A DNA stretch of 64,000 nucleotides from Agriterribacter humi. GTDB taxonomy: Bacteria > Bacteroidota > Bacteroidia > Chitinophagales > Chitinophagaceae. This document shows positions 1 to 64,000 of this stretch, piece by piece (the stretch's first letter is position 1; every line of letters begins with the position of its first letter). The stretch spans positions 496,001 to 560,000 of the forward strand of contig NZ_VOHQ01000001.1 in the NCBI RefSeq assembly GCF_009192765.1, written 5' to 3'. The notes beneath the pieces are model-generated. The model made no database searches, was not told the DNA's origin, and saw only the letters and a program-made list of their open reading frames with translations. A program made the translations under genes and the position numbers.

Positions 1-71
1 GCAGATTGCCGCCCCAGCAACATTAAAAAAAATACTGCCGGTATAAATATTTTATTACTCATAATAACCAT
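1..71 (-). CDS. Possible start of a secreted or lipoprotein gene, cut by window edge
   Basis: On the minus strand an ATG at 69-71 (a second at 60-62) opens a frame that stays open to the window edge. It encodes a short, very hydrophobic N-terminus (MSNKIFIPAVFFLMLLG...) that looks like a signal peptide. Only about 23 codons are visible, so this is a guess from composition alone. No product can be named. Confidence 0.25.
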   Translation of the reverse strand, partial: MVIMSNKIFIPAVFFLMLLGRQS

Positions 72-284
72 TATCATTATCAAACAATATAGCCAGATAA
101 ATCATTACAAAATGTACCGATACTAATCTCATCCTCACGCAGCTTAATACTACTACCGGTAATAAATATTCAATTTCCTGACGGCAGCAGAAACATTATA
201 CGTTCGCGATACTTCCGGCCAATACTGGCAGATGCTCTATGCAAGTAATCCTTACACGTATTTAGTTTTGAACCGGTGTGTACA

Positions 285-515
285 TCAAATCAAAACCGCT
301 GAATTCAAATCCTGCATCAAAAGTTCCCGGCACTTCCCAGCCCATAAATCGGTGAAAATATCCTGCACAACATCGCTGCATATTTCCTTGTCCCGCAGTC
401 GTTTGTAGGCACTGTTAAATAATGTATACCAATACCTGTTGTAAATTTCATCAAAGGCAGGACTGCTGCCCTGTTTTATAAGCAAAAAAAGTTGTTCATC
501 ACTAAGGGTTGTCAT
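285..515 (-). pseudogene. Truncated ECF sigma factor (N-terminal part only)
   Basis: Starting at the ATG at 513-515 (MTTLSDEQLFLLI...), the product matches region 2 of Bacteroidota ECF sigma factors. It has a helix with FDEIYNRYW, then a DVVQDIFTDLWAG stretch that is the classic sigma-2 signature. The frame stops after about 76 residues, just past region 2.2, so the linker and the DNA-binding region 4 are missing. None of the other frames down to position 1 shows a sigma-4 helix-turn-helix. An intact family member has 180-200 residues. I therefore read this as a broken gene. A frame opening further upstream (to 650) runs through the neighbouring terminator and is not a believable N-terminus. 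Confidence 0.55.
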
Positions 516-589
516 GGCAAGAGGTATTCCGATCTGGACAAATGTAGATAAAAACTGTTCATCACAAAAACAATACTGCCAGGTACAAG

Positions 590-622
590 AAAAGAGGCGT
601 CTCAAGTTTTTGAGACAGCCTC
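590..622 (-). terminator. Rho-independent terminator of the BACON lipoprotein gene
   Basis: Positions 594-605 pair with 610-622 (GAGGC.TCTCAA against TTGAGACAGCCTC, one bulged base). On the minus strand the hairpin is followed by TTTTC. It lies about 57 bases past the stop codon of the minus-strand gene ending at 679, the right place for its terminator. Confidence 0.7.
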
Positions 623-678
623 CGTAGCTGTAAAGCATTGATTTTATCAACAGATCAATGCAGCCCGCTGACCAGGTA

Positions 679-2343
679 TCAGTTGTCTGATGTACTAAAT
701 TTCACTACCCAGAAATCTCCCCCGCCATTGTTGGCGCCTACATCGCCTTTATTATTCGTGTAGGTAGATCCAACTGCAATGCAATTGCCGTCTTTGGTTG
801 CACTGATGCTATACAATTGTTCATCCGAATCGCCACCCATTGTTTTTTTCCATACCACTGTACCATCGTTATTTAAACCCAATATAAAGTAATCAGAACC
901 ACCCTGGTTATTGTCAACATCACCAATGTTATCGCTTTGTGTATATCCGCCAACTACAATTCCATTATCGTGTACGGCTACGCTGCGCCCGTAATCTGCC
1001 GCGTTGCCACCCAGCGTTTTTTGCCAGATCAGTGCACCCGTTTCACTGTTCACCCGCGTAACCCAGTAATCTTCATTTCCTTTCGACTGTCCCACATCTC
1101 CGCTGTTATTGCTTTTTGTAATACCTGTTGCCACTAAGGTATTATCGCTGCCCACTGCAAGCCCATACAGCGCTTCATTACCTGTTCCGCCAAAGGTTTT
1201 TGACCATACCGTATTGCCATCCCCGGTTAATCTTACCAGCCAAAAATCTATATTGCCTTTTGTGACCGGCACATCGCCATTATTACTGCTGCTGGCATCG
1301 CCGCCTACTATCACGCCTCCATCGGCTGTGGGAATAATTGACCTGGCTTTTTCGGAACCATTGCCACCCATTGTTTTTTTCCAGATGGTATTGCCGTTAT
1401 TGTTTTCCAATGCCACTACCCAATAATCTTCGCTGCCCTGGTTATTGCCCACATCGCCTGTTTGTTTGCTTGCTGTGTACCCTGCCACTACAATAGCACC
1501 CTGGGTGGTGACAGTAATACCGTTAGGGAAATCATCATGGGTGCCGCCCAATATTTTTTTCCAGCGAATATTTCCAGTTCCATCCAGCTTCAGTACCCAA
1601 TAATCCACGCCACCTTTGTTTTCGCCCACATCACCGTTATTGCTGTTGGAGTATCCGCACAATGCATAGCCGCCATCGGGTGTTGCGGCCAGTGAAGCGG
1701 GCACGTCATTGCCATTTCCGCCAAAGGTTTTTTGCCAGGTTAATGCACCGTTGCCATCAAGCTTTATTACCCAAAAATCTATGCCGCCTTTTGTAGCGCC
1801 TACATCGCCATTGGCATTGCTGGAAGTGCTGCCTGCAATCACGTGACTGCCATCGGGCAGGGCAACAACAGAATACGCATACTCATTACCGTTACCACCC
1901 AGTACTTTCTTCCAGGAAATGGTTACATTGTTCACGAAAACAGGTTGCTCTACCACCAGTTGTGCCGGGCTGGCCTGTCCTTCGGTAAGGCTGGCAGTAA
2001 TGGTTACGGTTCTTTTTTGCCCGGTTACATTATCTTTGGTAACCTTCAGTTTCAGGCTATCATTGCCTGTACCGCTGGTTTTGTTCAGATCCAGCCAGTC
2101 TGCCGCCTGTGAAAGCGTGATCTTCCATTTGCTGTTCGATTCAACGAACACCATTACCTCCTGACCGGCAGCGGAAGGCACTGCAATGGTATTGGAATTA
2201 AACTTCACATGATAAGAAGGCGGTGGTTCAACTTTTACCTTATCTTTCTTACATCCTGTTGCCGGCAGCAGTGCGAATAATATACTGCCGATAAATAGTT
2301 GTTTCTTTATGGAGTTCCATCTCCGTGCTTTTTGATTCATCAT
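679..2343 (-). CDS. BACON-domain lipoprotein with seven tandem beta-propeller-like repeats
   Basis: Starting at the paired ATGs at 2343/2340 (MMNQKARRW...), the product begins with a signal peptide ending in a lipobox (LLPATGC), so it should be an outer-surface lipoprotein. A BACON domain of about 85 residues follows (SAAGQEVMVFVESNSKWKI, DWLDLNKTSG). After it come seven repeats of about 57 residues. Each begins W-K-K/Q-x-x-GG-N and contains DGG...G.T.S..GDVG..KGG.D.WV.KL. The repeat number suits a seven-bladed propeller. BACON domains are thought to bind carbohydrate or mucin; the ligand here is unknown. The ECF sigma gene ending at 2458 lies just upstream on the same strand, so the two are probably co-transcribed. 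A start 20 codons earlier would spoil the signal peptide. No catalytic motif is visible. Confidence 0.75.
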   Translation of the reverse strand: MMNQKARRWNSIKKQLFIGSILFALLPATGCKKDKVKVEPPPSYHVKFNSNTIAVPSAAGQEVMVFVESNSKWKITLSQAADWLDLNKTSGTGNDSLKLKVTKDNVTGQKRTVTITASLTEGQASPAQLVVEQPVFVNNVTISWKKVLGGNGNEYAYSVVALPDGSHVIAGSTSSNANGDVGATKGGIDFWVIKLDGNGALTWQKTFGGNGNDVPASLAATPDGGYALCGYSNSNNGDVGENKGGVDYWVLKLDGTGNIRWKKILGGTHDDFPNGITVTTQGAIVVAGYTASKQTGDVGNNQGSEDYWVVALENNNGNTIWKKTMGGNGSEKARSIIPTADGGVIVGGDASSSNNGDVPVTKGNIDFWLVRLTGDGNTVWSKTFGGTGNEALYGLAVGSDNTLVATGITKSNNSGDVGQSKGNEDYWVTRVNSETGALIWQKTLGGNAADYGRSVAVHDNGIVVGGYTQSDNIGDVDNNQGGSDYFILGLNNDGTVVWKKTMGGDSDEQLYSISATKDGNCIAVGSTYTNNKGDVGANNGGGDFWVVKFSTSDN

Positions 2344-2457
2344 TACAGATTTTGTTTGCTTAAAAATTTCCGCAATGCTAATAAGATGTGCAGCGGAAAG
2401 CAATACTGTAATACATGAACTGCAGGATATGTTTCATGAAGTGGGTAAGCGGAAGTA

Positions 2458-3063
2458 TTAGCGGGAACTGAATATTTTCTTAGTGCTGTTCCCGGGCATT
2501 AAAGGAGAACTGAAGCCGGATAGTAACTCCCGCAACCTGTTCCCGGTTCTTAAAAAATTAGCCTCAGCAATTTGCACAGATATATCCAGGCATTCTGCTA
2601 TATCATGAAAGTCCAACTTTTCTATCAGGGCCAGCTTTAAGAAAGTTCTGTCTGCGGATGACAATTTCATTATCGCTTTTTGAATTTCAGACATGGAAAC
2701 TTTATCTTTATTACTTTCCATTTTAATGGAAGCAGCTATTATTGCTGTATCTAATTCAAGAAAAAGATCCTTCCTGTAATGCTTCCTCAAATGATCAATG
2801 GCAGAATAGATCATTATTTTTCTTAACCAGCTGTCAAAGGAACTTATCCAGTTTTTAGGCTCCGGATTAAAATGGCTGATTTGGTTAAACATCTTCTGAA
2901 AGCCCTGTTTTATTATTGCGGTCAATTCCTGGTGATCTTCCGTATACTGTTCACAAATAAGCCTTGCCTGGTTATAATAGGAATTATATATTCTCTTCTG
3001 ACTATCTTTTTCATTTAACCTGCAATACGCAATATGATGTTTCAATTCCGAAATGGTCATCAT
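2458..3063 (-). CDS. ECF-type RNA polymerase sigma factor
   Basis: This 201-residue protein has the two-domain layout of ECF sigma factors. Region 2 spans roughly residues 25-95 (SSFDSWLRKIMIYSAIDHLRKHYRKD is the 2.3/2.4 segment). Region 4 lies around residues 125-180, with LSSADRTFLKLALIEKLDFHDIAECLDIS forming the helix-turn-helix. It should direct polymerase to a small set of promoters. No FecR-type anti-sigma gene is adjacent. Instead the BACON repeat lipoprotein follows after about 115 bases (from the sigma stop to that gene's start), which makes that lipoprotein a likely target or partner. The two adjacent ATGs at the start cannot be told apart. Confidence 0.8.
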   Translation of the reverse strand: MMTISELKHHIAYCRLNEKDSQKRIYNSYYNQARLICEQYTEDHQELTAIIKQGFQKMFNQISHFNPEPKNWISSFDSWLRKIMIYSAIDHLRKHYRKDLFLELDTAIIAASIKMESNKDKVSMSEIQKAIMKLSSADRTFLKLALIEKLDFHDIAECLDISVQIAEANFLRTGNRLRELLSGFSSPLMPGNSTKKIFSSR

Positions 3064-3204
3064 AAATAATGTTTCTTACACTAATTGTTTAGGGGGTATC
3101 TAATGTCTTATCCTTTCATTTGCAGAAAAGCAGCTAAAACTAAAACGGGATATAAGCCCCTCACTACATAAGGAGGAGCTTAACTGCCATTCAAATCCAA
3201 ACCA

Positions 3205-4536
3205 TCAGAGCGATTTCAAATATTCAGCCAGATCCTCTTTTTCATTCGCTGATAAATTCAACTGTAAATGATTATTGTAGTGATTTATAACATCAGGTAT
3301 TGTTGCAAATCTTCCGTCATGATAGAACCCGCCTTTTGCCCTGGCAAATAAACCGCCCAAAGGAGCCGTACGGTATTTCTCCGTTGGTGAGCGCATCGCT
3401 TCAAAATCATCAATCCCTATTTCAGCAGCCGTGTGCAGAATAGTCGAAGGATCCTTATACAACTTCGGCGAGTGGCATGTGGCACATTTTGCCTTATTCA
3501 TGAATATGCCCTTACCCCGTCCTGCTGCTGCCACGTCAAAACTGCCTGCGGGTGGTTTAGGTGCGCTAATCGAATGTTGGTACGCGCGGAGCGCCGGAAG
3601 CTTTGAGGTAATGAGATCCGGGGAATGCGTTGTGTTGCCCAGGTTATTTTCCACGGCTATCGGATATTTTGACGCATCATTTAACCGCGGATCAATTAAG
3701 GTTCCCTTTCCATGCATTTCCAGGGTTCCCACAAATGCGTTCCAGTACGATATATCGCCCCATCCCGTATACGTTGTAAGACTTACATCTTTAAGGCCAA
3801 AAGCAGCAGGAATAAGGTTAGCCGCAGCAGTACCATCAGGTTTCAGCGCCTTTCCATCTAAAAATAATACAGCGGCAAATTTTCCGGGTCCCCACATATC
3901 CAATACTGTTCTTAATGTGGGTTCGTCAACATGCAGCATACTGGCTATGGGCTGCGCATTATCTGTTAGCGATACAATGGCGCCTACATTTAAATCGCGG
4001 TTTGGCCAACCGTCCAGTCTTTTCCCTATGCCGGGCGCAAATGAGTCATCTACTGTTGAATGACAGGAGGCACAGGTTATACCTATTGATGTTAAAGCGC
4101 CTTCCGGGTTAAAGTTTCCCTTCACTCCCACTACCGCATTTAATTTCAGTAAAGCCAGTGTAGTAGCCGGATCGTCAAGATCAACCGTTCCCGATGCAAT
4201 CCCAGATACTATTTCGGCAGGCAATGCCTCAGCATCTACTTTCAACCCAACAGCCAGCGCTGTTTTGGGGCTCACTCCACTACCAAAACCGCCATTGTTT
4301 GACCCGGCAATAGCCTTATCTATATGCAACAAACCCGACCAGAAATCCTCATCGCCAAAACTATCAAAGCGAAATATATCTTTTCCTTCAGCAACCAATG
4401 CCGGATCCAGATGCTCCGGTATTTTATTGATATCTGTTTTGGTACATTGCGTAATACTTAGGGCTGCGATTATAAATAACACAACCATCGTTTGTTTTTT
4501 GTATATCATAAACGGTTTTTTGGATAAAACTTTCAT
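3205..4536 (-). CDS. Di-haem cytochrome c, MauG / cytochrome-c peroxidase family
   Basis: Two c-type haem-binding motifs are visible: CASCH at residues 155-159 and CATCH at 351-355. The second lies in a typical cytochrome c domain that ends with GGLFARAKGGFYHDGRFATIPDVINHYN, a signature of the bacterial di-haem peroxidase/MauG family. The N-terminus is a hydrophobic signal (MVVLFIIAALSITQC), possibly a lipoprotein with Cys31, although Gln before the Cys is unusual for a lipobox. An alternative start is Met10. The protein should act in the periplasm, taking electrons from a small carrier to reduce peroxide or oxidise a partner. The leader carries an AAGGTTACA sequence (4576-4584) identical to half of the inverted repeat between the next two genes. 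Confidence 0.8.
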   Translation of the reverse strand: MKVLSKKPFMIYKKQTMVVLFIIAALSITQCTKTDINKIPEHLDPALVAEGKDIFRFDSFGDEDFWSGLLHIDKAIAGSNNGGFGSGVSPKTALAVGLKVDAEALPAEIVSGIASGTVDLDDPATTLALLKLNAVVGVKGNFNPEGALTSIGITCASCHSTVDDSFAPGIGKRLDGWPNRDLNVGAIVSLTDNAQPIASMLHVDEPTLRTVLDMWGPGKFAAVLFLDGKALKPDGTAAANLIPAAFGLKDVSLTTYTGWGDISYWNAFVGTLEMHGKGTLIDPRLNDASKYPIAVENNLGNTTHSPDLITSKLPALRAYQHSISAPKPPAGSFDVAAAGRGKGIFMNKAKCATCHSPKLYKDPSTILHTAAEIGIDDFEAMRSPTEKYRTAPLGGLFARAKGGFYHDGRFATIPDVINHYNNHLQLNLSANEKEDLAEYLKSL

Positions 4537-4575
4537 ATAAGCTTTGCTATAGAAATTAGAGTTAAGCGAATGAAA

Positions 4576-4584
4576 AAGGTTACA
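4576..4584. promoter_or_regulatory. Single AAGGTTACA half-site upstream of the cytochrome gene
   Basis: The nonamer AAGGTTACA lies 40 bases before the cytochrome start codon and repeats the arm of the 5506-5543 inverted repeat. No second arm is evident nearby. A shared regulator is an inference. Confidence 0.35.
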
Positions 4585-4657
4585 GGGAAATCAGGAATTT
4601 TATTGAGGAGCTCAGGTGGTCATCAAAGTCATTGCCTTATACGATAAGGATATACTG

Positions 4658-4688
4658 TAAAAGCGGTCCCGGTTGTACCGGAACCGCT
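4658..4688 (-). terminator. Rho-independent terminator after the reductase gene
   Basis: A 12-bp stem with one mismatch (4662-4673 against 4677-4688, AGCGGTCCCGGT / ACCGGAACCGCT) has a TGT loop. On the minus strand TTTT follows. It sits 51 bases downstream of the reductase stop codon. Confidence 0.75.
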
Positions 4689-4738
4689 CAATCATAAAAA
4701 CTAAAAGCTCCAACCTGTAAAAAACTTTACGGAAGCGT

Positions 4739-5413
4739 TCACAACTCCAGTATTACGGAATCATTGGCGACTCCTAAATCGGATAATGATTGCGTTACAG
4801 CCGTCATCATTGGCGGCGGACCACATACATAATATTTCTGGTCAAAAGCTTCAATCTGATCTTTCAGAAAAGGCTTCGTAATAAATCCATAATGATATCC
4901 TGCAACTTTTTCATGCGAGAGTATGTTAATGCAATTGTTCCCCAGCAAGTCTTTTAGCTTATTTTCAAGAATAATATCCGATTTTGTTTTGTTGGCAAAT
5001 ATCAGCCTGTTACCATTGATGCGATTTATTGAAGCGAGGTGCCGGAAAATCGAAATAAAAGGTGTAATGCCAGCCCCGCCTGCAATAAAAACACCATGGC
5101 CATTATAAGAAATAGCGCCCCAGGGTTCCCGTATGATCAGTTCATTACCCGGCTGGAGTTTTAATAATTCGTTGGTAACACCTTTGAGCGCAGGATATGT
5201 TTTTATAATCATTTCCAGGTACGGCTCCTCCGGCAGACCGGTAAAAGTAAATGCTCTTTTTTCTTCACGCCAGTATTGGCTATTAATGGACAATTCGGTT
5301 GCCTGTCCCGGAATAAACGTATAATCATCTGGTTTTTCCATTACGATCTGTAAAACGTCGTGCGTAAGTTTTTCTACCGATAAAACTTTGACTGTATGTT
5401 CAAGTGTTTCCAT
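4739..5413 (-). CDS. Flavodoxin/ferredoxin reductase-like FAD-NAD(P) oxidoreductase
   Basis: This 224-residue protein has the two domains of the ferredoxin-NADP reductase superfamily. The FAD-binding barrel is residues 1-100, with YTFIPGQATEL and the RAFTFTG FAD motif. The nucleotide-binding domain has GGAGITPFISIFRHL at about 113 and YYVCGPPPMM near 200. There is no 2Fe-2S cysteine cluster and no globin domain, so it is a stand-alone reductase passing electrons between NAD(P)H and a redox partner. The neighbouring periplasmic cytochrome is a tempting physiological companion, but the two work in different compartments. It is divergent from an ECF sigma gene, with a perfect 11-bp inverted repeat in the 171-bp gap. 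Confidence 0.8.
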   Translation of the reverse strand: METLEHTVKVLSVEKLTHDVLQIVMEKPDDYTFIPGQATELSINSQYWREEKRAFTFTGLPEEPYLEMIIKTYPALKGVTNELLKLQPGNELIIREPWGAISYNGHGVFIAGGAGITPFISIFRHLASINRINGNRLIFANKTKSDIILENKLKDLLGNNCINILSHEKVAGYHYGFITKPFLKDQIEAFDQKYYVCGPPPMMTAVTQSLSDLGVANDSVILEL

Positions 5414-5505
5414 GCTGAGATGATAATTTCAATTGTTAAGCAAATTTCCGGATCATTGCCTGCCGGGAATGATTTCCTGTTTCCATTAGAGCCGGATCAT
5501 TCCGA

Positions 5506-5543
5506 AAGGTTACAAAAATAAAAGACCAAAAATTTGTAACCTT
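5506..5543. promoter_or_regulatory. 11-bp inverted repeat between divergent reductase and ECF sigma genes
   Basis: Arm AAGGTTACAAA at 5506-5516 is mirrored exactly by TTTGTAACCTT at 5533-5543, with a 16-bp spacer. It lies 41 bases before the sigma start and 93 bases before the reductase start. The form suits binding by a dimeric regulator controlling one or both genes. The regulator is not identified. Confidence 0.5.
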
Positions 5544-5584
5544 CGCATGATCAGGCATCTCTAACATAAGCTTTAACTATTAAA

Positions 5585-6277
5585 ATGAAAAATGTTCAAA
5601 ATTTTGTTTTGGAAAACCTTCCTGACAATGAAATCATCGCCAGAGTACTGCAAGGGCAAAAAGAGCTTTATGCCGTAATAGTCCGGCGCTATAACCAACG
5701 GCTTTACAAGGTGGGAATGGCAATCCTCAATAACGATACAGAAGTAGAGGATGTAATGCAGGTGACCTACATCAATGCTTATGAAAACGTATCAAAATTT
5801 GCTTTCAGATCCACTTTTGCAACGTGGATAACCAGGATACTGATCAATGAGTGCCTGTCAAGATTAAAAAAGGGTGGAAAGTCAATTGCTTTGAATGTTC
5901 CTGTTATAGAAAATGAAGTATATTATCAAAGAATGAAAGAAACGCTTACACCGGCTGCTGAACTGGTTAATTCGGAATTAAAAATGATCCTTACCGAAGC
6001 CATACGTCAACTTCCGGAAATCTACAGAGTTGTTTTTATTATGCGTGAGATTGAAAATATGAATGTGGCGGAGACAAAGCAATGCCTCGACATTAGTGAA
6101 GCGAACGTAAAAGTAAGACTGAATCGTGCGAAGGCTATTTTAAAGAACGCGTTGAGCGCTTTTTATAAAAAAGAAGATATACTTCACTTTCATCTTAGCC
6201 GCTGCGACAGGATGGCGGAAACCGTGATGATGCATGTTAACCAGCTCAGTCAGCACATTGAGCATAAACAGGCATGA
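5585..6277 (+). CDS. ECF-type RNA polymerase sigma factor (SigW/RpoE-like)
   Basis: The 230-residue protein carries sigma region 2 at about residues 15-90 (AVIVRRYNQRLYKVGMAIL, DTEVEDVMQVTYINAYENVSKF, TFATWITRILINECLSRLKKG). Region 4 is near residues 140-195 (AIRQLPEIYRVVFIMREIENMNVAETKQCLDISEANVKVRLNRAKAILK). These are canonical and leave little doubt about function. The C-terminal tail of about 35 residues contains HLSRCDRMAETVM. Its cysteine and histidines are unusual for this family and might sense metal or redox state, which is speculation. No anti-sigma gene follows. Confidence 0.88.
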   Translation: MKNVQNFVLENLPDNEIIARVLQGQKELYAVIVRRYNQRLYKVGMAILNNDTEVEDVMQVTYINAYENVSKFAFRSTFATWITRILINECLSRLKKGGKSIALNVPVIENEVYYQRMKETLTPAAELVNSELKMILTEAIRQLPEIYRVVFIMREIENMNVAETKQCLDISEANVKVRLNRAKAILKNALSAFYKKEDILHFHLSRCDRMAETVMMHVNQLSQHIEHKQA

Positions 6278-6297
6278 CAATTTTCCATTTCACATGC

Positions 6298-6327
6298 AAA
6301 AAATTGGCCCCTGTAAAAACAGGGGCC
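6298..6327 (-). terminator. Terminator downstream of the six-hairpin glycosidase gene
   Basis: GGCCCCTG at 6306-6313 pairs perfectly with CAGGGGCC at 6320-6327 around a six-base loop. On the minus strand it is followed by AATTTTTT, so it can end leftward transcripts from locus 1. The rest of 6278-6565 holds no convincing gene. Confidence 0.7.
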
Positions 6328-6565
6328 GCAACCAAAACTAACTGCTTATGAGAAAATTGAATATATTCTTATATTGTCCTTATAGTAGACGGATTAGAAG
6401 CAAAATAGTACCATATTTTATTGTTAATTATTTATTAAAGCCTTAACAACGAGGGCAGTTTCGGTCCTTAATCAACACACTGTAAAGGCTGCACATATTT
6501 TACCTGTACCAAAGGCAGCTTGAAAAGAATTACAATAAAAAGACGCCGGCTTTATTGGCCGCAGT

Positions 6566-9094
6566 TTACACCCCCGGCAACACCCGGGAAAGTTCAATTT
6601 TATTCTTTTGTTCTTTTTTATCCACCGTTAAAGAAAAAATTAAATTCCCTGACCGGTCACTCTTTGCTTTTAAATAAATTTTCCCATTTTTAAAAACTGA
6701 ATAGCTACTGCCAGGAGCCAGTGAGGATAGTTCATACGTTAATTTTACCGCGTTCGCTGACGACTTCACCCGCCATTTCCTGCTATCCGCATCCCATGCA
6801 TCAATGTACAGGTCAACAGCATTGTGTTTGCCGCGCGATACTTTCATAGCCGGGCTGGAATTATCCTTATGGAAGTATAATAGCTGACCTTTTTTTACCT
6901 CCATTCCAAAGTCTTGCGTACTGTGTATGGAAAATAAATCAGCGCTCAGTGAATAATCATTCTTTGAAAGCGACAAAGTATAATATTGATGCCTGAGCCA
7001 ATATTGGACCATAGTGCCGTTAAGCGCTTCCGTGAGGCTGGGATCAATATACAAACGATTGTACTTTGGCTGAATACCGTATATATTACGGTATAAACCA
7101 ACAACGGGCAATGCGTTATTGGCCAGTATGTCGCCGCCCTGACCTTCCTGCTTTCCGCGGCTATACCGCTGGTATGCCAATCCATCTTTCTCGTACTGAT
7201 TCAAAACATTCCTGATATATTTAACCGGAATTTCAGGATTGTGCTGTTTATAAGCCCGGGTACCTACTTCACCCCATCCAAGAAAAATATCCCCATTTTC
7301 ATAATTGGGAAAAGGATAATTCACATGCAGTCCTTCATCTTCCGCAAACGGGAAGAAGCTGATGGGCCACATAAAAAGATTTTCCTTTTCCATTAATGTT
7401 TCCACCTTATCCAATATCGCCTTCTGCCGGGTACTATCATCACAAATACGATAAGCTATAGCCATAAAATTTACGGGTGTAACAAGATTATTGCCATGTA
7501 CCCGGTCATCTTTATCGCGCCAGTAAACATACCACTGATTGCTTTCATCCCAAAAGCCGCCTTCCTTTGTTGACTGGTTAAACCGGCGTTTTAGTTTATC
7601 TGCAAGCAACAGGTACTGATCTGCCCGTGCATTGTCGCCCAATATTTTTTCTATTTCAGCCCAACTGGTCAGGGCATAATACATCTTGGCATTGAGGAAG
7701 GCATTTTCGTATGATGCCCAGATCACGTCTATCCAGTCGCTTCCTTTTTTTTCTTTGTATGAATCCGTCATTGCTTCTATTAACCCGTCATTGTCAGAAT
7801 CTCTGCGCAGCAAATAATCCAGTACCTTTTCACATTGGGATTTATGGGTTCTTACCCAGCTAAAATCACCATTCATGTGAAACAATTCTGCAACATTTAT
7901 TACCTGGTCGGTATTTGAATCCAGGAGCCTTCCCCACTGAGCCTCATAAAAGCCGTTTTTATCATAGGTGCCCGGCTCTTCATCCCCCTTGACATAAGCC
8001 CAGCGCGATTTAACACGGCCGTCTTTGGAAATAGCGTTATCGCGGTAGTAATCCAGGGTTTTTTGATAATTCTTAAGATAGTTCGAATCATTTATCCCAA
8101 GCCCCATCTGGGCAATCCATTGTTCGTGCAGCACCGCAAATCCCGCGCTGAGATGCCAGTTGTTAGAGCCAATAATGTTTTCATCAATAATACCCACCCG
8201 TGCAATGGTGTTGAGTACACTGCCTATGGACTTACCGTTGAATCCGGGAAAGTCTCCCCTGTAAAAATCCTTATCATAATCAAACGCCTTCAAACGATAG
8301 GTAATGCTTACTGTGCCGCTTGCTTCCAGGGTATCCCAGATGTCCTGCCGGTTTGCAATAAACCGGCTAAGCCCATGTTTTGTGGTAAGCCTGTTGTTAC
8401 TGGCTGTATAATGGAGTGTCCATTTGTTATCCGGCTGACGGCTGAAGCGTACGGCTACCTCTTGCTTTGGACTAACAGGATATATGCGAAGTCCGGATCT
8501 TTTATCTTTATTCCAAAGTGTAACGATACCGGTATGATTAGCAAGTGACGCATTGGGCTTATTAAAAAGTTTGCACCATGCTACGCCTCCTGTTCCCAGT
8601 AAAGCCCCCGTCCAGGTTTCCATATTATTAAATGACCATTGCGGAAAACCGGTGTCTTCTAATGTAAGTGTGCCGGGATATTTTCGTTCGATGGTCCAGT
8701 CTATATAATCAGCATAGGAATGAAATGTCCACTTTTCTTTGACCGGGTTATTTTTTTCACCATAATAAATACCGTCAATTAAAAGCCCGTTTTTTATAAC
8801 ACTTACTTCAGGTGCGGGAATATCTGACCGGGTATTGAACCATTCCCCTTTTAGTTTAACCGAGCTGAAAATACCTTCATCATTAGATACGGGTGTTTCA
8901 CCCGGTATCTGCACTTTATCTATTACACATTTTTTGTCGTAGTTAATATGCAAAACAAGATTACCATTCCGATCCTGCACTTTGACTGAGCGGTTCTTTT
9001 CATTTTCCTGTAATGCGGACTGGCTATGGACAGCCAGTTGCAGGTGTACAATCAGTATAAACAGGAAGTGCCTGATAGAAATATTATTGATCAT
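6566..9094 (-). CDS. Secreted six-hairpin (alpha/alpha)6 glycoside hydrolase, substrate unknown
   Basis: The 842-residue product has a clear signal peptide (HFLFILIVHLQLAVHSQS). An N-terminal beta-sandwich region of about 270 residues follows, then a long helical domain rich in Trp and acidic motifs: EAQWGRLLDSNTDQVINVAELF, RRDSDNDGLIEAMTDSYKEKKGSDWIDVIWASYENAFLNAKMYYAL, and GDIFLGWGEVGTRAY. A C-terminal beta domain ends it. This is the layout of six-hairpin glycosidases such as those of the GH78/GH63/GH94-like clans. I cannot assign a GH family by eye. It is the last gene of the SusCD/GH78 cluster and most likely trims side chains of the same glycan in the periplasm or at the surface. Confidence 0.65.
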   Translation of the reverse strand: MINNISIRHFLFILIVHLQLAVHSQSALQENEKNRSVKVQDRNGNLVLHINYDKKCVIDKVQIPGETPVSNDEGIFSSVKLKGEWFNTRSDIPAPEVSVIKNGLLIDGIYYGEKNNPVKEKWTFHSYADYIDWTIERKYPGTLTLEDTGFPQWSFNNMETWTGALLGTGGVAWCKLFNKPNASLANHTGIVTLWNKDKRSGLRIYPVSPKQEVAVRFSRQPDNKWTLHYTASNNRLTTKHGLSRFIANRQDIWDTLEASGTVSITYRLKAFDYDKDFYRGDFPGFNGKSIGSVLNTIARVGIIDENIIGSNNWHLSAGFAVLHEQWIAQMGLGINDSNYLKNYQKTLDYYRDNAISKDGRVKSRWAYVKGDEEPGTYDKNGFYEAQWGRLLDSNTDQVINVAELFHMNGDFSWVRTHKSQCEKVLDYLLRRDSDNDGLIEAMTDSYKEKKGSDWIDVIWASYENAFLNAKMYYALTSWAEIEKILGDNARADQYLLLADKLKRRFNQSTKEGGFWDESNQWYVYWRDKDDRVHGNNLVTPVNFMAIAYRICDDSTRQKAILDKVETLMEKENLFMWPISFFPFAEDEGLHVNYPFPNYENGDIFLGWGEVGTRAYKQHNPEIPVKYIRNVLNQYEKDGLAYQRYSRGKQEGQGGDILANNALPVVGLYRNIYGIQPKYNRLYIDPSLTEALNGTMVQYWLRHQYYTLSLSKNDYSLSADLFSIHSTQDFGMEVKKGQLLYFHKDNSSPAMKVSRGKHNAVDLYIDAWDADSRKWRVKSSANAVKLTYELSSLAPGSSYSVFKNGKIYLKAKSDRSGNLIFSLTVDKKEQKNKIELSRVLPGV

Positions 9095-9249
9095 GGTAAA
9101 GAAATTAAATCAAAGATTTTGGTATCGTACAACAAAGAAAAACAACAGGAAATCATCGGGAGCGATCTCCCGTTGTTTAAAGCTGCTTTCTATCAATAGC
9201 CTGGACTCTGTTCCGGTTTTTTTGCGCTGCATTTCCAGCCCACCTTTTT

Positions 9250-12054
9250 TTATTTTTTAACATAAATATTATAATCGCCGGATCCCAGGTTGAGTACTAT
9301 GCGGCCGGTTACTTTGTCTTTCCCTGAATCAATGGTTTTCATTAAAGGCTTACCATCCAGGATGATATTTTTTTCAGTACCAACCGGAATATATACTGAA
9401 GCCGTTGTATTAGGCGGAATGGTAAAATTCCAGTTAAATGCTTCTTCATCTTTTCTCCACCTGCTTGATACTACACCGTATAATGATTTAAAAGAAGCAT
9501 CAACAAATTTAAGATCACCTACAGGTTCCGGCTTTAAGATAATATGTTTGAAACCCGGACGTTCAGGATCATAATTTATACCGCCCAGCGTTTGATAGCA
9601 CCATGCTTCAAAATTACCGGAAAGTATTTTTTGACTCTCTCCATTCATACCGGGCCCCGTAGTATCGGAGTTCCACAATTCCCAACTGGTGGTTGCCCCT
9701 TTGGATATCATATACCCCCAGCTTGGCAGATCTGTTCGTGTTGCAATGGTATATGCTACTTCAGGATGCCCCACATTCGTTAGCACCTGCATCTGCCATT
9801 GCATACCAATCAATCCAACAGAGGTATGTCCCTTCCTTGTCTGCATAATATCTTTCACCAGATTATTTACTACTTTTTCTTTATACGCATCGGGCACAAG
9901 TCCAAATGCCAGCGGAAGCACATAAGCGCATTGCGACCCGCTCTGGTAAATACCATTTTGTTTGTCCAGGAAACGGTCATTAAAAGCTGTATACATTTTA
10001 TCTGCCAATTCCTTAAAATATAATTCATCTTCCTTGTTACCCAATATTTTCGCGGCTCTTTGAATTATCCTTGCATTATTGTATATATAGGCCGTTCCCA
10101 TTAATGCCTTCGGTGTTTGTTCACCCGAACCACCCATGTTTATGGCATTCACCCAATCTCCATAATCGCAGTGATCAGTAGTAAAGTCTGCCTTGAGGTA
10201 CGCGTTTTTAGTGAACAGCACAAAGCGCTTCATCATCTGGTAGTTGTCTTTCAAAATGCGCTCATCACCATAAAAGTTATAAAACCAATCGGGTATAATG
10301 GTTGCTACACTGGGCCAAAGAATACCTTTTCCGTTAAAGGTCCAATAAGGAGGAAGGATCTCCTGCAGGCTTCCATCGCTACCCTGATGTGTTCTGTAGT
10401 TGTGTAAGAAATGATCGTAAAACCTTGCCACATTAAATACCCATCCTTCGCTTTCAGAGGTTTTGGCAGGATGCCCGCTCCAGGGCATACGTTCATCCCT
10501 GTCTGGCTCCATAGGTAAACTCCTGTTCTGCATCCTGGTACCCCATTTCGCATTTAAATAAACACGATTTAATAATTCGTTTGAAGAAGAGAACATGCCT
10601 GTCTTTTCAAAATCAGTATGCGTAACAAGCCCTTCAAAATTGCTAATATCAGGAATTCCCGGAAAACCTTCTACCTGCACCCACCGCGTAGCGTTTCCAC
10701 GAAACCGTGGATGCCAGTCTTCTTCTCCCTCTCCTTTTAAAGTATATTTATCCATATTCAACGCACTGCGATCGTTCTGATACTTCAACGTACCATCGGG
10801 CAAAACATTAAAACTAGAATGCAGGTTTACTGTAGTACCGCGGGCACCTTTTACTTTTAACCGGATAACGCCGTAAAAAGACTGACCAAAATCTACCATC
10901 CATACACCCGGCTTTGGCTGTAAAATTCTTCTGGGATGAAGCGTTTCGGTTACCCGTATGGGTTCAATCATCTGCGCTTCCATCTTCCCTCCGGGGCTTG
11001 GCATCATCTGCGCAGGCTTCCATTTGCTGTCGTCAAATCCTGGCGCAGACCATCCCGGCATTTCCAGCCGGGCATCGTATTCTTCCCCATCATATTCATT
11101 GCTTGCACGAACAGGTCCATCGGCTGTAGCTTTCCATTTATTGTCAGATCCGATAATTTCTTTTGTTCCGTCTTCGTATTCAACATGCAACTGCATCAAT
11201 AATCTCGGGTATCCATAATTGTGCATGGGAACAGGCACTTTTATCCTGGGCGCAAAAAACCTGCCGTTACTCAGCACCACTCCCATTGCATTGTTTCCCT
11301 GTTTCATTTCGCCTGTCATATCAAAACTAACATACAGCAGCCTCTCATTATACCCCGACAATGCCGGGTTCATGAGTTGGTCGCTAATGCGTTTGCCATT
11401 CATATATAAATCAAAAAAGCCTACACCGCATACATAGGCTGTAGCGCGTGATACTTTTTTTTGTACTGCAAACTCACGGCGCAACATTCTTGATGCCAGG
11501 CGGCGATGCTCTGTTACCGTATCTTTGATTTCGGCATCACCATTCAATCCGATCCAGCTTCCGGTCCATTCTTTTTGATCGAGTAATCCCATTGTCCACA
11601 AAGCAGGTTCGCTCCAATCGGAAACCACCTCTTTTCCGTTACCTGATTTTGTCCACACCCTTACTTTCCAGTAGCAGCGCATTTCAGAACGAAGTGCCTT
11701 CCCTATAGCCCCGCCCTGCACAGCCTCTCCATAAGTTATATGTGTAGAATTTTCAGACGCTACTTTTTTGGAATCCCACAGATCGCCCTTATTCATCTTT
11801 AATAATGCCGGAGATGATGCCACCAATACCTGGTATCCTGTTTGCTTAATATCCGTCAAACTGTTTCCTTCAGGCGGCTTAATGATCCAGCCGAGGCTGG
11901 GTTTCACCATATCAATGCCAAGGGGGTTATCAAGATATTCACAACGCAGCTCAGTTACAGCCAATGCCTGTTCTTTAAAACCCGGCACCAACGCAAAGCT
12001 GACCATTGCCAACAGGAAAGCGCATATGATATTTTGGTATCTGTTTCTCATCAA
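9250..12054 (-). CDS. GH78 alpha-L-rhamnosidase
   Basis: The product (934 residues) begins with a signal peptide, then TELRCEYLDNPLGIDMVKPSLGWII, the family's standard opening. The domain order follows GH78: N-terminal beta-sandwich domains, a rhamnosidase domain around residues 190-370, a concanavalin-like domain to about 485, the (alpha/alpha)6 catalytic domain, and a C-terminal beta domain ending in NIYVKK. RDER at 519-522 inside MEPDRDERMPWSGHP matches the acidic catalytic signature of GH78. The enzyme hydrolyses terminal alpha-L-rhamnose from pectin side chains, rhamnogalacturonan or plant glycosides. It is separated from SusD by a hairpin with a T-tract that may lower its expression relative to susCD. 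Confidence 0.88.
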   Translation of the reverse strand: MMRNRYQNIICAFLLAMVSFALVPGFKEQALAVTELRCEYLDNPLGIDMVKPSLGWIIKPPEGNSLTDIKQTGYQVLVASSPALLKMNKGDLWDSKKVASENSTHITYGEAVQGGAIGKALRSEMRCYWKVRVWTKSGNGKEVVSDWSEPALWTMGLLDQKEWTGSWIGLNGDAEIKDTVTEHRRLASRMLRREFAVQKKVSRATAYVCGVGFFDLYMNGKRISDQLMNPALSGYNERLLYVSFDMTGEMKQGNNAMGVVLSNGRFFAPRIKVPVPMHNYGYPRLLMQLHVEYEDGTKEIIGSDNKWKATADGPVRASNEYDGEEYDARLEMPGWSAPGFDDSKWKPAQMMPSPGGKMEAQMIEPIRVTETLHPRRILQPKPGVWMVDFGQSFYGVIRLKVKGARGTTVNLHSSFNVLPDGTLKYQNDRSALNMDKYTLKGEGEEDWHPRFRGNATRWVQVEGFPGIPDISNFEGLVTHTDFEKTGMFSSSNELLNRVYLNAKWGTRMQNRSLPMEPDRDERMPWSGHPAKTSESEGWVFNVARFYDHFLHNYRTHQGSDGSLQEILPPYWTFNGKGILWPSVATIIPDWFYNFYGDERILKDNYQMMKRFVLFTKNAYLKADFTTDHCDYGDWVNAINMGGSGEQTPKALMGTAYIYNNARIIQRAAKILGNKEDELYFKELADKMYTAFNDRFLDKQNGIYQSGSQCAYVLPLAFGLVPDAYKEKVVNNLVKDIMQTRKGHTSVGLIGMQWQMQVLTNVGHPEVAYTIATRTDLPSWGYMISKGATTSWELWNSDTTGPGMNGESQKILSGNFEAWCYQTLGGINYDPERPGFKHIILKPEPVGDLKFVDASFKSLYGVVSSRWRKDEEAFNWNFTIPPNTTASVYIPVGTEKNIILDGKPLMKTIDSGKDKVTGRIVLNLGSGDYNIYVKK

Positions 12055-12136
12055 CTCAATTTTATAATGCTATTAAAGAGGATTGTTTCCATCGATAAAG
12101 CGTAGCATGCAGGATTTTGATTATTCCGTATGCTCT

Positions 12137-12178
12137 AAAAAGATAACAGGAAATAATTGTTACATTATCTCCTGTTAT
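12137..12178 (-). terminator. Intercistronic hairpin with T-tract between susD and the rhamnosidase gene
   Basis: A 14-bp stem with a single mismatch (12143-12156 against 12165-12178, ATAACAGGAAATAA / TTATCTCCTGTTAT) has an eight-base loop. On the minus strand it is followed by CTTTTT. It lies 18 bases after the susD stop. As a terminator or attenuator it would let susCD be transcribed more than the glycosidase genes. Confidence 0.7.
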
Positions 12179-12195
12179 TTACCGTGCCGTTGATA

Positions 12196-13743
12196 CTAAT
12201 AGCCTGTATTCTGAACCAGGGTTTTATTGATTTGTATTTCTCTTGCCGGAATAGGATAAACTAATTTTTCCGGCGTTACAGTAAAGGCTGCGGGCAATAT
12301 CCAGCCGTAGATAGCTTTTAAGCGGGTTCCTTTGGCTGTAATTGTTTCGATTGCTTTACCAGTGCGGATCAGATCGAGCCAGCGATGATTTTCGAACGCC
12401 AGTTCGTGACGCATCTCGTTGGCAATATTTTCTTTGGTGGCTACACCCAGATCATCCAACCCTGCCCTGTCGCGCACCTTATTAAGATAAGGCAGCGCCT
12501 CAGGTTCTCTGCCTTGTTCTGCCAAACATTCAGCCAGTAATAATAACGCTCCCGAATACCTGAAGACAGGAAAGTTGTCTGGTGTATTGAAAGACACTGC
12601 ATAAGGCGGATGAAAATATTTTTTTACCATATACCTGAAACTGGTGCCTGGCGTTGGCGTATAACCTACAGGACTCTTCATTTCTGTAATGGTAAAGTCT
12701 TCCACGCCACTGATGGTGCCTTCTACCACAGCAACAGATGCAGGCAGCCTTTCATCGTTGGCTTCATAAGATTCAACCATTTCATCTGTTGGCACATTCC
12801 ATCCGCTGAAGATATTCATGCGGCCTCCGTCAAAGCCCATGATCAACTGTGGATTGGTTGCCTTTGGCATAAACTGCCATGCAAACTGGCTTTGCTGCCC
12901 GCTCACTAAATCCGACATATACTGCACATCGAATATAGATTCGCTGTGATTTTTATTGGCAGGGTCAAATACATCTTCGTAGTCGTTAAGCAACGAATAA
13001 TTCATATTGGTGATATCCTTTAATTCCTGTTCGGCTTTCGGGTAATCACGCACAGGCTGTGTCATGTATACATAGGCCAGCAACATTTTTGCAGCGCCTT
13101 TGCTTGCACGGCCCGTTTGGGGAAAACTGGTAACGGTTGGCAATAGCGGAATAGCTGTTGCAAGGTCTGTCTTTATTTGAGTATATATCTCATCAACCGT
13201 ATTACGGGGTTTAAAGGATTCTTCTGCATTCTGGATCTGTTCAAGGTGCAAAGGCACACCGCCGTAGTGCGTAACCAGGTCAAAATAATAGAAAGCTCTC
13301 AGGAACATAGCTTCACCCATGAGGGTATCTTTTGCACCCTGCGACAGGAAGTCGCTGTTTGTAAGCTGGTTGAGTATGGTATTTACTCTCGAAATACCAG
13401 CATAATCACTGCCCCACCTGTTGCCGGGCGAATTGGGGGTAGCACTTGATTGCGCGTTATTCGTAAACTGTGAATAAGCTTCCCTGTGAGGTTCAAAGCC
13501 GCGGTTGGCCTGGTAAATAGTAAAGAAGGTGTTGTCCGACCTCATTTCGTCCTCATAAACACCTATAATAGCTACATCGCGTAAGGGAACATATGCCGCG
13601 TTCATCGCCTGCATGAACTGGGTACGGTCTTTAAAAAAGGATGCTGAGCTCAATGATGTAGGCGGGGTAAGGTTTAAGAAATCCTTGCTGCAGGAAGAAA
13701 GGAAAACCGCCGATATGATTGCTAATAATATTTTATTCTTCAT
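12196..13743 (-). CDS. SusD/RagB-family outer-membrane glycan-binding lipoprotein
   Basis: The 515-residue protein starts with a lipoprotein signal (LLAIISAVFLSSCSKDFLNLTPP), with Cys18 as the likely lipidated residue. SusD-family landmarks follow: GEAMFLRAFYYFDLVTHYGGVPLHLE, RASKGAAKMLLAYVYM, and the C-terminal RYSGALLLLAECLAEQGREPEALPYLNKVRDRAGL and NEMRHELAFENHRWLDLIRTG. SusD proteins cap the SusC transporter and deliver glycans to it. The gene starts 24 bases after the susC stop, a typical tight pair. The ligand is probably the rhamnose-containing glycan attacked by the downstream enzymes. Confidence 0.92.
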   Translation of the reverse strand: MKNKILLAIISAVFLSSCSKDFLNLTPPTSLSSASFFKDRTQFMQAMNAAYVPLRDVAIIGVYEDEMRSDNTFFTIYQANRGFEPHREAYSQFTNNAQSSATPNSPGNRWGSDYAGISRVNTILNQLTNSDFLSQGAKDTLMGEAMFLRAFYYFDLVTHYGGVPLHLEQIQNAEESFKPRNTVDEIYTQIKTDLATAIPLLPTVTSFPQTGRASKGAAKMLLAYVYMTQPVRDYPKAEQELKDITNMNYSLLNDYEDVFDPANKNHSESIFDVQYMSDLVSGQQSQFAWQFMPKATNPQLIMGFDGGRMNIFSGWNVPTDEMVESYEANDERLPASVAVVEGTISGVEDFTITEMKSPVGYTPTPGTSFRYMVKKYFHPPYAVSFNTPDNFPVFRYSGALLLLAECLAEQGREPEALPYLNKVRDRAGLDDLGVATKENIANEMRHELAFENHRWLDLIRTGKAIETITAKGTRLKAIYGWILPAAFTVTPEKLVYPIPAREIQINKTLVQNTGY

Positions 13744-13767
13744 ATAATGAGAGTTTAAGTGTAGGTT

Positions 13768-16700
13768 TTAAAATTGAACGTTTACACCTAATGTATATAC
13801 TTTGGCTATAGGGAATGCCGTAAAGTCGCGACCTAACCTTAAGCCATCTAAACCATTCAAACTAATTTCAGGGTTCATTCCCGGATATTTAGTAAACATA
13901 AATGGATTTTGAGTGGTAAAATAAACGCGAACACTTTTTATTGTTGCATTGGTGTTGAGCGGTACACGGTAGCCTAATGTAATATTTTTAACTGCAAGAT
14001 AAGTACCACTGAACACCTGCCTTGTAGTAAAGTTTCTGAAATCAGCAGTAGTACCCGCCCTGGTTCTGGGATAAATGCCATCACCGGGATCTTCTTCAGA
14101 CCTCCACCTGTTGACTACGCCTTTTCTAACATTAAATACGCCATCAAGGTTTTCTGTTGATTGAAAGGCATCATCCGCAATATCGTTTCCTACGGAACCC
14201 GAAACCATTACGCTGAAGTCAAAATTCCTGTACTCCAGGCTGTTGGTCATACCAAACAAAAAGTCGGGATTGGGATTGCCGATCCAGGTTCTGTCATTGG
14301 CGTCAATTTTTCCGTCAGGTTTTCCGTCAGGACCGCCAACATCTGCAAACCGTGCAGTACCCACCATTGATGTAGAATTGTGCGGCTGTGCTTCCCATTC
14401 CTGCTGTGTCATGTAAACACCGGTGTTGATATAACCATAAAACATCCCTATTGGCATACCAACAGCAGTCCTGTTGTCATCCCAATATTCCTGGTAACCG
14501 CCTATAGGCGCATCATTGGTTCCCAGTTTTTTAACAATGTTTTTGGGTATGGAAATATTGAAATTTGTGTTCCATGTGAGTGCCCCGGTCAGATTCCTGG
14601 TATCAATGGTAAATTCATGACCCCAGAAATCAAAGCGGCCGATATTGGAAGTAATGGTAGAAAAACCGGATTGTACAGGGATGTCAATTCCATATAGTAA
14701 ACCATCCGTTTTTTTACGATAGTAGTCGTATGCAAATGAAATACGGTTATTCAATAACGACACATCCAGACCTATATCATATCCTTCTGTAGTTTCCCAG
14801 GTTAAGTTAGCATTGCCAATACCATTTAAAGCACTTCCTGATGCCAGTTGATTATTGAATACATAATTGGATTGGGCTACGCCTGCCAGGTAAGTATAAT
14901 AACCAATATTATTGTTGCCTACTTTACCCCAGCTACCTCTAAGCTTAAGGAAGTTTATGGCGCTGATACCACCCATAAATTTTTCATCCGATACTACCCA
15001 ACCGGCAGAAACAGACGGAAAGGTACCGTACCTGTTGTTGGTTCCGAACTTTGACGAGCCATCGCTTCTAAGTGCAACCGATAAAATGTATTTACCATCA
15101 TAGTTGTAATTTACCCTGCCTATATATGACAATACCGAGTAATCGTTAGCGCTTACTGTACCAATTCTGGTAGCCGCTACGTTCAGCCATTCAATGTTAT
15201 TGTCAGGGAATTGCGAACCATTGATACCGCTGTTTTCAAACGTAACTTTTTGTGCAGTATAGCCTGCAAACGCTTCGATGTTATGCTTTTCAAACAACTG
15301 CCTGGTATAAGTGAGCGTATTTTCAGTCATCCATGATGTAAAGCTGCTGGTATTGTAACTGGCCGATGCAGAGGCAGCCGGTTGAGGACCGCCCAGGATA
15401 GTTGAAGGCCTGAATGTCCTGTTAATTGTATTATTAATATTAACGTTGATGCTACTTTTGAACTCAAGTCCGTCAATTATTTTATACGCACCGTAGGCAC
15501 TACCTATGAGCGTTAATGATTTATTGGGATTAACGGTTTCCATTAACACCTTGTAATAGTTTGGAGTGGAGAACATGCCCGGAGGAGCGAACCCGATGGG
15601 GTAGGTTCCATCATCATTTTTGTATTTCAGCGCCGGATCACTCAGGTAGGCTACCTGTATAATATTACGACCATTACCAAGACCAGGTGTAATATTATCT
15701 GTTTGATGCGTAATACCCGCGTTCAAACCAAATGTAAGTTTATCTGAAGCGTAAAACGTGTTATTGGTTGATGCTGTAAACCTCTTGGAATTTTGATTGA
15801 TCATTACTCCATCCTGGTTATTGTAGCTTACGCCTACTACTGATCTTACAAACTTACTACCCGATGAAAGCGATAAACTGTAATTCTGGATAAGTGCATC
15901 TCTCAACAATACATCAAACCAGTTGGTTCCTTTAGATGGATCAATCTGTTCAGGATTCTGGTATTGTGCCGGCACGCCACCGGTATAGCCTTCATATCTC
16001 GCAGCGTCTTCGTAATATTCTTTTTTGAACTGTGCAAATTCACGTGCATCCATTAAATCGGGCTTGCCGCGGTTTGAAACGGTTTGCACACCTACATAGC
16101 TCGTGAATTGTATGTTGCGCTGACCCGCTTTAGCCTGACGGGTGGTGATCAATAATACGCCGTTAGCAGCTCTTGAACCATAAAGCGAAGATGCTGCCGC
16201 GTCTTTAAGCACGCTCACCGATTCAATCATATCCGGATCAATGGCATTCAATCCGCTTTCAATAGGGAACCCGTCTACTACAATCAATGGATTATTACCT
16301 GCATTAATAGATGCCGCACCACGTATACGGATGGCCATATTAGCACCCGGCTGCCCGGTGTTCTGATTAATTTGAACCCCGGCTAAGCGGCCTTGTAATT
16401 TTTGTCCTACATTGGTAACCGGCAAGTCTTTTAATTCTTTGGCACTGATATTACTAATGGCGCCGGTTATTTCTCTCTTTTTCTGTGTACCATAGCTGAC
16501 TACTACTACTTCGCTGAGGTTTTGTGATACTGCGCTCATAGTAATATTAATGTCGTTGTCATCGTTAATCACTACGGTTTGTGAATTGTAACTTGTAAAG
16601 CTGAATACCAAAGAAGCGCCCTTAACAGCTTCAATAGTAAAAGCACCCGCATTGTTGGTTTTGGTAGCTTTGTTGGTACCCTGAACCGTTACAGTAACAC

Positions 16701-16851
16701 CGACCAAAGGATTTCCGTCTGCCAAATCGGCAACTATACCGGAAACTTTTAAAAGGTTCTGAGCGGAAGAATAACTGTGAAAGCCGAGTAGTACAATCAA
16801 TATCATGCTACACATCTTCCAGGACGGGAATGGCAATCCTCGTTTTTTCAT
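13768..16851 (-). CDS. SusC/RagA-family TonB-dependent glycan transporter
   Basis: I place the start at the ATG at 16849-16851 (MKKRGLPFPSWKM...), which gives a 1027-residue protein with a proper signal peptide ending in SSAQ. A longer frame from 16977 adds 42 residues with no signal character. A carboxypeptidase-like regulatory domain follows (LLKVSGIVADLADGNPLVGVTVTV), then the SusC plug motif SEVVVVSYGTQKKREITGAI and the plug repeats ending LYGSRAANGVLLITT. The long beta-barrel ends in an aromatic C-terminus (LGVNVQF). It imports oligosaccharides across the outer membrane using TonB-ExbBD energy. It is paired with SusD downstream. Confidence 0.93.
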   Translation of the reverse strand: MKKRGLPFPSWKMCSMILIVLLGFHSYSSAQNLLKVSGIVADLADGNPLVGVTVTVQGTNKATKTNNAGAFTIEAVKGASLVFSFTSYNSQTVVINDDNDINITMSAVSQNLSEVVVVSYGTQKKREITGAISNISAKELKDLPVTNVGQKLQGRLAGVQINQNTGQPGANMAIRIRGAASINAGNNPLIVVDGFPIESGLNAIDPDMIESVSVLKDAAASSLYGSRAANGVLLITTRQAKAGQRNIQFTSYVGVQTVSNRGKPDLMDAREFAQFKKEYYEDAARYEGYTGGVPAQYQNPEQIDPSKGTNWFDVLLRDALIQNYSLSLSSGSKFVRSVVGVSYNNQDGVMINQNSKRFTASTNNTFYASDKLTFGLNAGITHQTDNITPGLGNGRNIIQVAYLSDPALKYKNDDGTYPIGFAPPGMFSTPNYYKVLMETVNPNKSLTLIGSAYGAYKIIDGLEFKSSINVNINNTINRTFRPSTILGGPQPAASASASYNTSSFTSWMTENTLTYTRQLFEKHNIEAFAGYTAQKVTFENSGINGSQFPDNNIEWLNVAATRIGTVSANDYSVLSYIGRVNYNYDGKYILSVALRSDGSSKFGTNNRYGTFPSVSAGWVVSDEKFMGGISAINFLKLRGSWGKVGNNNIGYYTYLAGVAQSNYVFNNQLASGSALNGIGNANLTWETTEGYDIGLDVSLLNNRISFAYDYYRKKTDGLLYGIDIPVQSGFSTITSNIGRFDFWGHEFTIDTRNLTGALTWNTNFNISIPKNIVKKLGTNDAPIGGYQEYWDDNRTAVGMPIGMFYGYINTGVYMTQQEWEAQPHNSTSMVGTARFADVGGPDGKPDGKIDANDRTWIGNPNPDFLFGMTNSLEYRNFDFSVMVSGSVGNDIADDAFQSTENLDGVFNVRKGVVNRWRSEEDPGDGIYPRTRAGTTADFRNFTTRQVFSGTYLAVKNITLGYRVPLNTNATIKSVRVYFTTQNPFMFTKYPGMNPEISLNGLDGLRLGRDFTAFPIAKVYTLGVNVQF

Positions 16852-17222
16852 AATAACTAGTTTTTGTTTTTTTACAGATTTGTTGCTGCGTTGTGAAAGT
16901 GAGTTTTGGAATAAAGGAAATATTAATGTGCTAAAATTACTGTAATGATAATTGAGTTGAAATGGACATCCTGACAATTCATTTATACTTTTTGATTGTT
17001 GATTGTTTTATTGTTAAAACAGCATAAAAAATTATTGTTCAGCACTACTTATTAAGAGTGTTAAAATTCCTGATTGCCGCTCTATCAAAGCTGATTAATT
17101 AAAATAAGGTCCTGCCCTACTTTGATGAAGATGAGATTTGATGAACAGATTTTTTATTGTCTGATTCTACCAGGCGAACAGAATGCGGCTATATTATTTA
17201 GAGACTATCTAACATTATATAT
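16852..17222 (-). promoter_or_regulatory. AT-rich leader region of susC with a small inverted repeat
   Basis: This 371-base gap precedes susC and contains no gene. It is very AT-rich. A hairpin-like repeat GTTTTA-TTGT-TAAAAC lies at 17005-17020. Because the neighbouring aldolase gene ends at 17223, susC probably has its own promoter here, but I could not find a convincing TAnnTTTG box in the right register. Confidence 0.35.
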
Positions 17223-18866
17223 TTATTTTGGCAATGCATATTTATCAGGAACCTCTACCCTAACCGGCATTGCACCGGCATATACCCATATCATTGCCAT
17301 TGGTTGTGAAAACTGATTGGTAAAATAATGTATCCGTCCGCGTGGCTGTAACGCAGTGGCTAAGTCAGACATGATATACGCTCTTCCTTCCACAAAGCAG
17401 GTCGCTTTTCCGGAAGTGATACAAATGGATTCGTCAAAATCGTGAAAATGCGCCGGCAACCTGCCACCCTCATAAAAAAGCCCAAACCCGCCACTCATAC
17501 CAATTCCAGGCATCATACTGTCATTAAAGAAATCAATAAACTCAGTATTAGGCCCTGCACTGTAACGCCGTGCAAAATTATAGCGGGTAATACGTTCAGG
17601 ACCGGCATGCCCGCAAAAATCATCAGGTATATTTTTGAGTCCGGTTTCAGACATCTTTGCCAGGTCACGTTGTGGTGAATCAACCGGCATAGCGATATGC
17701 AAAACCGCGTTCTCCTCCATAGACGTATTTTTAACACAATGAGCCTGTCCTTCCGGAATAGTAATATTATCTAAGGGCTGAAGAAAATATCTCCGGTTCT
17801 CTACTTCAATGCATACACTTCCGCTGATCAGTGTTATTGATTCTGAATGCGGATGTGTGTGTGCGGGTAATACAGTATAACCTTTATCAAATGTTACAAT
17901 AGCCGTAAATAATGCTACTGCATTATTGTGTGCTCCTGTAAGCGCTTCGCAAATAATTCCCGGTGCTAATTCAACTTTGTCGCCTTCGCCTGTTTTACAA
18001 ATCGTTTCTAAACGATTGGATTGTGGTATATTGTCCGGTAATGTATATTGTTCACCAGCCTTTATATTGGTTACAGAAAGATCAGGCCTGATATTAATCT
18101 CTTTCCCCAGGTTTGTTAAAAGATTTTTCATTGTTTTCAAAATCAATCCGCCGTCAGTACCTAAGCCTATCATTCGAAACCCTTCCCTGGTCCGGTATAA
18201 TATATCATCTATACCAGAGGCTATGATGCCACAGGATTTTCCTGCATCTACAACAGCATTTTTAATGTTGCTAATTTGAGTGGCAATGCCGGGGCCTTCC
18301 CATTGGCCTGCATAACCTGCAGAAGCGGAGTAATCTGCAGGTCCAAAAAAGAAAATATCCGTGCCGGAAACTTCCAGCATTTTTTTGATATTATTTCCCC
18401 CGGAAACGGATTCAATAATAGGAACAACCAAAACATTTTCGTTGGACTCTTTTACATGGTCCATAAAACATGCCCCCCAGGCAGTGGCACGTTCTGCTCC
18501 AATACCCCGGCTGCCGGCAGGTGGATATTTTGCAAAGGATAACGCACATTGCAACTCATCTGCAGTTTCTATATGAGGAACTACTATTCCATCTGCACCT
18601 ATGTCCAACACACGTTTAATAAGCGCTTCATCAAGATGTGAGATACGAACCAATATTACCGTATTGCTCCGTACTGCGGCACGTATGTGTTGCATAATAT
18701 CCTGCCAGTCAAGGTGCCCGTGTTCTGCATCAATTACTACCCAATCCATACCACATGCTATCGCTATTTCAGTAATGCTTGCAGATTCAAGGGTTACCCA
18801 TATTCCATACACACATTCGTTCCTGGATATTTTTTCTCTGAATAATTTAAGTGCTTCCGTTTTCAT
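17223..18866 (-). CDS. HpcH/HpaI-family class II aldolase fused to two cupin domains (RhmA-like)
   Basis: Residues 1-250 are a complete HpcH/HpaI aldolase. DAEHG is at 46-50, Arg74 follows ILV, KYPPAGSRGIGAERA is at 113-127, and the metal ligands Glu152 (IIES) and Asp178 (FFFGPADYS) are present. Family members such as RhmA split 2-keto-3-deoxy-L-rhamnonate into pyruvate and L-lactaldehyde. The usual length is about 260. Here two cupins follow. Cupin 1 has His336-x-His338-x3-Glu342 plus His376; cupin 2 has His473-x-His475-x3-Glu479 plus His513. Both keep a full metal-binding set. No stop or frame change separates the parts, so this is one chain of 547 residues. Locus context (rhamnosidase, SDR, AldA) supports a deoxysugar-acid aldolase. 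The cupins may isomerise, lactonise or sense the sugar; that is inference. Confidence 0.8.
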   Translation of the reverse strand: MKTEALKLFREKISRNECVYGIWVTLESASITEIAIACGMDWVVIDAEHGHLDWQDIMQHIRAAVRSNTVILVRISHLDEALIKRVLDIGADGIVVPHIETADELQCALSFAKYPPAGSRGIGAERATAWGACFMDHVKESNENVLVVPIIESVSGGNNIKKMLEVSGTDIFFFGPADYSASAGYAGQWEGPGIATQISNIKNAVVDAGKSCGIIASGIDDILYRTREGFRMIGLGTDGGLILKTMKNLLTNLGKEINIRPDLSVTNIKAGEQYTLPDNIPQSNRLETICKTGEGDKVELAPGIICEALTGAHNNAVALFTAIVTFDKGYTVLPAHTHPHSESITLISGSVCIEVENRRYFLQPLDNITIPEGQAHCVKNTSMEENAVLHIAMPVDSPQRDLAKMSETGLKNIPDDFCGHAGPERITRYNFARRYSAGPNTEFIDFFNDSMMPGIGMSGGFGLFYEGGRLPAHFHDFDESICITSGKATCFVEGRAYIMSDLATALQPRGRIHYFTNQFSQPMAMIWVYAGAMPVRVEVPDKYALPK

Positions 18867-18907
18867 TTATAATGCTGTTTCAAATATTTTTTTCTTACCA
18901 AATGCTT

Positions 18908-19756
18908 TTAACCTGCGTATGCGGCTTCTATAACTTTTTTCAAACGAATTGTTTCAGATAGTGTATCTACCTGGTTACATTGTTCCCAGGCTATCCAGAT
19001 ATATTCAAGGCCAATCCATCCGCTATACTGCATGCTTTTCATTTTTCTAATAATATCTTTATAGTCTATTACATTCTCCGTCATCGAAGTTTGCAGTTTT
19101 GCCTTCCTGGCTCCACGTGCATGAAAGTGATTGGCATATTGCAATAGAGAATCCACATTATTTTGTGAAAAGCCATTCCTGATAAAATGTGTATAATCCA
19201 GCGTAAGCCGCAATTCCGGCACAGCTTTAACTAAAGCCATAACAGCCTTCAATCCCAAAAAAGGAGACCCTACATGTACTTCTACAGAAAAAGAAAGTTC
19301 CATAGCTTTGGACTGCTCTATCCTCCAGCTTAACTCATCGTAACTCCGGCCAATAGAAACATCAAGTGGCTCTACTTTTTCAAATTGCATTCCCGGCAGG
19401 CATGTAATATGATCTGCACCTGCTTCTTTAGCGTAATCAAGCAGTTTCAAAAAACCATCTCTTGCAAATTGTCTGCGCTTCTTATCAGGATGATTGACAG
19501 CATATTTCGCAAGATCATTATCGAGTTGCAGATAAATATCAGCTACAATCAGTCCGCAGTCACCCGCTTTCTTTTTAAGATTTTTTGCCTGCTTAGTTAT
19601 TTGTGGAAATTCGCTTTCCGCCGTTAAATGAGAACGTCCGCTAAAAAGACCCACATCTATCCCTTTAAACCCAAGCATAGCAATAAGCCTAAGCACTTTA
19701 TCGTGCGGTAGTAAAGGGAAAGTAAAATCTGCGCATGATAGTTGTAATTCCTTCAT
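18908..19756 (-). CDS. Sugar phosphate isomerase/epimerase (xylose isomerase-like TIM barrel)
   Basis: The 282-residue protein has the AP-endonuclease-2/xylose-isomerase TIM-barrel pattern. It contains LGFKGIDVGLFSGRSHL near the start, a GADHITCLPGMQF strand, and metal-binding candidates in SFSVEVHVGSPF (Glu), LTLDYTHFIRNG (Asp/His), FHARGAR (His) and WIGLEYIW (Glu). Such enzymes isomerise or epimerise ketoses, inositols or sugar acids. The substrate is unknown, but its place between the aldolase and an SDR gene in the same-strand run suggests a step in catabolism of the imported sugar. It has no signal peptide and should be cytoplasmic. Confidence 0.75.
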   Translation of the reverse strand: MKELQLSCADFTFPLLPHDKVLRLIAMLGFKGIDVGLFSGRSHLTAESEFPQITKQAKNLKKKAGDCGLIVADIYLQLDNDLAKYAVNHPDKKRRQFARDGFLKLLDYAKEAGADHITCLPGMQFEKVEPLDVSIGRSYDELSWRIEQSKAMELSFSVEVHVGSPFLGLKAVMALVKAVPELRLTLDYTHFIRNGFSQNNVDSLLQYANHFHARGARKAKLQTSMTENVIDYKDIIRKMKSMQYSGWIGLEYIWIAWEQCNQVDTLSETIRLKKVIEAAYAG

Positions 19757-19863
19757 GTGTTCACTATTTTATCATCTTTTACACATCAAATAATCAAGCT
19801 TATAAATATTCACCAGCAAATGAATAATAAGCAGGTGTAACAAAACAAATACCTCAATGGTTA

Positions 19864-20646
19864 TCATAAAGCCGGTATCCCTTTCCATTCCGCTGTTGCG
19901 AGATAACCGCCATCTACAATTAAGCTTATGCCTGTAACGCCGGCCGAATCATCGCAGCACAGGTATGCCACACTTCCAGCTATTTCTTTTGGTTTGAGCA
20001 TACGTCCTCCGGGCACTCTTTGCAGGCGTTCCTGTATATCCACATCATTACCCATGTGTGCTCTAAGCATGGGTGTATCCGTTATACCCGGGCAAACAGC
20101 ATTACATCGTATGCCTTCAGATGCATAATCTATGGCAATAGATTTCGTTAGCATAATTACAGCACCCTTGGCGGCAATATATCCGGGTGTTTTGGCCTGA
20201 CCAACAAAACTGCTGACTGAACCTATGTTTACAATATGGCTTGACGCATGTTTTCTCAAATGCGCATAAGCATACTTAAAGCTCAGGAATATAGCCTTCA
20301 GATTTACACTCATCTGCCAGTCCCATTCTTCTGAACTATATTCATGCAGGTCTTTTACAAAGTTCACTGCTCCGTTATTGACCAATATATGAAGATCGCC
20401 GAAAAATTTTACGGTATTTTCTATAGAGCTATGGATTGATTCTTCTACATTAAGATCGCAAAAAAAGAACTCGGCAATACCCCCTCCGCTTCTGATTGAT
20501 TCAGCTACTTCACTACCTTCTTTTTTCTTGATATCTATCAAAGCTACCTTTGCCCCTGCCTCTGCGAAATACTCCGCTATTCCACGACCAATTCCCTGTG
20601 CTGCACCGCTCACCCAAACAACTTTATTTGTAAATCTTTGACTCAT
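19864..20646 (-). CDS. SDR-family sugar dehydrogenase
   Basis: A classical short-chain dehydrogenase of 260 residues. The nucleotide-binding GAAQGIG is at 14-20 and the NNGAVN motif follows near 90. The catalytic set is Ser143, Tyr156 and Lys160 (YIAAKGA). GVTGISLIVDGGYLA is near the C-terminus. In this locus the best guess is oxidation of the released deoxysugar (for example L-rhamnose 1-dehydrogenase) or of a 2-keto-3-deoxy acid. The motif evidence fixes only the superfamily. It is cytoplasmic and lies on the same strand as the aldolase and aldehyde dehydrogenase genes. Confidence 0.85.
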   Translation of the reverse strand: MSQRFTNKVVWVSGAAQGIGRGIAEYFAEAGAKVALIDIKKKEGSEVAESIRSGGGIAEFFFCDLNVEESIHSSIENTVKFFGDLHILVNNGAVNFVKDLHEYSSEEWDWQMSVNLKAIFLSFKYAYAHLRKHASSHIVNIGSVSSFVGQAKTPGYIAAKGAVIMLTKSIAIDYASEGIRCNAVCPGITDTPMLRAHMGNDVDIQERLQRVPGGRMLKPKEIAGSVAYLCCDDSAGVTGISLIVDGGYLATAEWKGIPAL

Positions 20647-20765
20647 TGTATCTTTTCCTTTTACGTTCGTGGTTGATTGTATTTATATTAATTGTACTTA
20701 GATCTGTCTTTTTCAGGCAGAAGCATATTTCAAATTACTCCTGATGCAATAGGATTGTTTATCCT

Positions 20766-22523
20766 TTATTTTCTTTTTTTGAGCGTAAGCACCCAGTCCT
20801 GATTCCCGGCGGGGGATGTTGAGGTGACATTTCCTGAGCTATCGGCAGTCAGTATAAACTCCGGAAGCTTATTGCCTGCAACAGGGTCAAACCACGAAGC
20901 TGTATACTTAGTACCGGCGCCGGATAACCGAAGCTTTATTGTACCCGGCGAAGGCAAATATGCTAAAGCTGTCTGTTCACCCGCTACAGCACAAAGCGAA
21001 GTATCTTTTCCTGACCAGCTTGTGATCAATTCAGGTTTCGGCTCAAACTTATTCCATTGCGGAAGTGATTCAATTAGCTTTCTGGCTGCTCCAAGCTGTG
21101 CTGATCCTGCTAAATTCATCGCATCCTGCCAGGGAGTAATTCCCCAGTTATTTCCCCCGGGCGAAGCGCCATAAGGTTTATCCTGACCATTTACCTGCCA
21201 TATACCATTGGCGCCATACGTATGTCCGGCTAAACCTGAATTAACTGTATGCGCCCAGAATGCCTGCCTTGCAGCCGCTGCAGGAAGTGGGATAGGTATA
21301 GCCAATGCTTCATATCTTGCCTCACCACTGATAACAGGCATAACAGGTTCTGTATTCCAACCTTCCAGTGCTAACGCAGATTGTTTGGAAGCAACGGAAC
21401 CATGGCCACTCTGATGCATATCAAAATCAAGGAGAGAAGGATCGCTCAATGAGGCCCGGGCCGTTCTTGATGGATGCGTTGTTACAACCCTGTGAAAAGG
21501 ATCTGTATCACGCATATACTGTATAACTTTTGTCCATTCAGTTTTCTGCAATTCCTTATCTGCTTCTTTATTTTTAGAAAGGTAGAAGGGCATAGTTGTT
21601 TCACCTGCAGCACACCATACCACGGGCAAGGCTCCCCAGCGTGCAATTAAATAACGCCAATGCTGTTTCATTTTTCCAGTTCCAAGCCAGGGCAGATGGT
21701 ATCCCCATGCGCCTACAATGCATGGAACAAAGCCCTGATCAGCAAGAAAAAATATCCTTTGATCTGCTGCATCGAAGTATGCCGGATTGATAACAGTGTA
21801 TGCCGTGTCCCAGGGAAATCCTGCTTCGTTTGCCCCACGCTCATCAAATGCGGGCATATCCGGGTATAATCCTGCAACAATTTGTATAACATTAAATCCC
21901 TTTTCCTGACGGTTGGCAGCAAGCATTTTAACATCTTCAGGCCACCGTAACCGCTTTGTTAATCCCATCCACCAGGTATCCCCCAGCCAGAAAAAAGGTG
22001 TGCCATCGCCATAAGCGAAATGTCGCTTATCATCTGCAATTTTTATGGCGCCGCGTTTATAAAGCTGATTTTGTCCTGTATAATTCTTAACGATCACTAT
22101 ACCCGAAATGCCATGCAGGCCGTTGTCATCTGTTTCTGAACATATCGTTTTAAAACGATGATTACCCCTTACAGAAGAGGCATACCGCACCTTCCAGACA
22201 TTGCCACCTGTCCAAAATGCAGGCACTTTAAATTCTTTCCCATTGGGATCAGTAAATACAGCATCAAGCATCACCTGGTTAAAGGGATCAGAATAAGTGC
22301 GGGTGGACGTAAGCGTGATTTCCGCCATTTTATTGGTTTCGGTTCTTACTTCAAGATCATTGCCTTTAACGATTGCAGGCAGTCCTGCACAGCATAACAA
22401 TATGATCATTGAAATTAACGGCATATACACACTAAAAGATCTGCTGGCATGTTTGATGGCCGTCTGATCTGACTGCAGTAATTCTCTTTTTCTGTTCATA
22501 TATTCAGGTATGCAATTGTTCAT
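20766..22523 (-). CDS. Secreted DUF5060-DUF4038 glycoside hydrolase (GH140/apiosidase-like)
   Basis: The product (585 residues, or 577 from the Met at residue 9) has a hydrophobic signal ending near LPAIVKG. A DUF5060-type beta-sandwich follows (RTYSDPFNQVMLDAVFTDPNGKEFKVPAFW). Then comes a DUF4038 TIM barrel that opens with FAYGDGTPFFWLGDTWWMGLTKRL and contains VVWCAAGETTMPF and PVISGEARYEAL. These two Glu residues are placed like the acid and nucleophile of this clan. A C-terminal putative collagen-binding-type beta domain completes it. Characterised relatives include the GH140 apiosidase acting on rhamnogalacturonan II. That substrate is plausible beside a GH78 enzyme but is not proven by the sequence. 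Confidence 0.75.
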   Translation of the reverse strand: MNNCIPEYMNRKRELLQSDQTAIKHASRSFSVYMPLISMIILLCCAGLPAIVKGNDLEVRTETNKMAEITLTSTRTYSDPFNQVMLDAVFTDPNGKEFKVPAFWTGGNVWKVRYASSVRGNHRFKTICSETDDNGLHGISGIVIVKNYTGQNQLYKRGAIKIADDKRHFAYGDGTPFFWLGDTWWMGLTKRLRWPEDVKMLAANRQEKGFNVIQIVAGLYPDMPAFDERGANEAGFPWDTAYTVINPAYFDAADQRIFFLADQGFVPCIVGAWGYHLPWLGTGKMKQHWRYLIARWGALPVVWCAAGETTMPFYLSKNKEADKELQKTEWTKVIQYMRDTDPFHRVVTTHPSRTARASLSDPSLLDFDMHQSGHGSVASKQSALALEGWNTEPVMPVISGEARYEALAIPIPLPAAAARQAFWAHTVNSGLAGHTYGANGIWQVNGQDKPYGASPGGNNWGITPWQDAMNLAGSAQLGAARKLIESLPQWNKFEPKPELITSWSGKDTSLCAVAGEQTALAYLPSPGTIKLRLSGAGTKYTASWFDPVAGNKLPEFILTADSSGNVTSTSPAGNQDWVLTLKKRK

Positions 22524-22574
22524 AATATCAATTTTCAGATTTAAGTAAGACAGGTATAATTTTTAAAAAAGTCG

Positions 22575-24035
22575 TCAGCTCTGTTGTATATAAATTGTTT
22601 TCGTTTGGAGGTATTCTTCCAACCCGTGTTTTCCATCAGCTCCGCCAATACCTGATTTTCTCCAGCCTGCATGAAATCCCTGGATGGCTTCAAAATTTTC
22701 CCTGTTAAAATAAACCTCACCGAATTTAAGTTCCTTTGTTGCTTTAAGCATTTTATTAAGATCTGTAGTGTATACTGAAGATGTTAGTCCATAATCACTA
22801 TCGTTGGCCAATTGCAGCGCCTCATCAAAATTTTTAACTTTCATCACAGGTAAAACAGGTCCAAATATTTCCTTTTGCATTATTTCAAAATGCTGCTTTA
22901 CATCTACCAATACAGTTGGTTCATAAAAATATCCTTTTGAAAAGCTTTCATTCTTCTTACCTCCCAACACAACTTTAGCTCCTTCTTCCTGCGCTTTTTT
23001 TACCATTGAATTTATTTTGTCCAGTTGCTTTGTATTGATCTGCGCACTCATATCTATACCATCATCCAGCGATGCATTCCCGGTTTTTACTGCTTGCATT
23101 GCAGGAACCAGTTTTGCTATAAAAGCATCGTATATACCTTCTTCCACGTACGCCCGTTCAGCACAATTGCATACCTGCCCGCTGTAGATGATCCTCGATG
23201 CTACAATAGCTTTTACGGCCAGATCAATATCCGCATCATTACATACAATTGCCGGCGCTTTGCCGCCCAGTTCCAGCGATACTTTCGTGATATGTTTCGC
23301 TGCTGCAGCCATTACTTTATGCCCCGACTGTACGCTGCCAGTAAGGCTGATAATTCCAACATCCGGATTATTGGTAAGCGCTTCGCCAATTTCTTCACCA
23401 TATCCACAAACAACATTCAGTACACCTTTCGGTAAATTAATTTCGTTTAATAATTTGGTAAACTCCAGGCAGGCTAAGGGCGCTTCTTCACTCACTTTAA
23501 TTACAGCCGTGTTGCCTGTTAGTAAAGAGGGCGCTACTTTTCTTGCCATCACAAAAAATGGAAAATTCCACGGGCAAATCCCTACAGCTACTCCAATAGG
23601 AAATTTATGAAGAAATATCTGCTCTCCGGGGCGATCGCTTTGAATGATCTCACCTTCATAGGATCTTGCCATCCCGGCATAATAATCATAGTATTCTGCG
23701 GTTACATCTATTTCAACCTGCGCAAGGCCTTTAACTTTAGCTTGTTCTTTGGCCAATGTTTCGGCAAGATGTACCCTGTTTTTTCTTATTACCTGGGCCA
23801 TCTGCTTTAAATAGGAGGCTCTTTCAACTGAAGGTTTCATACTCCATGCATGCTGCGCGGCTTTTGCTGATGAAATGGCAAGATCTGCTTCTTGTTTTTG
23901 CCCCCTCGGCACTAAGGCTATTACCTCTTCAGTACATGGATCAATTACTTCAATATGTTCGTTATTGTTTCCTGTAAATTCACCATTAATGTATTGCTGA
24001 TAAACAGGAATTCTTGCTGATGTGTTTGCATTCAT
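22575..24035 (-). CDS. aldA: Aldehyde dehydrogenase, lactaldehyde/glycolaldehyde type
   Basis: The 486-residue protein keeps all aldehyde dehydrogenase landmarks: Asn157 in PWNFPF, Glu255 in SLELGGKAP and the nucleophile Cys289 in SGQVCNCAERAYV. The CNCAER context closely matches E. coli AldA (lactaldehyde/glycolaldehyde dehydrogenase), whose length is also near 480. AldA oxidises L-lactaldehyde to L-lactate with NAD+, the last step of rhamnose and fucose breakdown. This is the product expected from the RhmA-like aldolase in the same locus. The stop codon of the upstream hydroxyacid dehydrogenase gene lies only 12 bases before the start, so they share a transcript. The gene symbol rests on motif resemblance plus context. 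Confidence 0.82.
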   Translation of the reverse strand: MNANTSARIPVYQQYINGEFTGNNNEHIEVIDPCTEEVIALVPRGQKQEADLAISSAKAAQHAWSMKPSVERASYLKQMAQVIRKNRVHLAETLAKEQAKVKGLAQVEIDVTAEYYDYYAGMARSYEGEIIQSDRPGEQIFLHKFPIGVAVGICPWNFPFFVMARKVAPSLLTGNTAVIKVSEEAPLACLEFTKLLNEINLPKGVLNVVCGYGEEIGEALTNNPDVGIISLTGSVQSGHKVMAAAAKHITKVSLELGGKAPAIVCNDADIDLAVKAIVASRIIYSGQVCNCAERAYVEEGIYDAFIAKLVPAMQAVKTGNASLDDGIDMSAQINTKQLDKINSMVKKAQEEGAKVVLGGKKNESFSKGYFYEPTVLVDVKQHFEIMQKEIFGPVLPVMKVKNFDEALQLANDSDYGLTSSVYTTDLNKMLKATKELKFGEVYFNRENFEAIQGFHAGWRKSGIGGADGKHGLEEYLQTKTIYIQQS

Positions 24036-24047
24036 AACAATATGATT

Positions 24048-25058
24048 TTATTTTTTTGCATTATGCCAGTGATCCAGAATTTCGGAATTGATTACATGGT
24101 CAGGGATTTTGCCTTGCGCAATCTGCAGCACCTGCTGGCAGGCCATATGGCCAATTTCCCGGAATAATTCATCTGTCCATGCTATACAATGCGGCGCCAG
24201 CATTACATTATCCAATTTAAACAAAGGATGATCCTCATCAGGCGGCTCTTTTTCATATACGTCTGTTGCATAACCTGCAATTGATTTTGAAACCAGTATT
24301 TTTATTAAGGCTTCTTCATTGATAATGCCGCCTCTTGCCGTATTAATTATATAAGCATTTTTTTTCAGCAAAGACAATTCGTGCGTGCTGATCAGGTTTC
24401 GTGTTTCCTCCGTCAAAGGACAATTAACCGATACAAAATCTGATTGCCGCATGAGCGTATCCAGGTCAACTAACTTAACACCATACGCTTCAGCCTTAAC
24501 CGGGTCTGCAAAAGGATCGTAGGCAACAGGTGGATTCATATCGAAGGCATTAAGCATCTGCACTAACTTTCCACCTATTCCGCCCAAGCCAATAATACCC
24601 AGTGTGCGTTTGCGTAATTCAGTTCCTGTATACATACTACGCTCATCCCATTTTCCGGTTCGTACTAATCTGTCCTTTTCAAATACGCGGTGTGTAAGCG
24701 CCAGCATCCAGGTAATAACAGATTCGGCAACAGAATGATTTACCGCTCCGCGGGTAATGGTTACCAGCACATTCGCTTCATTGCAGGCATTAAGATCAAC
24801 CATGTCATAACCAACACCAAAACGGCAAATAGCCTTCAGTTGGGTTACACCTTTAAAACTATCTTTATTGTAAGCAGGCGAAAGCGAAATAACGGCATCG
24901 TATCCTTTTAGCATATCAGGTGTTACAGGAGACTGGTTTTCTTCCATGAATTCATATACTATGCCTTCTGCTTTCTCCAGAATGTCCAGCCCCATATCCT
25001 TGTATGTAAGGTTCCCCTCTTGGGTTAAAAAATCCCTGGTGATACCAACTTTAAACAT
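24048..25058 (-). CDS. D-2-hydroxyacid dehydrogenase (C-terminal-binding-protein-like)
   Basis: A 336-residue NAD-dependent D-2-hydroxyacid dehydrogenase. The Rossmann motif GLGGIG is at 157-162. The catalytic triad of the family is present: Arg242 in NTARGGIINE, Glu271 in VYEKEPP and His290 in LAPHCIAW. It reduces or oxidises a 2-keto/2-hydroxy acid. In this locus candidates are 2-keto-deoxy sugar acids, lactate or glyoxylate-type products, none of which can be chosen from sequence. It lies immediately upstream of aldA and is probably co-transcribed with it. Confidence 0.85.
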   Translation of the reverse strand: MFKVGITRDFLTQEGNLTYKDMGLDILEKAEGIVYEFMEENQSPVTPDMLKGYDAVISLSPAYNKDSFKGVTQLKAICRFGVGYDMVDLNACNEANVLVTITRGAVNHSVAESVITWMLALTHRVFEKDRLVRTGKWDERSMYTGTELRKRTLGIIGLGGIGGKLVQMLNAFDMNPPVAYDPFADPVKAEAYGVKLVDLDTLMRQSDFVSVNCPLTEETRNLISTHELSLLKKNAYIINTARGGIINEEALIKILVSKSIAGYATDVYEKEPPDEDHPLFKLDNVMLAPHCIAWTDELFREIGHMACQQVLQIAQGKIPDHVINSEILDHWHNAKK

Positions 25059-25144
25059 GATTTACATTTTTATGCTGTTCGCCTCTATATTTACCTGCGG
25101 TGAGAAAAGTTCAAATTGCCGCCCATTGGTGGAGACCCCACCAC

Positions 25145-25972
25145 CTATACTTGTACATTAGCTTTATAAATAAGCGGATTCTGTTCATCATTATTAAGCA
25201 AATCGCCGTTTTTAAGCTGCCGGAGATAATCTTCCGGGAGAATATTGGGTTGCCCGTTAAAAACACTGCCTTCCGGCATATAAGCACAAGTCATTGCCCT
25301 TCGAAAGCCTGGCGTCATGTTAGCCTGTGCGCCATGAATAGTCAATCCATTGTGAAAAGAACAACTACCCGCTTTCATTACTGCAGGTATAGCCTGGGTA
25401 TTTTTAAATTGCGGATAGGCCTCAAAAATATCACTCATGTTTTTTCCGATGAAGGGAGATGTGAAATCCGTTTGCTTACTGGAACCGGGAATAAAGAACA
25501 TACAGCCATTTTGCAGCGTCACATCATCTAAGGCAACCCAGATGGATAATGCCTGCCTGTGAAAGAATGACCAGAAAGGTGTATCCAGGTGCCAGGAAGT
25601 AGGATTGGCCCATGGGCGTTTAATCAATGCCTGATCATGCCATATCCTTATTCCCTCAGCGCCGGAAAGATCAGCAGCCATTTTGCCAATTCTTTCATCC
25701 AGCATTAATGCTTTTACTTTGTCGTTTGTTTGCCATAGGTTTAAAACCTGGTCAAATACGTTTTTAAAATAATCCGCATCAACGTTAATCCCATCATCTT
25801 CACCAATTTTAACAGATTTTCCTGGTATTTTTACGCCGTTCCTTTCCTGTACGGCTTCGGTAACTGAAGCACGCCAATGCTGAAGCTCTGTATTATTAAG
25901 AAAATCTTCTATAATGATATATCCATTTTCCCTGTAAAAAGAAACCTGGTTGGAAGAAAGATAATTTTGCAT
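25145..25972 (-). CDS. Phytanoyl-CoA dioxygenase-family Fe(II)/2-oxoglutarate oxygenase
   Basis: The 275-residue protein has the facial triad of the PhyH family: His128 and Asp130 in SWHLDTPFW and His213 in LTIHGAQANMT. Arg224/225 follow in the position that binds 2-oxoglutarate. FIPGSSKQTDF is also typical. These enzymes hydroxylate small molecules. It is the first gene of the minus-strand run and starts 133 bases from the divergent AraC gene, so it is probably under that regulator. Its role in glycan use is unclear: removing a methyl ether or hydroxylating an aglycone are possibilities only. Confidence 0.8.
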   Translation of the reverse strand: MQNYLSSNQVSFYRENGYIIIEDFLNNTELQHWRASVTEAVQERNGVKIPGKSVKIGEDDGINVDADYFKNVFDQVLNLWQTNDKVKALMLDERIGKMAADLSGAEGIRIWHDQALIKRPWANPTSWHLDTPFWSFFHRQALSIWVALDDVTLQNGCMFFIPGSSKQTDFTSPFIGKNMSDIFEAYPQFKNTQAIPAVMKAGSCSFHNGLTIHGAQANMTPGFRRAMTCAYMPEGSVFNGQPNILPEDYLRQLKNGDLLNNDEQNPLIYKANVQV

Positions 25973-26005
25973 GGCTCATCGTTTGAATTTCACATGAAAG
26001 GAAAA

Positions 26006-26032
26006 CAAAACTATCTTATTGATTGTAGCAAA
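26006..26032 (-). promoter_or_regulatory. Candidate Bacteroidota promoter for the dioxygenase-led operon
   Basis: On the minus strand TAGTTTTG (26006-26013) matches the Bacteroidota -7 consensus TAnnTTTG. A TTTG lies about 15 bases upstream (26029-26032), slightly closer than the usual 19-20. It is 34 bases before the start codon of the dioxygenase gene. Confidence 0.4.
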
Positions 26033-26105
26033 AGAATGGATAAAATATTTTCTTTTTGTACCTTTTGACATATTTTGATAGCTTCAGTTTTTAATCTTTG
26101 CCATT

Positions 26106-26996
26106 ATGGATAATTTTTGCAAATACTTCAGTATGGGCCGTGCAGAGGAAAACTGGGGGCTGTACCTTGATACCGCAGGCTATTCAAAAGTTGAACCTAA
26201 TCAAAGCTATCCGAAGAATTACGAACATCCGTCCACACATACTTTTTCATGGAACAAAGGGCGGGTGCTGAAAGGATATCAGTTATTGTTCATATCCAAA
26301 GGCGGTGGTGTTTTTGAATCCGAATTTGCCAATTCAATTGAAATAACGGAGGGCACCTGTCTTTTTTTGCATTCTGGTGTATGGCACCGTTACAAGCCCA
26401 ACCCGCAATCCGGATGGGAGGAATACTGGTTTGGATTTAACGGATCTTTCGCTAATGAACTGATGAATAAAGGCTTTTTCAATGTGGATCTTCCTTTCAT
26501 TAAAGTGGGTATGAATACGGAACTTTTACAGCTTTTTCATAAACTGATAGAAACCATACAGGTTGGCGCATACGGGTATCAGCAAATTATTGCAGGAATT
26601 GCAATGCAGATACTGGGTGTTATCTATTCCATATCGCTTTATAAAGGACGGGAGAAAAGCACTGTAGCGATGTTGATAGAAAAGGCTAAGTTTTTATTGC
26701 AGGAGTCTTTGGAAAAACCTGTAGATCTTATACAAATGGCGAGGGAATTGCCGATGGGTTATTCCACATTCCGGAAAGAATTTAAAAGAATAACCGGCGA
26801 GCCACCCAATCAATTCCTTTTAAATCTGCGGTTGGACAGGGCAAGATACTTTCTGGAATCAACGGATATGAATATCAATGAAATTGCCAGCCGTACAGGT
26901 TTTGATTCTGCTTATTACTTCTCAAAATTATTCAAAAAGAAAAACGGAAAATCTCCCAAGTTCTATCGCAACGAAAATATCAGTCAAATAAATTAA
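26106..26996 (+). CDS. AraC-family transcriptional regulator with N-terminal cupin
   Basis: The 296-residue protein has an AraC-type cupin sensing domain (residues about 20-170; GCFLF-like SITEGTCLFLHSGVWHRYKPNPQSGWEEYWFGF). Two C-terminal helix-turn-helix units follow (IQMARELPMGYSTFRKEFKRITGEPP and INEIASRTGFDSAYYFSKLFKKKNGKSPKFYR). The second HTH is the classic AraC signature. It is divergent from the long minus-strand catabolic run and is the obvious local regulator, probably activating locus 1 when a sugar binds the cupin. Locus 1 has no hybrid two-component or SusR-like regulator. Confidence 0.88.
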   Translation: MDNFCKYFSMGRAEENWGLYLDTAGYSKVEPNQSYPKNYEHPSTHTFSWNKGRVLKGYQLLFISKGGGVFESEFANSIEITEGTCLFLHSGVWHRYKPNPQSGWEEYWFGFNGSFANELMNKGFFNVDLPFIKVGMNTELLQLFHKLIETIQVGAYGYQQIIAGIAMQILGVIYSISLYKGREKSTVAMLIEKAKFLLQESLEKPVDLIQMARELPMGYSTFRKEFKRITGEPPNQFLLNLRLDRARYFLESTDMNINEIASRTGFDSAYYFSKLFKKKNGKSPKFYRNENISQIN

Positions 26997-27061
26997 CTGA
27001 AAGTCAAAAAAGACAAAATAACAGCATGGGTATTCATAAATGAAAATCAATTTTCTATACT

Positions 27062-27074
27062 TGTCTACCCGACA
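27062..27074 (+). promoter_or_regulatory. Possible upstream activator site for the sigma-54 promoter
   Basis: TGTC-TACCC-GACA is a small perfect dyad about 65-75 bases upstream of the -24 element of the hsp20 promoter, within the distance used by enhancer-binding proteins. A short dyad like this can occur by chance. Confidence 0.3.
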
Positions 27075-27136
27075 GCTTTACGGTTTATGTTTGAAGAATT
27101 GACACTGCAAATGTCATTTTTTCCTCTGATAGTGCA

Positions 27137-27153
27137 TTGGCATAAGAGTTGCT
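27137..27153 (+). promoter_or_regulatory. Sigma-54 (-24/-12) promoter of the small heat-shock gene
   Basis: TTGGCATAAGAGTTGCT matches the sigma-54 consensus YTGGCAy-rnnnn-TTGCW, with the invariant GG and GC exactly ten bases apart. Transcription would start near 27164, just before a strong AGGAGG and the ATG at 27180. The location, spacing and fit together make chance unlikely. Confidence 0.72.
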
Positions 27154-27179
27154 ACATTTTTCAAAAAAAGGAGGTTAGT

Positions 27180-27650
27180 ATGACAACCGCAATTGCAAAA
27201 AAACAAAATGGTAATCCATCTGTAAGTTTTGGAAATGTAGTTGACAACTTATTCCAAAATAGTTTACGCCGGTTTTTTGATGATAATTTCTGGGAAACCG
27301 ACACCCCGCTGGCAACAGGCAAAATACCGGTGAACGTAAGGGAAACCGAACAACAGTATGAAATGGATGTAATAGCCCCTGGCTGCAGCAAAGAAGATTT
27401 TAGCGTGAACATTCAGGATAACCTGCTCACTATTTCTTTCAATCACAAGGAAGATAAGAAAGAACAGGACCAGAAAGCCGGATGGGTACGAAATGAATAC
27501 CTGCAACGGTCATTCAGCAGAACATTTACTCTGGATGATACCGTTGACGTGACTAAGATCAATGCAGCTTATACCAATGGCATTTTGCGGCTTACCCTTC
27601 CCAAAAACGAGAAGGCGAAAAAGTTTTCCCGGAATATCGAAATCAAATGA
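27180..27650 (+). CDS. Small heat-shock protein, Hsp20/alpha-crystallin family
   Basis: The start at 27180 is set by AGGAGG at 27169-27174, an unusually strong ribosome site for this genome. An open frame beginning at 27087 would run through the promoter. The 156-residue product has a short N-terminal arm (NVVDNLFQNSLRRFFDDNFWE) and the alpha-crystallin domain (NVRETEQQYEMDVIAPGCSKEDFSVNIQDNLLTISFNHK ... YLQRSFSRTFTLDDTVDVTKINAAYTNGILRLTLPK). The C-terminal tail ends RNIEIK, giving the I-x-I oligomerisation motif. It acts as an ATP-independent holdase chaperone in the cytoplasm. It is a stand-alone gene with its own sigma-54 promoter and a strong terminator. Confidence 0.92.
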   Translation: MTTAIAKKQNGNPSVSFGNVVDNLFQNSLRRFFDDNFWETDTPLATGKIPVNVRETEQQYEMDVIAPGCSKEDFSVNIQDNLLTISFNHKEDKKEQDQKAGWVRNEYLQRSFSRTFTLDDTVDVTKINAAYTNGILRLTLPKNEKAKKFSRNIEIK

Positions 27651-27674
27651 CACAAACGGATTACCATTTCCAAC

Positions 27675-27706
27675 AAAGGTGGGACCGGTAGTCGTCCCAC
27701 CTTTTA
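27675..27706 (+). terminator. Rho-independent terminator of hsp20
   Basis: Perfect 11-bp stem AAAGGTGGGAC (27675-27685) / GTCCCACCTTT (27694-27704) with an eight-base loop, ending in a short T run. It lies 25 bases after the stop codon. Confidence 0.85.
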
Positions 27707-27923
27707 AGTAATATGATATGCATGATGCATTATTCAATATCAGGTGCCTGTATTATCACAAACTGGTGAATTCGGATATATAATATAGTCACCTGGCTTT
27801 CAGGGAAACATATCATAGACAACAATTTTAAATCGGCACATGGGATAACAGGCTGCCCTGCTGCTATCTGCCATTTGGATCACAATTCTAAGGAAACTGA
27901 TCTATGGAAAATAATCAGATTTT

Positions 27924-28214
27924 ATGGAAACAAAATATTACATATTGTTAAGCATGAAAACACTTGCCGGTCCGGAAAGTTTTGCCCATTTTTTTATTGG
28001 TAATAACCGGGTGGCAGCTTATGCTCTTTTCCGGAAGCTGAAAGGAACAGCCGATGTTAGTGAAAGAAATGTGCTGTACCTTGACTTTATGGAAACCAGG
28101 GATGATCTTCCGGTGAACCTGAAACTGATTACCTGTACATTGGAGGAATTGGCCGAAAACTGTAAACTTATTACTAAAGAGATCTTTAAGATAAACAACC
28201 TTGAAGGGTTGTAA
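27924..28214 (+). CDS. Conserved small protein of unknown function
   Basis: A 96-residue protein (METKYYILLSMKTLAGPESFAHFFIGNNR...) resembling a family of small Bacteroidota hypothetical proteins. That family has an FxxFFIGNNR motif, an ME motif after a short beta strand (LYLDFMETRDDLPVNLKLI) and a C-terminal CTLEELAENCKLITKEIFK helix. It has no signal peptide, membrane segment or known catalytic motif. A shorter start at Met11 (27954) is possible. I do not know its function. Confidence 0.6.
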   Translation: METKYYILLSMKTLAGPESFAHFFIGNNRVAAYALFRKLKGTADVSERNVLYLDFMETRDDLPVNLKLITCTLEELAENCKLITKEIFKINNLEGL

Positions 28215-28488
28215 CGCAACTCCCGCAAAGATGGATTAAATTTGCTATTGATTGCTCCAAAATAAAAATACCCCGCTGCTGTGGGGTCATTCACCGACTT
28301 GCAGCATTACAACCGAACACTTTCAGCGGACTTTGTCCACCGAAGCTCACGACTAATAAAATTGAAATAAAATATAATGATATAAAAAGCGCGCTTTCGT
28401 TTTGCAGCAGCCCATAGCTTTAGCATAGGCTGCAAAACTTCGGTGGGCAAAAAAAAGCGGACCTTGTCTACCGTAGCCTACATAAGAA
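28215..28488. other. Intergenic stretch with imperfect dispersed palindromes
   Basis: No gene is visible. The stretch holds imperfect repeats of a CGGAC-TTGTC-ACCG-AGC type (28332-28350 and 28458-28475) and a CAGC...GCTG hairpin around 28403-28436. These look like the dispersed palindromic repeats often seen between Bacteroidota genes. Confidence 0.4.
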
Positions 28489-28552
28489 AGCCCACCTGCA
28501 CTAAAGTTTCGGTGGGCTCAGCGGAGAGTGAGGGAGGTGAACCCGGCCTGTT
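28489..28552 (-). pseudogene. tRNA-Ser 3'-end fragment with its own terminator-like hairpin
   Basis: Positions 28516-28535 (GCTCAGCGGAGAGTGAGGGA) are identical to 32555-32574 at the 3' end of the intact tRNA-Ser(TGA). Weaker similarity continues through the T-arm (GAACCC..GG.CCTGTT) to about 28552. The anticodon and D-arms are missing. On the minus strand the fragment is followed by a GCCCACC/GGTGGGC hairpin and TTTCTT, placed just like the terminator of the intact tRNA. It is either the relic of a tRNA copy or the left attachment site of an integrated element. Confidence 0.6.
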
Positions 28553-28643
28553 CTCTTTTTAGTATCAATTAATTAAGACCTGCAAAAAACTAGAACTCCA
28601 CTGTTTACGCATCAAGTCTTTACAATTATAAGAACTAAACAAC

Positions 28644-28661
28644 TTACGTAAGGTTACGTAA
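28644..28661. repeat. Two tandem TTACGTAA palindromes
   Basis: TTACGTAA occurs twice, separated by GG. The rest of 28553-28821 is AT-rich and has no recognisable gene. The pair could be a protein-binding site, but no neighbour explains it. Confidence 0.4.
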
Positions 28662-28821
28662 ATGCAGTTAATCAGTCAAATGCATCCATTTTAATTTCAA
28701 GCTCCAGAAAACAAAAGCCCTATACAGGTCTGTCGAATCTTTAATATACCTACGTATAACTTTTTTTATTTTGTTCTTGCATTAAACATATGATAGTTAA
28801 GTTCATTATTGGTTCTTTCTT

Positions 28822-29346
28822 TCAGCCCCTATGTGTCAATTTAAATATCATAAAGTTGTCGTCACCAGCATTGTGCCTTTTAAAATTTAATTTCTCCAAA
28901 AGTCTGATCGAACTTTGGTTTTTAGAATGAGTATATGCTTCTATTGAATTTATACCGATATGTTGAATCCCAAAGTCAATTACTTTTGAAGCCGCTTCTT
29001 GCATTATTCCTTTTCCCTGAAAGTCGGGTAATAATTCGTACCCAATTTCTACCTTCAAATTGTCGTTCGAAAAGTCAAATAAACAGATTGTTCCAATTAG
29101 TTTGTCAGTACCTTTCAATGTGATTGCCCAATAAATTGAATCATTTCTTTCGATGTTTTTATTAATAGTCCGGATGAAATTCCTTGCGTCATCAATTGAT
29201 TTGCCTGGCTTCCTGTCAAGATATTTGTTTACGTTGCCGTCCGAACGTAAAGCAAATATTGCTTTGTCATCACTGCTTATGAGTTGCCTCAATATCAGCC
29301 TTTGTGTTTTCAAAACTGGAAACGGTGTAAAATTTCTGTTAGTCAT
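28822..29346 (-). CDS. GNAT-family N-acetyltransferase (RimJ/RimL type)
   Basis: From Met at 29346 (MTNRNFTPFPVLKTQRLILRQL...) the protein is 174 residues, the normal size for the Acetyltransf_3/RimJ-RimL type. It has LKTQRLILRQLISSDDKAIFALRSD at the start and VEIGYELLPDFQGKGIMQEAASKVIDFGI, which contains the acetyl-CoA-binding Q-x-x-G-K-G/M loop. AYTHSKNQSSIRLLEKLNFKRH is near the end. It transfers an acetyl group to an amine of a protein or small molecule; the substrate is unknown. The gene is clearly more AT-rich than the flanking loci and sits in the presumed relic island, so it was probably acquired. Confidence 0.8.
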   Translation of the reverse strand: MTNRNFTPFPVLKTQRLILRQLISSDDKAIFALRSDGNVNKYLDRKPGKSIDDARNFIRTINKNIERNDSIYWAITLKGTDKLIGTICLFDFSNDNLKVEIGYELLPDFQGKGIMQEAASKVIDFGIQHIGINSIEAYTHSKNQSSIRLLEKLNFKRHNAGDDNFMIFKLTHRG

Positions 29347-29379
29347 TACTGGAAACATTTGTTTTGTTTTGTCGCCAAA

Positions 29380-29394
29380 CCGCATGTTATGCGG
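29380..29394. repeat. Short perfect palindrome at a gene junction
   Basis: CCGCAT-GTT-ATGCGG lies exactly between the stop codon of the pseudogene at 29395 and the GNAT gene. It resembles cassette-boundary hairpins but does not fit the attC core consensus. Confidence 0.5.
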
Positions 29395-29731
29395 TCATAC
29401 TTTTTCAGCATTTAATGTCCAACAGTCAATGTTTAAATGAGTACCGCTTTGTCCAGGTCGTACCATTTCTTGTGGATGAAATTCCATTCCGCATTGTTGG
29501 TCATATTCATAAAGCATCCAAAACAAGATTTTATCTCTTGTCACTCCACGTTTTTCAGGGTCAGCAAACTTTGGTTCTGATAAATCAAGAGAATTATTTA
29601 TAAAATCAAATACGGGTGGTGTCAGCCTGTGTCACCATATAGATCCACGAACTATATCTGTCAGCCGAATTCTTTTCTTTTTCTGTTTCGGTCGGTCGAA
29701 TTTCTAATAGTTTTGTCACATTGTATATGTT
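29395..29731 (-). pseudogene. Frameshifted gene of unknown function
   Basis: Two adjoining minus-strand frames read like one protein. The upstream part (stop at 29606-29608) gives ...NVTKLLEIRPTETEKEK then NSADRYSSWIYMVTQADTTR. The downstream part (about 29635 to the stop at 29395) gives PVFDFINNSLDLSEPKFADP then EKRGVTRDKILFWMLYEYDQ and ends in HLNIDCWTLNAEKV. The frames differ by one base near 29610-29640. No start codon is found in frame above 29731. The composition is protein-like but I recognise no family. The stretch 29732-29957 above it is AT-rich and shows no gene. Confidence 0.5.
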
Positions 29732-29957
29732 TCAAAGCTATTGTTTGTATCTATAAATAACTAAAAGTATTTCATTCGCTCGATGTTATTTTAGTATGTC
29801 GCATTATTACTCAATTACAGGCGCATCCCCGGTCAGGCATGGCACAACAACTTTTCGAAGTAGAACAAAATTTATAGCAGAAGCACTCCCATACAAAGCG
29901 CATCTAAAAGGCAGAGGATGTGAATAATTTACAATTGAGCTTAATGTTATTTGTAAT

Positions 29958-31028
29958 TTACACCCGCGCCTTTCTAACTGCACGCGGCGCCGCGTTTGTC
30001 CACGACTTAAAGGCTTTTCTGAATGCGGTTGGGTTTGAGTATCCCAGAATATCTGAAACTTCCGATATTTTTATCGCGGGGTTTTGCATCAACTGGAAAG
30101 CAATATCCTTTCTTATTTCTCCGGCAACATCGCGAAAGGTAGTGCGCTCCTGCATCAGTCTTCGTTGCAGGCTGCGGGGCGTTATATCCAATGCTGATGC
30201 AGCTTCATCAATAGAAGGTATCCTTCCCTTGAATTGCATGAACAATACCTGTTTCAGATTTCCGCCGGTAGTGTTGTGTGCCAGCAGCGCCTGTTTTTCA
30301 GCAACCATCGAATTGAAACGTTCAAACATAGATTGATCACTTGTGAGTATAGGTGTTGCTATATCGCTTTTATTTAAAATGATCCGGTTCATATCCTGGT
30401 TAAAAAGTACGTCGCAGCCAAAAAATTGTTGATATGCTGAAATGTCCCTTTTTGGGTAGGCCAGCTCTATTCTTAACGGAACAATGCGCTTGCCTGTAAG
30501 CGCCGCGGATGTGTTGAGGGTTGATGCGAATAAAAAATCATTTGCCTGCCTTGCCGGTTCAGGATGCTTCATCAGCCACATCTTATTCTGTTCTATTTCA
30601 AGAACGGCAACATCATTGATTGTGTATCTATATGAAATCATTGGCGATACCATGTGGCCATACCTGCCTAACATTTGCAACGCCTGGTCAAGATCTTTAC
30701 AACTTTGGATCAAAAAACCAACCATGCCGTGAAGTAGTTTTGGCGTGCCGATACCTATATGCAAGCCGATCAATGGATCGCCTGTAAGCTTTAAAAGAGG
30801 CACCCATATCAACGCTGCTTTTTCCCATTCAACCATTTTTTCTGAGTCGCCCATCTCATCACCATTGATCTGCGACATTTGGCAAAGTGCGTCAAATGCC
30901 GCCCCGAATGAAGTAGCTGTTTGAAAGACGGTGCGTATGACTGTTCCCTGTAAGCCCATGGCGCAAAATATATCATTTCCGGAATAAAAGATGCCTTTTT
31001 CTGCCCGCAAAACCAAGGTCCTTTGCAT
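29958..31028 (-). CDS. AraC-family regulator with PF12625-type N-terminal domain
   Basis: The 356-residue protein has an N-terminal ligand-binding region of the arabinose-binding AraC type (residues about 20-210, with MVGFLIQSCKDLDQALQMLGRYGHMVSPMISY). A C-terminal AraC DNA-binding domain follows (SIDEAASALDITPRSLQRRLMQERTTFRDVAGEIRKDIAFQLM and ISEVSDILGYSNPTAFRKAFKSWTNAAPRAVRKAR). If the first Met is used, its start codon lies only 18 bp from that of the divergent membrane protein. Met24 (30959) would leave a normal gap and still keep the whole domain, so the true start is uncertain. It likely controls the divergent gene. Confidence 0.82.
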   Translation of the reverse strand: MQRTLVLRAEKGIFYSGNDIFCAMGLQGTVIRTVFQTATSFGAAFDALCQMSQINGDEMGDSEKMVEWEKAALIWVPLLKLTGDPLIGLHIGIGTPKLLHGMVGFLIQSCKDLDQALQMLGRYGHMVSPMISYRYTINDVAVLEIEQNKMWLMKHPEPARQANDFLFASTLNTSAALTGKRIVPLRIELAYPKRDISAYQQFFGCDVLFNQDMNRIILNKSDIATPILTSDQSMFERFNSMVAEKQALLAHNTTGGNLKQVLFMQFKGRIPSIDEAASALDITPRSLQRRLMQERTTFRDVAGEIRKDIAFQLMQNPAIKISEVSDILGYSNPTAFRKAFKSWTNAAPRAVRKARV

Positions 31029-31046
31029 TCTAAAATTACAAATATT

Positions 31047-31691
31047 ATGGACACACGTAAAAGCATGTTTTTAAAAAAGTGGGTGACCGGAAACCTCCTC
31101 ATTTACCCAGGATTATTAGGCCTTTTGCACCCGCTGATTGCGCACGGATTTACCGGCGATCATGATAAGCTGTTGACAACGCCCCAGTTTATCATGCATA
31201 CCATTTCTATATTCATTTTTGTTTTCTTTCTTGCAGTTACGAGGAACAAGACATTTGAAAAAGTTGGAAAAAAGAAAACCCAGTCGGACACCTGGCCCTT
31301 TCTTTTCTTTACACCATGGATGTTCTGGCTGGGCTATTACACCCTCTTCGTACCGTTCGATATTCTTTTTTTGTTCCTGTCAATCGGTATCATCAATGCC
31401 ATACAACTAAGGCCGTTCGTCAAATCTCCCGCAAAATGGGTATGGCAATGTATACTTGGTTATTTGCTTGCGGCAGTTGCAGGTATTTTAATAGGGCTGG
31501 GTGCTTATCTCCGGTATTACAAAGACTTCCAGGGCATCTCCAGAGACCTTGCTACCTGGACATCCATCAGTATTCCTGCGGCATTCGTTGTTGCATATTA
31601 CTTCAGGTATATCCTGGGTAAGCAGATCCCGGCCGAAGACCGCCCGGCCATGACTTCCGAAAACAAACCGTCTTTCTCAAAGGTTGCGTGA
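31047..31691 (+). CDS. Multi-pass membrane protein of unknown function
   Basis: From ATG at 31047 the product has 214 residues and about five hydrophobic segments: WVTGNLLIYPGLLGLLHPLI, FIMHTISIFIFVFFLAV, TWPFLFFTPWMFWLGYYTLFVPFDILFLFLSIG, WQCILGYLLAAVAGILIGLGAYL and WTSISIPAAFVVAYYF. It should be an inner-membrane protein. I recognise no family motif. Divergence from an AraC regulator suggests regulation by it. Confidence 0.65.
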   Translation: MDTRKSMFLKKWVTGNLLIYPGLLGLLHPLIAHGFTGDHDKLLTTPQFIMHTISIFIFVFFLAVTRNKTFEKVGKKKTQSDTWPFLFFTPWMFWLGYYTLFVPFDILFLFLSIGIINAIQLRPFVKSPAKWVWQCILGYLLAAVAGILIGLGAYLRYYKDFQGISRDLATWTSISIPAAFVVAYYFRYILGKQIPAEDRPAMTSENKPSFSKVA

Positions 31692-31726
31692 AAACTTTTA
31701 ATCATTAAACCCATAAAATATTCCAC

Positions 31727-32069
31727 ATGAAATACCAAACATTCAATTGGCTATTGCCATTTATATGCAGTGTGGTTGTAATCGCCTGTAGCAAAAAATG
31801 CTGGCTTGCCCGAGGCTCCTGCCACGGGAAACAAGAATGACGTTGTAACAGGTATTGTTACCGACTCTAGAAACCTTCCCGTGAAAGATGCTGCCATCAC
31901 GATTGAACATATGGTGTGGTACAATAGTTACTTTATCGCTTCCAGTAATGTATCCAAAGATCATTCATATTCGTTCTGTTGGGACAGTAAACTGATAAGC
32001 GATTTATCGATGAGGATATATTCTGTTGCCAGCATAGCAAAAAACCGCCTGTGCTTGTTGCACAACTAA
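31727..32069 (+). pseudogene. Frameshifted lipoprotein with carboxypeptidase-regulatory-like domain
   Basis: The ATG at 31727 starts a lipoprotein signal (MKYQTFNWLLPFICSVVVIAC). The frame is lost at a run of six A (31793-31798): the same frame ends soon after, whereas the next frame continues as NAGLPEAPATGNKNDVVTGIVTDSRNLPVKDAAITIEHMVWYNSYFIASS. That is the start of a CarboxypepD_reg-like beta domain. The C-terminus then decays and stops at 32069, well short of usual homologues. I read it as a remnant; a sequencing error in the A-run could explain the frameshift but not the truncation. Confidence 0.55.
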
Positions 32070-32127
32070 GATACTCACACTGTGTTAATGAAGCAATAAA
32101 TAGAATAATTTTTGCAATAGATAATTC

Positions 32128-32570
32128 ATGCAAGGCAAAAAACATTTAACCGAAAAACTGTTTTTGAGTTTTCAACTAAGCCAGCGGGTGCCTGCCGATA
32201 ATTTTTACCGGCGCTTAAAGGATCAACTGGATTTGCACTTTGTGTATAAAAGCACTAAAAAATATTACGGTATGGAAGAGCAACAAAGCATCGACCCTGT
32301 TGTATTCTTTAAACTGACGTATAAAATTCTTCAAAATAATTTGGATAAGCTCTCAGATCTTGAATTTGTGTTTACAAAGACCGATACACTGGAGAAACAA
32401 GAGTTGGTAAAGCTGGGGTTCGAGCAAAATCTTTACTATCAGGGGTGTATCGAACCCCAACGATGATAGATTTACTTGCCTATAATTCCCATATAATGAA
32501 GGAGAAAGGGTTACTTATGTACAATAAAAAGCGGGAGAATTTTTCAATTCCCCCGCTCAGCGGAGAGTGA
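32128..32570 (+). pseudogene. Chimeric remnant: IS1182-type transposase start joined to serine recombinase tail
   Basis: Residues 1-63 (MQGKKHLTEKLFLSFQLSQR then VPADNFYRRLKDQLDLHFVY and EQQSIDPVVFFKL) match the N-terminus of IS1182-family transposases. From about 32317 the sequence changes to NNLDKLSDLEFVFTKTDTLE then KQELVKLGFEQNLYYQG. After a lost G in the G-run at 32442-32445 it continues in the next frame as VYRTPTMIDLLAYNSHIMKE then KGLLMYNKKRENFSIPPLSGE. That is the typical C-terminus of Bacteroidota serine recombinases. Its stop codon (32568-32570) lies inside the 3' end of the tRNA-Ser gene. The fused frame itself ends at 32466. The recombinase catalytic domain is gone. Confidence 0.6.
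32524..32557 (-). terminator. Terminator of tRNA-Ser
   Basis: A 12-bp stem with one mismatch (32530-32541 against 32546-32557) is followed on the minus strand by TTTTTATTGT. It begins four bases after the tRNA 3' end. Confidence 0.8.
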
Positions 32571-32645
32571 GGGATTCGAACCCCCGGACCTGTTACAGTC
32601 AACGGTTTTCAAGACCGCCGCGTTCGACCGCTCTGCCAACTCTCC
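32561..32645 (-). tRNA. tRNA-Ser(TGA)
   Basis: On the minus strand the gene runs GGAGAGT...ACTCTCCG, giving a seven-pair acceptor stem and discriminator G. The anticodon loop CTTGAAA lies in a GCGGT/ACCG stem with anticodon TGA. A long variable arm typical of class II tRNAs is present, and the T-loop is GGGTTCGAATCCC. Length is 85 bases without encoded CCA. The 3' end overlaps the stop codon of the recombinase remnant and is duplicated at 28516. Confidence 0.93.
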
Positions 32646-33052
32646 GGCGCAAAAATAGGCTCGTACCGCTAATTGGCAAAAACTTATTCAATAATATTTT
32701 CCGCCTGAAACGCTAAACAAAAAAGACTGCCTTGATGTTATCAGCTTTGGTGTAGGAGTATAGGGTCGTAAGGTGTATGTACTTAGCTGTAGCATTACTA
32801 ATACGACCGGTTGCCACAGTTTATCCCATACTTTAGTCAGGACTCGCTTGTGCCACAACAACTCTATGCTGCTTTTGCCTCGCTTCTGCTGCCCGCCCGC
32901 CTGCCCGACTGAGCCATTCAGGCGTGGATGACACCAGTCGGACGGGGGCTGGCGTTCGGACAGGTTGATGTGCTCTGCCCATCCAGCCCACATACGCAAC
33001 AACAGCGAAACTGGAACACCGATGGTGGAAAAAAATAGAGGTCAGTAACAAA
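32646..33052. other. Intergenic stretch without recognised genes
   Basis: No coding pattern is convincing. A GC-rich imperfect palindrome sits at about 32885-32950, with CGCCTG...CAGGCG and CCGACT...AGTCGG nested arms. It is comparable to other dispersed hairpins in the window. Confidence 0.35.
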
Positions 33053-33208
33053 CTATTCTCCGGGTTGTTTGCTTCGGGCAATGGTATTTGTCTTTTTCCA
33101 CTTATTGGGTGTAGGCAGCAGAATCAGATTTGCCTTAACATATCTTTCGGGTTCAATGCCCATGGTATAAGTGTATTTATTATTACAGCCTGCTACAGCA
33201 GCTATCAA
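33053..33208 (-). CDS. Possible very small lipoprotein or its remnant
   Basis: A minus-strand frame reads ...FVLIAAVAGCNNKYTYTMGI then EPERYVKANLILLPTPNKWK before a TAG at 33053-33055. The hydrophobic stretch ending in VAGC is a short lipobox and the rest is protein-like. No ATG precedes it in frame; a TTG at 33206-33208 is the nearest start, and a stop lies just upstream. It may be a truncated lipoprotein gene. 33209-33389 shows nothing else. Confidence 0.3.
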   Translation of the reverse strand: MIAAVAGCNNKYTYTMGIEPERYVKANLILLPTPNKWKKTNTIARSKQPGE

Positions 33209-33389
33209 AACAAAACTTGTATAATACTAATCTAATTAGTATTTTTATGCTAACAAAATACGCAAACGCACAACATGTAAAAACCTTTATACCAGATTTG
33301 ACCATATGATCGTGGCTGGTCCCGGCAATGATCTTTCGGAAAAGTGTTGTTTGTAAGACAAGCATTTGAACTGTAAATTATTATAAAGA

Positions 33390-33707
33390 ATGGAAAAATT
33401 CACATTACTACCAAACACAGCAAAAAAATCAATCACAGGAGTGGAGATGGTTTCCCATAATCATACACCCATCTGCGAAATAGAAATCATTGATCTGCGC
33501 ATACAGCAGGCAAAAGAAGAAATGGATGATTTGCCTTCCAGGAGATTTCATTTTATTGACACAGACAAAACAGTATACCGGGCCGAACTGCGGGTTTTTG
33601 AGATGCAGGGAGAGGGAGATTTTAAAACGGTATTAAGAGATTGCTGGAACTGGTGGCTGGCGGGCAGGATCAGGGAAAATACATTGTACCAGCTCTCTGA
33701 AAATTAA
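33390..33707 (+). CDS. Hypothetical protein, 105 residues
   Basis: An ATG-initiated frame with even, soluble-protein composition (MEKFTLLPNTAKKSITGVEM..., C-terminus CWNWWLAGRIRENTLYQLSEN). There is no signal peptide, membrane segment or motif that I recognise. A GGAG-like site is not evident. It stands alone between two tRNA genes. I do not know the function. Confidence 0.5.
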   Translation: MEKFTLLPNTAKKSITGVEMVSHNHTPICEIEIIDLRIQQAKEEMDDLPSRRFHFIDTDKTVYRAELRVFEMQGEGDFKTVLRDCWNWWLAGRIRENTLYQLSEN

Positions 33708-33842
33708 GGGTTTAGTTTTCTCATGTAAATTTTGGCGCCGCGTTTCCACGCGGTGCTTTTTAAAGCCAGCGCTTTTGAAAGCCTTCGCTTCGCTCGCGGT
33801 CTTTTTTGCTTGTCCGCATTTGCAAGCAAGCTTGCATGCTTG

Positions 33843-33877
33843 CAAACAAAAAAGCCCTGCACTGCGTGCAAGGCTTT
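33843..33877 (-). terminator. Terminator of tRNA-Arg
   Basis: AGCCCTGCAC and GTGCAAGGCT (33853-33875) form a stem with a GC-rich top. On the minus strand TTTTTTGTTTGC follows. It starts two bases after the tRNA 3' end. Confidence 0.8.
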
Positions 33878-33878
33878 G

Positions 33879-33952
33879 TGACCCCGTCAGGATTCAAACC
33901 TGAAACCTTCTGATCCGTAGTCAGATGCTCTATTCAATTGAGCTACGGGGCC
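33879..33952 (-). tRNA. tRNA-Arg(ACG)
   Basis: Minus-strand GGCCCCG...CGGGGTC with discriminator A forms the acceptor stem. The D-arm is GCTC-AATTGAATA-GAGC, the anticodon loop CTACGGA (ACG) lies in a TCTGA/TCAGA stem, and the T-loop is GGTTTGAATCC. The length is 74 bases. It is preceded in the direction of transcription by three 101-bp tandem partial copies of itself. Confidence 0.93.
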
Positions 33953-34255
33953 AGTTAAGTAAACGATCAACGAAAAAACTTTAAACCTTTCTGATCCGTA
34001 GTCTGATGCTCCCTGCCTACCGGCAGGCAGGTATTCAATTGAGCTACGGGGCCAGTTAAGTAAGCGATCAACAAAAAAACTTCAAACCTTTCTGATCCGT
34101 AGTCTGATGCTCCCTGCCTACCGGCAGGCAGGTATTCAATTGAGCTACGGGGCCAGTTAAGTAAACGATCAACAAAAGAACTTAAAAACCTTCTGATCCG
34201 TAGTCTGATGCTCCCTGCCTACCGGCAGGCAGGTATTCAATTGAGCTACGGGGCC
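33953..34255 (-). repeat. Three exact 101-bp tandem units, each a partial tRNA-Arg with a palindrome in the D-loop
   Basis: 303 bases make three units (33953-34053, 34054-34154, 34155-34255) that differ at only a few positions. Each holds, on the minus strand, the 5' acceptor strand, D-arm, anticodon arm and variable region of the adjacent tRNA-Arg. The T-arm and 3' acceptor strand are replaced by an A/T-rich spacer. In each unit the palindrome CCTGCCTACCGGCAGGCAGG (34012-34031 in unit 1) is inserted at the 3' edge of the D-loop, leaving the D-stem arms intact. All three share one substitution in the anticodon stem (TCTGA to TCAGA), which unpairs it. They cannot be functional tRNAs. Confidence 0.85.
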
Positions 34256-34527
34256 CTCTTTTCTGTATTCGGGCGGCAAAGATAAGCCGGCATACTAAAA
34301 ATGCCAAAAGAATAATAAGCAAATCAATGGAACCTGAGCAGTTAGCTTTGAGCCATCAGATTAGCTAAAGTATACTAACAACAAAGGGATAAAATTACTA
34401 ACGATGAGGCTTGGTAATCCTTCTCTCACCACTCCTCCTGAGCAGTCAGCCTTCAGCCCTCAGCAATCAGCTACAGTATACTAACGATGCAGTGATAATC
34501 CTCCTCTCACCACTCACCACTTACTTC
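34256..34527. other. Intergenic stretch with dispersed CAGTCAGC/CTGAGCAGTCAGC repeats
   Basis: No gene is seen. Two imperfect copies of an AGC-rich block ending AGTATACTAAC (about 34332-34380 and 34439-34486) are present. These low-complexity blocks recur elsewhere in the window (45330-45420). Confidence 0.45.
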
Positions 34528-36435
34528 TCAATAATGCCATCTTACAAACGCTTCCATTGCCGCATATTTAATGAGTCCCAGTTGGGCATACAAATCAGCA
34601 GTATTGGCATTGCGCTCTTCCGCCCGTTGCCAGAACTCACGGGCATCTGTACCCTGGAATGGAACAGAATCTTTTTGCGACTGGTGTATGAAAATACCAA
34701 AACGTTTTTTAAGCACCTGCTCGGGGCTCATGGGTATCGCCATTTCTATTTCGGTAATATCCCACTCCTGCCATGCGCCTTTATACAGCCACACCCAGCA
34801 ATCTTTGACCCATTCATCTCCCGCCGCCTTAATTCTCTTGAGCGATTCAAAAACAATTTCAAGACACACTTTATGCGTACCGTGCGGATCGGCCAGGTCG
34901 CCGGCACAATATACCTGCTGTGGTTTTAACTCACGTAATAGTTTCATGGTTAGTTGCACATCCTCTTCGCCCATCGGATTTTTTTCAATGGTGCCTGTTT
35001 CATAAAAAGGCAGGTTCTGAAAATGCGCCCGCTCATCTCCAACTCCCACATACCGGCAGGTAGCCTTGGCTTCACACCTGCGGATAAGCCCTTTAATATT
35101 CCTTATTTCGGCGGTGTCTGTCTGCCTGGATTTTTTCTGTGCAAAATATTCACGAGCTTCTCCTGATATTTCTTTAGATTTTTTACTGTCAATGCCAAAC
35201 ATATCCTCAAATCCAACTGCAAAGTCCAGGAACCGGGTTACAAATTCATCGGTAACCGCAATATTGCCCGAGGTTTGGTAGGCTACATGCACTTCATGCC
35301 CCTGGTCGTGCAGGCGCTGAAAAGTACCCCCCATGGAAATGATATCGTCATCGGGGTGAGGGGAAAATATAACCACTTTTTTAGGATAGGGCGTTGACCT
35401 TTCGGGATGTTGCGGAATATCCGAATTGGGCTTGCCCCCGGGCCAGCCGGTAATGCTATCGCGCAGCATATAAAATACCTGCAGGTTAATTTCATATACG
35501 TCACCTTTTTCCACCAGCAGATCACCCAAACCATTATCGGTATAATCGCTGTTGGTTAAGCTCAGCACAGGCTTATTTAATTTGATAGCCGCATTAATTA
35601 CTGCCCGGCGGATGAGCTTGGGCGTCCACTCGCAATCGCCGGTAAGCCAGGGTGATTTAATACGGGTAAGTTCTGAAGCCGCCAGTTCGTCCAAAACAAA
35701 AACGCAATTATCATGGTTCTGTAATAAGGAAGCAGGAATGGATTCCGTGATATTATCCTCGGCAGCGGCTTTTACTACCGGGGCTTTAAACTGCCCCCAG
35801 GCCATCAGCAATATTTTCTTTGCTTTCATAATGGTGCTTATTCCTGCTGTAATGGCCAGGCGGGGCACCTGTGAAATATTGACGAACTCGTACGAATTGG
35901 CTAACCGTGTTGAATTTTCAAGTGTTACCAGCCTTGTTTTGGAATATACACTCGATCCGGGTTCATTAAACCCAATATGCCCGTTTACACCAATGCCCAG
36001 TATTTGCAAGTCAATACCACCAGCTTCTTCAATCATTTGCTCATACCGGATGCAATATTCTTTCACTCTTTCCTTTGGCCATTCTCCACTGGGTATATGA
36101 CAGTTGTTTTGGTCTATATCAATATGATCGAAAAGATTAACCTTCATGAAGCGATGATAACTCTGCAACGCATTCTTATCAATAGGATAATATTCATCTA
36201 AATTAAAGACAACCACATTTTTAAAACTTACGCCTTCTTCCCTATGCAGCCGGATCAGTTCGGCATATAGCGTTTTAGGAGTAGAGCCCGTTGCCAGTCC
36301 CAAAACACAGAGCTTACCCTGCGATTGCCTGTCTTTAATAAGGTCGGCAACTTCGCGGGCCGCAAACCGGGATCCTGCCTTGAAATCCGGGAATATCTGG
36401 CAGGAAATTTTCTCAAAAGAATCAACCATACTCAT
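34528..36435 (-). CDS. nagB: Glucosamine-6-phosphate deaminase fused to LmbE/PIG-L-type deacetylase domain
   Basis: Residues 1-265 are a NagB domain: GLATGSTP phosphate loop at 46-53, FNLDEYYP with Asp80/Glu81, and NGHIGFNEPGS with His153 and Glu158. It converts glucosamine 6-phosphate to fructose 6-phosphate and ammonia. Residues 350-635 form an LmbE/PIG-L domain with the zinc motif PHPDDD at 359-364 and the distal DPHGTH at 516-521. That domain usually removes acetyl groups from N-acetylglucosaminyl compounds. Fusions of this size are common in Bacteroidota. The second domain might supply the first with deacetylated substrate, which is inference. The gene stands alone; Met3 is an alternative start. 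Confidence 0.85.
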   Translation of the reverse strand: MSMVDSFEKISCQIFPDFKAGSRFAAREVADLIKDRQSQGKLCVLGLATGSTPKTLYAELIRLHREEGVSFKNVVVFNLDEYYPIDKNALQSYHRFMKVNLFDHIDIDQNNCHIPSGEWPKERVKEYCIRYEQMIEEAGGIDLQILGIGVNGHIGFNEPGSSVYSKTRLVTLENSTRLANSYEFVNISQVPRLAITAGISTIMKAKKILLMAWGQFKAPVVKAAAEDNITESIPASLLQNHDNCVFVLDELAASELTRIKSPWLTGDCEWTPKLIRRAVINAAIKLNKPVLSLTNSDYTDNGLGDLLVEKGDVYEINLQVFYMLRDSITGWPGGKPNSDIPQHPERSTPYPKKVVIFSPHPDDDIISMGGTFQRLHDQGHEVHVAYQTSGNIAVTDEFVTRFLDFAVGFEDMFGIDSKKSKEISGEAREYFAQKKSRQTDTAEIRNIKGLIRRCEAKATCRYVGVGDERAHFQNLPFYETGTIEKNPMGEEDVQLTMKLLRELKPQQVYCAGDLADPHGTHKVCLEIVFESLKRIKAAGDEWVKDCWVWLYKGAWQEWDITEIEMAIPMSPEQVLKKRFGIFIHQSQKDSVPFQGTDAREFWQRAEERNANTADLYAQLGLIKYAAMEAFVRWHY

Positions 36436-36627
36436 GATCAGTTAGAATTTAGATATTTTGATTGTTTCAATAATAATTCATGGGAGGAAACTGCAAGATA
36501 GGAGTAAAAATGCATTCATTTTATATCGGGCAAAATTTTGGACAAACGTTTGTGGATGGCTATCTTTATTGTCCTTCCCGTTCCATAAATCCCTGTAGAA
36601 ATATCAATGATCGCTTAAACAATTTTT

Positions 36628-37368
36628 ATGAAACACTTGCCACAGCATATCACAAAAGCAGTTATCCTGATTTTCTTACTCGCGGGTTTTGCTATTCCAA
36701 AAAATTTTTCGAACGGATACGCTGATTCCGCAATGCTGAATGGCGCCTGGCACAGCACTGCTGGCAGCATTGAGCAGAGCTTTATTATAGCAGATGGTTA
36801 TTGTATGCTTGCAAAATACGACAAAGCCAATAAAAAATTCATACACAGCTTCGGAGGACCGATAACCCGTGCTAACAACAAAATTAGCCTTAAGGTTGAA
36901 TTTAACAGCAGCGACAAAGCCCAGGTGGGCAAAACAATGGATTATAATTTTTCCGTCAGTAGTAATATACTTACCAGCAATATAGGCGGCGCAAAAGCGG
37001 AATGGCAAAGAACGGATGATGGTAAAAGTGATTTAGCCGGCAACTGGCGTATTACACAGCGAAAACAGGGAGATAAAATGGGTGATATGCCCCTGCGCGC
37101 AAGAAGAACCCTGAAACTTTTAACCGGAACACGTTTTCAATGGGCTGCCATTAATATAGAAACGGGAGAATTTTCCGGAACAGGCGGCGGCACATATACC
37201 TTTACCAACGGGAAATATACAGAGCACATTGAATTTTTTTCACGCGATAGTACCAGAGTGGGGGCTTCTTTGAGCTTTGATGGAAAAATTGAAAATGGAA
37301 ACTGGATCCACTCCGGTTTAAGTTCCAAAGGCGATCCGATATATGAAATATGGTCGAGGATGAAGTAG
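36628..37368 (+). CDS. Secreted protein of unknown function
   Basis: The 246-residue product has a signal peptide (AVILIFLLAGFAIPKNFSNGYA). The mature part is made of beta-strand-like segments and looks like two lipocalin-like halves (LNGAWHSTAGSIEQSFIIADGYCML and LAGNWRITQRKQGDKMGDM). The two halves resemble each other in layout, each starting with L-x-G-x-W and a sequence that could close a barrel. I recognise no named family. No operon partner is evident. Confidence 0.65.
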   Translation: MKHLPQHITKAVILIFLLAGFAIPKNFSNGYADSAMLNGAWHSTAGSIEQSFIIADGYCMLAKYDKANKKFIHSFGGPITRANNKISLKVEFNSSDKAQVGKTMDYNFSVSSNILTSNIGGAKAEWQRTDDGKSDLAGNWRITQRKQGDKMGDMPLRARRTLKLLTGTRFQWAAINIETGEFSGTGGGTYTFTNGKYTEHIEFFSRDSTRVGASLSFDGKIENGNWIHSGLSSKGDPIYEIWSRMK

Positions 37369-37578
37369 TGGGTGAGGAATACAAAGAACCAAAATAACAA
37401 GAACCAAGTAAAATAACAAATTAAAAAAAACCAAAGGGAAAGGAGAAAAGAGAGAAGTCAAAGAAGGAAATATCCGTCCCCTCGTTAGTAGTTACTGTCT
37501 GAATCTGATAGCGGAGAATCCGAAGTCCGAAGCGAAATGCAACCATAAACCACAAACTATAAACTATAAACTTGCATT
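37369..37578. other. Intergenic region with GAATACAAAGAACCAA-type dispersed repeat
   Basis: GAGGAATACAAAGAACCAA begins at about 37372 and recurs almost identically near 55738 and 55823. The remainder is A-rich and then CATAAACCACAAACTATAAAC-like. No gene. Confidence 0.45.
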
Positions 37579-38604
37579 TTACTTCCTCATCGAAGAAGCC
37601 CTCACTTCCATTGTGGTTTTTAGTTCAATGGTTTTGTACTGATGATGCAGGGTATTGTTCTCAATCATGGTTATCAGTAGCCTGGCGGCCGACTGCCCTA
37701 TATCAAATGTAGGCTGATGTATAGCTGTTAAAGAAGGATCAATAAAACGGCAAACGGGATTATCAAAAAAACCTACCATGGCTATATCTGCAGGTATCCG
37801 CAATTTCATTTCCTTCAATACTTCAAAACAACCTATCGCTATTCTTTCGCTGGTAGCCAATATAGCGTTTGGTTTTGGCGTGTTTTTTAATAATTTAACC
37901 AAAGCTTTTTTAATGTTGGCAAAATCAAAATCGCAGTGAACGATCCATTTTTTCTGAACCGGGATCTTATATTTTTTTAATGCTTCCATATACCCCTTCA
38001 TCCTGTTCTTTGTAACAGATAAATAAGGAGCCATGGTAACATGGGCTATACGGCGGTATCCCTGTTCCAGCAGGTGACAGGTAGCATCATAAGCCCCGCC
38101 TGCATCATCGGTAACTACACGGGGCGTATCAATTTCATCGCATATCCTGTCGAACATTACCACCGGAACGCCTTTATCAATGAGTTCAGCCAGGTGGGCG
38201 CCTTTTTGGGTTTCATTGGAAACAGAAATGATCAAACCATCTATTCTGCGCGATGCCAGCAGGTTGATATTGATTACCTCTCTTTCATATTTTTCATGAC
38301 TTTGGAAGATCACCACATGATAACCCATATTGTAGGCTATATCTTCAATACCCGCAATTACGGCCGAACAAAAATAATTGGCTATCTCAGGAACAATTAC
38401 GCCTATTACTTTACTTCTTTTTTCTTTTAATGAAAGCGCAATCGGGTTGGGCGTATATTTCAATTCCTTGGCCAGATCCTGTACCAGCTTACGTGTATCA
38501 TCATTAATTTCAGTACTTCCCCTCAACGCACGGGAAACCGTAGACGCGGAAATACCCAGCTTACGTGCAATATCTTTTATGGTTACCGGCTGTGGCGTTT
38601 GCAT
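37579..38604 (-). CDS. LacI-family transcriptional regulator
   Basis: I start it at the ATG at 38604 (MQTPQPVTIKDIARKLGISA...), which puts the helix-turn-helix at its usual N-terminal place. The 341-residue protein has the LacI DNA-binding domain (TIKDIARKLGISASTVSRALRGSTEINDDTRKLVQDLAKELKYTPNPIALSL). A periplasmic-binding-protein-like effector domain follows (SKVIGVIVPEIANYFCSAVIAGIEDIA ... DIAMVGFFDNPVCRFIDPSLTAI). It is divergent from the locus 2 genes and is the natural regulator for them, probably responding to a sugar or sugar acid. Confidence 0.9.
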   Translation of the reverse strand: MQTPQPVTIKDIARKLGISASTVSRALRGSTEINDDTRKLVQDLAKELKYTPNPIALSLKEKRSKVIGVIVPEIANYFCSAVIAGIEDIAYNMGYHVVIFQSHEKYEREVININLLASRRIDGLIISVSNETQKGAHLAELIDKGVPVVMFDRICDEIDTPRVVTDDAGGAYDATCHLLEQGYRRIAHVTMAPYLSVTKNRMKGYMEALKKYKIPVQKKWIVHCDFDFANIKKALVKLLKNTPKPNAILATSERIAIGCFEVLKEMKLRIPADIAMVGFFDNPVCRFIDPSLTAIHQPTFDIGQSAARLLITMIENNTLHHQYKTIELKTTMEVRASSMRK

Positions 38605-38701
38605 ACAATAAAGATATAATCCCTTTACCATTCATAGGCATATTTACCGGCAGGAATAAATCTTTTCTAAATTATTGCACCTTTAACTGAAATACATATA
38701 A

Positions 38702-38715
38702 TGCAAACGTTGCCG
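38702..38715. promoter_or_regulatory. Candidate LacI-type operator
   Basis: TGCAAACGTTGCCG resembles the general LacI-family dyad around a central CG (TGnAAnCGnTTnCA), though its right half is imperfect. It lies in the 246-bp gap between the regulator and the first locus 2 gene. Confidence 0.35.
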
Positions 38716-38850
38716 GGAACGAGTGCGGAAAAAGTGCTGGTGTGTTGTTCATATCAACTGTTGGAAAGCACAGCGTATCTCCCTATTTTTACGTTAACAG
38801 AATTTTAAGAATGTTTTTTGATTTTGCCGCGATTGCTTTTTGATTTAAAT

Positions 38851-40116
38851 ATGAAAATAAAATTACTGACCACTATAGCAATGCTGATGCTATGGTGCTG
38901 CTCTGCAACCAATGCCCAGGTTATTGCCAAACTAACGCTTCCTGCTGCTAACAACAGCATTGGTGCGCCGGTATATATTAATCTTGATGCCATAACCAGT
39001 ATTCCGGATTCTCTGTTAACGCTTCGCGAAATAACCGGTAAAAACAGTACAGCAGTACCTTTTCAAATTGAAACAGGCTATCACCGCTACCTGTGGTGGA
39101 TGGTGAATAATAAGAATGGCGCTTCAAAAAGAGTATTTGAGCTGGTCAAAACAAGTTCTCCCTCTTCCTCTGCAACCGCAGCTTTACAATTAACTACAAC
39201 TAATGGAACTGTATTGATTACAGAAAATGGTAAGAATGTATTGCAATACAATTTTGCCACGCATTATCCTCCCGCCGGTGTTGACACTGTTTTTAAACGC
39301 AGCGGTTTTATCCATCCTTTATGGACGCCTTCGGGAAACGTACTTACAAGGATCAATCCGCCGGACCACTATCATCATATGGGTTTATGGAACCCGTGGA
39401 CGCATGTGCTTTTTGAAAATAAAGAAGTTGATTTCTGGAATATCGGCGATAAAAAAGGTACGGTTCGTTTCAGCAATTTCATTTCAAAATACAGTGGCAA
39501 TGTATATGCCGGGTTTAAGGCCCTGCAGCAACATGTAGCTTTTAATATACCAGAAGCCGGAATGGAAAAAACAGCGATGAACGAAGTTTGGGATATCAAA
39601 GTGTATAATGCGGGAGGAAATATGTGGCTGTGTGACTTTACCTCCTCCCTGAATTGTGCTACCAACAGCCCGGTAACGCTTAAAGAATACCGCTATGGTG
39701 GTTTTGGGTTCAGGGCTACGGAAGAATGGAATAACGCCAACAGCAAAGTGTTTACATCGGAAGGCAAAACACGTAAAGAAGCGGACGCCTCCACTGCCCG
39801 CTGGTGTATGATTGACGGAGACCTGGAGAAAGGACACGGCGGCATTTTATTTATGAGTTTCCCTTCCAATTATAATTTTCCCGAACCTATGCGGGTTTGG
39901 CCGGTAGACGCCAATAAAAGAGGGGATGTGTTTTTTAGCTTCAGTCCTACCAGAAATAAAGACTGGCTGCTGGAACCTCAAAAGAATTACGTTTTAAAAT
40001 ACAGGATGCTTATTTATGATGGAACAATAACGCCTCAACAGGCGGAAGAAGTGTGGAAAAGCTTTGCGCATCCGCCGGAAGTGAAGATAGAGAAGGTGGG
40101 AATCAGCAACCTGTAA
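38851..40116 (+). CDS. PmoA-family (DUF6807) secreted protein
   Basis: From ATG at 38851 the 421-residue protein starts with a signal peptide (LLTTIAMLMLWCCSATNAQ). It carries the PmoA-like/DUF6807 pattern, with HPLWTPSGNVLTRINPPDHYHHMGLWNPWTHVLFENKEVDFWNIG, where the His cluster DHYHHMGLW is the family hallmark, and a C-terminal beta-rich part. Despite the methane oxygenase name these proteins belong to sugar loci in Bacteroidota and their reaction is unknown. It is the first gene after the divergent LacI regulator and heads the locus 2 gene run. Confidence 0.75.
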   Translation: MKIKLLTTIAMLMLWCCSATNAQVIAKLTLPAANNSIGAPVYINLDAITSIPDSLLTLREITGKNSTAVPFQIETGYHRYLWWMVNNKNGASKRVFELVKTSSPSSSATAALQLTTTNGTVLITENGKNVLQYNFATHYPPAGVDTVFKRSGFIHPLWTPSGNVLTRINPPDHYHHMGLWNPWTHVLFENKEVDFWNIGDKKGTVRFSNFISKYSGNVYAGFKALQQHVAFNIPEAGMEKTAMNEVWDIKVYNAGGNMWLCDFTSSLNCATNSPVTLKEYRYGGFGFRATEEWNNANSKVFTSEGKTRKEADASTARWCMIDGDLEKGHGGILFMSFPSNYNFPEPMRVWPVDANKRGDVFFSFSPTRNKDWLLEPQKNYVLKYRMLIYDGTITPQQAEEVWKSFAHPPEVKIEKVGISNL

Positions 40117-40170
40117 GGACTACCGGTCTGATGCCGTGTTGAGCAGTCCTAACAGGTTTTACAAGTGGAA

Positions 40171-40280
40171 GTGGAAGAACCAAAAGTTTAAAATTATTCT
40201 GAAGCACCGCCCCTCTCTTGCTTCTCCGCCGCGGCGGAGAAGCAATGACGGGAGAGGAAAAGAGAGCGGGATAAAATATA
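40171..40280 (+). repeat. Hairpin-bearing dispersed repeat, copy 1, in the ThuA leader
   Basis: GTGGAAGAACCAAAAGTTTA... through ATTATTCTGAAGCACCG is followed by a 13-bp perfect arm pair (40218-40230 against 40233-40245) inside a CCTCTC/GAGAGG outer pair. It ends with GGAAAAGAGAG six bases before the ThuA start codon. Copies 2 and 3 lie at 42725-42830 and 42873-42969. Confidence 0.75.
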
Positions 40281-40285
40281 AAAAT

Positions 40286-41116
40286 ATGAGAAAGAAAAGT
40301 TTGCTTTTTATTACATGTATCTGTCTGGCTTTATTTGCTGTAGCCCAAAACAAATCAAAGGATAAGGCTAAAGTGAACTGGAAAAAAGTGAATGTGCTGG
40401 TATATATTAAAAACGGGAAAGGATATGTGCATGAGAACAGGGCGGCAGGCGTGGCGGCCATTAAGCAGTTGGGGGCTCAGCATGGATTTTCAGTAGCAGT
40501 ATCGGAAGATCCGGCGGATTTTACCGAAAATAATCTTAAAAAGTATAACCTGGTTGTATTCAATAATACCAATAATGAGGTTTTTGATACCGATGAGCAA
40601 AAAGTAGCTTTCATGCGTTATGTGCAGGCAGGCGGCGGGTTCGTGGGTATTCATTCTGCAACAGGCACAGAAAGACAGTGGCCCTGGTTTAAAAGATTGA
40701 TCGGCGCTTCATTTTTGCGGCATGCGAAGCATCAGCCTTTCAAAGAGATCATCATTGATGCAGATCATCCCTCTACCTCCTTTTTACCTAAGGTGTGGGA
40801 GAGAGATGACGAGTGCTACTTCTTTAAAGAATACAATCCTGATATTCGTGTATTAATAGTTCATGATCTTGGTCCGCTGGATGATAAAGATAAGCCGACC
40901 TATTATGGTGGCACATCTTCTCCTTCAGTGTGGTGCCATGAATTTGACGGAGGAAGGCAATGGTATACTTCGTTAGGACATGACATTGCCACCTATGCAA
41001 CAGCAGCATTTCAAAAGCACATTATGGGTGGTATTATATGGGTTATAGGAAATAATAAACCATTGGATTATTCAAAAGCCAGGGCAACAAGTCCTGCTGA
41101 CCCTTTACCATATTAA
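40286..41116 (+). CDS. ThuA-domain protein
   Basis: I start at the ATG at 40286 because the upstream in-frame sequence is the dispersed repeat. The product has a signal peptide (LLFITCICLALFAVAQ) and a ThuA/trehalose-utilisation domain. Its landmarks are VNVLVYIKNGKGYVHENRAAGVAAI, YNLVVFNNTNNEVF, GGGFVGIHSATGTE, and SVWCHEFDGGRQWYTSLGHD with the conserved His/Asp set. ThuA domains adopt a glutamine-amidotransferase-like fold and are linked to handling of 3-keto sugars. Its place between a PmoA-like protein and two Gfo/Idh enzymes fits oxidised-sugar metabolism. Confidence 0.85.
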   Translation: MRKKSLLFITCICLALFAVAQNKSKDKAKVNWKKVNVLVYIKNGKGYVHENRAAGVAAIKQLGAQHGFSVAVSEDPADFTENNLKKYNLVVFNNTNNEVFDTDEQKVAFMRYVQAGGGFVGIHSATGTERQWPWFKRLIGASFLRHAKHQPFKEIIIDADHPSTSFLPKVWERDDECYFFKEYNPDIRVLIVHDLGPLDDKDKPTYYGGTSSPSVWCHEFDGGRQWYTSLGHDIATYATAAFQKHIMGGIIWVIGNNKPLDYSKARATSPADPLPY

Positions 41117-41182
41117 AGATGAAGACCGGCAAAACATTACATTTTCAATATAATAAAAACCGCTATTATAAAACCAGTTATC

Positions 41183-42610
41183 ATGAGCAGAAAAAAAACA
41201 GTATCCTCCAGGAGAAATTTCATTAAAAATACACTAAAAGGTACGGCAGGCGCCGCCATGCTGGCTGGCATTCCTTCTATTGTACCTGCATCCGTATTGG
41301 GCAAATACGCGCCATCCAACCGCATTAACGTTGGCGCTATCGGCAACGGAAGAATTGCCCGCGACTGGGATATGCCTGGTGTAATAAAGCAGGATACTGC
41401 AAAAATACTGGCAGTATGCGACTTAGACAGCAACAGGGTACAAAGCGCTAAAAAATGGGTAGATGATTATTATATAAAAAAGGGACAGTCGGGCTACAAC
41501 AGTACAAAAACCTATGAGCACTACGAAGAATTGCTTGCCAATAAGGATATTGATGCGGTAATCGTTGCCACGCCAGACCATTGGCATGTGCTCCCCGCTA
41601 TTCATGCCGTACAGGCAGGAAAGCATGTGTATATGGAAAAACCCGCTTCCCTGTGTATTAGTGAGGGAAGGATACTGAGTGATGAAGTGCTCAAATCGGG
41701 CTGTGTATTGCAAATAGGCAGCCAGCAACGTTCGATGCCACAATTTAAAAAAGCATGTGAACTGGTGCGCAATGGACGGATTGGCAAATTACATACCATT
41801 TATGTAGGTCTGCCCATTGACAAACCCGAAGAAAGCACGGTTGAAAAAGAAATGCCGGTGCCACTCAATCTGAATTACGAAAAATGGCTGGGCGCTACAC
41901 CGTATGTACCATACACCGAAAAATTGGTGCACCCGCAAAATGGATTCTCCCGGCCGGGATGGCTGCGCTGCGAACAATTTGGCGCGGGCATGATCACCGG
42001 CTGGGGAGCACATCATTTTGATATTGCCAACTGGGGAATGGGAACAGAAAATACAGGCCCCATTGAAATATCAGGTAAGTCTGATTGGCCTGCTAAAGAA
42101 GCTTTGTGGGATGTGCATGGCAATTACAAAACGGAAAGCCTGTTTGCAAATGGAGTAAAAGTATTGGCCAGCAATGACTATCCCAATGGCGTAAAATTTA
42201 TGGGCACCGAAGGATGGATATTCGTTACACGGGGCAGTTATTCCGCAACAGCCAGCGATCCGGTAGTAAAAGGCAAAAATGCAAAAGCGCTTGATGCAAG
42301 CGATCCAAAAATCCTTACATCAGTCATTGGCGAAAATGAAATTCATCTTGTTGACAGTAAAGATCATCATGCCAATTGGCTGAACAGCATCATTACCGGA
42401 GTGCCCAATATTGCGCCAATAGAAGTAGGTCACCGGGCATGCTCGGTTTGCCTGCTGAACCATAGCGCCATGAAGCTGAACAGGAAACTATACTGGGATC
42501 CCGTAACGGAACGCTTTAAAAATGACGATGAAGCCAATGCCATGCTTGTGCGTTCACAAAGATGGCCGTACCAGATTGAAAAAGGGTTTAATGTAAGAAC
42601 GATGATATAA
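41183..42610 (+). CDS. Tat-exported Gfo/Idh/MocA-family oxidoreductase
   Basis: The 475-residue protein begins with a twin-arginine signal (SSRRNFIKNTLKGTAGAAML, Arg10-Arg11), so it is exported folded with its nucleotide. GAIGNGRIA at 51-59 binds NAD(P), and MEKPASL (Lys153 within EKP) is the catalytic Lys motif. GWGAHHFDIANWGMG supplies His/Asp residues further on. Family members oxidise or hydrolyse sugars through a bound NAD. It is probably a periplasmic glycoside dehydrogenase in locus 2. It is 66 bases from the ThuA gene. Confidence 0.87.
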   Translation: MSRKKTVSSRRNFIKNTLKGTAGAAMLAGIPSIVPASVLGKYAPSNRINVGAIGNGRIARDWDMPGVIKQDTAKILAVCDLDSNRVQSAKKWVDDYYIKKGQSGYNSTKTYEHYEELLANKDIDAVIVATPDHWHVLPAIHAVQAGKHVYMEKPASLCISEGRILSDEVLKSGCVLQIGSQQRSMPQFKKACELVRNGRIGKLHTIYVGLPIDKPEESTVEKEMPVPLNLNYEKWLGATPYVPYTEKLVHPQNGFSRPGWLRCEQFGAGMITGWGAHHFDIANWGMGTENTGPIEISGKSDWPAKEALWDVHGNYKTESLFANGVKVLASNDYPNGVKFMGTEGWIFVTRGSYSATASDPVVKGKNAKALDASDPKILTSVIGENEIHLVDSKDHHANWLNSIITGVPNIAPIEVGHRACSVCLLNHSAMKLNRKLYWDPVTERFKNDDEANAMLVRSQRWPYQIEKGFNVRTMI

Positions 42611-42977
42611 TTTTTGAGATTTGGAATTGGAGATTTGAAATTGGAATACAGTTTATGGTTTGGGGTTTATTGTTTATAAAGGTGCTGAACGATTGCCCGC
42701 CCGTGCTGTATGGATATGGACGGGGATATATTCTAAAGAAGATTGGGAAGTACCAATAGCCTGAAATTATTCTGCAGCACCGTCCTTCGCCACAAGAAGA
42801 AGGATAAGAGGATGAGGCTAAAGAGGACATGTGGTAATTTGAAAATCAAGAAAGGGTTACAGCTTTGTTTGGCTATATTCTAAGCTGATGTGGAAGAGCC
42901 ACAAGTTTGAAATTATTCTAAAGCGCCGTTCCTCTCCGCTGTGCGGAGAGGAAAAGAAGGTGAGGTAAAACAACACT
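42611..42977 (+). repeat. Two more copies of the hairpin-bearing dispersed repeat
   Basis: Copy 2 spans about 42725-42830 and copy 3 about 42873-42969. Both begin near TATATTCTAA, share GGAAG.(G)CCA.AAG..TGAAATTATTCT..AGC.CCGT with copy 1, and end in GAGGAAAAGA-like sequence. Copy 3 has a perfect 9-bp hairpin CCTCTCCGC-TGT-GCGGAGAGG at 42931-42951. The hairpin in copy 2 is degenerate. Copy 3 ends about nine bases before the next start codon. No gene lies in this gap. Confidence 0.72.
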
Positions 42978-44363
42978 ATGCAACGATATACAACCATACT
43001 ATTTTCGGCCTTAATGATAGGAGCAGCGGCCTGCCAGTCTTCAGGCGATAAAAAAGATGAATCCATAAAAGACAGCAGCATGGTGAAACTCATCACACTC
43101 GATCCCGGCCATTTTCATGCCGCACTGGTGCAAAAGGTCGGCTATCCCGGTGTAGATACTACCGTGCATGTATATGCGCCGGAAGGACCGGAACTGCAAT
43201 CCTATCTCAGCCTGGTTAACCAATACAACGAAAGAGCGGATAATCCCACGCACTGGAAAGAAGAAATATATACAGGAAGCGATTTCGCTGAAAAAATGCT
43301 GGAGGAAAAGAAAGGGAATGTGGTAGTTCTGTCGGGCAACAACCGTTTAAAAACAGATTATATACAAAGGTCTGTAGCTGCCGGGTTGAATGTGCTGGCA
43401 GACAAACCTATGGTCATCAACAGTACTAATTTTACCAAACTGTTACAGGCATTTGATGATGCGGGAAAGAAAAATGTGCTTCTTTATGATATTATGACAG
43501 AGCGTTCGGAAATTACCAATATACTGCAGCAGGAACTGATGCATATGCCCGGCTTGTTTGGCGAATTAACAAAGGGAACGGAAAACGACCCGGCCGTTAT
43601 GATTGAAAGTGTACACTACTTTTTTAAAAGCGTATCGGGTAAACCATTGGTGCGGCCGGAATGGTTTTTTGATGCGGCGCAGCAGGGAGATGCCATAGCC
43701 GATGTGGGAACACACCTTGTTGATCTTGTACAGTGGCAGTGTTTCCCCGGAGTGTCACTGGATTATACAAAAGATATTCAGATCAATACTGCCCGCGTTT
43801 GGCCAACGCCTCTAACCTTATCGCAATACGCATCCATTACAGGTAAAAACACTTATCCCGAATTTTTGAAAACAGATATCGTCAAGGATTCCATTTTAAA
43901 TACGCATGCCAATGGCGAAATGAATTATACCTTAAAAGATATTCATGTTAAGATCATTGCCCGGTGGGATTATAAAGCCGCAGAAGGGGGCGATACCCAT
44001 CATGAAATTATAAAAGGAACCAAAGCCACCCTGGAAATAAGACAGGGCAAAGCAGAAAATTACAAACCTGTTTTATACATCATTCCTTCCGGCGATAAAA
44101 AGGATGATTTTGATTCCGCGGTGCAGGAAGCAATAGCAGCCATCGCTGCAAAATATCCTGGTGTAAAGTCCGAAAAGCAGGGAGCGGAATGGAAAGTAAT
44201 TGTTCCTTCATCATACGACGTGGGGCATGAAGCCCATTTTGGGCAGGTGATGGAAAGGTATTTACAATATTTGAAAGAAGGCAGTTTGCCCGGATGGGAA
44301 GTTCCGAACATGATAACAAAATATTATACCACTACAAAAGCATTAGAAACAGCAACGAAATAG
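42978..44363 (+). CDS. Gfo/Idh/MocA-like oxidoreductase lipoprotein
   Basis: A 461-residue lipoprotein (lipobox IGAAACQ, Cys19). It carries a Rossmann-type N-terminal region (VKLITLDPGHFHAALVQKVGYPGVD and VVVLSGNNRLKTDYIQRSVAAGLNVLADKPMVI, where the DKP motif gives the catalytic Lys). The C-terminal domain belongs to the putative-oxidoreductase type (DAIADVGTHLVDLVQW). The usual N-terminal GxGxxG is replaced by LDPGHFHA, as is typical of this subgroup. It probably works in the periplasm on the same sugars as the preceding Gfo/Idh protein. A hairpin repeat lies directly before its start. Confidence 0.8.
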   Translation: MQRYTTILFSALMIGAAACQSSGDKKDESIKDSSMVKLITLDPGHFHAALVQKVGYPGVDTTVHVYAPEGPELQSYLSLVNQYNERADNPTHWKEEIYTGSDFAEKMLEEKKGNVVVLSGNNRLKTDYIQRSVAAGLNVLADKPMVINSTNFTKLLQAFDDAGKKNVLLYDIMTERSEITNILQQELMHMPGLFGELTKGTENDPAVMIESVHYFFKSVSGKPLVRPEWFFDAAQQGDAIADVGTHLVDLVQWQCFPGVSLDYTKDIQINTARVWPTPLTLSQYASITGKNTYPEFLKTDIVKDSILNTHANGEMNYTLKDIHVKIIARWDYKAAEGGDTHHEIIKGTKATLEIRQGKAENYKPVLYIIPSGDKKDDFDSAVQEAIAAIAAKYPGVKSEKQGAEWKVIVPSSYDVGHEAHFGQVMERYLQYLKEGSLPGWEVPNMITKYYTTTKALETATK

Positions 44364-44555
44364 AAACTGTATTTCCGATAGTTAAGATACAGGTAAGCCA
44401 CCCACACCATATAAGCTAAAGAAAGGTCCGGGAAAAAAGCACACAATGCCGGGTGGCGGAGCTTTGCCCATTTGAAATACATTAATAAGATGAGCTTGAG
44501 CCGCGGTTAGTGTCTGCACTAACCATTATACAAACAACAGATCTAACTAATTTTT

Positions 44556-45320
44556 ATGATGACAACCAATAAGTTCAATTTATCAGGAAAAAAAGCATTG
44601 ATCACCGGGGGCAGTAAAGGGTTGGGATTTGCTATTGCAAAAGCATTTATTGAATACGGCGCAGAAGTGATCATTACGGGAAGGAATAAGGAGCACATGA
44701 ACAAAGCATGTAAGGCGCTTGGACAAAAATGTACAGGGCTGATTTTTGATCTTAAAGATTTAGAGCGAATAGCAGCATTTGTTTCAACCGTAGAAAAAGA
44801 ACATGGTGCTATTGATATACTGGTAAACAATGCCGGCATCCATTTAAAAAAAGATGCACTGGAAGTAAGTAACGAAGAGTATGAAGAAGTGATCCGCATT
44901 AACCAGCAGGCCGTATTTGCATTGAGCCGGGAGTGTGCAAAAAAAATGGTGAAGCGCAAAAAGGGCGTGATCATCATGGTGAGTTCCATGGCCTCCCAAT
45001 ATGGCATACCAAAAGTAATCGCATATACATCAGCAAAAGCAGCAGTAGAAGGAATGACAAGGGGTTTAGCGGTAGAGCTGTCGCCGTTGGGCATAAGGGT
45101 AAATTGTATTGCCCCCGGCTTTATTGAAACGGATATGTCTTCCAAAGCATTGAATGGCGATAAAGAAAGGAAAGAGCGGGTATTGTCGCGCACACCGATG
45201 GGCAAATTGGGAACACCGGAAGATATAGCGCATGCGGCAGTGTATTTATCATCCGATGCGGCAGGCTACATTACCGGCATAGTACTGCCTGTTGACGGAG
45301 GTAATGCTATTGGGTTTTAG
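44556..45320 (+). CDS. SDR oxidoreductase (gluconate 5-dehydrogenase / mannonate oxidoreductase-like)
   Basis: A classical SDR of 254 residues: TGGSKGLG at 17-24, NNAG at 91-94, Ser143-Ser144, Tyr157 and Lys161, and the C-terminal GYITGIVLPVDGGNA. The opening FNLSGKKALITGGSKGLG is common in gluconate 5-dehydrogenase and 2-deoxy-D-gluconate/fructuronate-reducing SDRs. With uxuA in the same locus it could reduce D-fructuronate to D-mannonate, replacing UxuB. That assignment is inferred from context. Confidence 0.82.
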   Translation: MMTTNKFNLSGKKALITGGSKGLGFAIAKAFIEYGAEVIITGRNKEHMNKACKALGQKCTGLIFDLKDLERIAAFVSTVEKEHGAIDILVNNAGIHLKKDALEVSNEEYEEVIRINQQAVFALSRECAKKMVKRKKGVIIMVSSMASQYGIPKVIAYTSAKAAVEGMTRGLAVELSPLGIRVNCIAPGFIETDMSSKALNGDKERKERVLSRTPMGKLGTPEDIAHAAVYLSSDAAGYITGIVLPVDGGNAIGF

Positions 45321-45575
45321 CGATCAGCTAACAGCGGTCGGCACGCGACAAAGGAGCGTCAGACCGCGGATGAATCTGAAGGCTGTCGGCTATCAGCTTT
45401 CAGCCGTCAACTTTGGGCTGCAAGATGTAGGCTACAGGTTACAAGTTGCAGGTTACAGGGAAAGTACTAGCATAATAAAATACATATTCATTCAAATAAA
45501 ACAATAGAAATAGGGCTAACTGAGAAAAGCACCAAACCAAAACAGATTATTAATAAACTAACAAAACTTGCTATT
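45321..45575. other. Intergenic leader of the second susC with low-complexity repeats
   Basis: Holds CAGC/TCAGC-type blocks (45330-45415) like those at 34439, and a short run of GGTTACA/GTTGCAGG units (45430-45465) like the array at 54110. No gene is visible. A promoter for susC is expected here but not clearly recognisable. Confidence 0.4.
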
Positions 45576-48500
45576 ATGAAGGAGAGAAAACTTCGCAGGC
45601 TACCGGTGCTTTTATGCATCCTCCTGCTTTGCCAGTGGCAAACCACGCTTGCACAGAACATTACTGTGCAGGGCACGGTAACCACGACCGACCGCCCCAA
45701 TGGCGTTCCCGGAATTTCCGTTAGCGTGGAGGGTACCACCAATGGTACTACCACCAGTGATGAAGGCAGATTCCGGTTAACCGGAGTACCCGGCTCGGGG
45801 AAGCTTGTATTTTCATCTGTGGGTTTCAAAACACAGACCATCGCTGTAAAAGGCCAGTCAACCATTAATGTTGAATTAGAAGCAGCAGAAGCTTCCCAGT
45901 TAGAACAGGTGGTGGTGATTGGCTATGGTACGGCCAAAAAGAAAGACCTTACAGGAGCCGTGTCTTCAGTAAAAGCTACCCAGTTGGAAAACGAAAGACC
46001 ATCATCCATCCAGGATATCCTACGCGGAAATATTCCGGGTTTAAATATCGGCTTCACCGCTTCGCCCAAAGGAGATGCATCGCTGGAGGTAAGGGGTAAA
46101 AACACTTTGAATGCAGGGTCCAGTCCGCTTATTGTACTGGATGGTATCATTTATTATGGTGCGTTGGCCGACATTAACCCCAATGACATTGAAACCATTG
46201 ACGTATTAAAAGATGCAAGTTCTGCGGCAGTATATGGCGCAAAAGCGGCCAGTGGCGTAATTCAGGTTACTACCAAAAAAGGTAAAACAGGCAAACCTGT
46301 TATTAACTTTAATGCGAGCACCGGGCTTGCAACCATGAGTGTTAATGAAAGAGTGTACAATGCTGATGAATTTTTATACACCTGGAGAAGAAACGCGCAA
46401 TACAGCACGAACATTAATGCAAAGCCTTACCAGTTTGACGATCCCCGTCAATTACCATCAAACATTCCTGTAGCCGACTGGCTGGCTTACGACAATTCTA
46501 ATCCTACTGCCGACCCTGTTACCGTTTGGCTGCAAAGATTAAACCTGCAACCCGTTGAAATAGCCAATTACAAAGCCGGGCGAACGCAAAACTGGTACGA
46601 CAAGATGTTCCATAATGGCCAGCGCCAGGATTATAATATAAGTCTTTCCGGCAGGCAGGACAGGATAAACTATTACTGGTCTATGGGCTATATGAAAAAC
46701 GAAGGCGTTGTAGTGGGAGATGATTACAATGTAATGCGTACCCGCATTAATATAGACGCTAAAGTAACGGATTTCTTAAGCGTGGGCACCAACACGCAAT
46801 TCAGCGTACGCGACGAAAGCGCCGTACCTGTAGACTGGACGCTGATTACAGCAAACTCTCCCTGGGGCTCTTTCTGGAATGACGACTCCACCGATTATCG
46901 TTATATTCCAAATGATGAAGCCAGTGGGGGAAGAAACCCTTTCTCCGTTCCAAAATATACCGACCGCCTCAAAAAATACTATACGCTTAATGCCAGTATT
47001 TATGCAAAGGTTTCACTGCCGTTCGATATAAAATACCAGATAAATCTTACACCACGGTTTGAATGGTATAATTATTTTAACGGGCAATCTTCAAAATACC
47101 AGGACTGGACAAATGTTGGAGGCATTGCAACAAGAGAAAACCGAAATATTTATCAATGGCAGGTAGATAACCTGCTTACCTGGAGTAAAAATATTGGACG
47201 GGATCACCATGTAGATGTAACCTTATTGGCCAATGCGGAAAAATACAGGGTATGGCGTAATAAAGTGGTGGGTACCGGCTTTCAACCCAGTGATGTGCTG
47301 GGTTACCACAATATGGGAGCCGCAACCATTACTGTTCCCTGTAATACCTGTGTTTACAGCGATGAAGGCGATGGCACTCAGTATGGAGATGAAGTAAGCA
47401 CTGCGGATGCCTTAATGGCCCGCTTGTTTTACTCGTATAAAGACCGCTACATGCTCACTTTAACGGCAAGGCGTGATGGCTACTCAGCCTTTGGACAAAG
47501 CAATCCAAGAGCTACTTTCCCATCAGCGGCAATAGGCTGGGTTTTCAGTGATGAACCATTCCTCAAATCGGGATGGCTGAACTATGGCAAACTGAGAGTA
47601 AGCTATGGGCTTAATGGCAACAGGGATATCGGCAGGTATGTAGCATTATCTGATTTGCAAACCGGCAAATATTTACACGTACTGCCCAACGGAAATATCC
47701 AGCAGGTATCGCAGTTGTATGTGAACAATATGCAGAATAAATTATTGAAATGGGAAACCACTACCGCTTTTAATGTGGGACTCGATTTTGCCCTGCTCAA
47801 CAACAGGATAGATGGAAGTATTGATGTGTATAAAAGCAAAACAAATGATCTGCTGGTTAAACGCACATTACCCGACATCCTGGGCTTCAGTTTTGTTTGG
47901 GACAACCTTGGGCAGGTTGATAATTCCGGCGTGGAAATAGGGCTCAATTCAAGAAATATTCAAAGAAATAATTTTACATGGAATACATCATTGAACTTCT
48001 CTTTGAACCGTAACAAAATCGTGCATCTCTATGGCTCTAAAACAGACATAAAAGACGCCGATGGAAATGTTATAGGAGAAAAAGAAGCAGATGATAAGGC
48101 GAATAAATGGTTTATTGGTCAGCCCTTAGACGTTGTATGGGATCAAAACGCATTAGGCATCTGGCAAACCGCTGAATTTGACCAGGCACGTGCATATGGT
48201 GTTTACCCCGGCGATTTTAAGATCAAAGATGTAAACAATGACGGTAAATATACGGATGACGACAGGGAGTTCCTGGGCTATACCGAACCACGCTTCCGGT
48301 GGACACTGCGCAATGAATTTACTTTCTTTGAGAATTTCAGTTTCTCGTTTATGATGTATTCGTACTGGGGTCACATGGCCACCTATAACCAGGCAAAGAA
48401 CAGGAGCAATGCATTCCCTGATCGTGTGAATTCCTATGCATTTCCATTCTGGACAGCCGACAATCCAACGAACGATTACGCAAGACTGGCATCGAATGAC

Positions 48501-48734
48501 GGTAGTGCGAGTTACAGCGTATACCGGAAAAAATCATTCATCCGGTTAGACAATGTGGCACTCGCTTATGCAGTTCCTAAAACATTGCTGAAAAGAGTCA
48601 GTACGCAGGATCTGAAATTCTTTTTCACAATTAAAAATGCGGCAATGTATGCACAGCAATGGACATACTGGGATCCGGAAAACAGTGGTCCTACACCACG
48701 GATATATACATTAGGCTTAAATCTTACTTTATAA
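45576..48734 (+). CDS. SusC/RagA-family TonB-dependent glycan transporter
   Basis: The 1052-residue protein has a signal peptide (LPVLLCILLLCQWQTTLAQ), a carboxypeptidase-regulatory-like domain (ITVQGTVTTTDRPNGVPGISVSVEG), and the SusC box EQVVVIGYGTAKKKDLTGAVSSV. The plug follows (SIQDILRGNIPGLNI, VYGAKAASGVIQVTTKKG), then a large barrel ending LGLNLTL. It imports an oligosaccharide or sugar-acid oligomer across the outer membrane together with the SusD that follows 60 bases later. Because its neighbours act on uronates or oxidised sugars, an acidic glycan is a reasonable guess. Confidence 0.93.
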   Translation: MKERKLRRLPVLLCILLLCQWQTTLAQNITVQGTVTTTDRPNGVPGISVSVEGTTNGTTTSDEGRFRLTGVPGSGKLVFSSVGFKTQTIAVKGQSTINVELEAAEASQLEQVVVIGYGTAKKKDLTGAVSSVKATQLENERPSSIQDILRGNIPGLNIGFTASPKGDASLEVRGKNTLNAGSSPLIVLDGIIYYGALADINPNDIETIDVLKDASSAAVYGAKAASGVIQVTTKKGKTGKPVINFNASTGLATMSVNERVYNADEFLYTWRRNAQYSTNINAKPYQFDDPRQLPSNIPVADWLAYDNSNPTADPVTVWLQRLNLQPVEIANYKAGRTQNWYDKMFHNGQRQDYNISLSGRQDRINYYWSMGYMKNEGVVVGDDYNVMRTRINIDAKVTDFLSVGTNTQFSVRDESAVPVDWTLITANSPWGSFWNDDSTDYRYIPNDEASGGRNPFSVPKYTDRLKKYYTLNASIYAKVSLPFDIKYQINLTPRFEWYNYFNGQSSKYQDWTNVGGIATRENRNIYQWQVDNLLTWSKNIGRDHHVDVTLLANAEKYRVWRNKVVGTGFQPSDVLGYHNMGAATITVPCNTCVYSDEGDGTQYGDEVSTADALMARLFYSYKDRYMLTLTARRDGYSAFGQSNPRATFPSAAIGWVFSDEPFLKSGWLNYGKLRVSYGLNGNRDIGRYVALSDLQTGKYLHVLPNGNIQQVSQLYVNNMQNKLLKWETTTAFNVGLDFALLNNRIDGSIDVYKSKTNDLLVKRTLPDILGFSFVWDNLGQVDNSGVEIGLNSRNIQRNNFTWNTSLNFSLNRNKIVHLYGSKTDIKDADGNVIGEKEADDKANKWFIGQPLDVVWDQNALGIWQTAEFDQARAYGVYPGDFKIKDVNNDGKYTDDDREFLGYTEPRFRWTLRNEFTFFENFSFSFMMYSYWGHMATYNQAKNRSNAFPDRVNSYAFPFWTADNPTNDYARLASNDGSASYSVYRKKSFIRLDNVALAYAVPKTLLKRVSTQDLKFFFTIKNAAMYAQQWTYWDPENSGPTPRIYTLGLNLTL

Positions 48735-48794
48735 AATGTTTTCGTGAGGTAAAGAGTTGAGTACTATATCCAATCACTACATAAATATCAGAAA

Positions 48795-50654
48795 ATGAAA
48801 ATAATATATAAACCTGCATTATCCCTGGTGGCAATTGCAATAATTACATTGATGGGTTCATGCAAGAAAGACTTTTTAACACCGCAACCATTATCTTTTT
48901 ATACGCCTGAAAATACGTTTAATACGCCCGAAGGGTTAAAAAGCGTTTTAGTAGCCTGTGAACGTAATATGCGTTACGAGTGGTTTGGAGATGGCGCGCC
49001 CATCATTACACAATTGATTTTTTCGGAGATGGCTATTGAGGGTACAACAGACAAATCGGGACCAGCACAGGATCTCAATTTGCAGATCACGCCTACCGCA
49101 CAGTTAAACCATACAGATTTTAACAGGATCGGCTGGTACTGGTACGAGGGCTACAAGGGCATTAAATACGCCAATACGGCTATATCTTATATTGATCAGC
49201 CCAAATGGAAGTCGGAAGAAGAAAAAAACGCGGTATTGGGAGCCGCTTATTTTCACAGGGCTTACAGGTATTACATGCTTACCAATGAATTTGGTGATGT
49301 GCCCACGGTAATGAAGGAAGTAACAGAACCGAGGCTTGATTTTTACTCGGTAAAACGCGAAGTGATCCTTCAAAAAATGAAAGCAGACCTGGAATTCGCG
49401 GAACAATGGGTTCCGGAAAAAACCAGTGGAGGCGAGGTAACCAAAGGCGCAGTAAGCCATTTGCTTACCAAAGTGAACCTTGCTTTAGGGAATTTTGACG
49501 ATGCCATTGCATCTGCCAGTCGTGTTATAGATGGTGGTGTTCATGCCCTGATGACACAGCGTTTTGGTGTTGATAAAGGCGATGCTTCTAAAAATGTTAT
49601 ATGGGATTTGCATCGTCCGCTTAATAAAGCAAGAGCTGAAAATACAGAAGCCTTAATGCTGGTTATAGACAGGGACGGATATAAAGACAATGGTGATTTC
49701 GCCGGTGGCGGTTCCACTATGCGGCAGGCCGTACCTTATTGGTTTTCCAATAACATCATTACGCCCAGCGGCAACAGGGGAACAACCGATGCTTTAAAAA
49801 AGAACAACGCAAGTATTGATTATGACCAGGCTACTAATTTTGGCAGGGCCATAGGACGGTGCCGTGCTACCTGGTACAGTACACATACCTTGTGGGGCGA
49901 TCCGAACGATCTGCGTCATGCGCCGGGCAACTGGATGCGGATGGAAGACCTGGTATACAACAACCCTGCATTAAAAACCATGAATCCTCCCGATCCTTAT
50001 TACGGAAAACCGCTGCAACTCTACAATTCTTCCGGAGGTATTCTTTGTGCCGATACCATCAGAAGCTGGTTCGACTGGCCGCATTACAAATTATACATTC
50101 CGGACATTGAAAATGCAACCCCCAGCGGTGGACATACCGACTGGTATGTATTTCGCCTGGCAGAAACCTATTTACTGAGAGCTGAAGCCTATTACTGGAA
50201 AGATCAGAATGACCTTGCCGCTGAAGACATCAATAAAGTAAGAACCCGTGCAGGTGCAGCACCCATAACAGCAGCAGATGTAAATATCGGCACTATATTA
50301 GATGAACGCGGCAGGGAACTGTATTACGAAGAACCGCGCAAGGTTGAGCTTACACGTATATCGTATTTGTTTGCCCAAACAGGAAAAACGGCCTATAATG
50401 GCAAAACCTATAACCTGCAAAACTTCTCTACCGATAATTTCTTTTATGACAGGATCATGGAGAAGAATAATTTTTACAATAAAGGTGTTACAACCAATCA
50501 TGGCGACAGGTATACGATGAGCCCATACCATGTGCTTTGGCCGATACCCCAGGGTGCCATAAACAGTAATGTGGAAGGTATATTAAACCAGAATGAAGGT
50601 TATGATGGCTTTCAGAATAATGTGCCGCCGTTAACTGAAATACCGGAAGAATAA
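48795..50654 (+). CDS. SusD/RagB-family outer-membrane lipoprotein
   Basis: The 619-residue lipoprotein (signal [16 protein letters not shown]) belongs to the larger SusD subgroup. Landmarks are [91 protein letters not shown] and [22 protein letters not shown]. It caps the SusC transporter and binds its glycan. A terminator follows. Confidence 0.92.
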
Positions 50655-50678
50655 TTCCAGGACTTCTTACTATACTGG

Positions 50679-50714
50679 AAAGCGGAAGATCAAATCTTTC
50701 GCTTTTCACTTTTT
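50679..50714 (+). terminator. Terminator after the second susD
   Basis: A 12-bp stem with one G-T pair (50679-50690 against 50694-50705) has a CAA loop. It is followed by TCACTTTTT. Confidence 0.7.
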
Positions 50715-50764
50715 AACGTATATTTCCGCACAATGTTGAAGAGGCTGTCTCGAAAGGGCCGGTT

Positions 50765-50865
50765 TAGAAGATATGCCACTAAGACTCAAAGACACAAAGT
50801 TCTGAACTCCAGGTTTTATTTTCTTCGTGTCTTAGTGACTTTGCGGCAAAATATCCTCCGGTTTT
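50765..50865. repeat. Inverted dispersed repeat (MITE-like)
   Basis: ATATGCCACTAAGACTC-AAAGACACAAAG and CTTCGTGTCTTAGTGACTTTGCGGCAAAATAT face each other around a 20-base centre, giving a long imperfect hairpin. It has no coding capacity. Such elements are common between Bacteroidota genes. The flanking 50715-50764 and 50866-50959 hold no gene. Confidence 0.6.
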
Positions 50866-50959
50866 ACTTTCCTGGTGCCACCAATGCCTTGGTTCTTGTT
50901 TGCACGAACCGGGGCGTTGACTTAAAAGTTAGTATAAGGCTATAAACAATAACAATAAC

Positions 50960-52138
50960 ATGCATACCAAACAATTACTACAAACATGGCGCTGGTTCGG
51001 GCCAAGTGATCCGGTAAGTCTCCGGGATATTAAACAGGCGGGCGTTCAGGGCATTGTTACCGCGCTGCATCACATTCCCCACGGGGAAGTATGGACGAAA
51101 GAAGACATACGTAAGCGCCAGGATGAACTGAAGGCTGGAGATTTTGAATGGAGCGTAGTGGAAAGTCTTACCGTGCACGAAAACATAAAAACACGCAACG
51201 GCAATTACGCTGAACTGATTGAAAAATACAAACAGTCACTTGCCAACCTTGCTTCCTGCGGTGTAAAGATTGTTACCTATAATTTTATGCCGGTAAACGA
51301 CTGGACCAGAACGGATATCAATTATACCATGCGCGACGGTTCAAAAGCTCTTTATTTTAACTGGAGCGACCTGGCCTTGTTTGATATATACATCCTGCAA
51401 AGAAAAGACGCGGAAAAAACGTATCCCGCTGCTATTATTGAAAAAGCAGTCCAAAAAAATAAGTCCTATTCGTCAGCCGAAAAAGAAAACCTGGTCAATA
51501 CCATTTTGTTTGGTATTCCCGGGGAGGAAAGGCGTACCACTGAGGGGATGAAAAAGGAATTGGAAAAGTATAAGGATATTGACCGTGCAGCATTGAAAAG
51601 CAACCTCGCTTATTTTTTACAACAAGTAGCCCCCGCAGCAGCCGAGTTGGGCATTCAGTTAGCCATCCACCCCGATGACCCTCCTTTTGATATACTGGGA
51701 TTACCACGCATTGTGTGTTCGCAAAAAGACCTGCAGGATATTGTTTCCTATTCAGAAGCGCCGTCTAACGGGATCTGCTTTTGTACGGGATCGCTGGGCG
51801 CAAATCCTGCCAATGACCTGCCGGCAATGATCAAAGAGCTGGGCGCCCGCATCCATTTTGCTCATTTACGCAATACAATAAGAGACGATGAGGGGAATTT
51901 TTATGAAGCAGATCACCTTGATGGTGATACGGATATGTATGCTGTAATGAAAGCCCTGCTCACCATTCAGCAACAGGCTGCCCATCCCATACCCTTCCGT
52001 CCGGATCATGGCCACCAGATGCTGGACGATATGGATAAAATTACAAACCCGGGATATTCCGCTATAGGCCGCTTGCGCGGGTTGGCCGAATTGCGTGGAT
52101 TGGAACTGGGCATTTCAAAGGGAGTGCATTTTAATTAA
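50960..52138 (+). CDS. uxuA: Mannonate dehydratase
   Basis: The 392-residue protein matches UxuA over its full length: LLQTWRWFGPSDPVSLRDIKQAGVQGIVTALHHIPHGEVW at the start, VKIVTYNFMPVNDWTRT, LAIHPDDPPFDILGLPRIV, CFCTGSLGA, and IHFAHLRNTIRDD...EADHLDGDTDM near the metal site, with RPDHGHQM close to the end. It dehydrates D-mannonate to 2-keto-3-deoxy-gluconate with Mn or Fe in uronate catabolism. It closes locus 2 and indicates that uronic acids or mannonate are its end products. Confidence 0.95.
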   Translation: MHTKQLLQTWRWFGPSDPVSLRDIKQAGVQGIVTALHHIPHGEVWTKEDIRKRQDELKAGDFEWSVVESLTVHENIKTRNGNYAELIEKYKQSLANLASCGVKIVTYNFMPVNDWTRTDINYTMRDGSKALYFNWSDLALFDIYILQRKDAEKTYPAAIIEKAVQKNKSYSSAEKENLVNTILFGIPGEERRTTEGMKKELEKYKDIDRAALKSNLAYFLQQVAPAAAELGIQLAIHPDDPPFDILGLPRIVCSQKDLQDIVSYSEAPSNGICFCTGSLGANPANDLPAMIKELGARIHFAHLRNTIRDDEGNFYEADHLDGDTDMYAVMKALLTIQQQAAHPIPFRPDHGHQMLDDMDKITNPGYSAIGRLRGLAELRGLELGISKGVHFN

Positions 52139-52380
52139 AAGCTATTTGGAGATAGTATAGTATTTATAAACAACTGGTTATTAGAAATTTATAAAATCTA
52201 TTGCCTACTTCCAGGTAAAAAAATTTAACATTTATACCCGGTTTACGGTATTGATTTTCGCTAAAAATAGAGGTATTTTTAGCACGTAAAAGGCCCATTT
52301 CAAAATTGAACCCATTCAGTTAGCCTTACAGGGCAAGCTATTCAACATATATGGTGGGTTAGTGTCAATCAACTTCAAGT

Positions 52381-52414
52381 ACAACCTCTCACTCGGGAGG
52401 TTGTAGCTTTTTAT
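52381..52414 (+). terminator. Terminator downstream of uxuA
   Basis: ACAACCTC (52381-52388) pairs with GAGGTTGT (52397-52404), followed by AGCTTTTTATAA. It lies 240 bases after the uxuA stop. The intervening 52139-52380 is AT-rich without a gene. Confidence 0.75.
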
Positions 52415-52509
52415 AAGCACCCCATTGTAACTTTCTCTTAATAAAAATGTAATTTCTCCATCCATTTATATGAATTAGCTAATTTGCCCCATATTTTATT
52501 GTGAATGAT

Positions 52510-54105
52510 ATGAATTTTACTGCCGAATGGATCAGTTACGACAGCACCAACGCTTTTTCTGCTTTGGCTATTGATTACCTGCATCAACATACAACATTAC
52601 AACCGTTTTATAAATACAATCCCGGCTTGGGGGGAATTGGCAGAGCTATTGAGGAAAGAAAGACGTTCAACACCAGTCGTAAAAATGCAGTAGCAGCACT
52701 CAAAACTCAATACCAGGGAATTGATGTGTGCGAAAAGGTAACATTCAATATTGAAAAATTAGCCGATACCAGTACATTCACCGTATGCACAGCGCATCAA
52801 CCCAACCTGTTTACCGGCTATCTGTATTTTATTTACAAAATTGTGCACGCCATAAAACTGGCCGATGAGCTAAATGCCGCTTATCCGCAATACCATTTTG
52901 TGCCGGTATATTATATGGGCAGTGAGGATAATGATTTGGAGGAACTGAACCATATCTATTTGAATGGCGATAAGCTAACCTGGGAAACAAATCAAACAGG
53001 CGCTGTTGGCAGAATGCATACCAAAGGACTGGACGCATTCATTCATCGCATTAGCGGTGAACTAAGCGTACTTGAGCATGGACAAGAATTGGTTGATCTG
53101 CTAAAAAGTTGTTACTGCCAGTCTTCTTCCGTGCAGGAAGGCACCTTGAAATTTGTAAACAGCCTGTTTGAAAATTACGGGCTGCTGGTATTAATTGCAG
53201 ATAATGCTGCGCTAAAAAAAGAGATGATAAAAGTGTTTGAAGATGACCTCCTGCAACATACACCTGCTGCAATCGTCAAAAAAACTGCCGCAGAACTGTC
53301 AAAACATTATCATGCCCAGGTTAATCCGAGAGATATTAACCTTTTTTATATGAAAGACGGCATCAGGGAGAGAATAATCAAAAATGGAGATCAGTTTGAA
53401 ATCAATAATACGAACACCCGTTTTTCCTCCAATGAAATATTAAATGAACTGCACAGCTATCCGGAAAGGTTTAGTCCTAATGTAGTATTGCGCGGTTTGT
53501 TCCAGGAAACCATTTTACCCAATGTGGCTTTTATAGGAGGAGGTTCTGAAATTGCTTACTGGCTCGAGTTAAAAGAAATGTTTGCCCATTATAAAGTACC
53601 TTATCCTGTTCTGATACAGCGCAATTCCTTTTTGATCGTAGAGCAAAAAATGACACGTCTGATGGAAAAGCTGCAGCTTTCTGCAGAAGACATTTTTAAA
53701 GATGAAGCGCTGTTGCTGAATAACATCATTAAAGCCCGGAGCACCCTGCAACTAACACTTGAAAAAGAAACAGGGCAGTTAGCTGCGTTTTACAACCATA
53801 TCAGGTTACTCACAAACCAGGTTGATATAACCCTTACAGAACATGTTAATGCACTGGAAACCAAAGCTGAAAAAGCGCTTAAGAACTTAGAAAAGAAAAT
53901 GCTGAGGGCCGAGAAAAATAAATATGCTGCATTAACCGCCCAGTTGCGGAAATTAAAATCGGGATTATTTCCCAATAATACCCTGCAGGAAAGAGTTGAA
54001 AATATATTGCCCTATTACGCCCGGTACGGCAAATCATTTATTGATATGCTGTATGAGCACGCTCCCACCTTCGACAAAAAGTTTGGCGTATTAAGAGAGG
54101 CATAA
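52510..54105 (+). CDS. bshC: Bacillithiol synthase (cysteine-adding enzyme) BshC
   Basis: The 531-residue protein from ATG 52510 (a GTG three codons earlier is possible) has the BshC layout. AHQPNLFTGYLYFIYKIVHAIKLADEL matches the nucleotide-binding HxxH-like region (TAHQPNLFTGYLYF), VPVYYMGSEDNDLEELNHIYL is the family signature, and FIGGGSEIAYWLELKEMFAHY is the following motif. A long coiled coil (about residues 420-490, LETKAEKALKNLEKKMLRAEKNKYAAL) ends the chain. BshC adds cysteine to GlcN-malate, the last step of bacillithiol synthesis, so the organism should use bacillithiol as its low-molecular-weight thiol. The gene has no operon partners here. Confidence 0.92.
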   Translation: MNFTAEWISYDSTNAFSALAIDYLHQHTTLQPFYKYNPGLGGIGRAIEERKTFNTSRKNAVAALKTQYQGIDVCEKVTFNIEKLADTSTFTVCTAHQPNLFTGYLYFIYKIVHAIKLADELNAAYPQYHFVPVYYMGSEDNDLEELNHIYLNGDKLTWETNQTGAVGRMHTKGLDAFIHRISGELSVLEHGQELVDLLKSCYCQSSSVQEGTLKFVNSLFENYGLLVLIADNAALKKEMIKVFEDDLLQHTPAAIVKKTAAELSKHYHAQVNPRDINLFYMKDGIRERIIKNGDQFEINNTNTRFSSNEILNELHSYPERFSPNVVLRGLFQETILPNVAFIGGGSEIAYWLELKEMFAHYKVPYPVLIQRNSFLIVEQKMTRLMEKLQLSAEDIFKDEALLLNNIIKARSTLQLTLEKETGQLAAFYNHIRLLTNQVDITLTEHVNALETKAEKALKNLEKKMLRAEKNKYAALTAQLRKLKSGLFPNNTLQERVENILPYYARYGKSFIDMLYEHAPTFDKKFGVLREA

Positions 54106-54106
54106 A

Positions 54107-54180
54107 CAGGTTGCAGGTTACAGGTTGCAGGTTACAGGTTGCAGGTTACAGGTTGCAGGTTTCAGGTTTCAGGTTACAGT
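54107..54180. repeat. Short tandem array of 14-bp units
   Basis: AGGTTGCAGGTTAC is repeated about four times, then degenerates into GGTTTCA units. The same heptamers occur at 45430-45465. It lies between the convergent bshC and the dioxygenase gene and is followed by a pyrimidine-rich tract to 54260. Confidence 0.8.
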
Positions 54181-54273
54181 CTCAGGTGTGAGTTTCCTGC
54201 AACCTTACCTTCTCACCTCTCACGTTTCTCCCCTCACCTCTCAACCTTTCACTTTTCCCTTCCCCTACTGTTC

Positions 54274-55689
54274 TTATTCTGAAACAGGAGTTGCTTTGCC
54301 AGTTATAAAGAATTTTCCGGATGCTTCTATCGCTTTGAAGCCACCCTGTATATCTACAAGATTATGATACCCCCTGGAACGGAGAATTGAGTTAAATACC
54401 ATACTTCTGTATCCACCAGCGCAATGTACATAAGCTGTTTTATTTTTATCCACTTCGCTTATGTGGTCATTTATATAGTCCAGGGCAAGATTTTTTGAAT
54501 TCAGGAGATGCCCTGTTGTATATTCTTCTTCCCTGCGAACATCAATAACAGGCAGGCCTGGTTCAGCTTCCATACGCCGGGCTAATTCATCAGCAGAAAT
54601 GCTTTCTATGCTGTCTGTTTCTTTACCCGCTTTTTGCCAGGCTGCTATGCCTCCTTTGAGGTAGCCTATAGCCTTATCATAACCTACACGCGCCAAACGG
54701 GTTACTATTTCCTCTTCCCTGCCTTCATCGGCTATAATAAGTATTTCCTGTTTTATATCGGTGATGAGCGCCCCAACCCAGGGAGCAAAATTCCCGTCAA
54801 TTCCAATATTTACCGAGTTGGGTATAAAACTTTTGGCAAAGTCCTGCGGTGAACGGGTATCCAGCATCAACGCTCCGGTTTCATTAGCTGCTGCTTCAAA
54901 AACATCGGGGGTTAGCGCCTGTGTGCCATGCTCCAGTACGCTGTCTATGCTTTCGTATCCCTGCACATTCATCAGCACATTTTTAGGAAAGTATGCCGGC
55001 GGTGGCGTTAACCCTTCCGTTACCGCGGTAATAAATTCCGCTTTACTCATAGGCTGAAGCGCATAATTGTATTTTTTTTGATTGCCCAATGTATCGGTGG
55101 TTTCCGTGCTCATATTTTTGCCGCATGCCGAACCTGCGCCATGGGCCGGATAAATAACAATATCATCGGGCAAAGGAAGTATTTTATCGTGCAGCGAATC
55201 GTACAAATAACCCGCTAACTTTTCCTGCGTGAGATCATTGTTTATTTTTTGTGCCAGGTCTGGCCGTCCCACATCACCAATAAACAATGTGTCACCGCTA
55301 AACAAAGCCTTTTCTTTGCCCTTTTCATCTATTAACAAATAACAGGCGCTTTCCATGGTATGCCCGGGGGTATGTATTACTCTTATAGTGCAATCTCCCA
55401 GCGTAAAAGTCTCGCCATCTTTAGCTATATAAGCATCAAATTCGGGTTTTGCAGTAGGTCCATATACAATAGTGGCCCCCGTTTCGGCAGCCAGGTCAAT
55501 ATGACCGGATACAAAGTCGGCATGGAAATGGGTTTCAAAAACATATTTAATCGTAGCGTGGTTTGCCGCCGCTTTTTTAATATAAGGTTTTACTTCGCGC
55601 AACGGATCAATAATAGCTACTTCACCTTTGCTTTCAATATAATAGGCACCCTGCGCTAAACAACCGGTATATATCTGCTCTACCTTCAT
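54274..55689 (-). CDS. Persulfide dioxygenase with two rhodanese domains (CstB-like)
   Basis: Residues 1-230 are an ETHE1-type metallo-beta-lactamase fold with iron ligands His54, His56, Asp58 in THFHADFVSGH, His110 in TPGHT, Asp133 in SGDT and His183 in PAHG. Two rhodanese domains follow. The first (about 265-350) has ADEGREEE at 320-327, where the catalytic Cys should be, so it looks inactive. The second (about 370-465) keeps Cys423 in VHCAGGYRS. The layout equals S. aureus CstB, which oxidises persulfides to thiosulfate in sulfide detoxification. The TauE/SafE exporter gene lies upstream on the same strand, as expected of such an operon. Confidence 0.85.
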   Translation of the reverse strand: MKVEQIYTGCLAQGAYYIESKGEVAIIDPLREVKPYIKKAAANHATIKYVFETHFHADFVSGHIDLAAETGATIVYGPTAKPEFDAYIAKDGETFTLGDCTIRVIHTPGHTMESACYLLIDEKGKEKALFSGDTLFIGDVGRPDLAQKINNDLTQEKLAGYLYDSLHDKILPLPDDIVIYPAHGAGSACGKNMSTETTDTLGNQKKYNYALQPMSKAEFITAVTEGLTPPPAYFPKNVLMNVQGYESIDSVLEHGTQALTPDVFEAAANETGALMLDTRSPQDFAKSFIPNSVNIGIDGNFAPWVGALITDIKQEILIIADEGREEEIVTRLARVGYDKAIGYLKGGIAAWQKAGKETDSIESISADELARRMEAEPGLPVIDVRREEEYTTGHLLNSKNLALDYINDHISEVDKNKTAYVHCAGGYRSMVFNSILRSRGYHNLVDIQGGFKAIEASGKFFITGKATPVSE

Positions 55690-56008
55690 ATACTAATATT
55701 TATGCTGTTGCAAAGGTACTTGAAAATACACAACCCGGAGGAATACAAAGAACCAAACCTGTCCGCCGGGGCGGATAAAAGACAAATTGAAAAAGAATAG
55801 AATACGGAAATTCGAAATCGAAGGAAATACAAAGAACCAAGGACCAAATCACAAGAAACAAAAAAACTGTCTGCCCTGGCGGTTGCAGATGGTTCCCCAC
55901 CACAACGGGCAGGCTGCCAATGACAGCCTAAATCCAAAGCCGGGAAGCCCTGCACAGCGTGAAACTTGTGACCTTTGACTTGCAACCTGGATCCATTTCA
56001 AAATCACC
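55690..56008. other. Intergenic gap with several dispersed repeat fragments
   Basis: Two copies of G(G)AATACAAAGAACCAA (about 55738 and 55823), a CCGCC-GGGGCGG palindrome near 55761 and a CTGCC..GGCAG type block (55868-55930) lie between the exporter and dioxygenase genes. No gene is visible. Confidence 0.5.
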
Positions 56009-56815
56009 TTACCCTTGCAGCACCATTAATTCCTGCACTATAATATAAATGCCCATCACCAGTACAAACCAGCCAAAACCCTTTTTCAATTTTTCTGAAG
56101 GGATCTTTTTTGCTAACTGTACACCAATGAGGATGCCTGCAGCAGCAATAGCACTGATGCTCAATAAAAAAAGCCAGTCAATATCATAATGTCCCAGGTC
56201 GCCCGCAAAGCCCACAAGCGAATTGATCGCTATAATGAACAAAGAAGTGCCCACCGCTTCTTTCATAGGCAGCTTTAACAGTATTACCAAAGCAGGTATA
56301 ATAAGAAAGCCTCCCCCGGCGCCCAAAAAACCCGTTACACATCCTATACCCAGTCCAAATAATGCCAGTTGAATATAATCTTTTATACTGCGGACAGAAG
56401 TGGTTTTAGTTGAAGGATTGACCGTTTTTTTTAGCATTGATATGGAAGCCGCCAGCATTAATACTGCAAACAATATCATAGTGAGCACAGATTTGGTAAT
56501 GGCAAATTTGCCGGCCATCCAAAGCTGTTCCGGAATATGTGGTACAACATATCTCCTGATTAAAAATACAGTTGCCGGTGATACAATTCCCAGCGGCAAT
56601 GCAAGGTTAAAGCTCGCCTGTCCTTTTCTAAAATTATTGAATGCGCCGAGCAAACTGGTTGTTCCCACAATAAAAAGTGAATAAGAAACAGCCATAACCG
56701 GCGGTAAATGGAATATATAAACCAACAAAGGAACAGTTAATATAGAACCTCCGCTGCCAATAAGCCCAAGTGATATACCAATTAAAACAGCAGCTATATA
56801 TCCAATCAATTCCAT
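56009..56815 (-). CDS. TauE/SafE-family sulfite/sulfonate exporter
   Basis: I start at the ATG at 56813-56815 (MELIGYIAAVLIGISLGLIGSGGSIL), which puts the family's first helix at the N-terminus. The open frame upstream to 56968 has no such logic. The 268-residue protein has about eight membrane helices and the duplicated GLIGSGGSILTVPLLVY / GFLGAGGGFLIIPALVIL motif of TauE/SafE transporters. Next to a persulfide dioxygenase it most likely exports sulfite or thiosulfate from sulfur detoxification. Confidence 0.88.
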   Translation of the reverse strand: MELIGYIAAVLIGISLGLIGSGGSILTVPLLVYIFHLPPVMAVSYSLFIVGTTSLLGAFNNFRKGQASFNLALPLGIVSPATVFLIRRYVVPHIPEQLWMAGKFAITKSVLTMILFAVLMLAASISMLKKTVNPSTKTTSVRSIKDYIQLALFGLGIGCVTGFLGAGGGFLIIPALVILLKLPMKEAVGTSLFIIAINSLVGFAGDLGHYDIDWLFLLSISAIAAAGILIGVQLAKKIPSEKLKKGFGWFVLVMGIYIIVQELMVLQG

Positions 56816-57028
56816 TACTGAAATTATTGTAAAAATAAGAGTACAAAAAATTAAATAAATAAACAGTCTCTCCTCACAGATGCTTTCAACGTTGGACCAG
56901 GTGCGGCAATCATATTTACTTATAAGTGAAAGCATGTATTTCTTCACCAACAAACCAAAGCATACCATTTTACCCTAAATGATTTGGGTAAAACATAAAT
57001 TAATATTATATTGATTCCTTTTTTAAAT

Positions 57029-57793
57029 ATGCGCTATAGCCTGTTAAAGAAAGTGTATGGGTTGTTTAATCCACTACGCTGTTTTTTTGCTTTGTTGCTT
57101 TTTATTTCATCACATTCCAAAGCCCAAACTGCGGATGATACAGGTATGGCACAACTGCAAAAAGCAAATGCCATTGGATTATATTACCAGTCTTTGCAGC
57201 ACCAATCGGGGCTGTACAATGGCAGCGAATATGTACCATACATCAATCTTTTAAAAGAAGGACATCCTTATTTTGACACTTCTGCTTTAACTACAGGCAG
57301 GGTACATTACGATGGAATGGTATACAGTGATGTTCCGATGCTTTATGATATTATTACTGACGAACTTATTATCCAGCATTACAATAAAGTTTTTTTAGTG
57401 CGGCTTATTCGTGCCGGAATTGACTCCTTCAGTATGCAGGAACATCACTTTTCGCACCTTGGAAGAGACAGTATTGCGGAAGGAATACAGGAAGGCTTTT
57501 ACGACAGAATATACAATGGGAATATAAAGCTCTATGTTAAAAGAAAGAAGGTCATCCAGGAATCTATTCCGGATATGCAGGTAGAAAGAAGAGTATACCA
57601 GAATGATAAATACTTTCTTTATACAGACAGTGTATACCACGATATTCATTCTGAATCCTCCATATTAAAGCTGATGAAAGATAAACGGTCCGAATTAAAA
57701 CAAACGCTGAGAAAACATAAGGTCAAATTCAGGAAAAACCGTGAATATGCAATGAAACTGATGGCAGAACAATACGATGCATTAAACAGATGA
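57029..57793 (+). CDS. Secreted protein of unknown function heading a TonB receptor operon
   Basis: From the ATG at 57029 (MRYSLLKKVYGLFNPLRCFFALLLFIS) the 254-residue product has a signal peptide ending SHSKA. The mature protein is soluble. It has several Tyr-rich strand-like segments (GRVHYDGMVYSDVPMLYDIITDELIIQHYNKVFLVRL) and a basic C-terminal helix. It resembles small secreted proteins found before STN-type TonB receptors but I cannot name a family. The stop overlaps the next gene closely (TGA at 57791, next ATG at 57795), so translation is probably coupled. Confidence 0.7.
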   Translation: MRYSLLKKVYGLFNPLRCFFALLLFISSHSKAQTADDTGMAQLQKANAIGLYYQSLQHQSGLYNGSEYVPYINLLKEGHPYFDTSALTTGRVHYDGMVYSDVPMLYDIITDELIIQHYNKVFLVRLIRAGIDSFSMQEHHFSHLGRDSIAEGIQEGFYDRIYNGNIKLYVKRKKVIQESIPDMQVERRVYQNDKYFLYTDSVYHDIHSESSILKLMKDKRSELKQTLRKHKVKFRKNREYAMKLMAEQYDALNR

Positions 57794-57794
57794 C

Positions 57795-60572
57795 ATGAAG
57801 CACATTTCTCTCCTTATCATACTATTTTCTTTTTTCATGCTGCTGTGCCCGGTTGTTCATGCCCAGCAAAACAAACGGCCCGTTGTGAACGGGGAGTTCA
57901 AGAACCTGGCAGCCAGCCGGTTTATCAACGAACTGGAAACACAAACCGGATATCATTTTTATTATGACAGCACCGGATTGGACAGTGTAAAAGTAAATAT
58001 GAACATTCAGGGTAAGCCCCTGCCTGAAGTACTCGACAGCGCATTTGCCAATACGGAATACAGGTATGCCATCTATCATACAGTAGTTTTTATTACCAAA
58101 GGAACGACCATCTCTACTGCTTTGCCCGGTGATTTTTTTACCCGTGAAAATACAAGGGCGGATATGGCCGCTGCTCCGGGCGACATGTTAACAGAAGCTG
58201 AAGAAGAGAATAAACCTCAAAGTGCATCTTTAGAAAACAAATTGTACGAAATAGGTATTAAAACCCAGGGCAAATTGCAGGGTGTTGTTAAACTGGCGGG
58301 CTATATCCGTGATATTACAACAGGAGAGCCCGTGCCCGGAACGGCGGTTTTTGTTGAAAAATTAAAAATTTCTGTGCTCAGCGACCAGTATGGATATTAC
58401 TCTATTACATTGCCTAAAGGCCGGCATGTACTGAATATACAGAGCCTCGGCAAAAAAGATACCTGGCGGCAGGTAATGCTCTATGGAGACGGCAACCTGA
58501 ATATAGATATGCGCGATCATATCCTGTCTCTCAAAGCCGTTGTAATTTCCGCCAAAAAAGCAGCTAATATCAACAGCCTGCAAATGGGACTTGAAAAAGT
58601 AGATATCAGAACGATCAAACAAATTCCCGTTGTATTTGGAGAAGCCGATATATTAAGAGTAGTACAAACACTTCCCGGTGTAAAAACGGTAGGTGAAGCC
58701 AGTACCGGATTTAATGTAAGAGGCGGATCAGCCGATCAGAACCTTATCCTGTTTAATGATGCCACTATATATAACCCTTCACATTTCTTTGGTTTTTTCT
58801 CGGCATTTAACCCTGATGTGGTAAGCAGCGTTGAATTATACAAAAGCAGTATCCCGGCTAAATACGGCGGGCGGCTTTCATCGGTACTGGATGTAGCCAG
58901 CCGTGAAGGCAATAAGAAAAAAATAACCGGTTCGGCCGGTATAGGTCTTTTAACCAGCCGCATCAATATTGAAGGACCACTGCAAAAGGACAAAACCTCC
59001 TTTATCGTTGGTGCACGCACCACTTATGCCAACTGGTTATTGCAGTTTTTACCCAATGAATATAAGCACAGTAAAGCTTCTTTTTACGATGTGAATTTGC
59101 TGCTGAGCCATAAAATAAACGACAAAAATGACCTGTATTTAACCGGTTATGTAAGCAACGACCGGTTTAACCTGAACAGTGATACCGTATATGGATACGG
59201 TAATAAAAATATTTCGCTGAAATGGAAGCATGTTTTCAACAACAAGCTGCAAAGCTTAGTTACGGCGGGATACGATGCTTACGGGTATAAAATATACAGC
59301 CAGGAAAATCCTGTAAATGCATATACGATGAAGTTTGATATCAACCAAACCAATTTCAAACTGCATTTTAATTATTTCGTGAATTCCAAACATACACTCG
59401 ACTTTGGCTTAAATTCTATTTACTATACACTTCACCCCGGGTCATTTGGGCCACGCAATGAAAAATCATTAGTGACACCCGAAATGGTTGGCGCGGAGCA
59501 GGCGCTCGAAAGCGCAGTATATGTAAGTGAACGGTACAATATTACATCCGCCTTATCCGTACAGGCCGGGTTACGCTTTTCTTTATACAATTATATGGGA
59601 CCGAAAACCGTATTTGAATATGCGGAAGGATTACCCAGGGAATTAAGCAATATCACCGATACCATGTCGTATAACAAGGGCAAATTCATCAATAATTATA
59701 AGGGACCGGAATACAGGCTGTCACTGAGATATGCATTTACAGACGACTTCTCCGTTAAAGCGGGGTATAATTCATTGCGACAATATATTCACATGCTTTC
59801 CAATACTACGGCCATAGCGCCAACCGATATTTGGAAGCTCAGTGATCCTAATATTAAACCCCAGTATGGTGAACAGCTTTCGGTTGGATTTTACAAGAAC
59901 TTCAAATCCAATACCATCGAAACTTCCGTTGAAGTATATTATAAAAAAATAAAGGATTATTTAGATTATAAAAGCGGCGCTGTGCTTGTATTAAATGATC
60001 ACATTGAAACAGACGTATTTAATACTACCGGCAAAGCCTACGGCGTGGAACTCATGATCAAAAAACTAACGGGAAAGCTTAACGGATGGATCAGCTATAC
60101 CTGGTCGCGTACTTTTCTTAAAATGGATGATCCCACTGTGGGAGAAATCATTAATGGCGGCGCTTTTTACCCGGCCAATTACGACAAGCCCCATGAGCTT
60201 ACCCTGATTGGCAATTACCGGTTTTCGCACCGCTACAGCTTTTCACTCAATACCACCTACAGCACCGGACGCCCTATTACCATACCCATAGGCAGGTACT
60301 ATTACGAAGGCAGTATGAGGGCTTTATATTCAGACAGAAACGTGTACCGCATACCGGATTATTTTAGAATGGATATGTCCCTGAATATAGAAGGCAATCA
60401 TAAGGTGAGACAAAAAACACACAATTCATGGACATTCGGCATATATAATTTATTGGGCAGGAAGAACCCGTACTCGGTATATTTTGTATCGGAAAATGGC
60501 GTGATCAACGGTTATAAATTGTCCATTTTTGGTGCGGCCATCTTATATGCCAACTTTAATATCAGGTTTTAA
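57795..60572 (+). CDS. STN-domain TonB-dependent receptor
   Basis: The 925-residue protein has a signal peptide (ILFSFFMLLCPVVHAQ) and a secretin/TonB short N-terminal domain at about residues 35-105 (LAASRFINELETQTGYHFYYDSTGL). A carboxypeptidase-regulatory-like domain is near 165-250 (GYIRDITTGEPVPGTAVFVEKL). The plug follows (IKQIPVVFGEADILRVVQTLPGVKTVGEASTGFNVRGGSADQNLILFNDATIYNP), then a barrel ending LYANFNIRF. STN domains often signal to an anti-sigma factor, yet no FecR/sigma pair is nearby. It is the transport core of an operon with the DUF4249 lipoprotein. The ligand is unknown. Confidence 0.9.
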   Translation: MKHISLLIILFSFFMLLCPVVHAQQNKRPVVNGEFKNLAASRFINELETQTGYHFYYDSTGLDSVKVNMNIQGKPLPEVLDSAFANTEYRYAIYHTVVFITKGTTISTALPGDFFTRENTRADMAAAPGDMLTEAEEENKPQSASLENKLYEIGIKTQGKLQGVVKLAGYIRDITTGEPVPGTAVFVEKLKISVLSDQYGYYSITLPKGRHVLNIQSLGKKDTWRQVMLYGDGNLNIDMRDHILSLKAVVISAKKAANINSLQMGLEKVDIRTIKQIPVVFGEADILRVVQTLPGVKTVGEASTGFNVRGGSADQNLILFNDATIYNPSHFFGFFSAFNPDVVSSVELYKSSIPAKYGGRLSSVLDVASREGNKKKITGSAGIGLLTSRINIEGPLQKDKTSFIVGARTTYANWLLQFLPNEYKHSKASFYDVNLLLSHKINDKNDLYLTGYVSNDRFNLNSDTVYGYGNKNISLKWKHVFNNKLQSLVTAGYDAYGYKIYSQENPVNAYTMKFDINQTNFKLHFNYFVNSKHTLDFGLNSIYYTLHPGSFGPRNEKSLVTPEMVGAEQALESAVYVSERYNITSALSVQAGLRFSLYNYMGPKTVFEYAEGLPRELSNITDTMSYNKGKFINNYKGPEYRLSLRYAFTDDFSVKAGYNSLRQYIHMLSNTTAIAPTDIWKLSDPNIKPQYGEQLSVGFYKNFKSNTIETSVEVYYKKIKDYLDYKSGAVLVLNDHIETDVFNTTGKAYGVELMIKKLTGKLNGWISYTWSRTFLKMDDPTVGEIINGGAFYPANYDKPHELTLIGNYRFSHRYSFSLNTTYSTGRPITIPIGRYYYEGSMRALYSDRNVYRIPDYFRMDMSLNIEGNHKVRQKTHNSWTFGIYNLLGRKNPYSVYFVSENGVINGYKLSIFGAAILYANFNIRF

Positions 60573-60615
60573 TATTCTATAGTGCACGACCAACGACAGT
60601 CAAAATATAAAAAGT

Positions 60616-61770
60616 GTGAAAAGAAAGATGCTTTTGTTAAAACGGTTTTGTTTTGGAGCAATAGTTACCCTGGTTATTGCAACAACGGGATGCAAGGAAA
60701 AATTTCCGTTTCCGCCATCGGCAGTTGACAAAAATTACCTGGTAGTGGAAGGATTTATCAATAGCGGAAATGACAGTACGCGTATAAAGCTCAGCAGATC
60801 GGTTAAACCGGATGACAGTGTATTTATCAAACCCGAAAGAGCCGCTATTGTTTTTGTAGAAGGTGAAAGCGGAATGGATTATCCACTTTTCGAAACAGGA
60901 GCAGGGTTATATTGCGGAGCTCCGATTGCATTAAACCCTGCAGAAAGATACAGGCTTTCTATACAAACAACGAACGGAAAATCGTATTTCTCTGAATTTG
61001 TAGATGTAAAAACAACGCCACCTATTGACAGTATCAACTGGGCAAGAACAGCAAACGGCGTACAGATTTATGCGAATACGCACGACCCGGGAAACGATAC
61101 CCGCTATTATGGATGGCAGTTTACGGAAACCTGGGAATTTCATTCCAATTACCCATCACTGTGGGAATATATAGATGGAACAATGGTATACAGGAATAAT
61201 CCTGCCAGGCTTTATACCTGCTGGCAATCTTCCTCATCAACCAATATATTTATTGGTTCTTCTGCAAAACTCACAAGTGATGTTATTCACCGTGCGCCCC
61301 TCGTTTTTATTCCTGATAATTCATGGAAACTGGGTGTTAAATACAGTATTAATGTAAAACAACGGGCACTCAGCAAAGGTGCTTTTGAGTACCTAGAGAA
61401 AATGAAAAAGAACTCAGAGCAACTGGGAAGTATTTTCGATCCGCAACCTTCCACCGCCTCGGGTAATATGTATTGTGCCAACGATCCCAATGAAATGGTG
61501 ATTGGCTATATGTACGCCAGTTCTATTGATGAGCAAAGAATATTTATCAGCCGCGTGCAGGTGCCAGACTGGCGCTACCGCCTTTATTGTGACATAATTA
61601 CTGTAGCAAATAACAAAGACAGTCTGGATGCAGCTTTTTTAGGCAACTATAATCTTGTTATAGATGAAGTACGTGCGGGAGCAGCCATAGTGGCCTATAC
61701 AGGATCTACCGGCTTATGCATTGACTGCACCCGCAGGGGAACGAATGTAAAACCAGATTTCTGGAGATGA
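60616..61770 (+). CDS. DUF4249-family outer-membrane lipoprotein
   Basis: The start at 60616 is a GTG; an ATG lies four codons later (60628). The 384-residue lipoprotein (signal LVIATTGCKEKF) has the DUF4249 form: YLVVEGFINSGNDSTRIKLSRS near the N-terminus, a beta-sandwich opening, and PIDSINWARTANGVQIYANTHDPGNDTRYYGWQFTETWEF. It ends in a Cys-rich motif (GLCIDCTRRGTNVKPDFW) that is usual for the family. DUF4249 proteins accompany TonB receptors of this type and probably act as a SusD-like partner; the ligand is unknown. Confidence 0.85.
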   Translation: MKRKMLLLKRFCFGAIVTLVIATTGCKEKFPFPPSAVDKNYLVVEGFINSGNDSTRIKLSRSVKPDDSVFIKPERAAIVFVEGESGMDYPLFETGAGLYCGAPIALNPAERYRLSIQTTNGKSYFSEFVDVKTTPPIDSINWARTANGVQIYANTHDPGNDTRYYGWQFTETWEFHSNYPSLWEYIDGTMVYRNNPARLYTCWQSSSSTNIFIGSSAKLTSDVIHRAPLVFIPDNSWKLGVKYSINVKQRALSKGAFEYLEKMKKNSEQLGSIFDPQPSTASGNMYCANDPNEMVIGYMYASSIDEQRIFISRVQVPDWRYRLYCDIITVANNKDSLDAAFLGNYNLVIDEVRAGAAIVAYTGSTGLCIDCTRRGTNVKPDFWR

Positions 61771-61830
61771 TTATCTGAAATAAGTTATACATTTTTAAAG
61801 AATCAATAAACAGGAATACCAGCCAGGAGC

Positions 61831-64000
61831 ATGAAATATAAGATCACTTTCTTTTTCGTTTTCATCTTGATGCAGTCGTATGCGCAAAACCCCGTAACCG
61901 ATAGCCTGCAGCAACAATTCTCCCGTTTTACGCAAAATACCTTCACCGAAAAAGTTTATTTGCATACCGACAGGAATTTTTATATCGCCGGTGAAATCCT
62001 GTGGTTCAAAGCCTATATAACAGATGGCATATTGAATGCTCCTGCTGATTTGAGCAAGGTTGCATATGTGGATGTTATTGACATCAGCAACAAGGTTTTT
62101 CTTCAAACCAAAATAGCATTAAAAAGCGGAAAGGGAAATGGCTCATTATACCTGCCGGCAAATATGCCATCCGGCAAATACAAAATAAGGACCTATACCA
62201 ACTGGATGAAAAATGCTGATGCGGCATTTTATTTTGAAAAGGCTTTTACAGTGGTGAACGCACAGTCAACTGCGGGGCTGGTTGTTGCCGGTACTACACC
62301 AGAATACGATATACAATTTTTTCCGGAAGGTGGCAACCTGGTGAAAAACGTGGAAAGCAAGGTTGCCTTTCGCATGACAGATAAAAATGGGAAAGGGGTA
62401 CAGGCATTTACGGGTATAGTGCTAAATCAAAACCGGGATACCATTGCCGTATTCAATCCTTCGCGGTTCGGTATTGGTTATTTTAATTTTACCCCTGCCG
62501 ATACACGTCTTTACAAAGCTTATATTACTACTCCTTCAGGCAGAACAATAGTAAAAGACTTACCGGCTGCAATGGAAGAAGGCTATACCATGAAACTTCG
62601 CAAGGCAGACCAGGGGCAGGTTGAAGTAACTGTACATTCACGCAATACAGGAAACACTGCATCGGCGGTATACCTTTTTATTCACACAAGAGGTTTGGTA
62701 AAAAACGTACAAACTAAAGTGCTACAAAATAGCAGTGCGCATTTTATTATAGCTGAAGATATACTGGGGGACGGTATTTCCCATTTCACTGTATTCAATA
62801 ATCTGCGGCAACCGGTATGCGAAAGGTTATACTTTAAAAATCCATTGAACCGGTTGGTTATTCATGCAAAAACCAATGTACCGGGGTATGGAATGAGAAA
62901 AAAAGTAAACGTTGATGTAAACAGCGCTGATTCTCACAATGAATCCATTCCGGCAAACATGTCGCTTGCCGTGTACAGGTTAGATTCACTTCAAACCAGT
63001 GAGCAATCTGATATTTTCAGTTACCTGTGGCTGAGCGCCGATCTGAAAGGAACGGTTGAATCCCCGTCCTGGTATTTTAGCGGCAGCGACAGTACAGCGG
63101 AGGCAATGGACAACCTTATGCTTACACATGGATGGCGAAGATTTGCGTGGACGGCTATACAGCAAAACAGGCTCCCTACTTACAAATTTCTTCCTGAATA
63201 TACCGGGCATATCATAACCGGAAAGATAACGGATTCGGCCACACGCAAACCTCTGACTGATGTAATAGTATACCTGTCTGTACCCGGCGACCGTACACAA
63301 TTCTATGCTTCCAGTTCGGATGCAAACGGGAATATCCGGTTTTATACCCGCGAAGCATACGGACCGGGTGAGGTTATTCTGCAGCCGGAAGGGTTTTCAG
63401 TAAGCAGCTATAATATTGACATCAATACTCCATTCCAGGACCAGTTTTCAACAAAGCCATTGGCTGCTTTGCAGCTTTCAGCCGGACTTAAAAATGCGAT
63501 CGAACAAAATAGTATCAATGCACAGGTGCAGCGAAAATTTTTAGCGGATCAGTTAAGAATATACAACCTGCCCCAAACAGACAGCATCGCTTTTTACGGC
63601 AGACCCGATGAAAAATATTTACTTGATGATTATACGCGTTTTACTACAATGGAAGAAGTATTGCGGGAATATGTATCAGGGGTGCTGGTAGGAAGAGCTA
63701 AGGGAAAGTTTCATTTAAATGTAATTGACGTGGTGAATAACCGGCTGTTTAAAGACAACCCACTGGTTTTATTAGATGGCGTTCCGGTGCATGATATGGA
63801 TCGCATTATGAGCTATGATCCGTTAAAAATAAGAAAACTGGAACTGGTAAAAAGAAGATATTATTATGGCCCGCTGGTGGTAGACGGCATACTTAATTTT
63901 ACTACATATAAAGGCAATCTGCCGGAATTTGAAGTGGATAGTCGTGCTGTAATTCTTGATTATGAAGGGATGCAATGGCAAAGAGAATTTTATTCACCAC
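61831..64000 (+). CDS. MG2-domain protein with TonB-plug-like tail, cut by window end
   Basis: From the ATG at 61831 (MKYKITFFFVFILMQSYAQ) the frame stays open to the window edge, giving at least 723 residues. After a signal peptide comes the macroglobulin MG2-type opening (FTEKVYLHTDRNFYIAGEILWFKAYITDG), further beta domains (FFPEGGNLVKNVESKVAFRMTDKNGKGVQAF), a CarboxypepD-reg-like segment (GHIITGKITDSATRKPLTDVIVYL) and a plug-like stretch (FKDNPLVLLDGVPVHDMDRIMSYDPLKIRKLELV...YGPLVVDGILNFTTYKG). Genes of this type commonly follow a TonB receptor and DUF4249 gene, and may help to assemble or gate the transporter. An AGGAG lies one base before the ATG, which is very close. Confidence 0.82.
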   Translation, partial: MKYKITFFFVFILMQSYAQNPVTDSLQQQFSRFTQNTFTEKVYLHTDRNFYIAGEILWFKAYITDGILNAPADLSKVAYVDVIDISNKVFLQTKIALKSGKGNGSLYLPANMPSGKYKIRTYTNWMKNADAAFYFEKAFTVVNAQSTAGLVVAGTTPEYDIQFFPEGGNLVKNVESKVAFRMTDKNGKGVQAFTGIVLNQNRDTIAVFNPSRFGIGYFNFTPADTRLYKAYITTPSGRTIVKDLPAAMEEGYTMKLRKADQGQVEVTVHSRNTGNTASAVYLFIHTRGLVKNVQTKVLQNSSAHFIIAEDILGDGISHFTVFNNLRQPVCERLYFKNPLNRLVIHAKTNVPGYGMRKKVNVDVNSADSHNESIPANMSLAVYRLDSLQTSEQSDIFSYLWLSADLKGTVESPSWYFSGSDSTAEAMDNLMLTHGWRRFAWTAIQQNRLPTYKFLPEYTGHIITGKITDSATRKPLTDVIVYLSVPGDRTQFYASSSDANGNIRFYTREAYGPGEVILQPEGFSVSSYNIDINTPFQDQFSTKPLAALQLSAGLKNAIEQNSINAQVQRKFLADQLRIYNLPQTDSIAFYGRPDEKYLLDDYTRFTTMEEVLREYVSGVLVGRAKGKFHLNVIDVVNNRLFKDNPLVLLDGVPVHDMDRIMSYDPLKIRKLELVKRRYYYGPLVVDGILNFTTYKGNLPEFEVDSRAVILDYEGMQWQREFYSP

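Follow-up and report, generated by a model that had tools for sequence, protein, structure and literature searches.

Palindrome-marked partial tRNA copies upstream of tRNA-Arg(ACG) in Agriterribacter humi as a probable ORF-less form of a small tRNA-gene element

Introduction

The nearest known system to the arrangement reported here is SegB of phages T4 and T6, described in two reports as a homing endonuclease of the GIY-YIG type whose gene stands free in the tRNA region (PMC13096335; PMC2988022). SegB is reported to cut DNA, and in phage T6 the tandem amplification of a 718-bp unit that holds tRNA-Tyr with a shortened segB reportedly depends on it (PMC13096335); a wide range of tRNA isotypes is found near segB (PMC13096335; PMC2988022). 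We analysed a 64,000-nucleotide stretch of the Agriterribacter humi genome (the window), in which three partial tRNA copies, each split by a palindrome, precede the intact tRNA-Arg(ACG), together with related loci in other genomes. The two systems share a free-standing GIY-YIG gene beside tRNA genes. The genes studied here encode a GIY-YIG domain with conserved residues and lie outside introns and inteins, with no Rfam intron in eight loci and with the ORF of locus L241, among others, directly between tRNA copies. SegB belongs to phages and its reported repeat holds a full-length tRNA with a C-terminally shortened segB, whereas here we find bacterial chromosomes, palindrome-marked split tRNA copies, nuclease lineages that track tRNA identity, arrays without an ORF and, in one lineage, nuclease ORFs whose ends are read from the tRNA.

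Other known systems share single features with these loci. Rickettsia palindromic elements and REP/RAYT are short dispersed palindromic elements of bacteria. The palindrome described here resembles Rickettsia palindromic elements and REP in being about 20 bp long, dispersed through the genome and also present inside protein genes. Unlike them, it goes together with a GIY-YIG gene and occupies fixed positions in tRNA copies, and the element ORFs tested match GIY-YIG and not the Y1 (HUH) transposase. Group I introns with their homing endonucleases are insertions in tRNA genes that bring a homing-type nuclease and leave tRNA function intact. Here, however, the tRNA stays functional because part of its sequence is duplicated and not because of splicing, and we set such an intron aside as a candidate on the result that tRNA is the only Rfam match at gathering scores, both in the window and in eight chosen loci.

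Integrative islands with a tyrosine integrase sit at tRNA genes and carry a tRNA part that restores the gene. This restoring part is shared with the present loci; unlike the islands, the left-over copy here bears a palindrome, and the window units are 101 bp long and have no integrase ORF. We rejected a tRNA-targeting island for the array, as an integrase with att sites was not found and the 101-bp units contain no ORF of at least 60 aa in the ORF list for 30000-38000. SLX1 is a structure-specific repair nuclease. SLX1 and UPF0213 are single-domain GIY-YIG proteins and account for the seven solved-structure matches of our profile; unlike SLX1, the genes here form part of tRNA units. A literature search, in which subscription journals and bioRxiv were thinly covered, returned no description of bacterial chromosomes in which GIY-YIG genes accompany tRNA fragments marked by a palindrome.

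Results

Three units lie between a promoter motif and the intact tRNA

The intact tRNA-Arg(ACG) is located on the minus strand at 33878-33952 (ARAGORN; Rfam RF00005, 64.1 bits at 33879-33952), with a terminator-like hairpin and T run on its 3' side that we identified by eye (33848-33876, minus strand). An array of three 101-bp units on the same strand (33953-34255) lies between this tRNA and a promoter motif: unit 1, which is promoter-proximal (34155-34255), unit 2 (34054-34154) and unit 3, closest to the intact tRNA (33953-34053). Tandem Repeats Finder reports a period of 101 with 3.2 copies and 96% matches over 33931-34255, and together with ARAGORN and Rfam it confirms the three units that the earlier note, written from the sequence of the window, had placed before the tRNA. 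Upstream of unit 1 we find the -7-like motif TATCTTTG (34277-34284, minus strand), presumably of the Bacteroidota promoter type, accompanied by TTGGCA at 34302-34307. The upstream neighbour in the ORF listing, a 635-aa ORF on the minus strand (34528-36435) that we take from its sequence to be nagB-like, serves as a synteny anchor. No GIY-YIG gene is present in cis, as none of the genome's 13 PF01541 matches falls inside the window.

Each unit comprises tRNA nucleotides 1-22, a palindrome, tRNA nucleotides 23 to about 45-50, and a spacer of about 30 nt. The 20-bp palindrome reads CCTGCCTGCCGGTAGGCAGG on the minus strand (the plus-strand form had been given before) and separates tRNA nucleotides 22 and 23 at 34214-34233 in unit 1, 34113-34132 in unit 2 and 34012-34031 in unit 3, all on the minus strand. 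The insertion is clean, with no tRNA base lost. The exact 20-mer occurs four times in the 5.69-Mb genome, three of them in the array, and its read-backwards control does not occur at all; the recurrence of the palindrome in the array is not due to chance. We further note that the units share a change from TCTGA to TCAGA in the anticodon stem. The substitution itself had been pointed out before, along with the proposal that the 5' parts of the tRNA are retained in the units; this proposal holds for the letters of the D-stem but not fully for the anticodon arm, because the change places an A.A mismatch in the middle of its stem.

Short GIY-YIG genes adjoin palindrome-bearing tRNA copies

A search with the array DNA matched other palindrome-bearing tRNA pieces, several of which adjoin a short GIY-YIG gene. 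The window's genome has 13 GIY-YIG matches, and several of these adjoin copies of tRNA-Ala, Pro, Arg(CCG), Arg(TCT), Phe or Asn. At 12 of its 41 tRNA loci (both numbers include two palindrome-bearing pseudo-tRNAs), partial copies of the tRNA in question, some just 14-17 nt long, lie within 700 bp, compared to none of 41 with reversed tRNA sequences as a control. Across 12 genomes of the genus, 45 of 75 unique short GIY-YIG ORFs (ORFs below 60 aa dropped, duplicates removed by the last 90 nt) have a tRNA or tRNA fragment within 150 bp, every one on the same strand and none on the opposite strand; the other 30 are not tRNA-linked by this test. None of the 23 long GIY-YIG loci used as controls is near a tRNA on either strand, at a looser distance (about 700 bp, assumed positions) than the 150 bp applied to the short ORFs. 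These controls derive from 26 matches with open frames above 440 aa, three in G003 and G005 having been left out. None of the 75 short ORFs in the 12 genus genomes was assigned to tRNA-Arg(ACG), and the link between the window's array and a nuclease therefore rests on other genera and other tRNAs.

A seven-protein query of tRNA-Arg type was run against 84,980 species, each represented by one genome. It gave 284 relatives of one nuclease lineage, of which we kept the best 79; owing to the choice of query, these sample that lineage. An intact tRNA lies within 400 bp on the same strand in 73 of the 79, five have only a tRNA fragment and one (L284) has only the palindrome. One 95-nt tRNA query itself carries the palindrome, so that lone matches to it, as at L284, do not count as tRNA evidence; the opposite-strand matches stem from it. 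By record title these relatives (best 79 of 284) are nearly all Bacteroidota, with single records from Chlorobiota, Ignavibacteria, Patescibacteria and Nitrospiraceae. The strict 28-base junction of D-loop and palindrome is rare, being found in 4 of 395 phylum genomes. A phage-borne origin was tried for one lineage and rejected: a single locus was found in viral contigs, and a search of phages with one nuclease protein gave a single weak match.

A common order of parts at these loci is a tRNA 5' piece, the palindrome, the nuclease gene and the intact tRNA. At L241, a tRNA-Arg(ACG) locus outside the genus, the promoter motif is followed by tRNA nucleotides 1-22, the palindrome, about 10 tRNA nucleotides, the GIY-YIG ORF and the intact tRNA. 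In most members seen of the L241 lineage the end of the ORF is read from the tRNA, with the stop codon inside it. Other lineages place the nuclease behind the tRNA and its terminator, followed by a palindrome-bearing copy. Both layouts can be written as one segment at a tRNA point X|Y carrying the tRNA part that restoration would need. In other nuclease-bearing tRNA-Arg(ACG) loci outside the genus, the palindrome occupies the same point of the D-loop or a position adjoining it: L251 and L253 (shorter palindrome) and L264, whose tRNA is cut off by N. At L222, a further tRNA-Arg(ACG) locus outside the genus, a nuclease unit is followed by an ORF-less unit.

The position of the palindrome varies between tRNA families, and the break point is much the same for one tRNA across species. 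The commonest break points are 22|23 in Arg(ACG), 22|23 and 39|40 in Arg(TCT), 50|51 in Arg(CCG), 41|51 in Asp, 38|49 in Met, 23-26|36 in Asn and 27|36 in Ser (one locus). Inserts in split tRNA copies are able to form at least six pairs in 93% of 56 candidates, a set that includes a few second readings of one site, compared to 15% of shuffles. The tRNA-Arg(TCT) element of the window's genome uses the same D-loop site as the array, with a palindrome that differs by one base, and has a nuclease. Other ORF-less tandem arrays are found at tRNA-Ala (93 bp, three units), Leu (91 bp, two units), Asp (117 bp, two units) and Asn (93 bp, two units), and all of these loci also contain a nuclease gene.

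Nuclease lineages follow the tRNA on the tree

The GIY-YIG domain (PF01541) is present in all 14 chosen proteins, and the alignment retains invariant Y, Y, G, R, H, N and E columns, which we take to be the catalytic residues. PHROG 314 ('homing endonuclease') gives weak matches to four of the 14, and NCBIfam TIGR01453 (group I intron endonuclease) also matches four of the 14, the first at 24.1 bits, below the cut-off of 56.05. A known defence system was rejected as an identity, PADLOC yielding only weak 'homing endonuclease' and PDC-S14 matches to a few of the 14. pN/pS ranges from 0.00 to 0.31 in 11 chosen nuclease pairs, which indicates that the genes are kept as proteins.

The nuclease tree includes 66 domains (those below 50 aa dropped) over 96 columns, few for so many rows, and 39 rows carry a tRNA label of one of 13 kinds. 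The tRNA label changes 12 times on this tree, the minimum for 13 labels, compared to 26-34 changes in 500 shuffles; a first test had lent two second ORFs of tandem arrays their neighbour's label, and the 12 changes come from a repeat without those. Host labels, assigned by hand to the same 39 rows, change 27 times compared to 25-33 in 300 shuffles and thus give no host signal. As far as this tree places them, the nuclease lineages follow tRNA identity and not host. One exception is L061, which sits on a long branch: this nuclease, linked to tRNA-Phe in the window's genome, is placed away from the other tRNA-Phe nucleases. A separate clade of 18 rows (L056, L062, L090, L096 and others) is wholly unlinked to tRNAs and perhaps represents another partnership of GIY-YIG gene and repeat. 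By eye, L062 and L056 lie amid other dispersed repeats, of the GTCATTCCGA..GGAATCC and ACGTCATTACGAGACC types.

Unit number varies among relatives

For 27 genomes, each represented by one locus, we compared the DNA that precedes tRNA-Arg(ACG) and found the nagB-like C-terminal motif upstream of the tRNA at 11 of the 27. Four nagB-linked loci have no unit, and promoter motif and tRNA are 26-31 bp apart in them (G002, G009, G019 and G034). Four others, with the motif at 74-83 bp, have a remnant, which by eye is an anticodon-arm stretch in G004, G005 and G008 and only unmatched extra sequence in G003. Single units are found in the nagB-linked loci of G010 (motif at 128 bp) and G011 (137 bp), and the window locus has three units and the motif at 332 bp. 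The nagB end was not seen in G006, which has two units and the motif at 237 bp, or in G007, which has one palindrome-free unit and the motif at 112 bp; it was also not seen at the remaining 14 of the 27 loci, where the compared upstream stretch contains no unit. Since the G007 unit has no palindrome, the palindrome is either unneeded for a unit or was lost. A second locus of G001, at a contig end, has at least two complete units behind a gene end that by eye is nagB-like. The array that the earlier note had suggested seeking beside tRNA-Arg(ACG) in relatives is therefore present in some of them, in a number that varies from none through a remnant to one, two or three. In this comparison, which covered the ORF-less array upstream of this tRNA, both occupied and empty alleles are seen.

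Units are 95-100% identical within a genome (G000, which is the window's genome, G001 and G006) and 64-89% identical between five genomes. Based on these identities, the arrays seem to have been gained or homogenised separately in each genome. For the window, identity is 95-97% inside the array and 69-83% to the units of four other genomes, in agreement with the recent amplification or conversion suggested for it before.

A small tRNA-gene element as the favoured explanation

We consider it probable that the array derives from a small mobile element residing in tRNA genes and represents a version of it without the ORF, either non-autonomous or decayed. The complete form would consist of a short free-standing GIY-YIG gene at a fixed tRNA point X|Y, with a partial tRNA copy restoring one intact tRNA and a left-over copy marked by the palindrome; our estimate covers the mechanism of nuclease cutting and repair as well. 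The basis for the element is in sequence: its anatomy, the same-strand linkage of nuclease and tRNA, the lineages that track the tRNA, purifying selection, loci with and without units, and near-identical units. By analogy with SegB, the nuclease would cut a tRNA gene that lacks the mark, at X|Y or close to it. Repair templated by a copy with the palindrome would add a unit (palindrome-Y'-spacer-(nuclease)-X) and regenerate the tRNA, and the palindrome would spoil the target in marked, spent copies. Repeated rounds of cutting and repair would give tandem arrays, and loss of the ORF would leave arrays such as the window's, on which the tRNA-Arg(TCT) nuclease of the same genome could act in trans. 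One observation against this element is that the intact tRNA-Arg(ACG) retains the presumed nuclease target. The palindrome-free G007 unit, the occurrence of the palindrome away from tRNA genes, the short GIY-YIG ORFs and the tree clade without tRNA linkage, the two placements of tRNA-Phe nucleases and the rarity of the strict junction in the phylum sample count against it as well.

The main alternative, which we regard as unlikely, is a passive by-product, in which slippage or unequal crossing over duplicated the 5' end of the tRNA in part and in tandem, ordinary recombination homogenised the copies, and the palindrome, an unrelated repeat dispersed in the genome, can settle only in redundant copies, with the nuclease uninvolved. 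The identity within the array does fit simple recombination, none of the 75 genus nuclease ORFs is assigned to tRNA-Arg(ACG) and the G007 unit is palindrome-free. The palindrome is also dispersed elsewhere in the genome, including protein genes, and it may for that reason be an independent repeat. However, the clean 20-bp insertion at nucleotides 22|23, the near-constant break point for each tRNA across species, the nuclease genes adjoining the ORF-less Ala, Leu, Asp and Asn arrays, and the nuclease-bearing arrays at tRNA-Arg(ACG) in other genera all argue against it. The simple slippage by-product that had been offered for this locus seems insufficient as an explanation, given that similar architectures are found at roughly twelve different tRNAs and are tied to one nuclease family.

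The window array is part of a wide, orderly phenomenon. A broader reading, which we put forward tentatively and hold less firmly than the element itself, is that phylum-wide minimal mobile elements consist of one GIY-YIG gene or none, a tRNA piece and a palindrome; each lineage would home to one tRNA gene, rebuild it and mark spent targets, and ORF-less passengers would use antitermination to remain harmless to the essential tRNA. If true, this would explain the short GIY-YIG genes that abut tRNA genes in these genomes, and would identify a source of tandem broken tRNA copies and of false calls such as 'tRNA-Stop'. It would also describe a very small chromosomal homing element in which the choice of a given tRNA as target, the marking by palindrome and the protection of the host, through the restored tRNA and perhaps antitermination, are separately testable. 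In T6, SegB is reported to be able to amplify a tRNA segment, and a comparable outcome seems to have become fixed on many occasions in the chromosomes studied here.

A boxA-like motif and transcription through the array

The spacer of unit 1 contains the motif AAGTTCTTTT (34174-34183, minus strand), of the AG[CT]TCTT type that we take to be boxA. Its counterparts are altered and lack the C in unit 2 (AAGTTTTTTT, 34073-34082, minus strand) and in unit 3 (AAGTTTTTTC). The motif was chosen after inspecting spacers, and AG[CT]TCTT lies within the final 50 nt of a unit in 8 of the 16 ORF-less arrays (L101, L265 and 'Stop' pseudo-tRNAs excluded by hand), compared to a mean of 0.37 arrays in dinucleotide shuffles, none of 2000 reaching 8. 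Upstream of tRNAs without such a chain of units it occurs in 12 of 171 stretches, several of the 12 being, by eye, fragment-bearing loci or tRNA operons. We searched for 16S in the window's own genome without a match and used two genomes of the same genus instead. There the motif appears behind 16S as AAAGTTCTTTGACA and AAGCTCTTTGACA, with four and three matches in total; this DNA is AT-rich, contains the motif several times and is presumably the rRNA spacer.

That the units lie on the tRNA transcript, as the earlier note supposed, is made likely by the promoter motif, which stands 332 bp from the tRNA here and 26-31 bp from it in unit-free loci, and by the boxA-like motif in one spacer, which fits transcription through the array to the tRNA. 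In ORF-less arrays, the motif may keep RNA polymerase going through a long untranslated leader. These features could also be read as a selected leader, in which the structured array and boxA regulate or secure tRNA-Arg(ACG) transcription, for example by attenuation and antitermination. The position of the array between promoter motif and tRNA, the excess of the motif in ORF-less arrays and its recurrence behind 16S in two genus genomes are consistent with a leader. We nevertheless find it improbable, as some relatives have no unit or a remnant, units 2 and 3 carry changed forms of the motif, and it was not found in G006 and G011.

Predicted folds of the units

In the predicted minimum-energy fold the D-stem is absent in both units folded (two of the three), so that the suggestion of a D-stem left unbroken by the palindrome is true of the letters but not of the predicted structure. 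The predicted stability of these two units is not clearly better than that of shuffles (z of -1.39 and -0.93). Stable half-tRNA or decoy RNAs, proposed earlier as the output of the units, would titrate tRNA enzymes or tRNA-cutting toxins, and the units are probably transcribed with the tRNA. We nonetheless judge such RNAs very unlikely. The decoy proposal finds no support in the predicted fold or in conservation: beyond the unformed D-stem, the anticodon stem carries a mismatch, unit number is not conserved, and the position of the palindrome differs among tRNA families. The variation in unit number, the palindrome-free G007 unit and the ordinary predicted stability lean against a selected half-tRNA, and we set a functional half-tRNA RNA aside as a candidate, having found in these folds and loci neither a stable conserved fold nor a conserved copy number.

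Least credible of all is a collapse or expansion artefact of assembly: the tRNA-Arg(TCT) array of the same genome does run into the end of contig C33, and C11 begins inside a nuclease ORF, but the units here differ by several bases, the array sits within an 835-kb contig, and one to three units are found upstream of the same tRNA in other genomes.

Other arrays and palindrome sites

The tRNA-Arg(TCT) array of the window's genome contains tandem nuclease units and reaches contig ends (C33 end and C11 start; L058, L151), so that its length is a minimum; the nuclease ORF inside which C11 starts precedes the tRNA. Copies of tRNA-Arg(TCT) that carry a palindrome in the D-loop and a second one at the edge of the anticodon loop are found at L044 (G011:C448) and L040 (G006:C29).

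Among 14 protein-gene sites inspected, the palindrome lies inside long open frames at L004/L036 (375 aa, presumably gcvT-like) and L069 (402 aa), where it adds LPAGRQG-type peptides.

Three 96-bp tandem pseudo-tRNA-Thr copies are present in the window's genome at G000:C12:670530-670807 (L149, 1595-1872), with a palindrome replacing the anticodon arm. ARAGORN calls two of these copies 'tRNA-Stop(tta)', by eye a false suppressor call.

At L117 (G009:C34), at least three ORF-less repeats lie 3' of tRNA-Pro, the first two spaced 107 bp apart, with further and degenerate repeats seen by eye. Each has a palindrome, a tRNA 3' half and a terminator, a mirror image of the window array.
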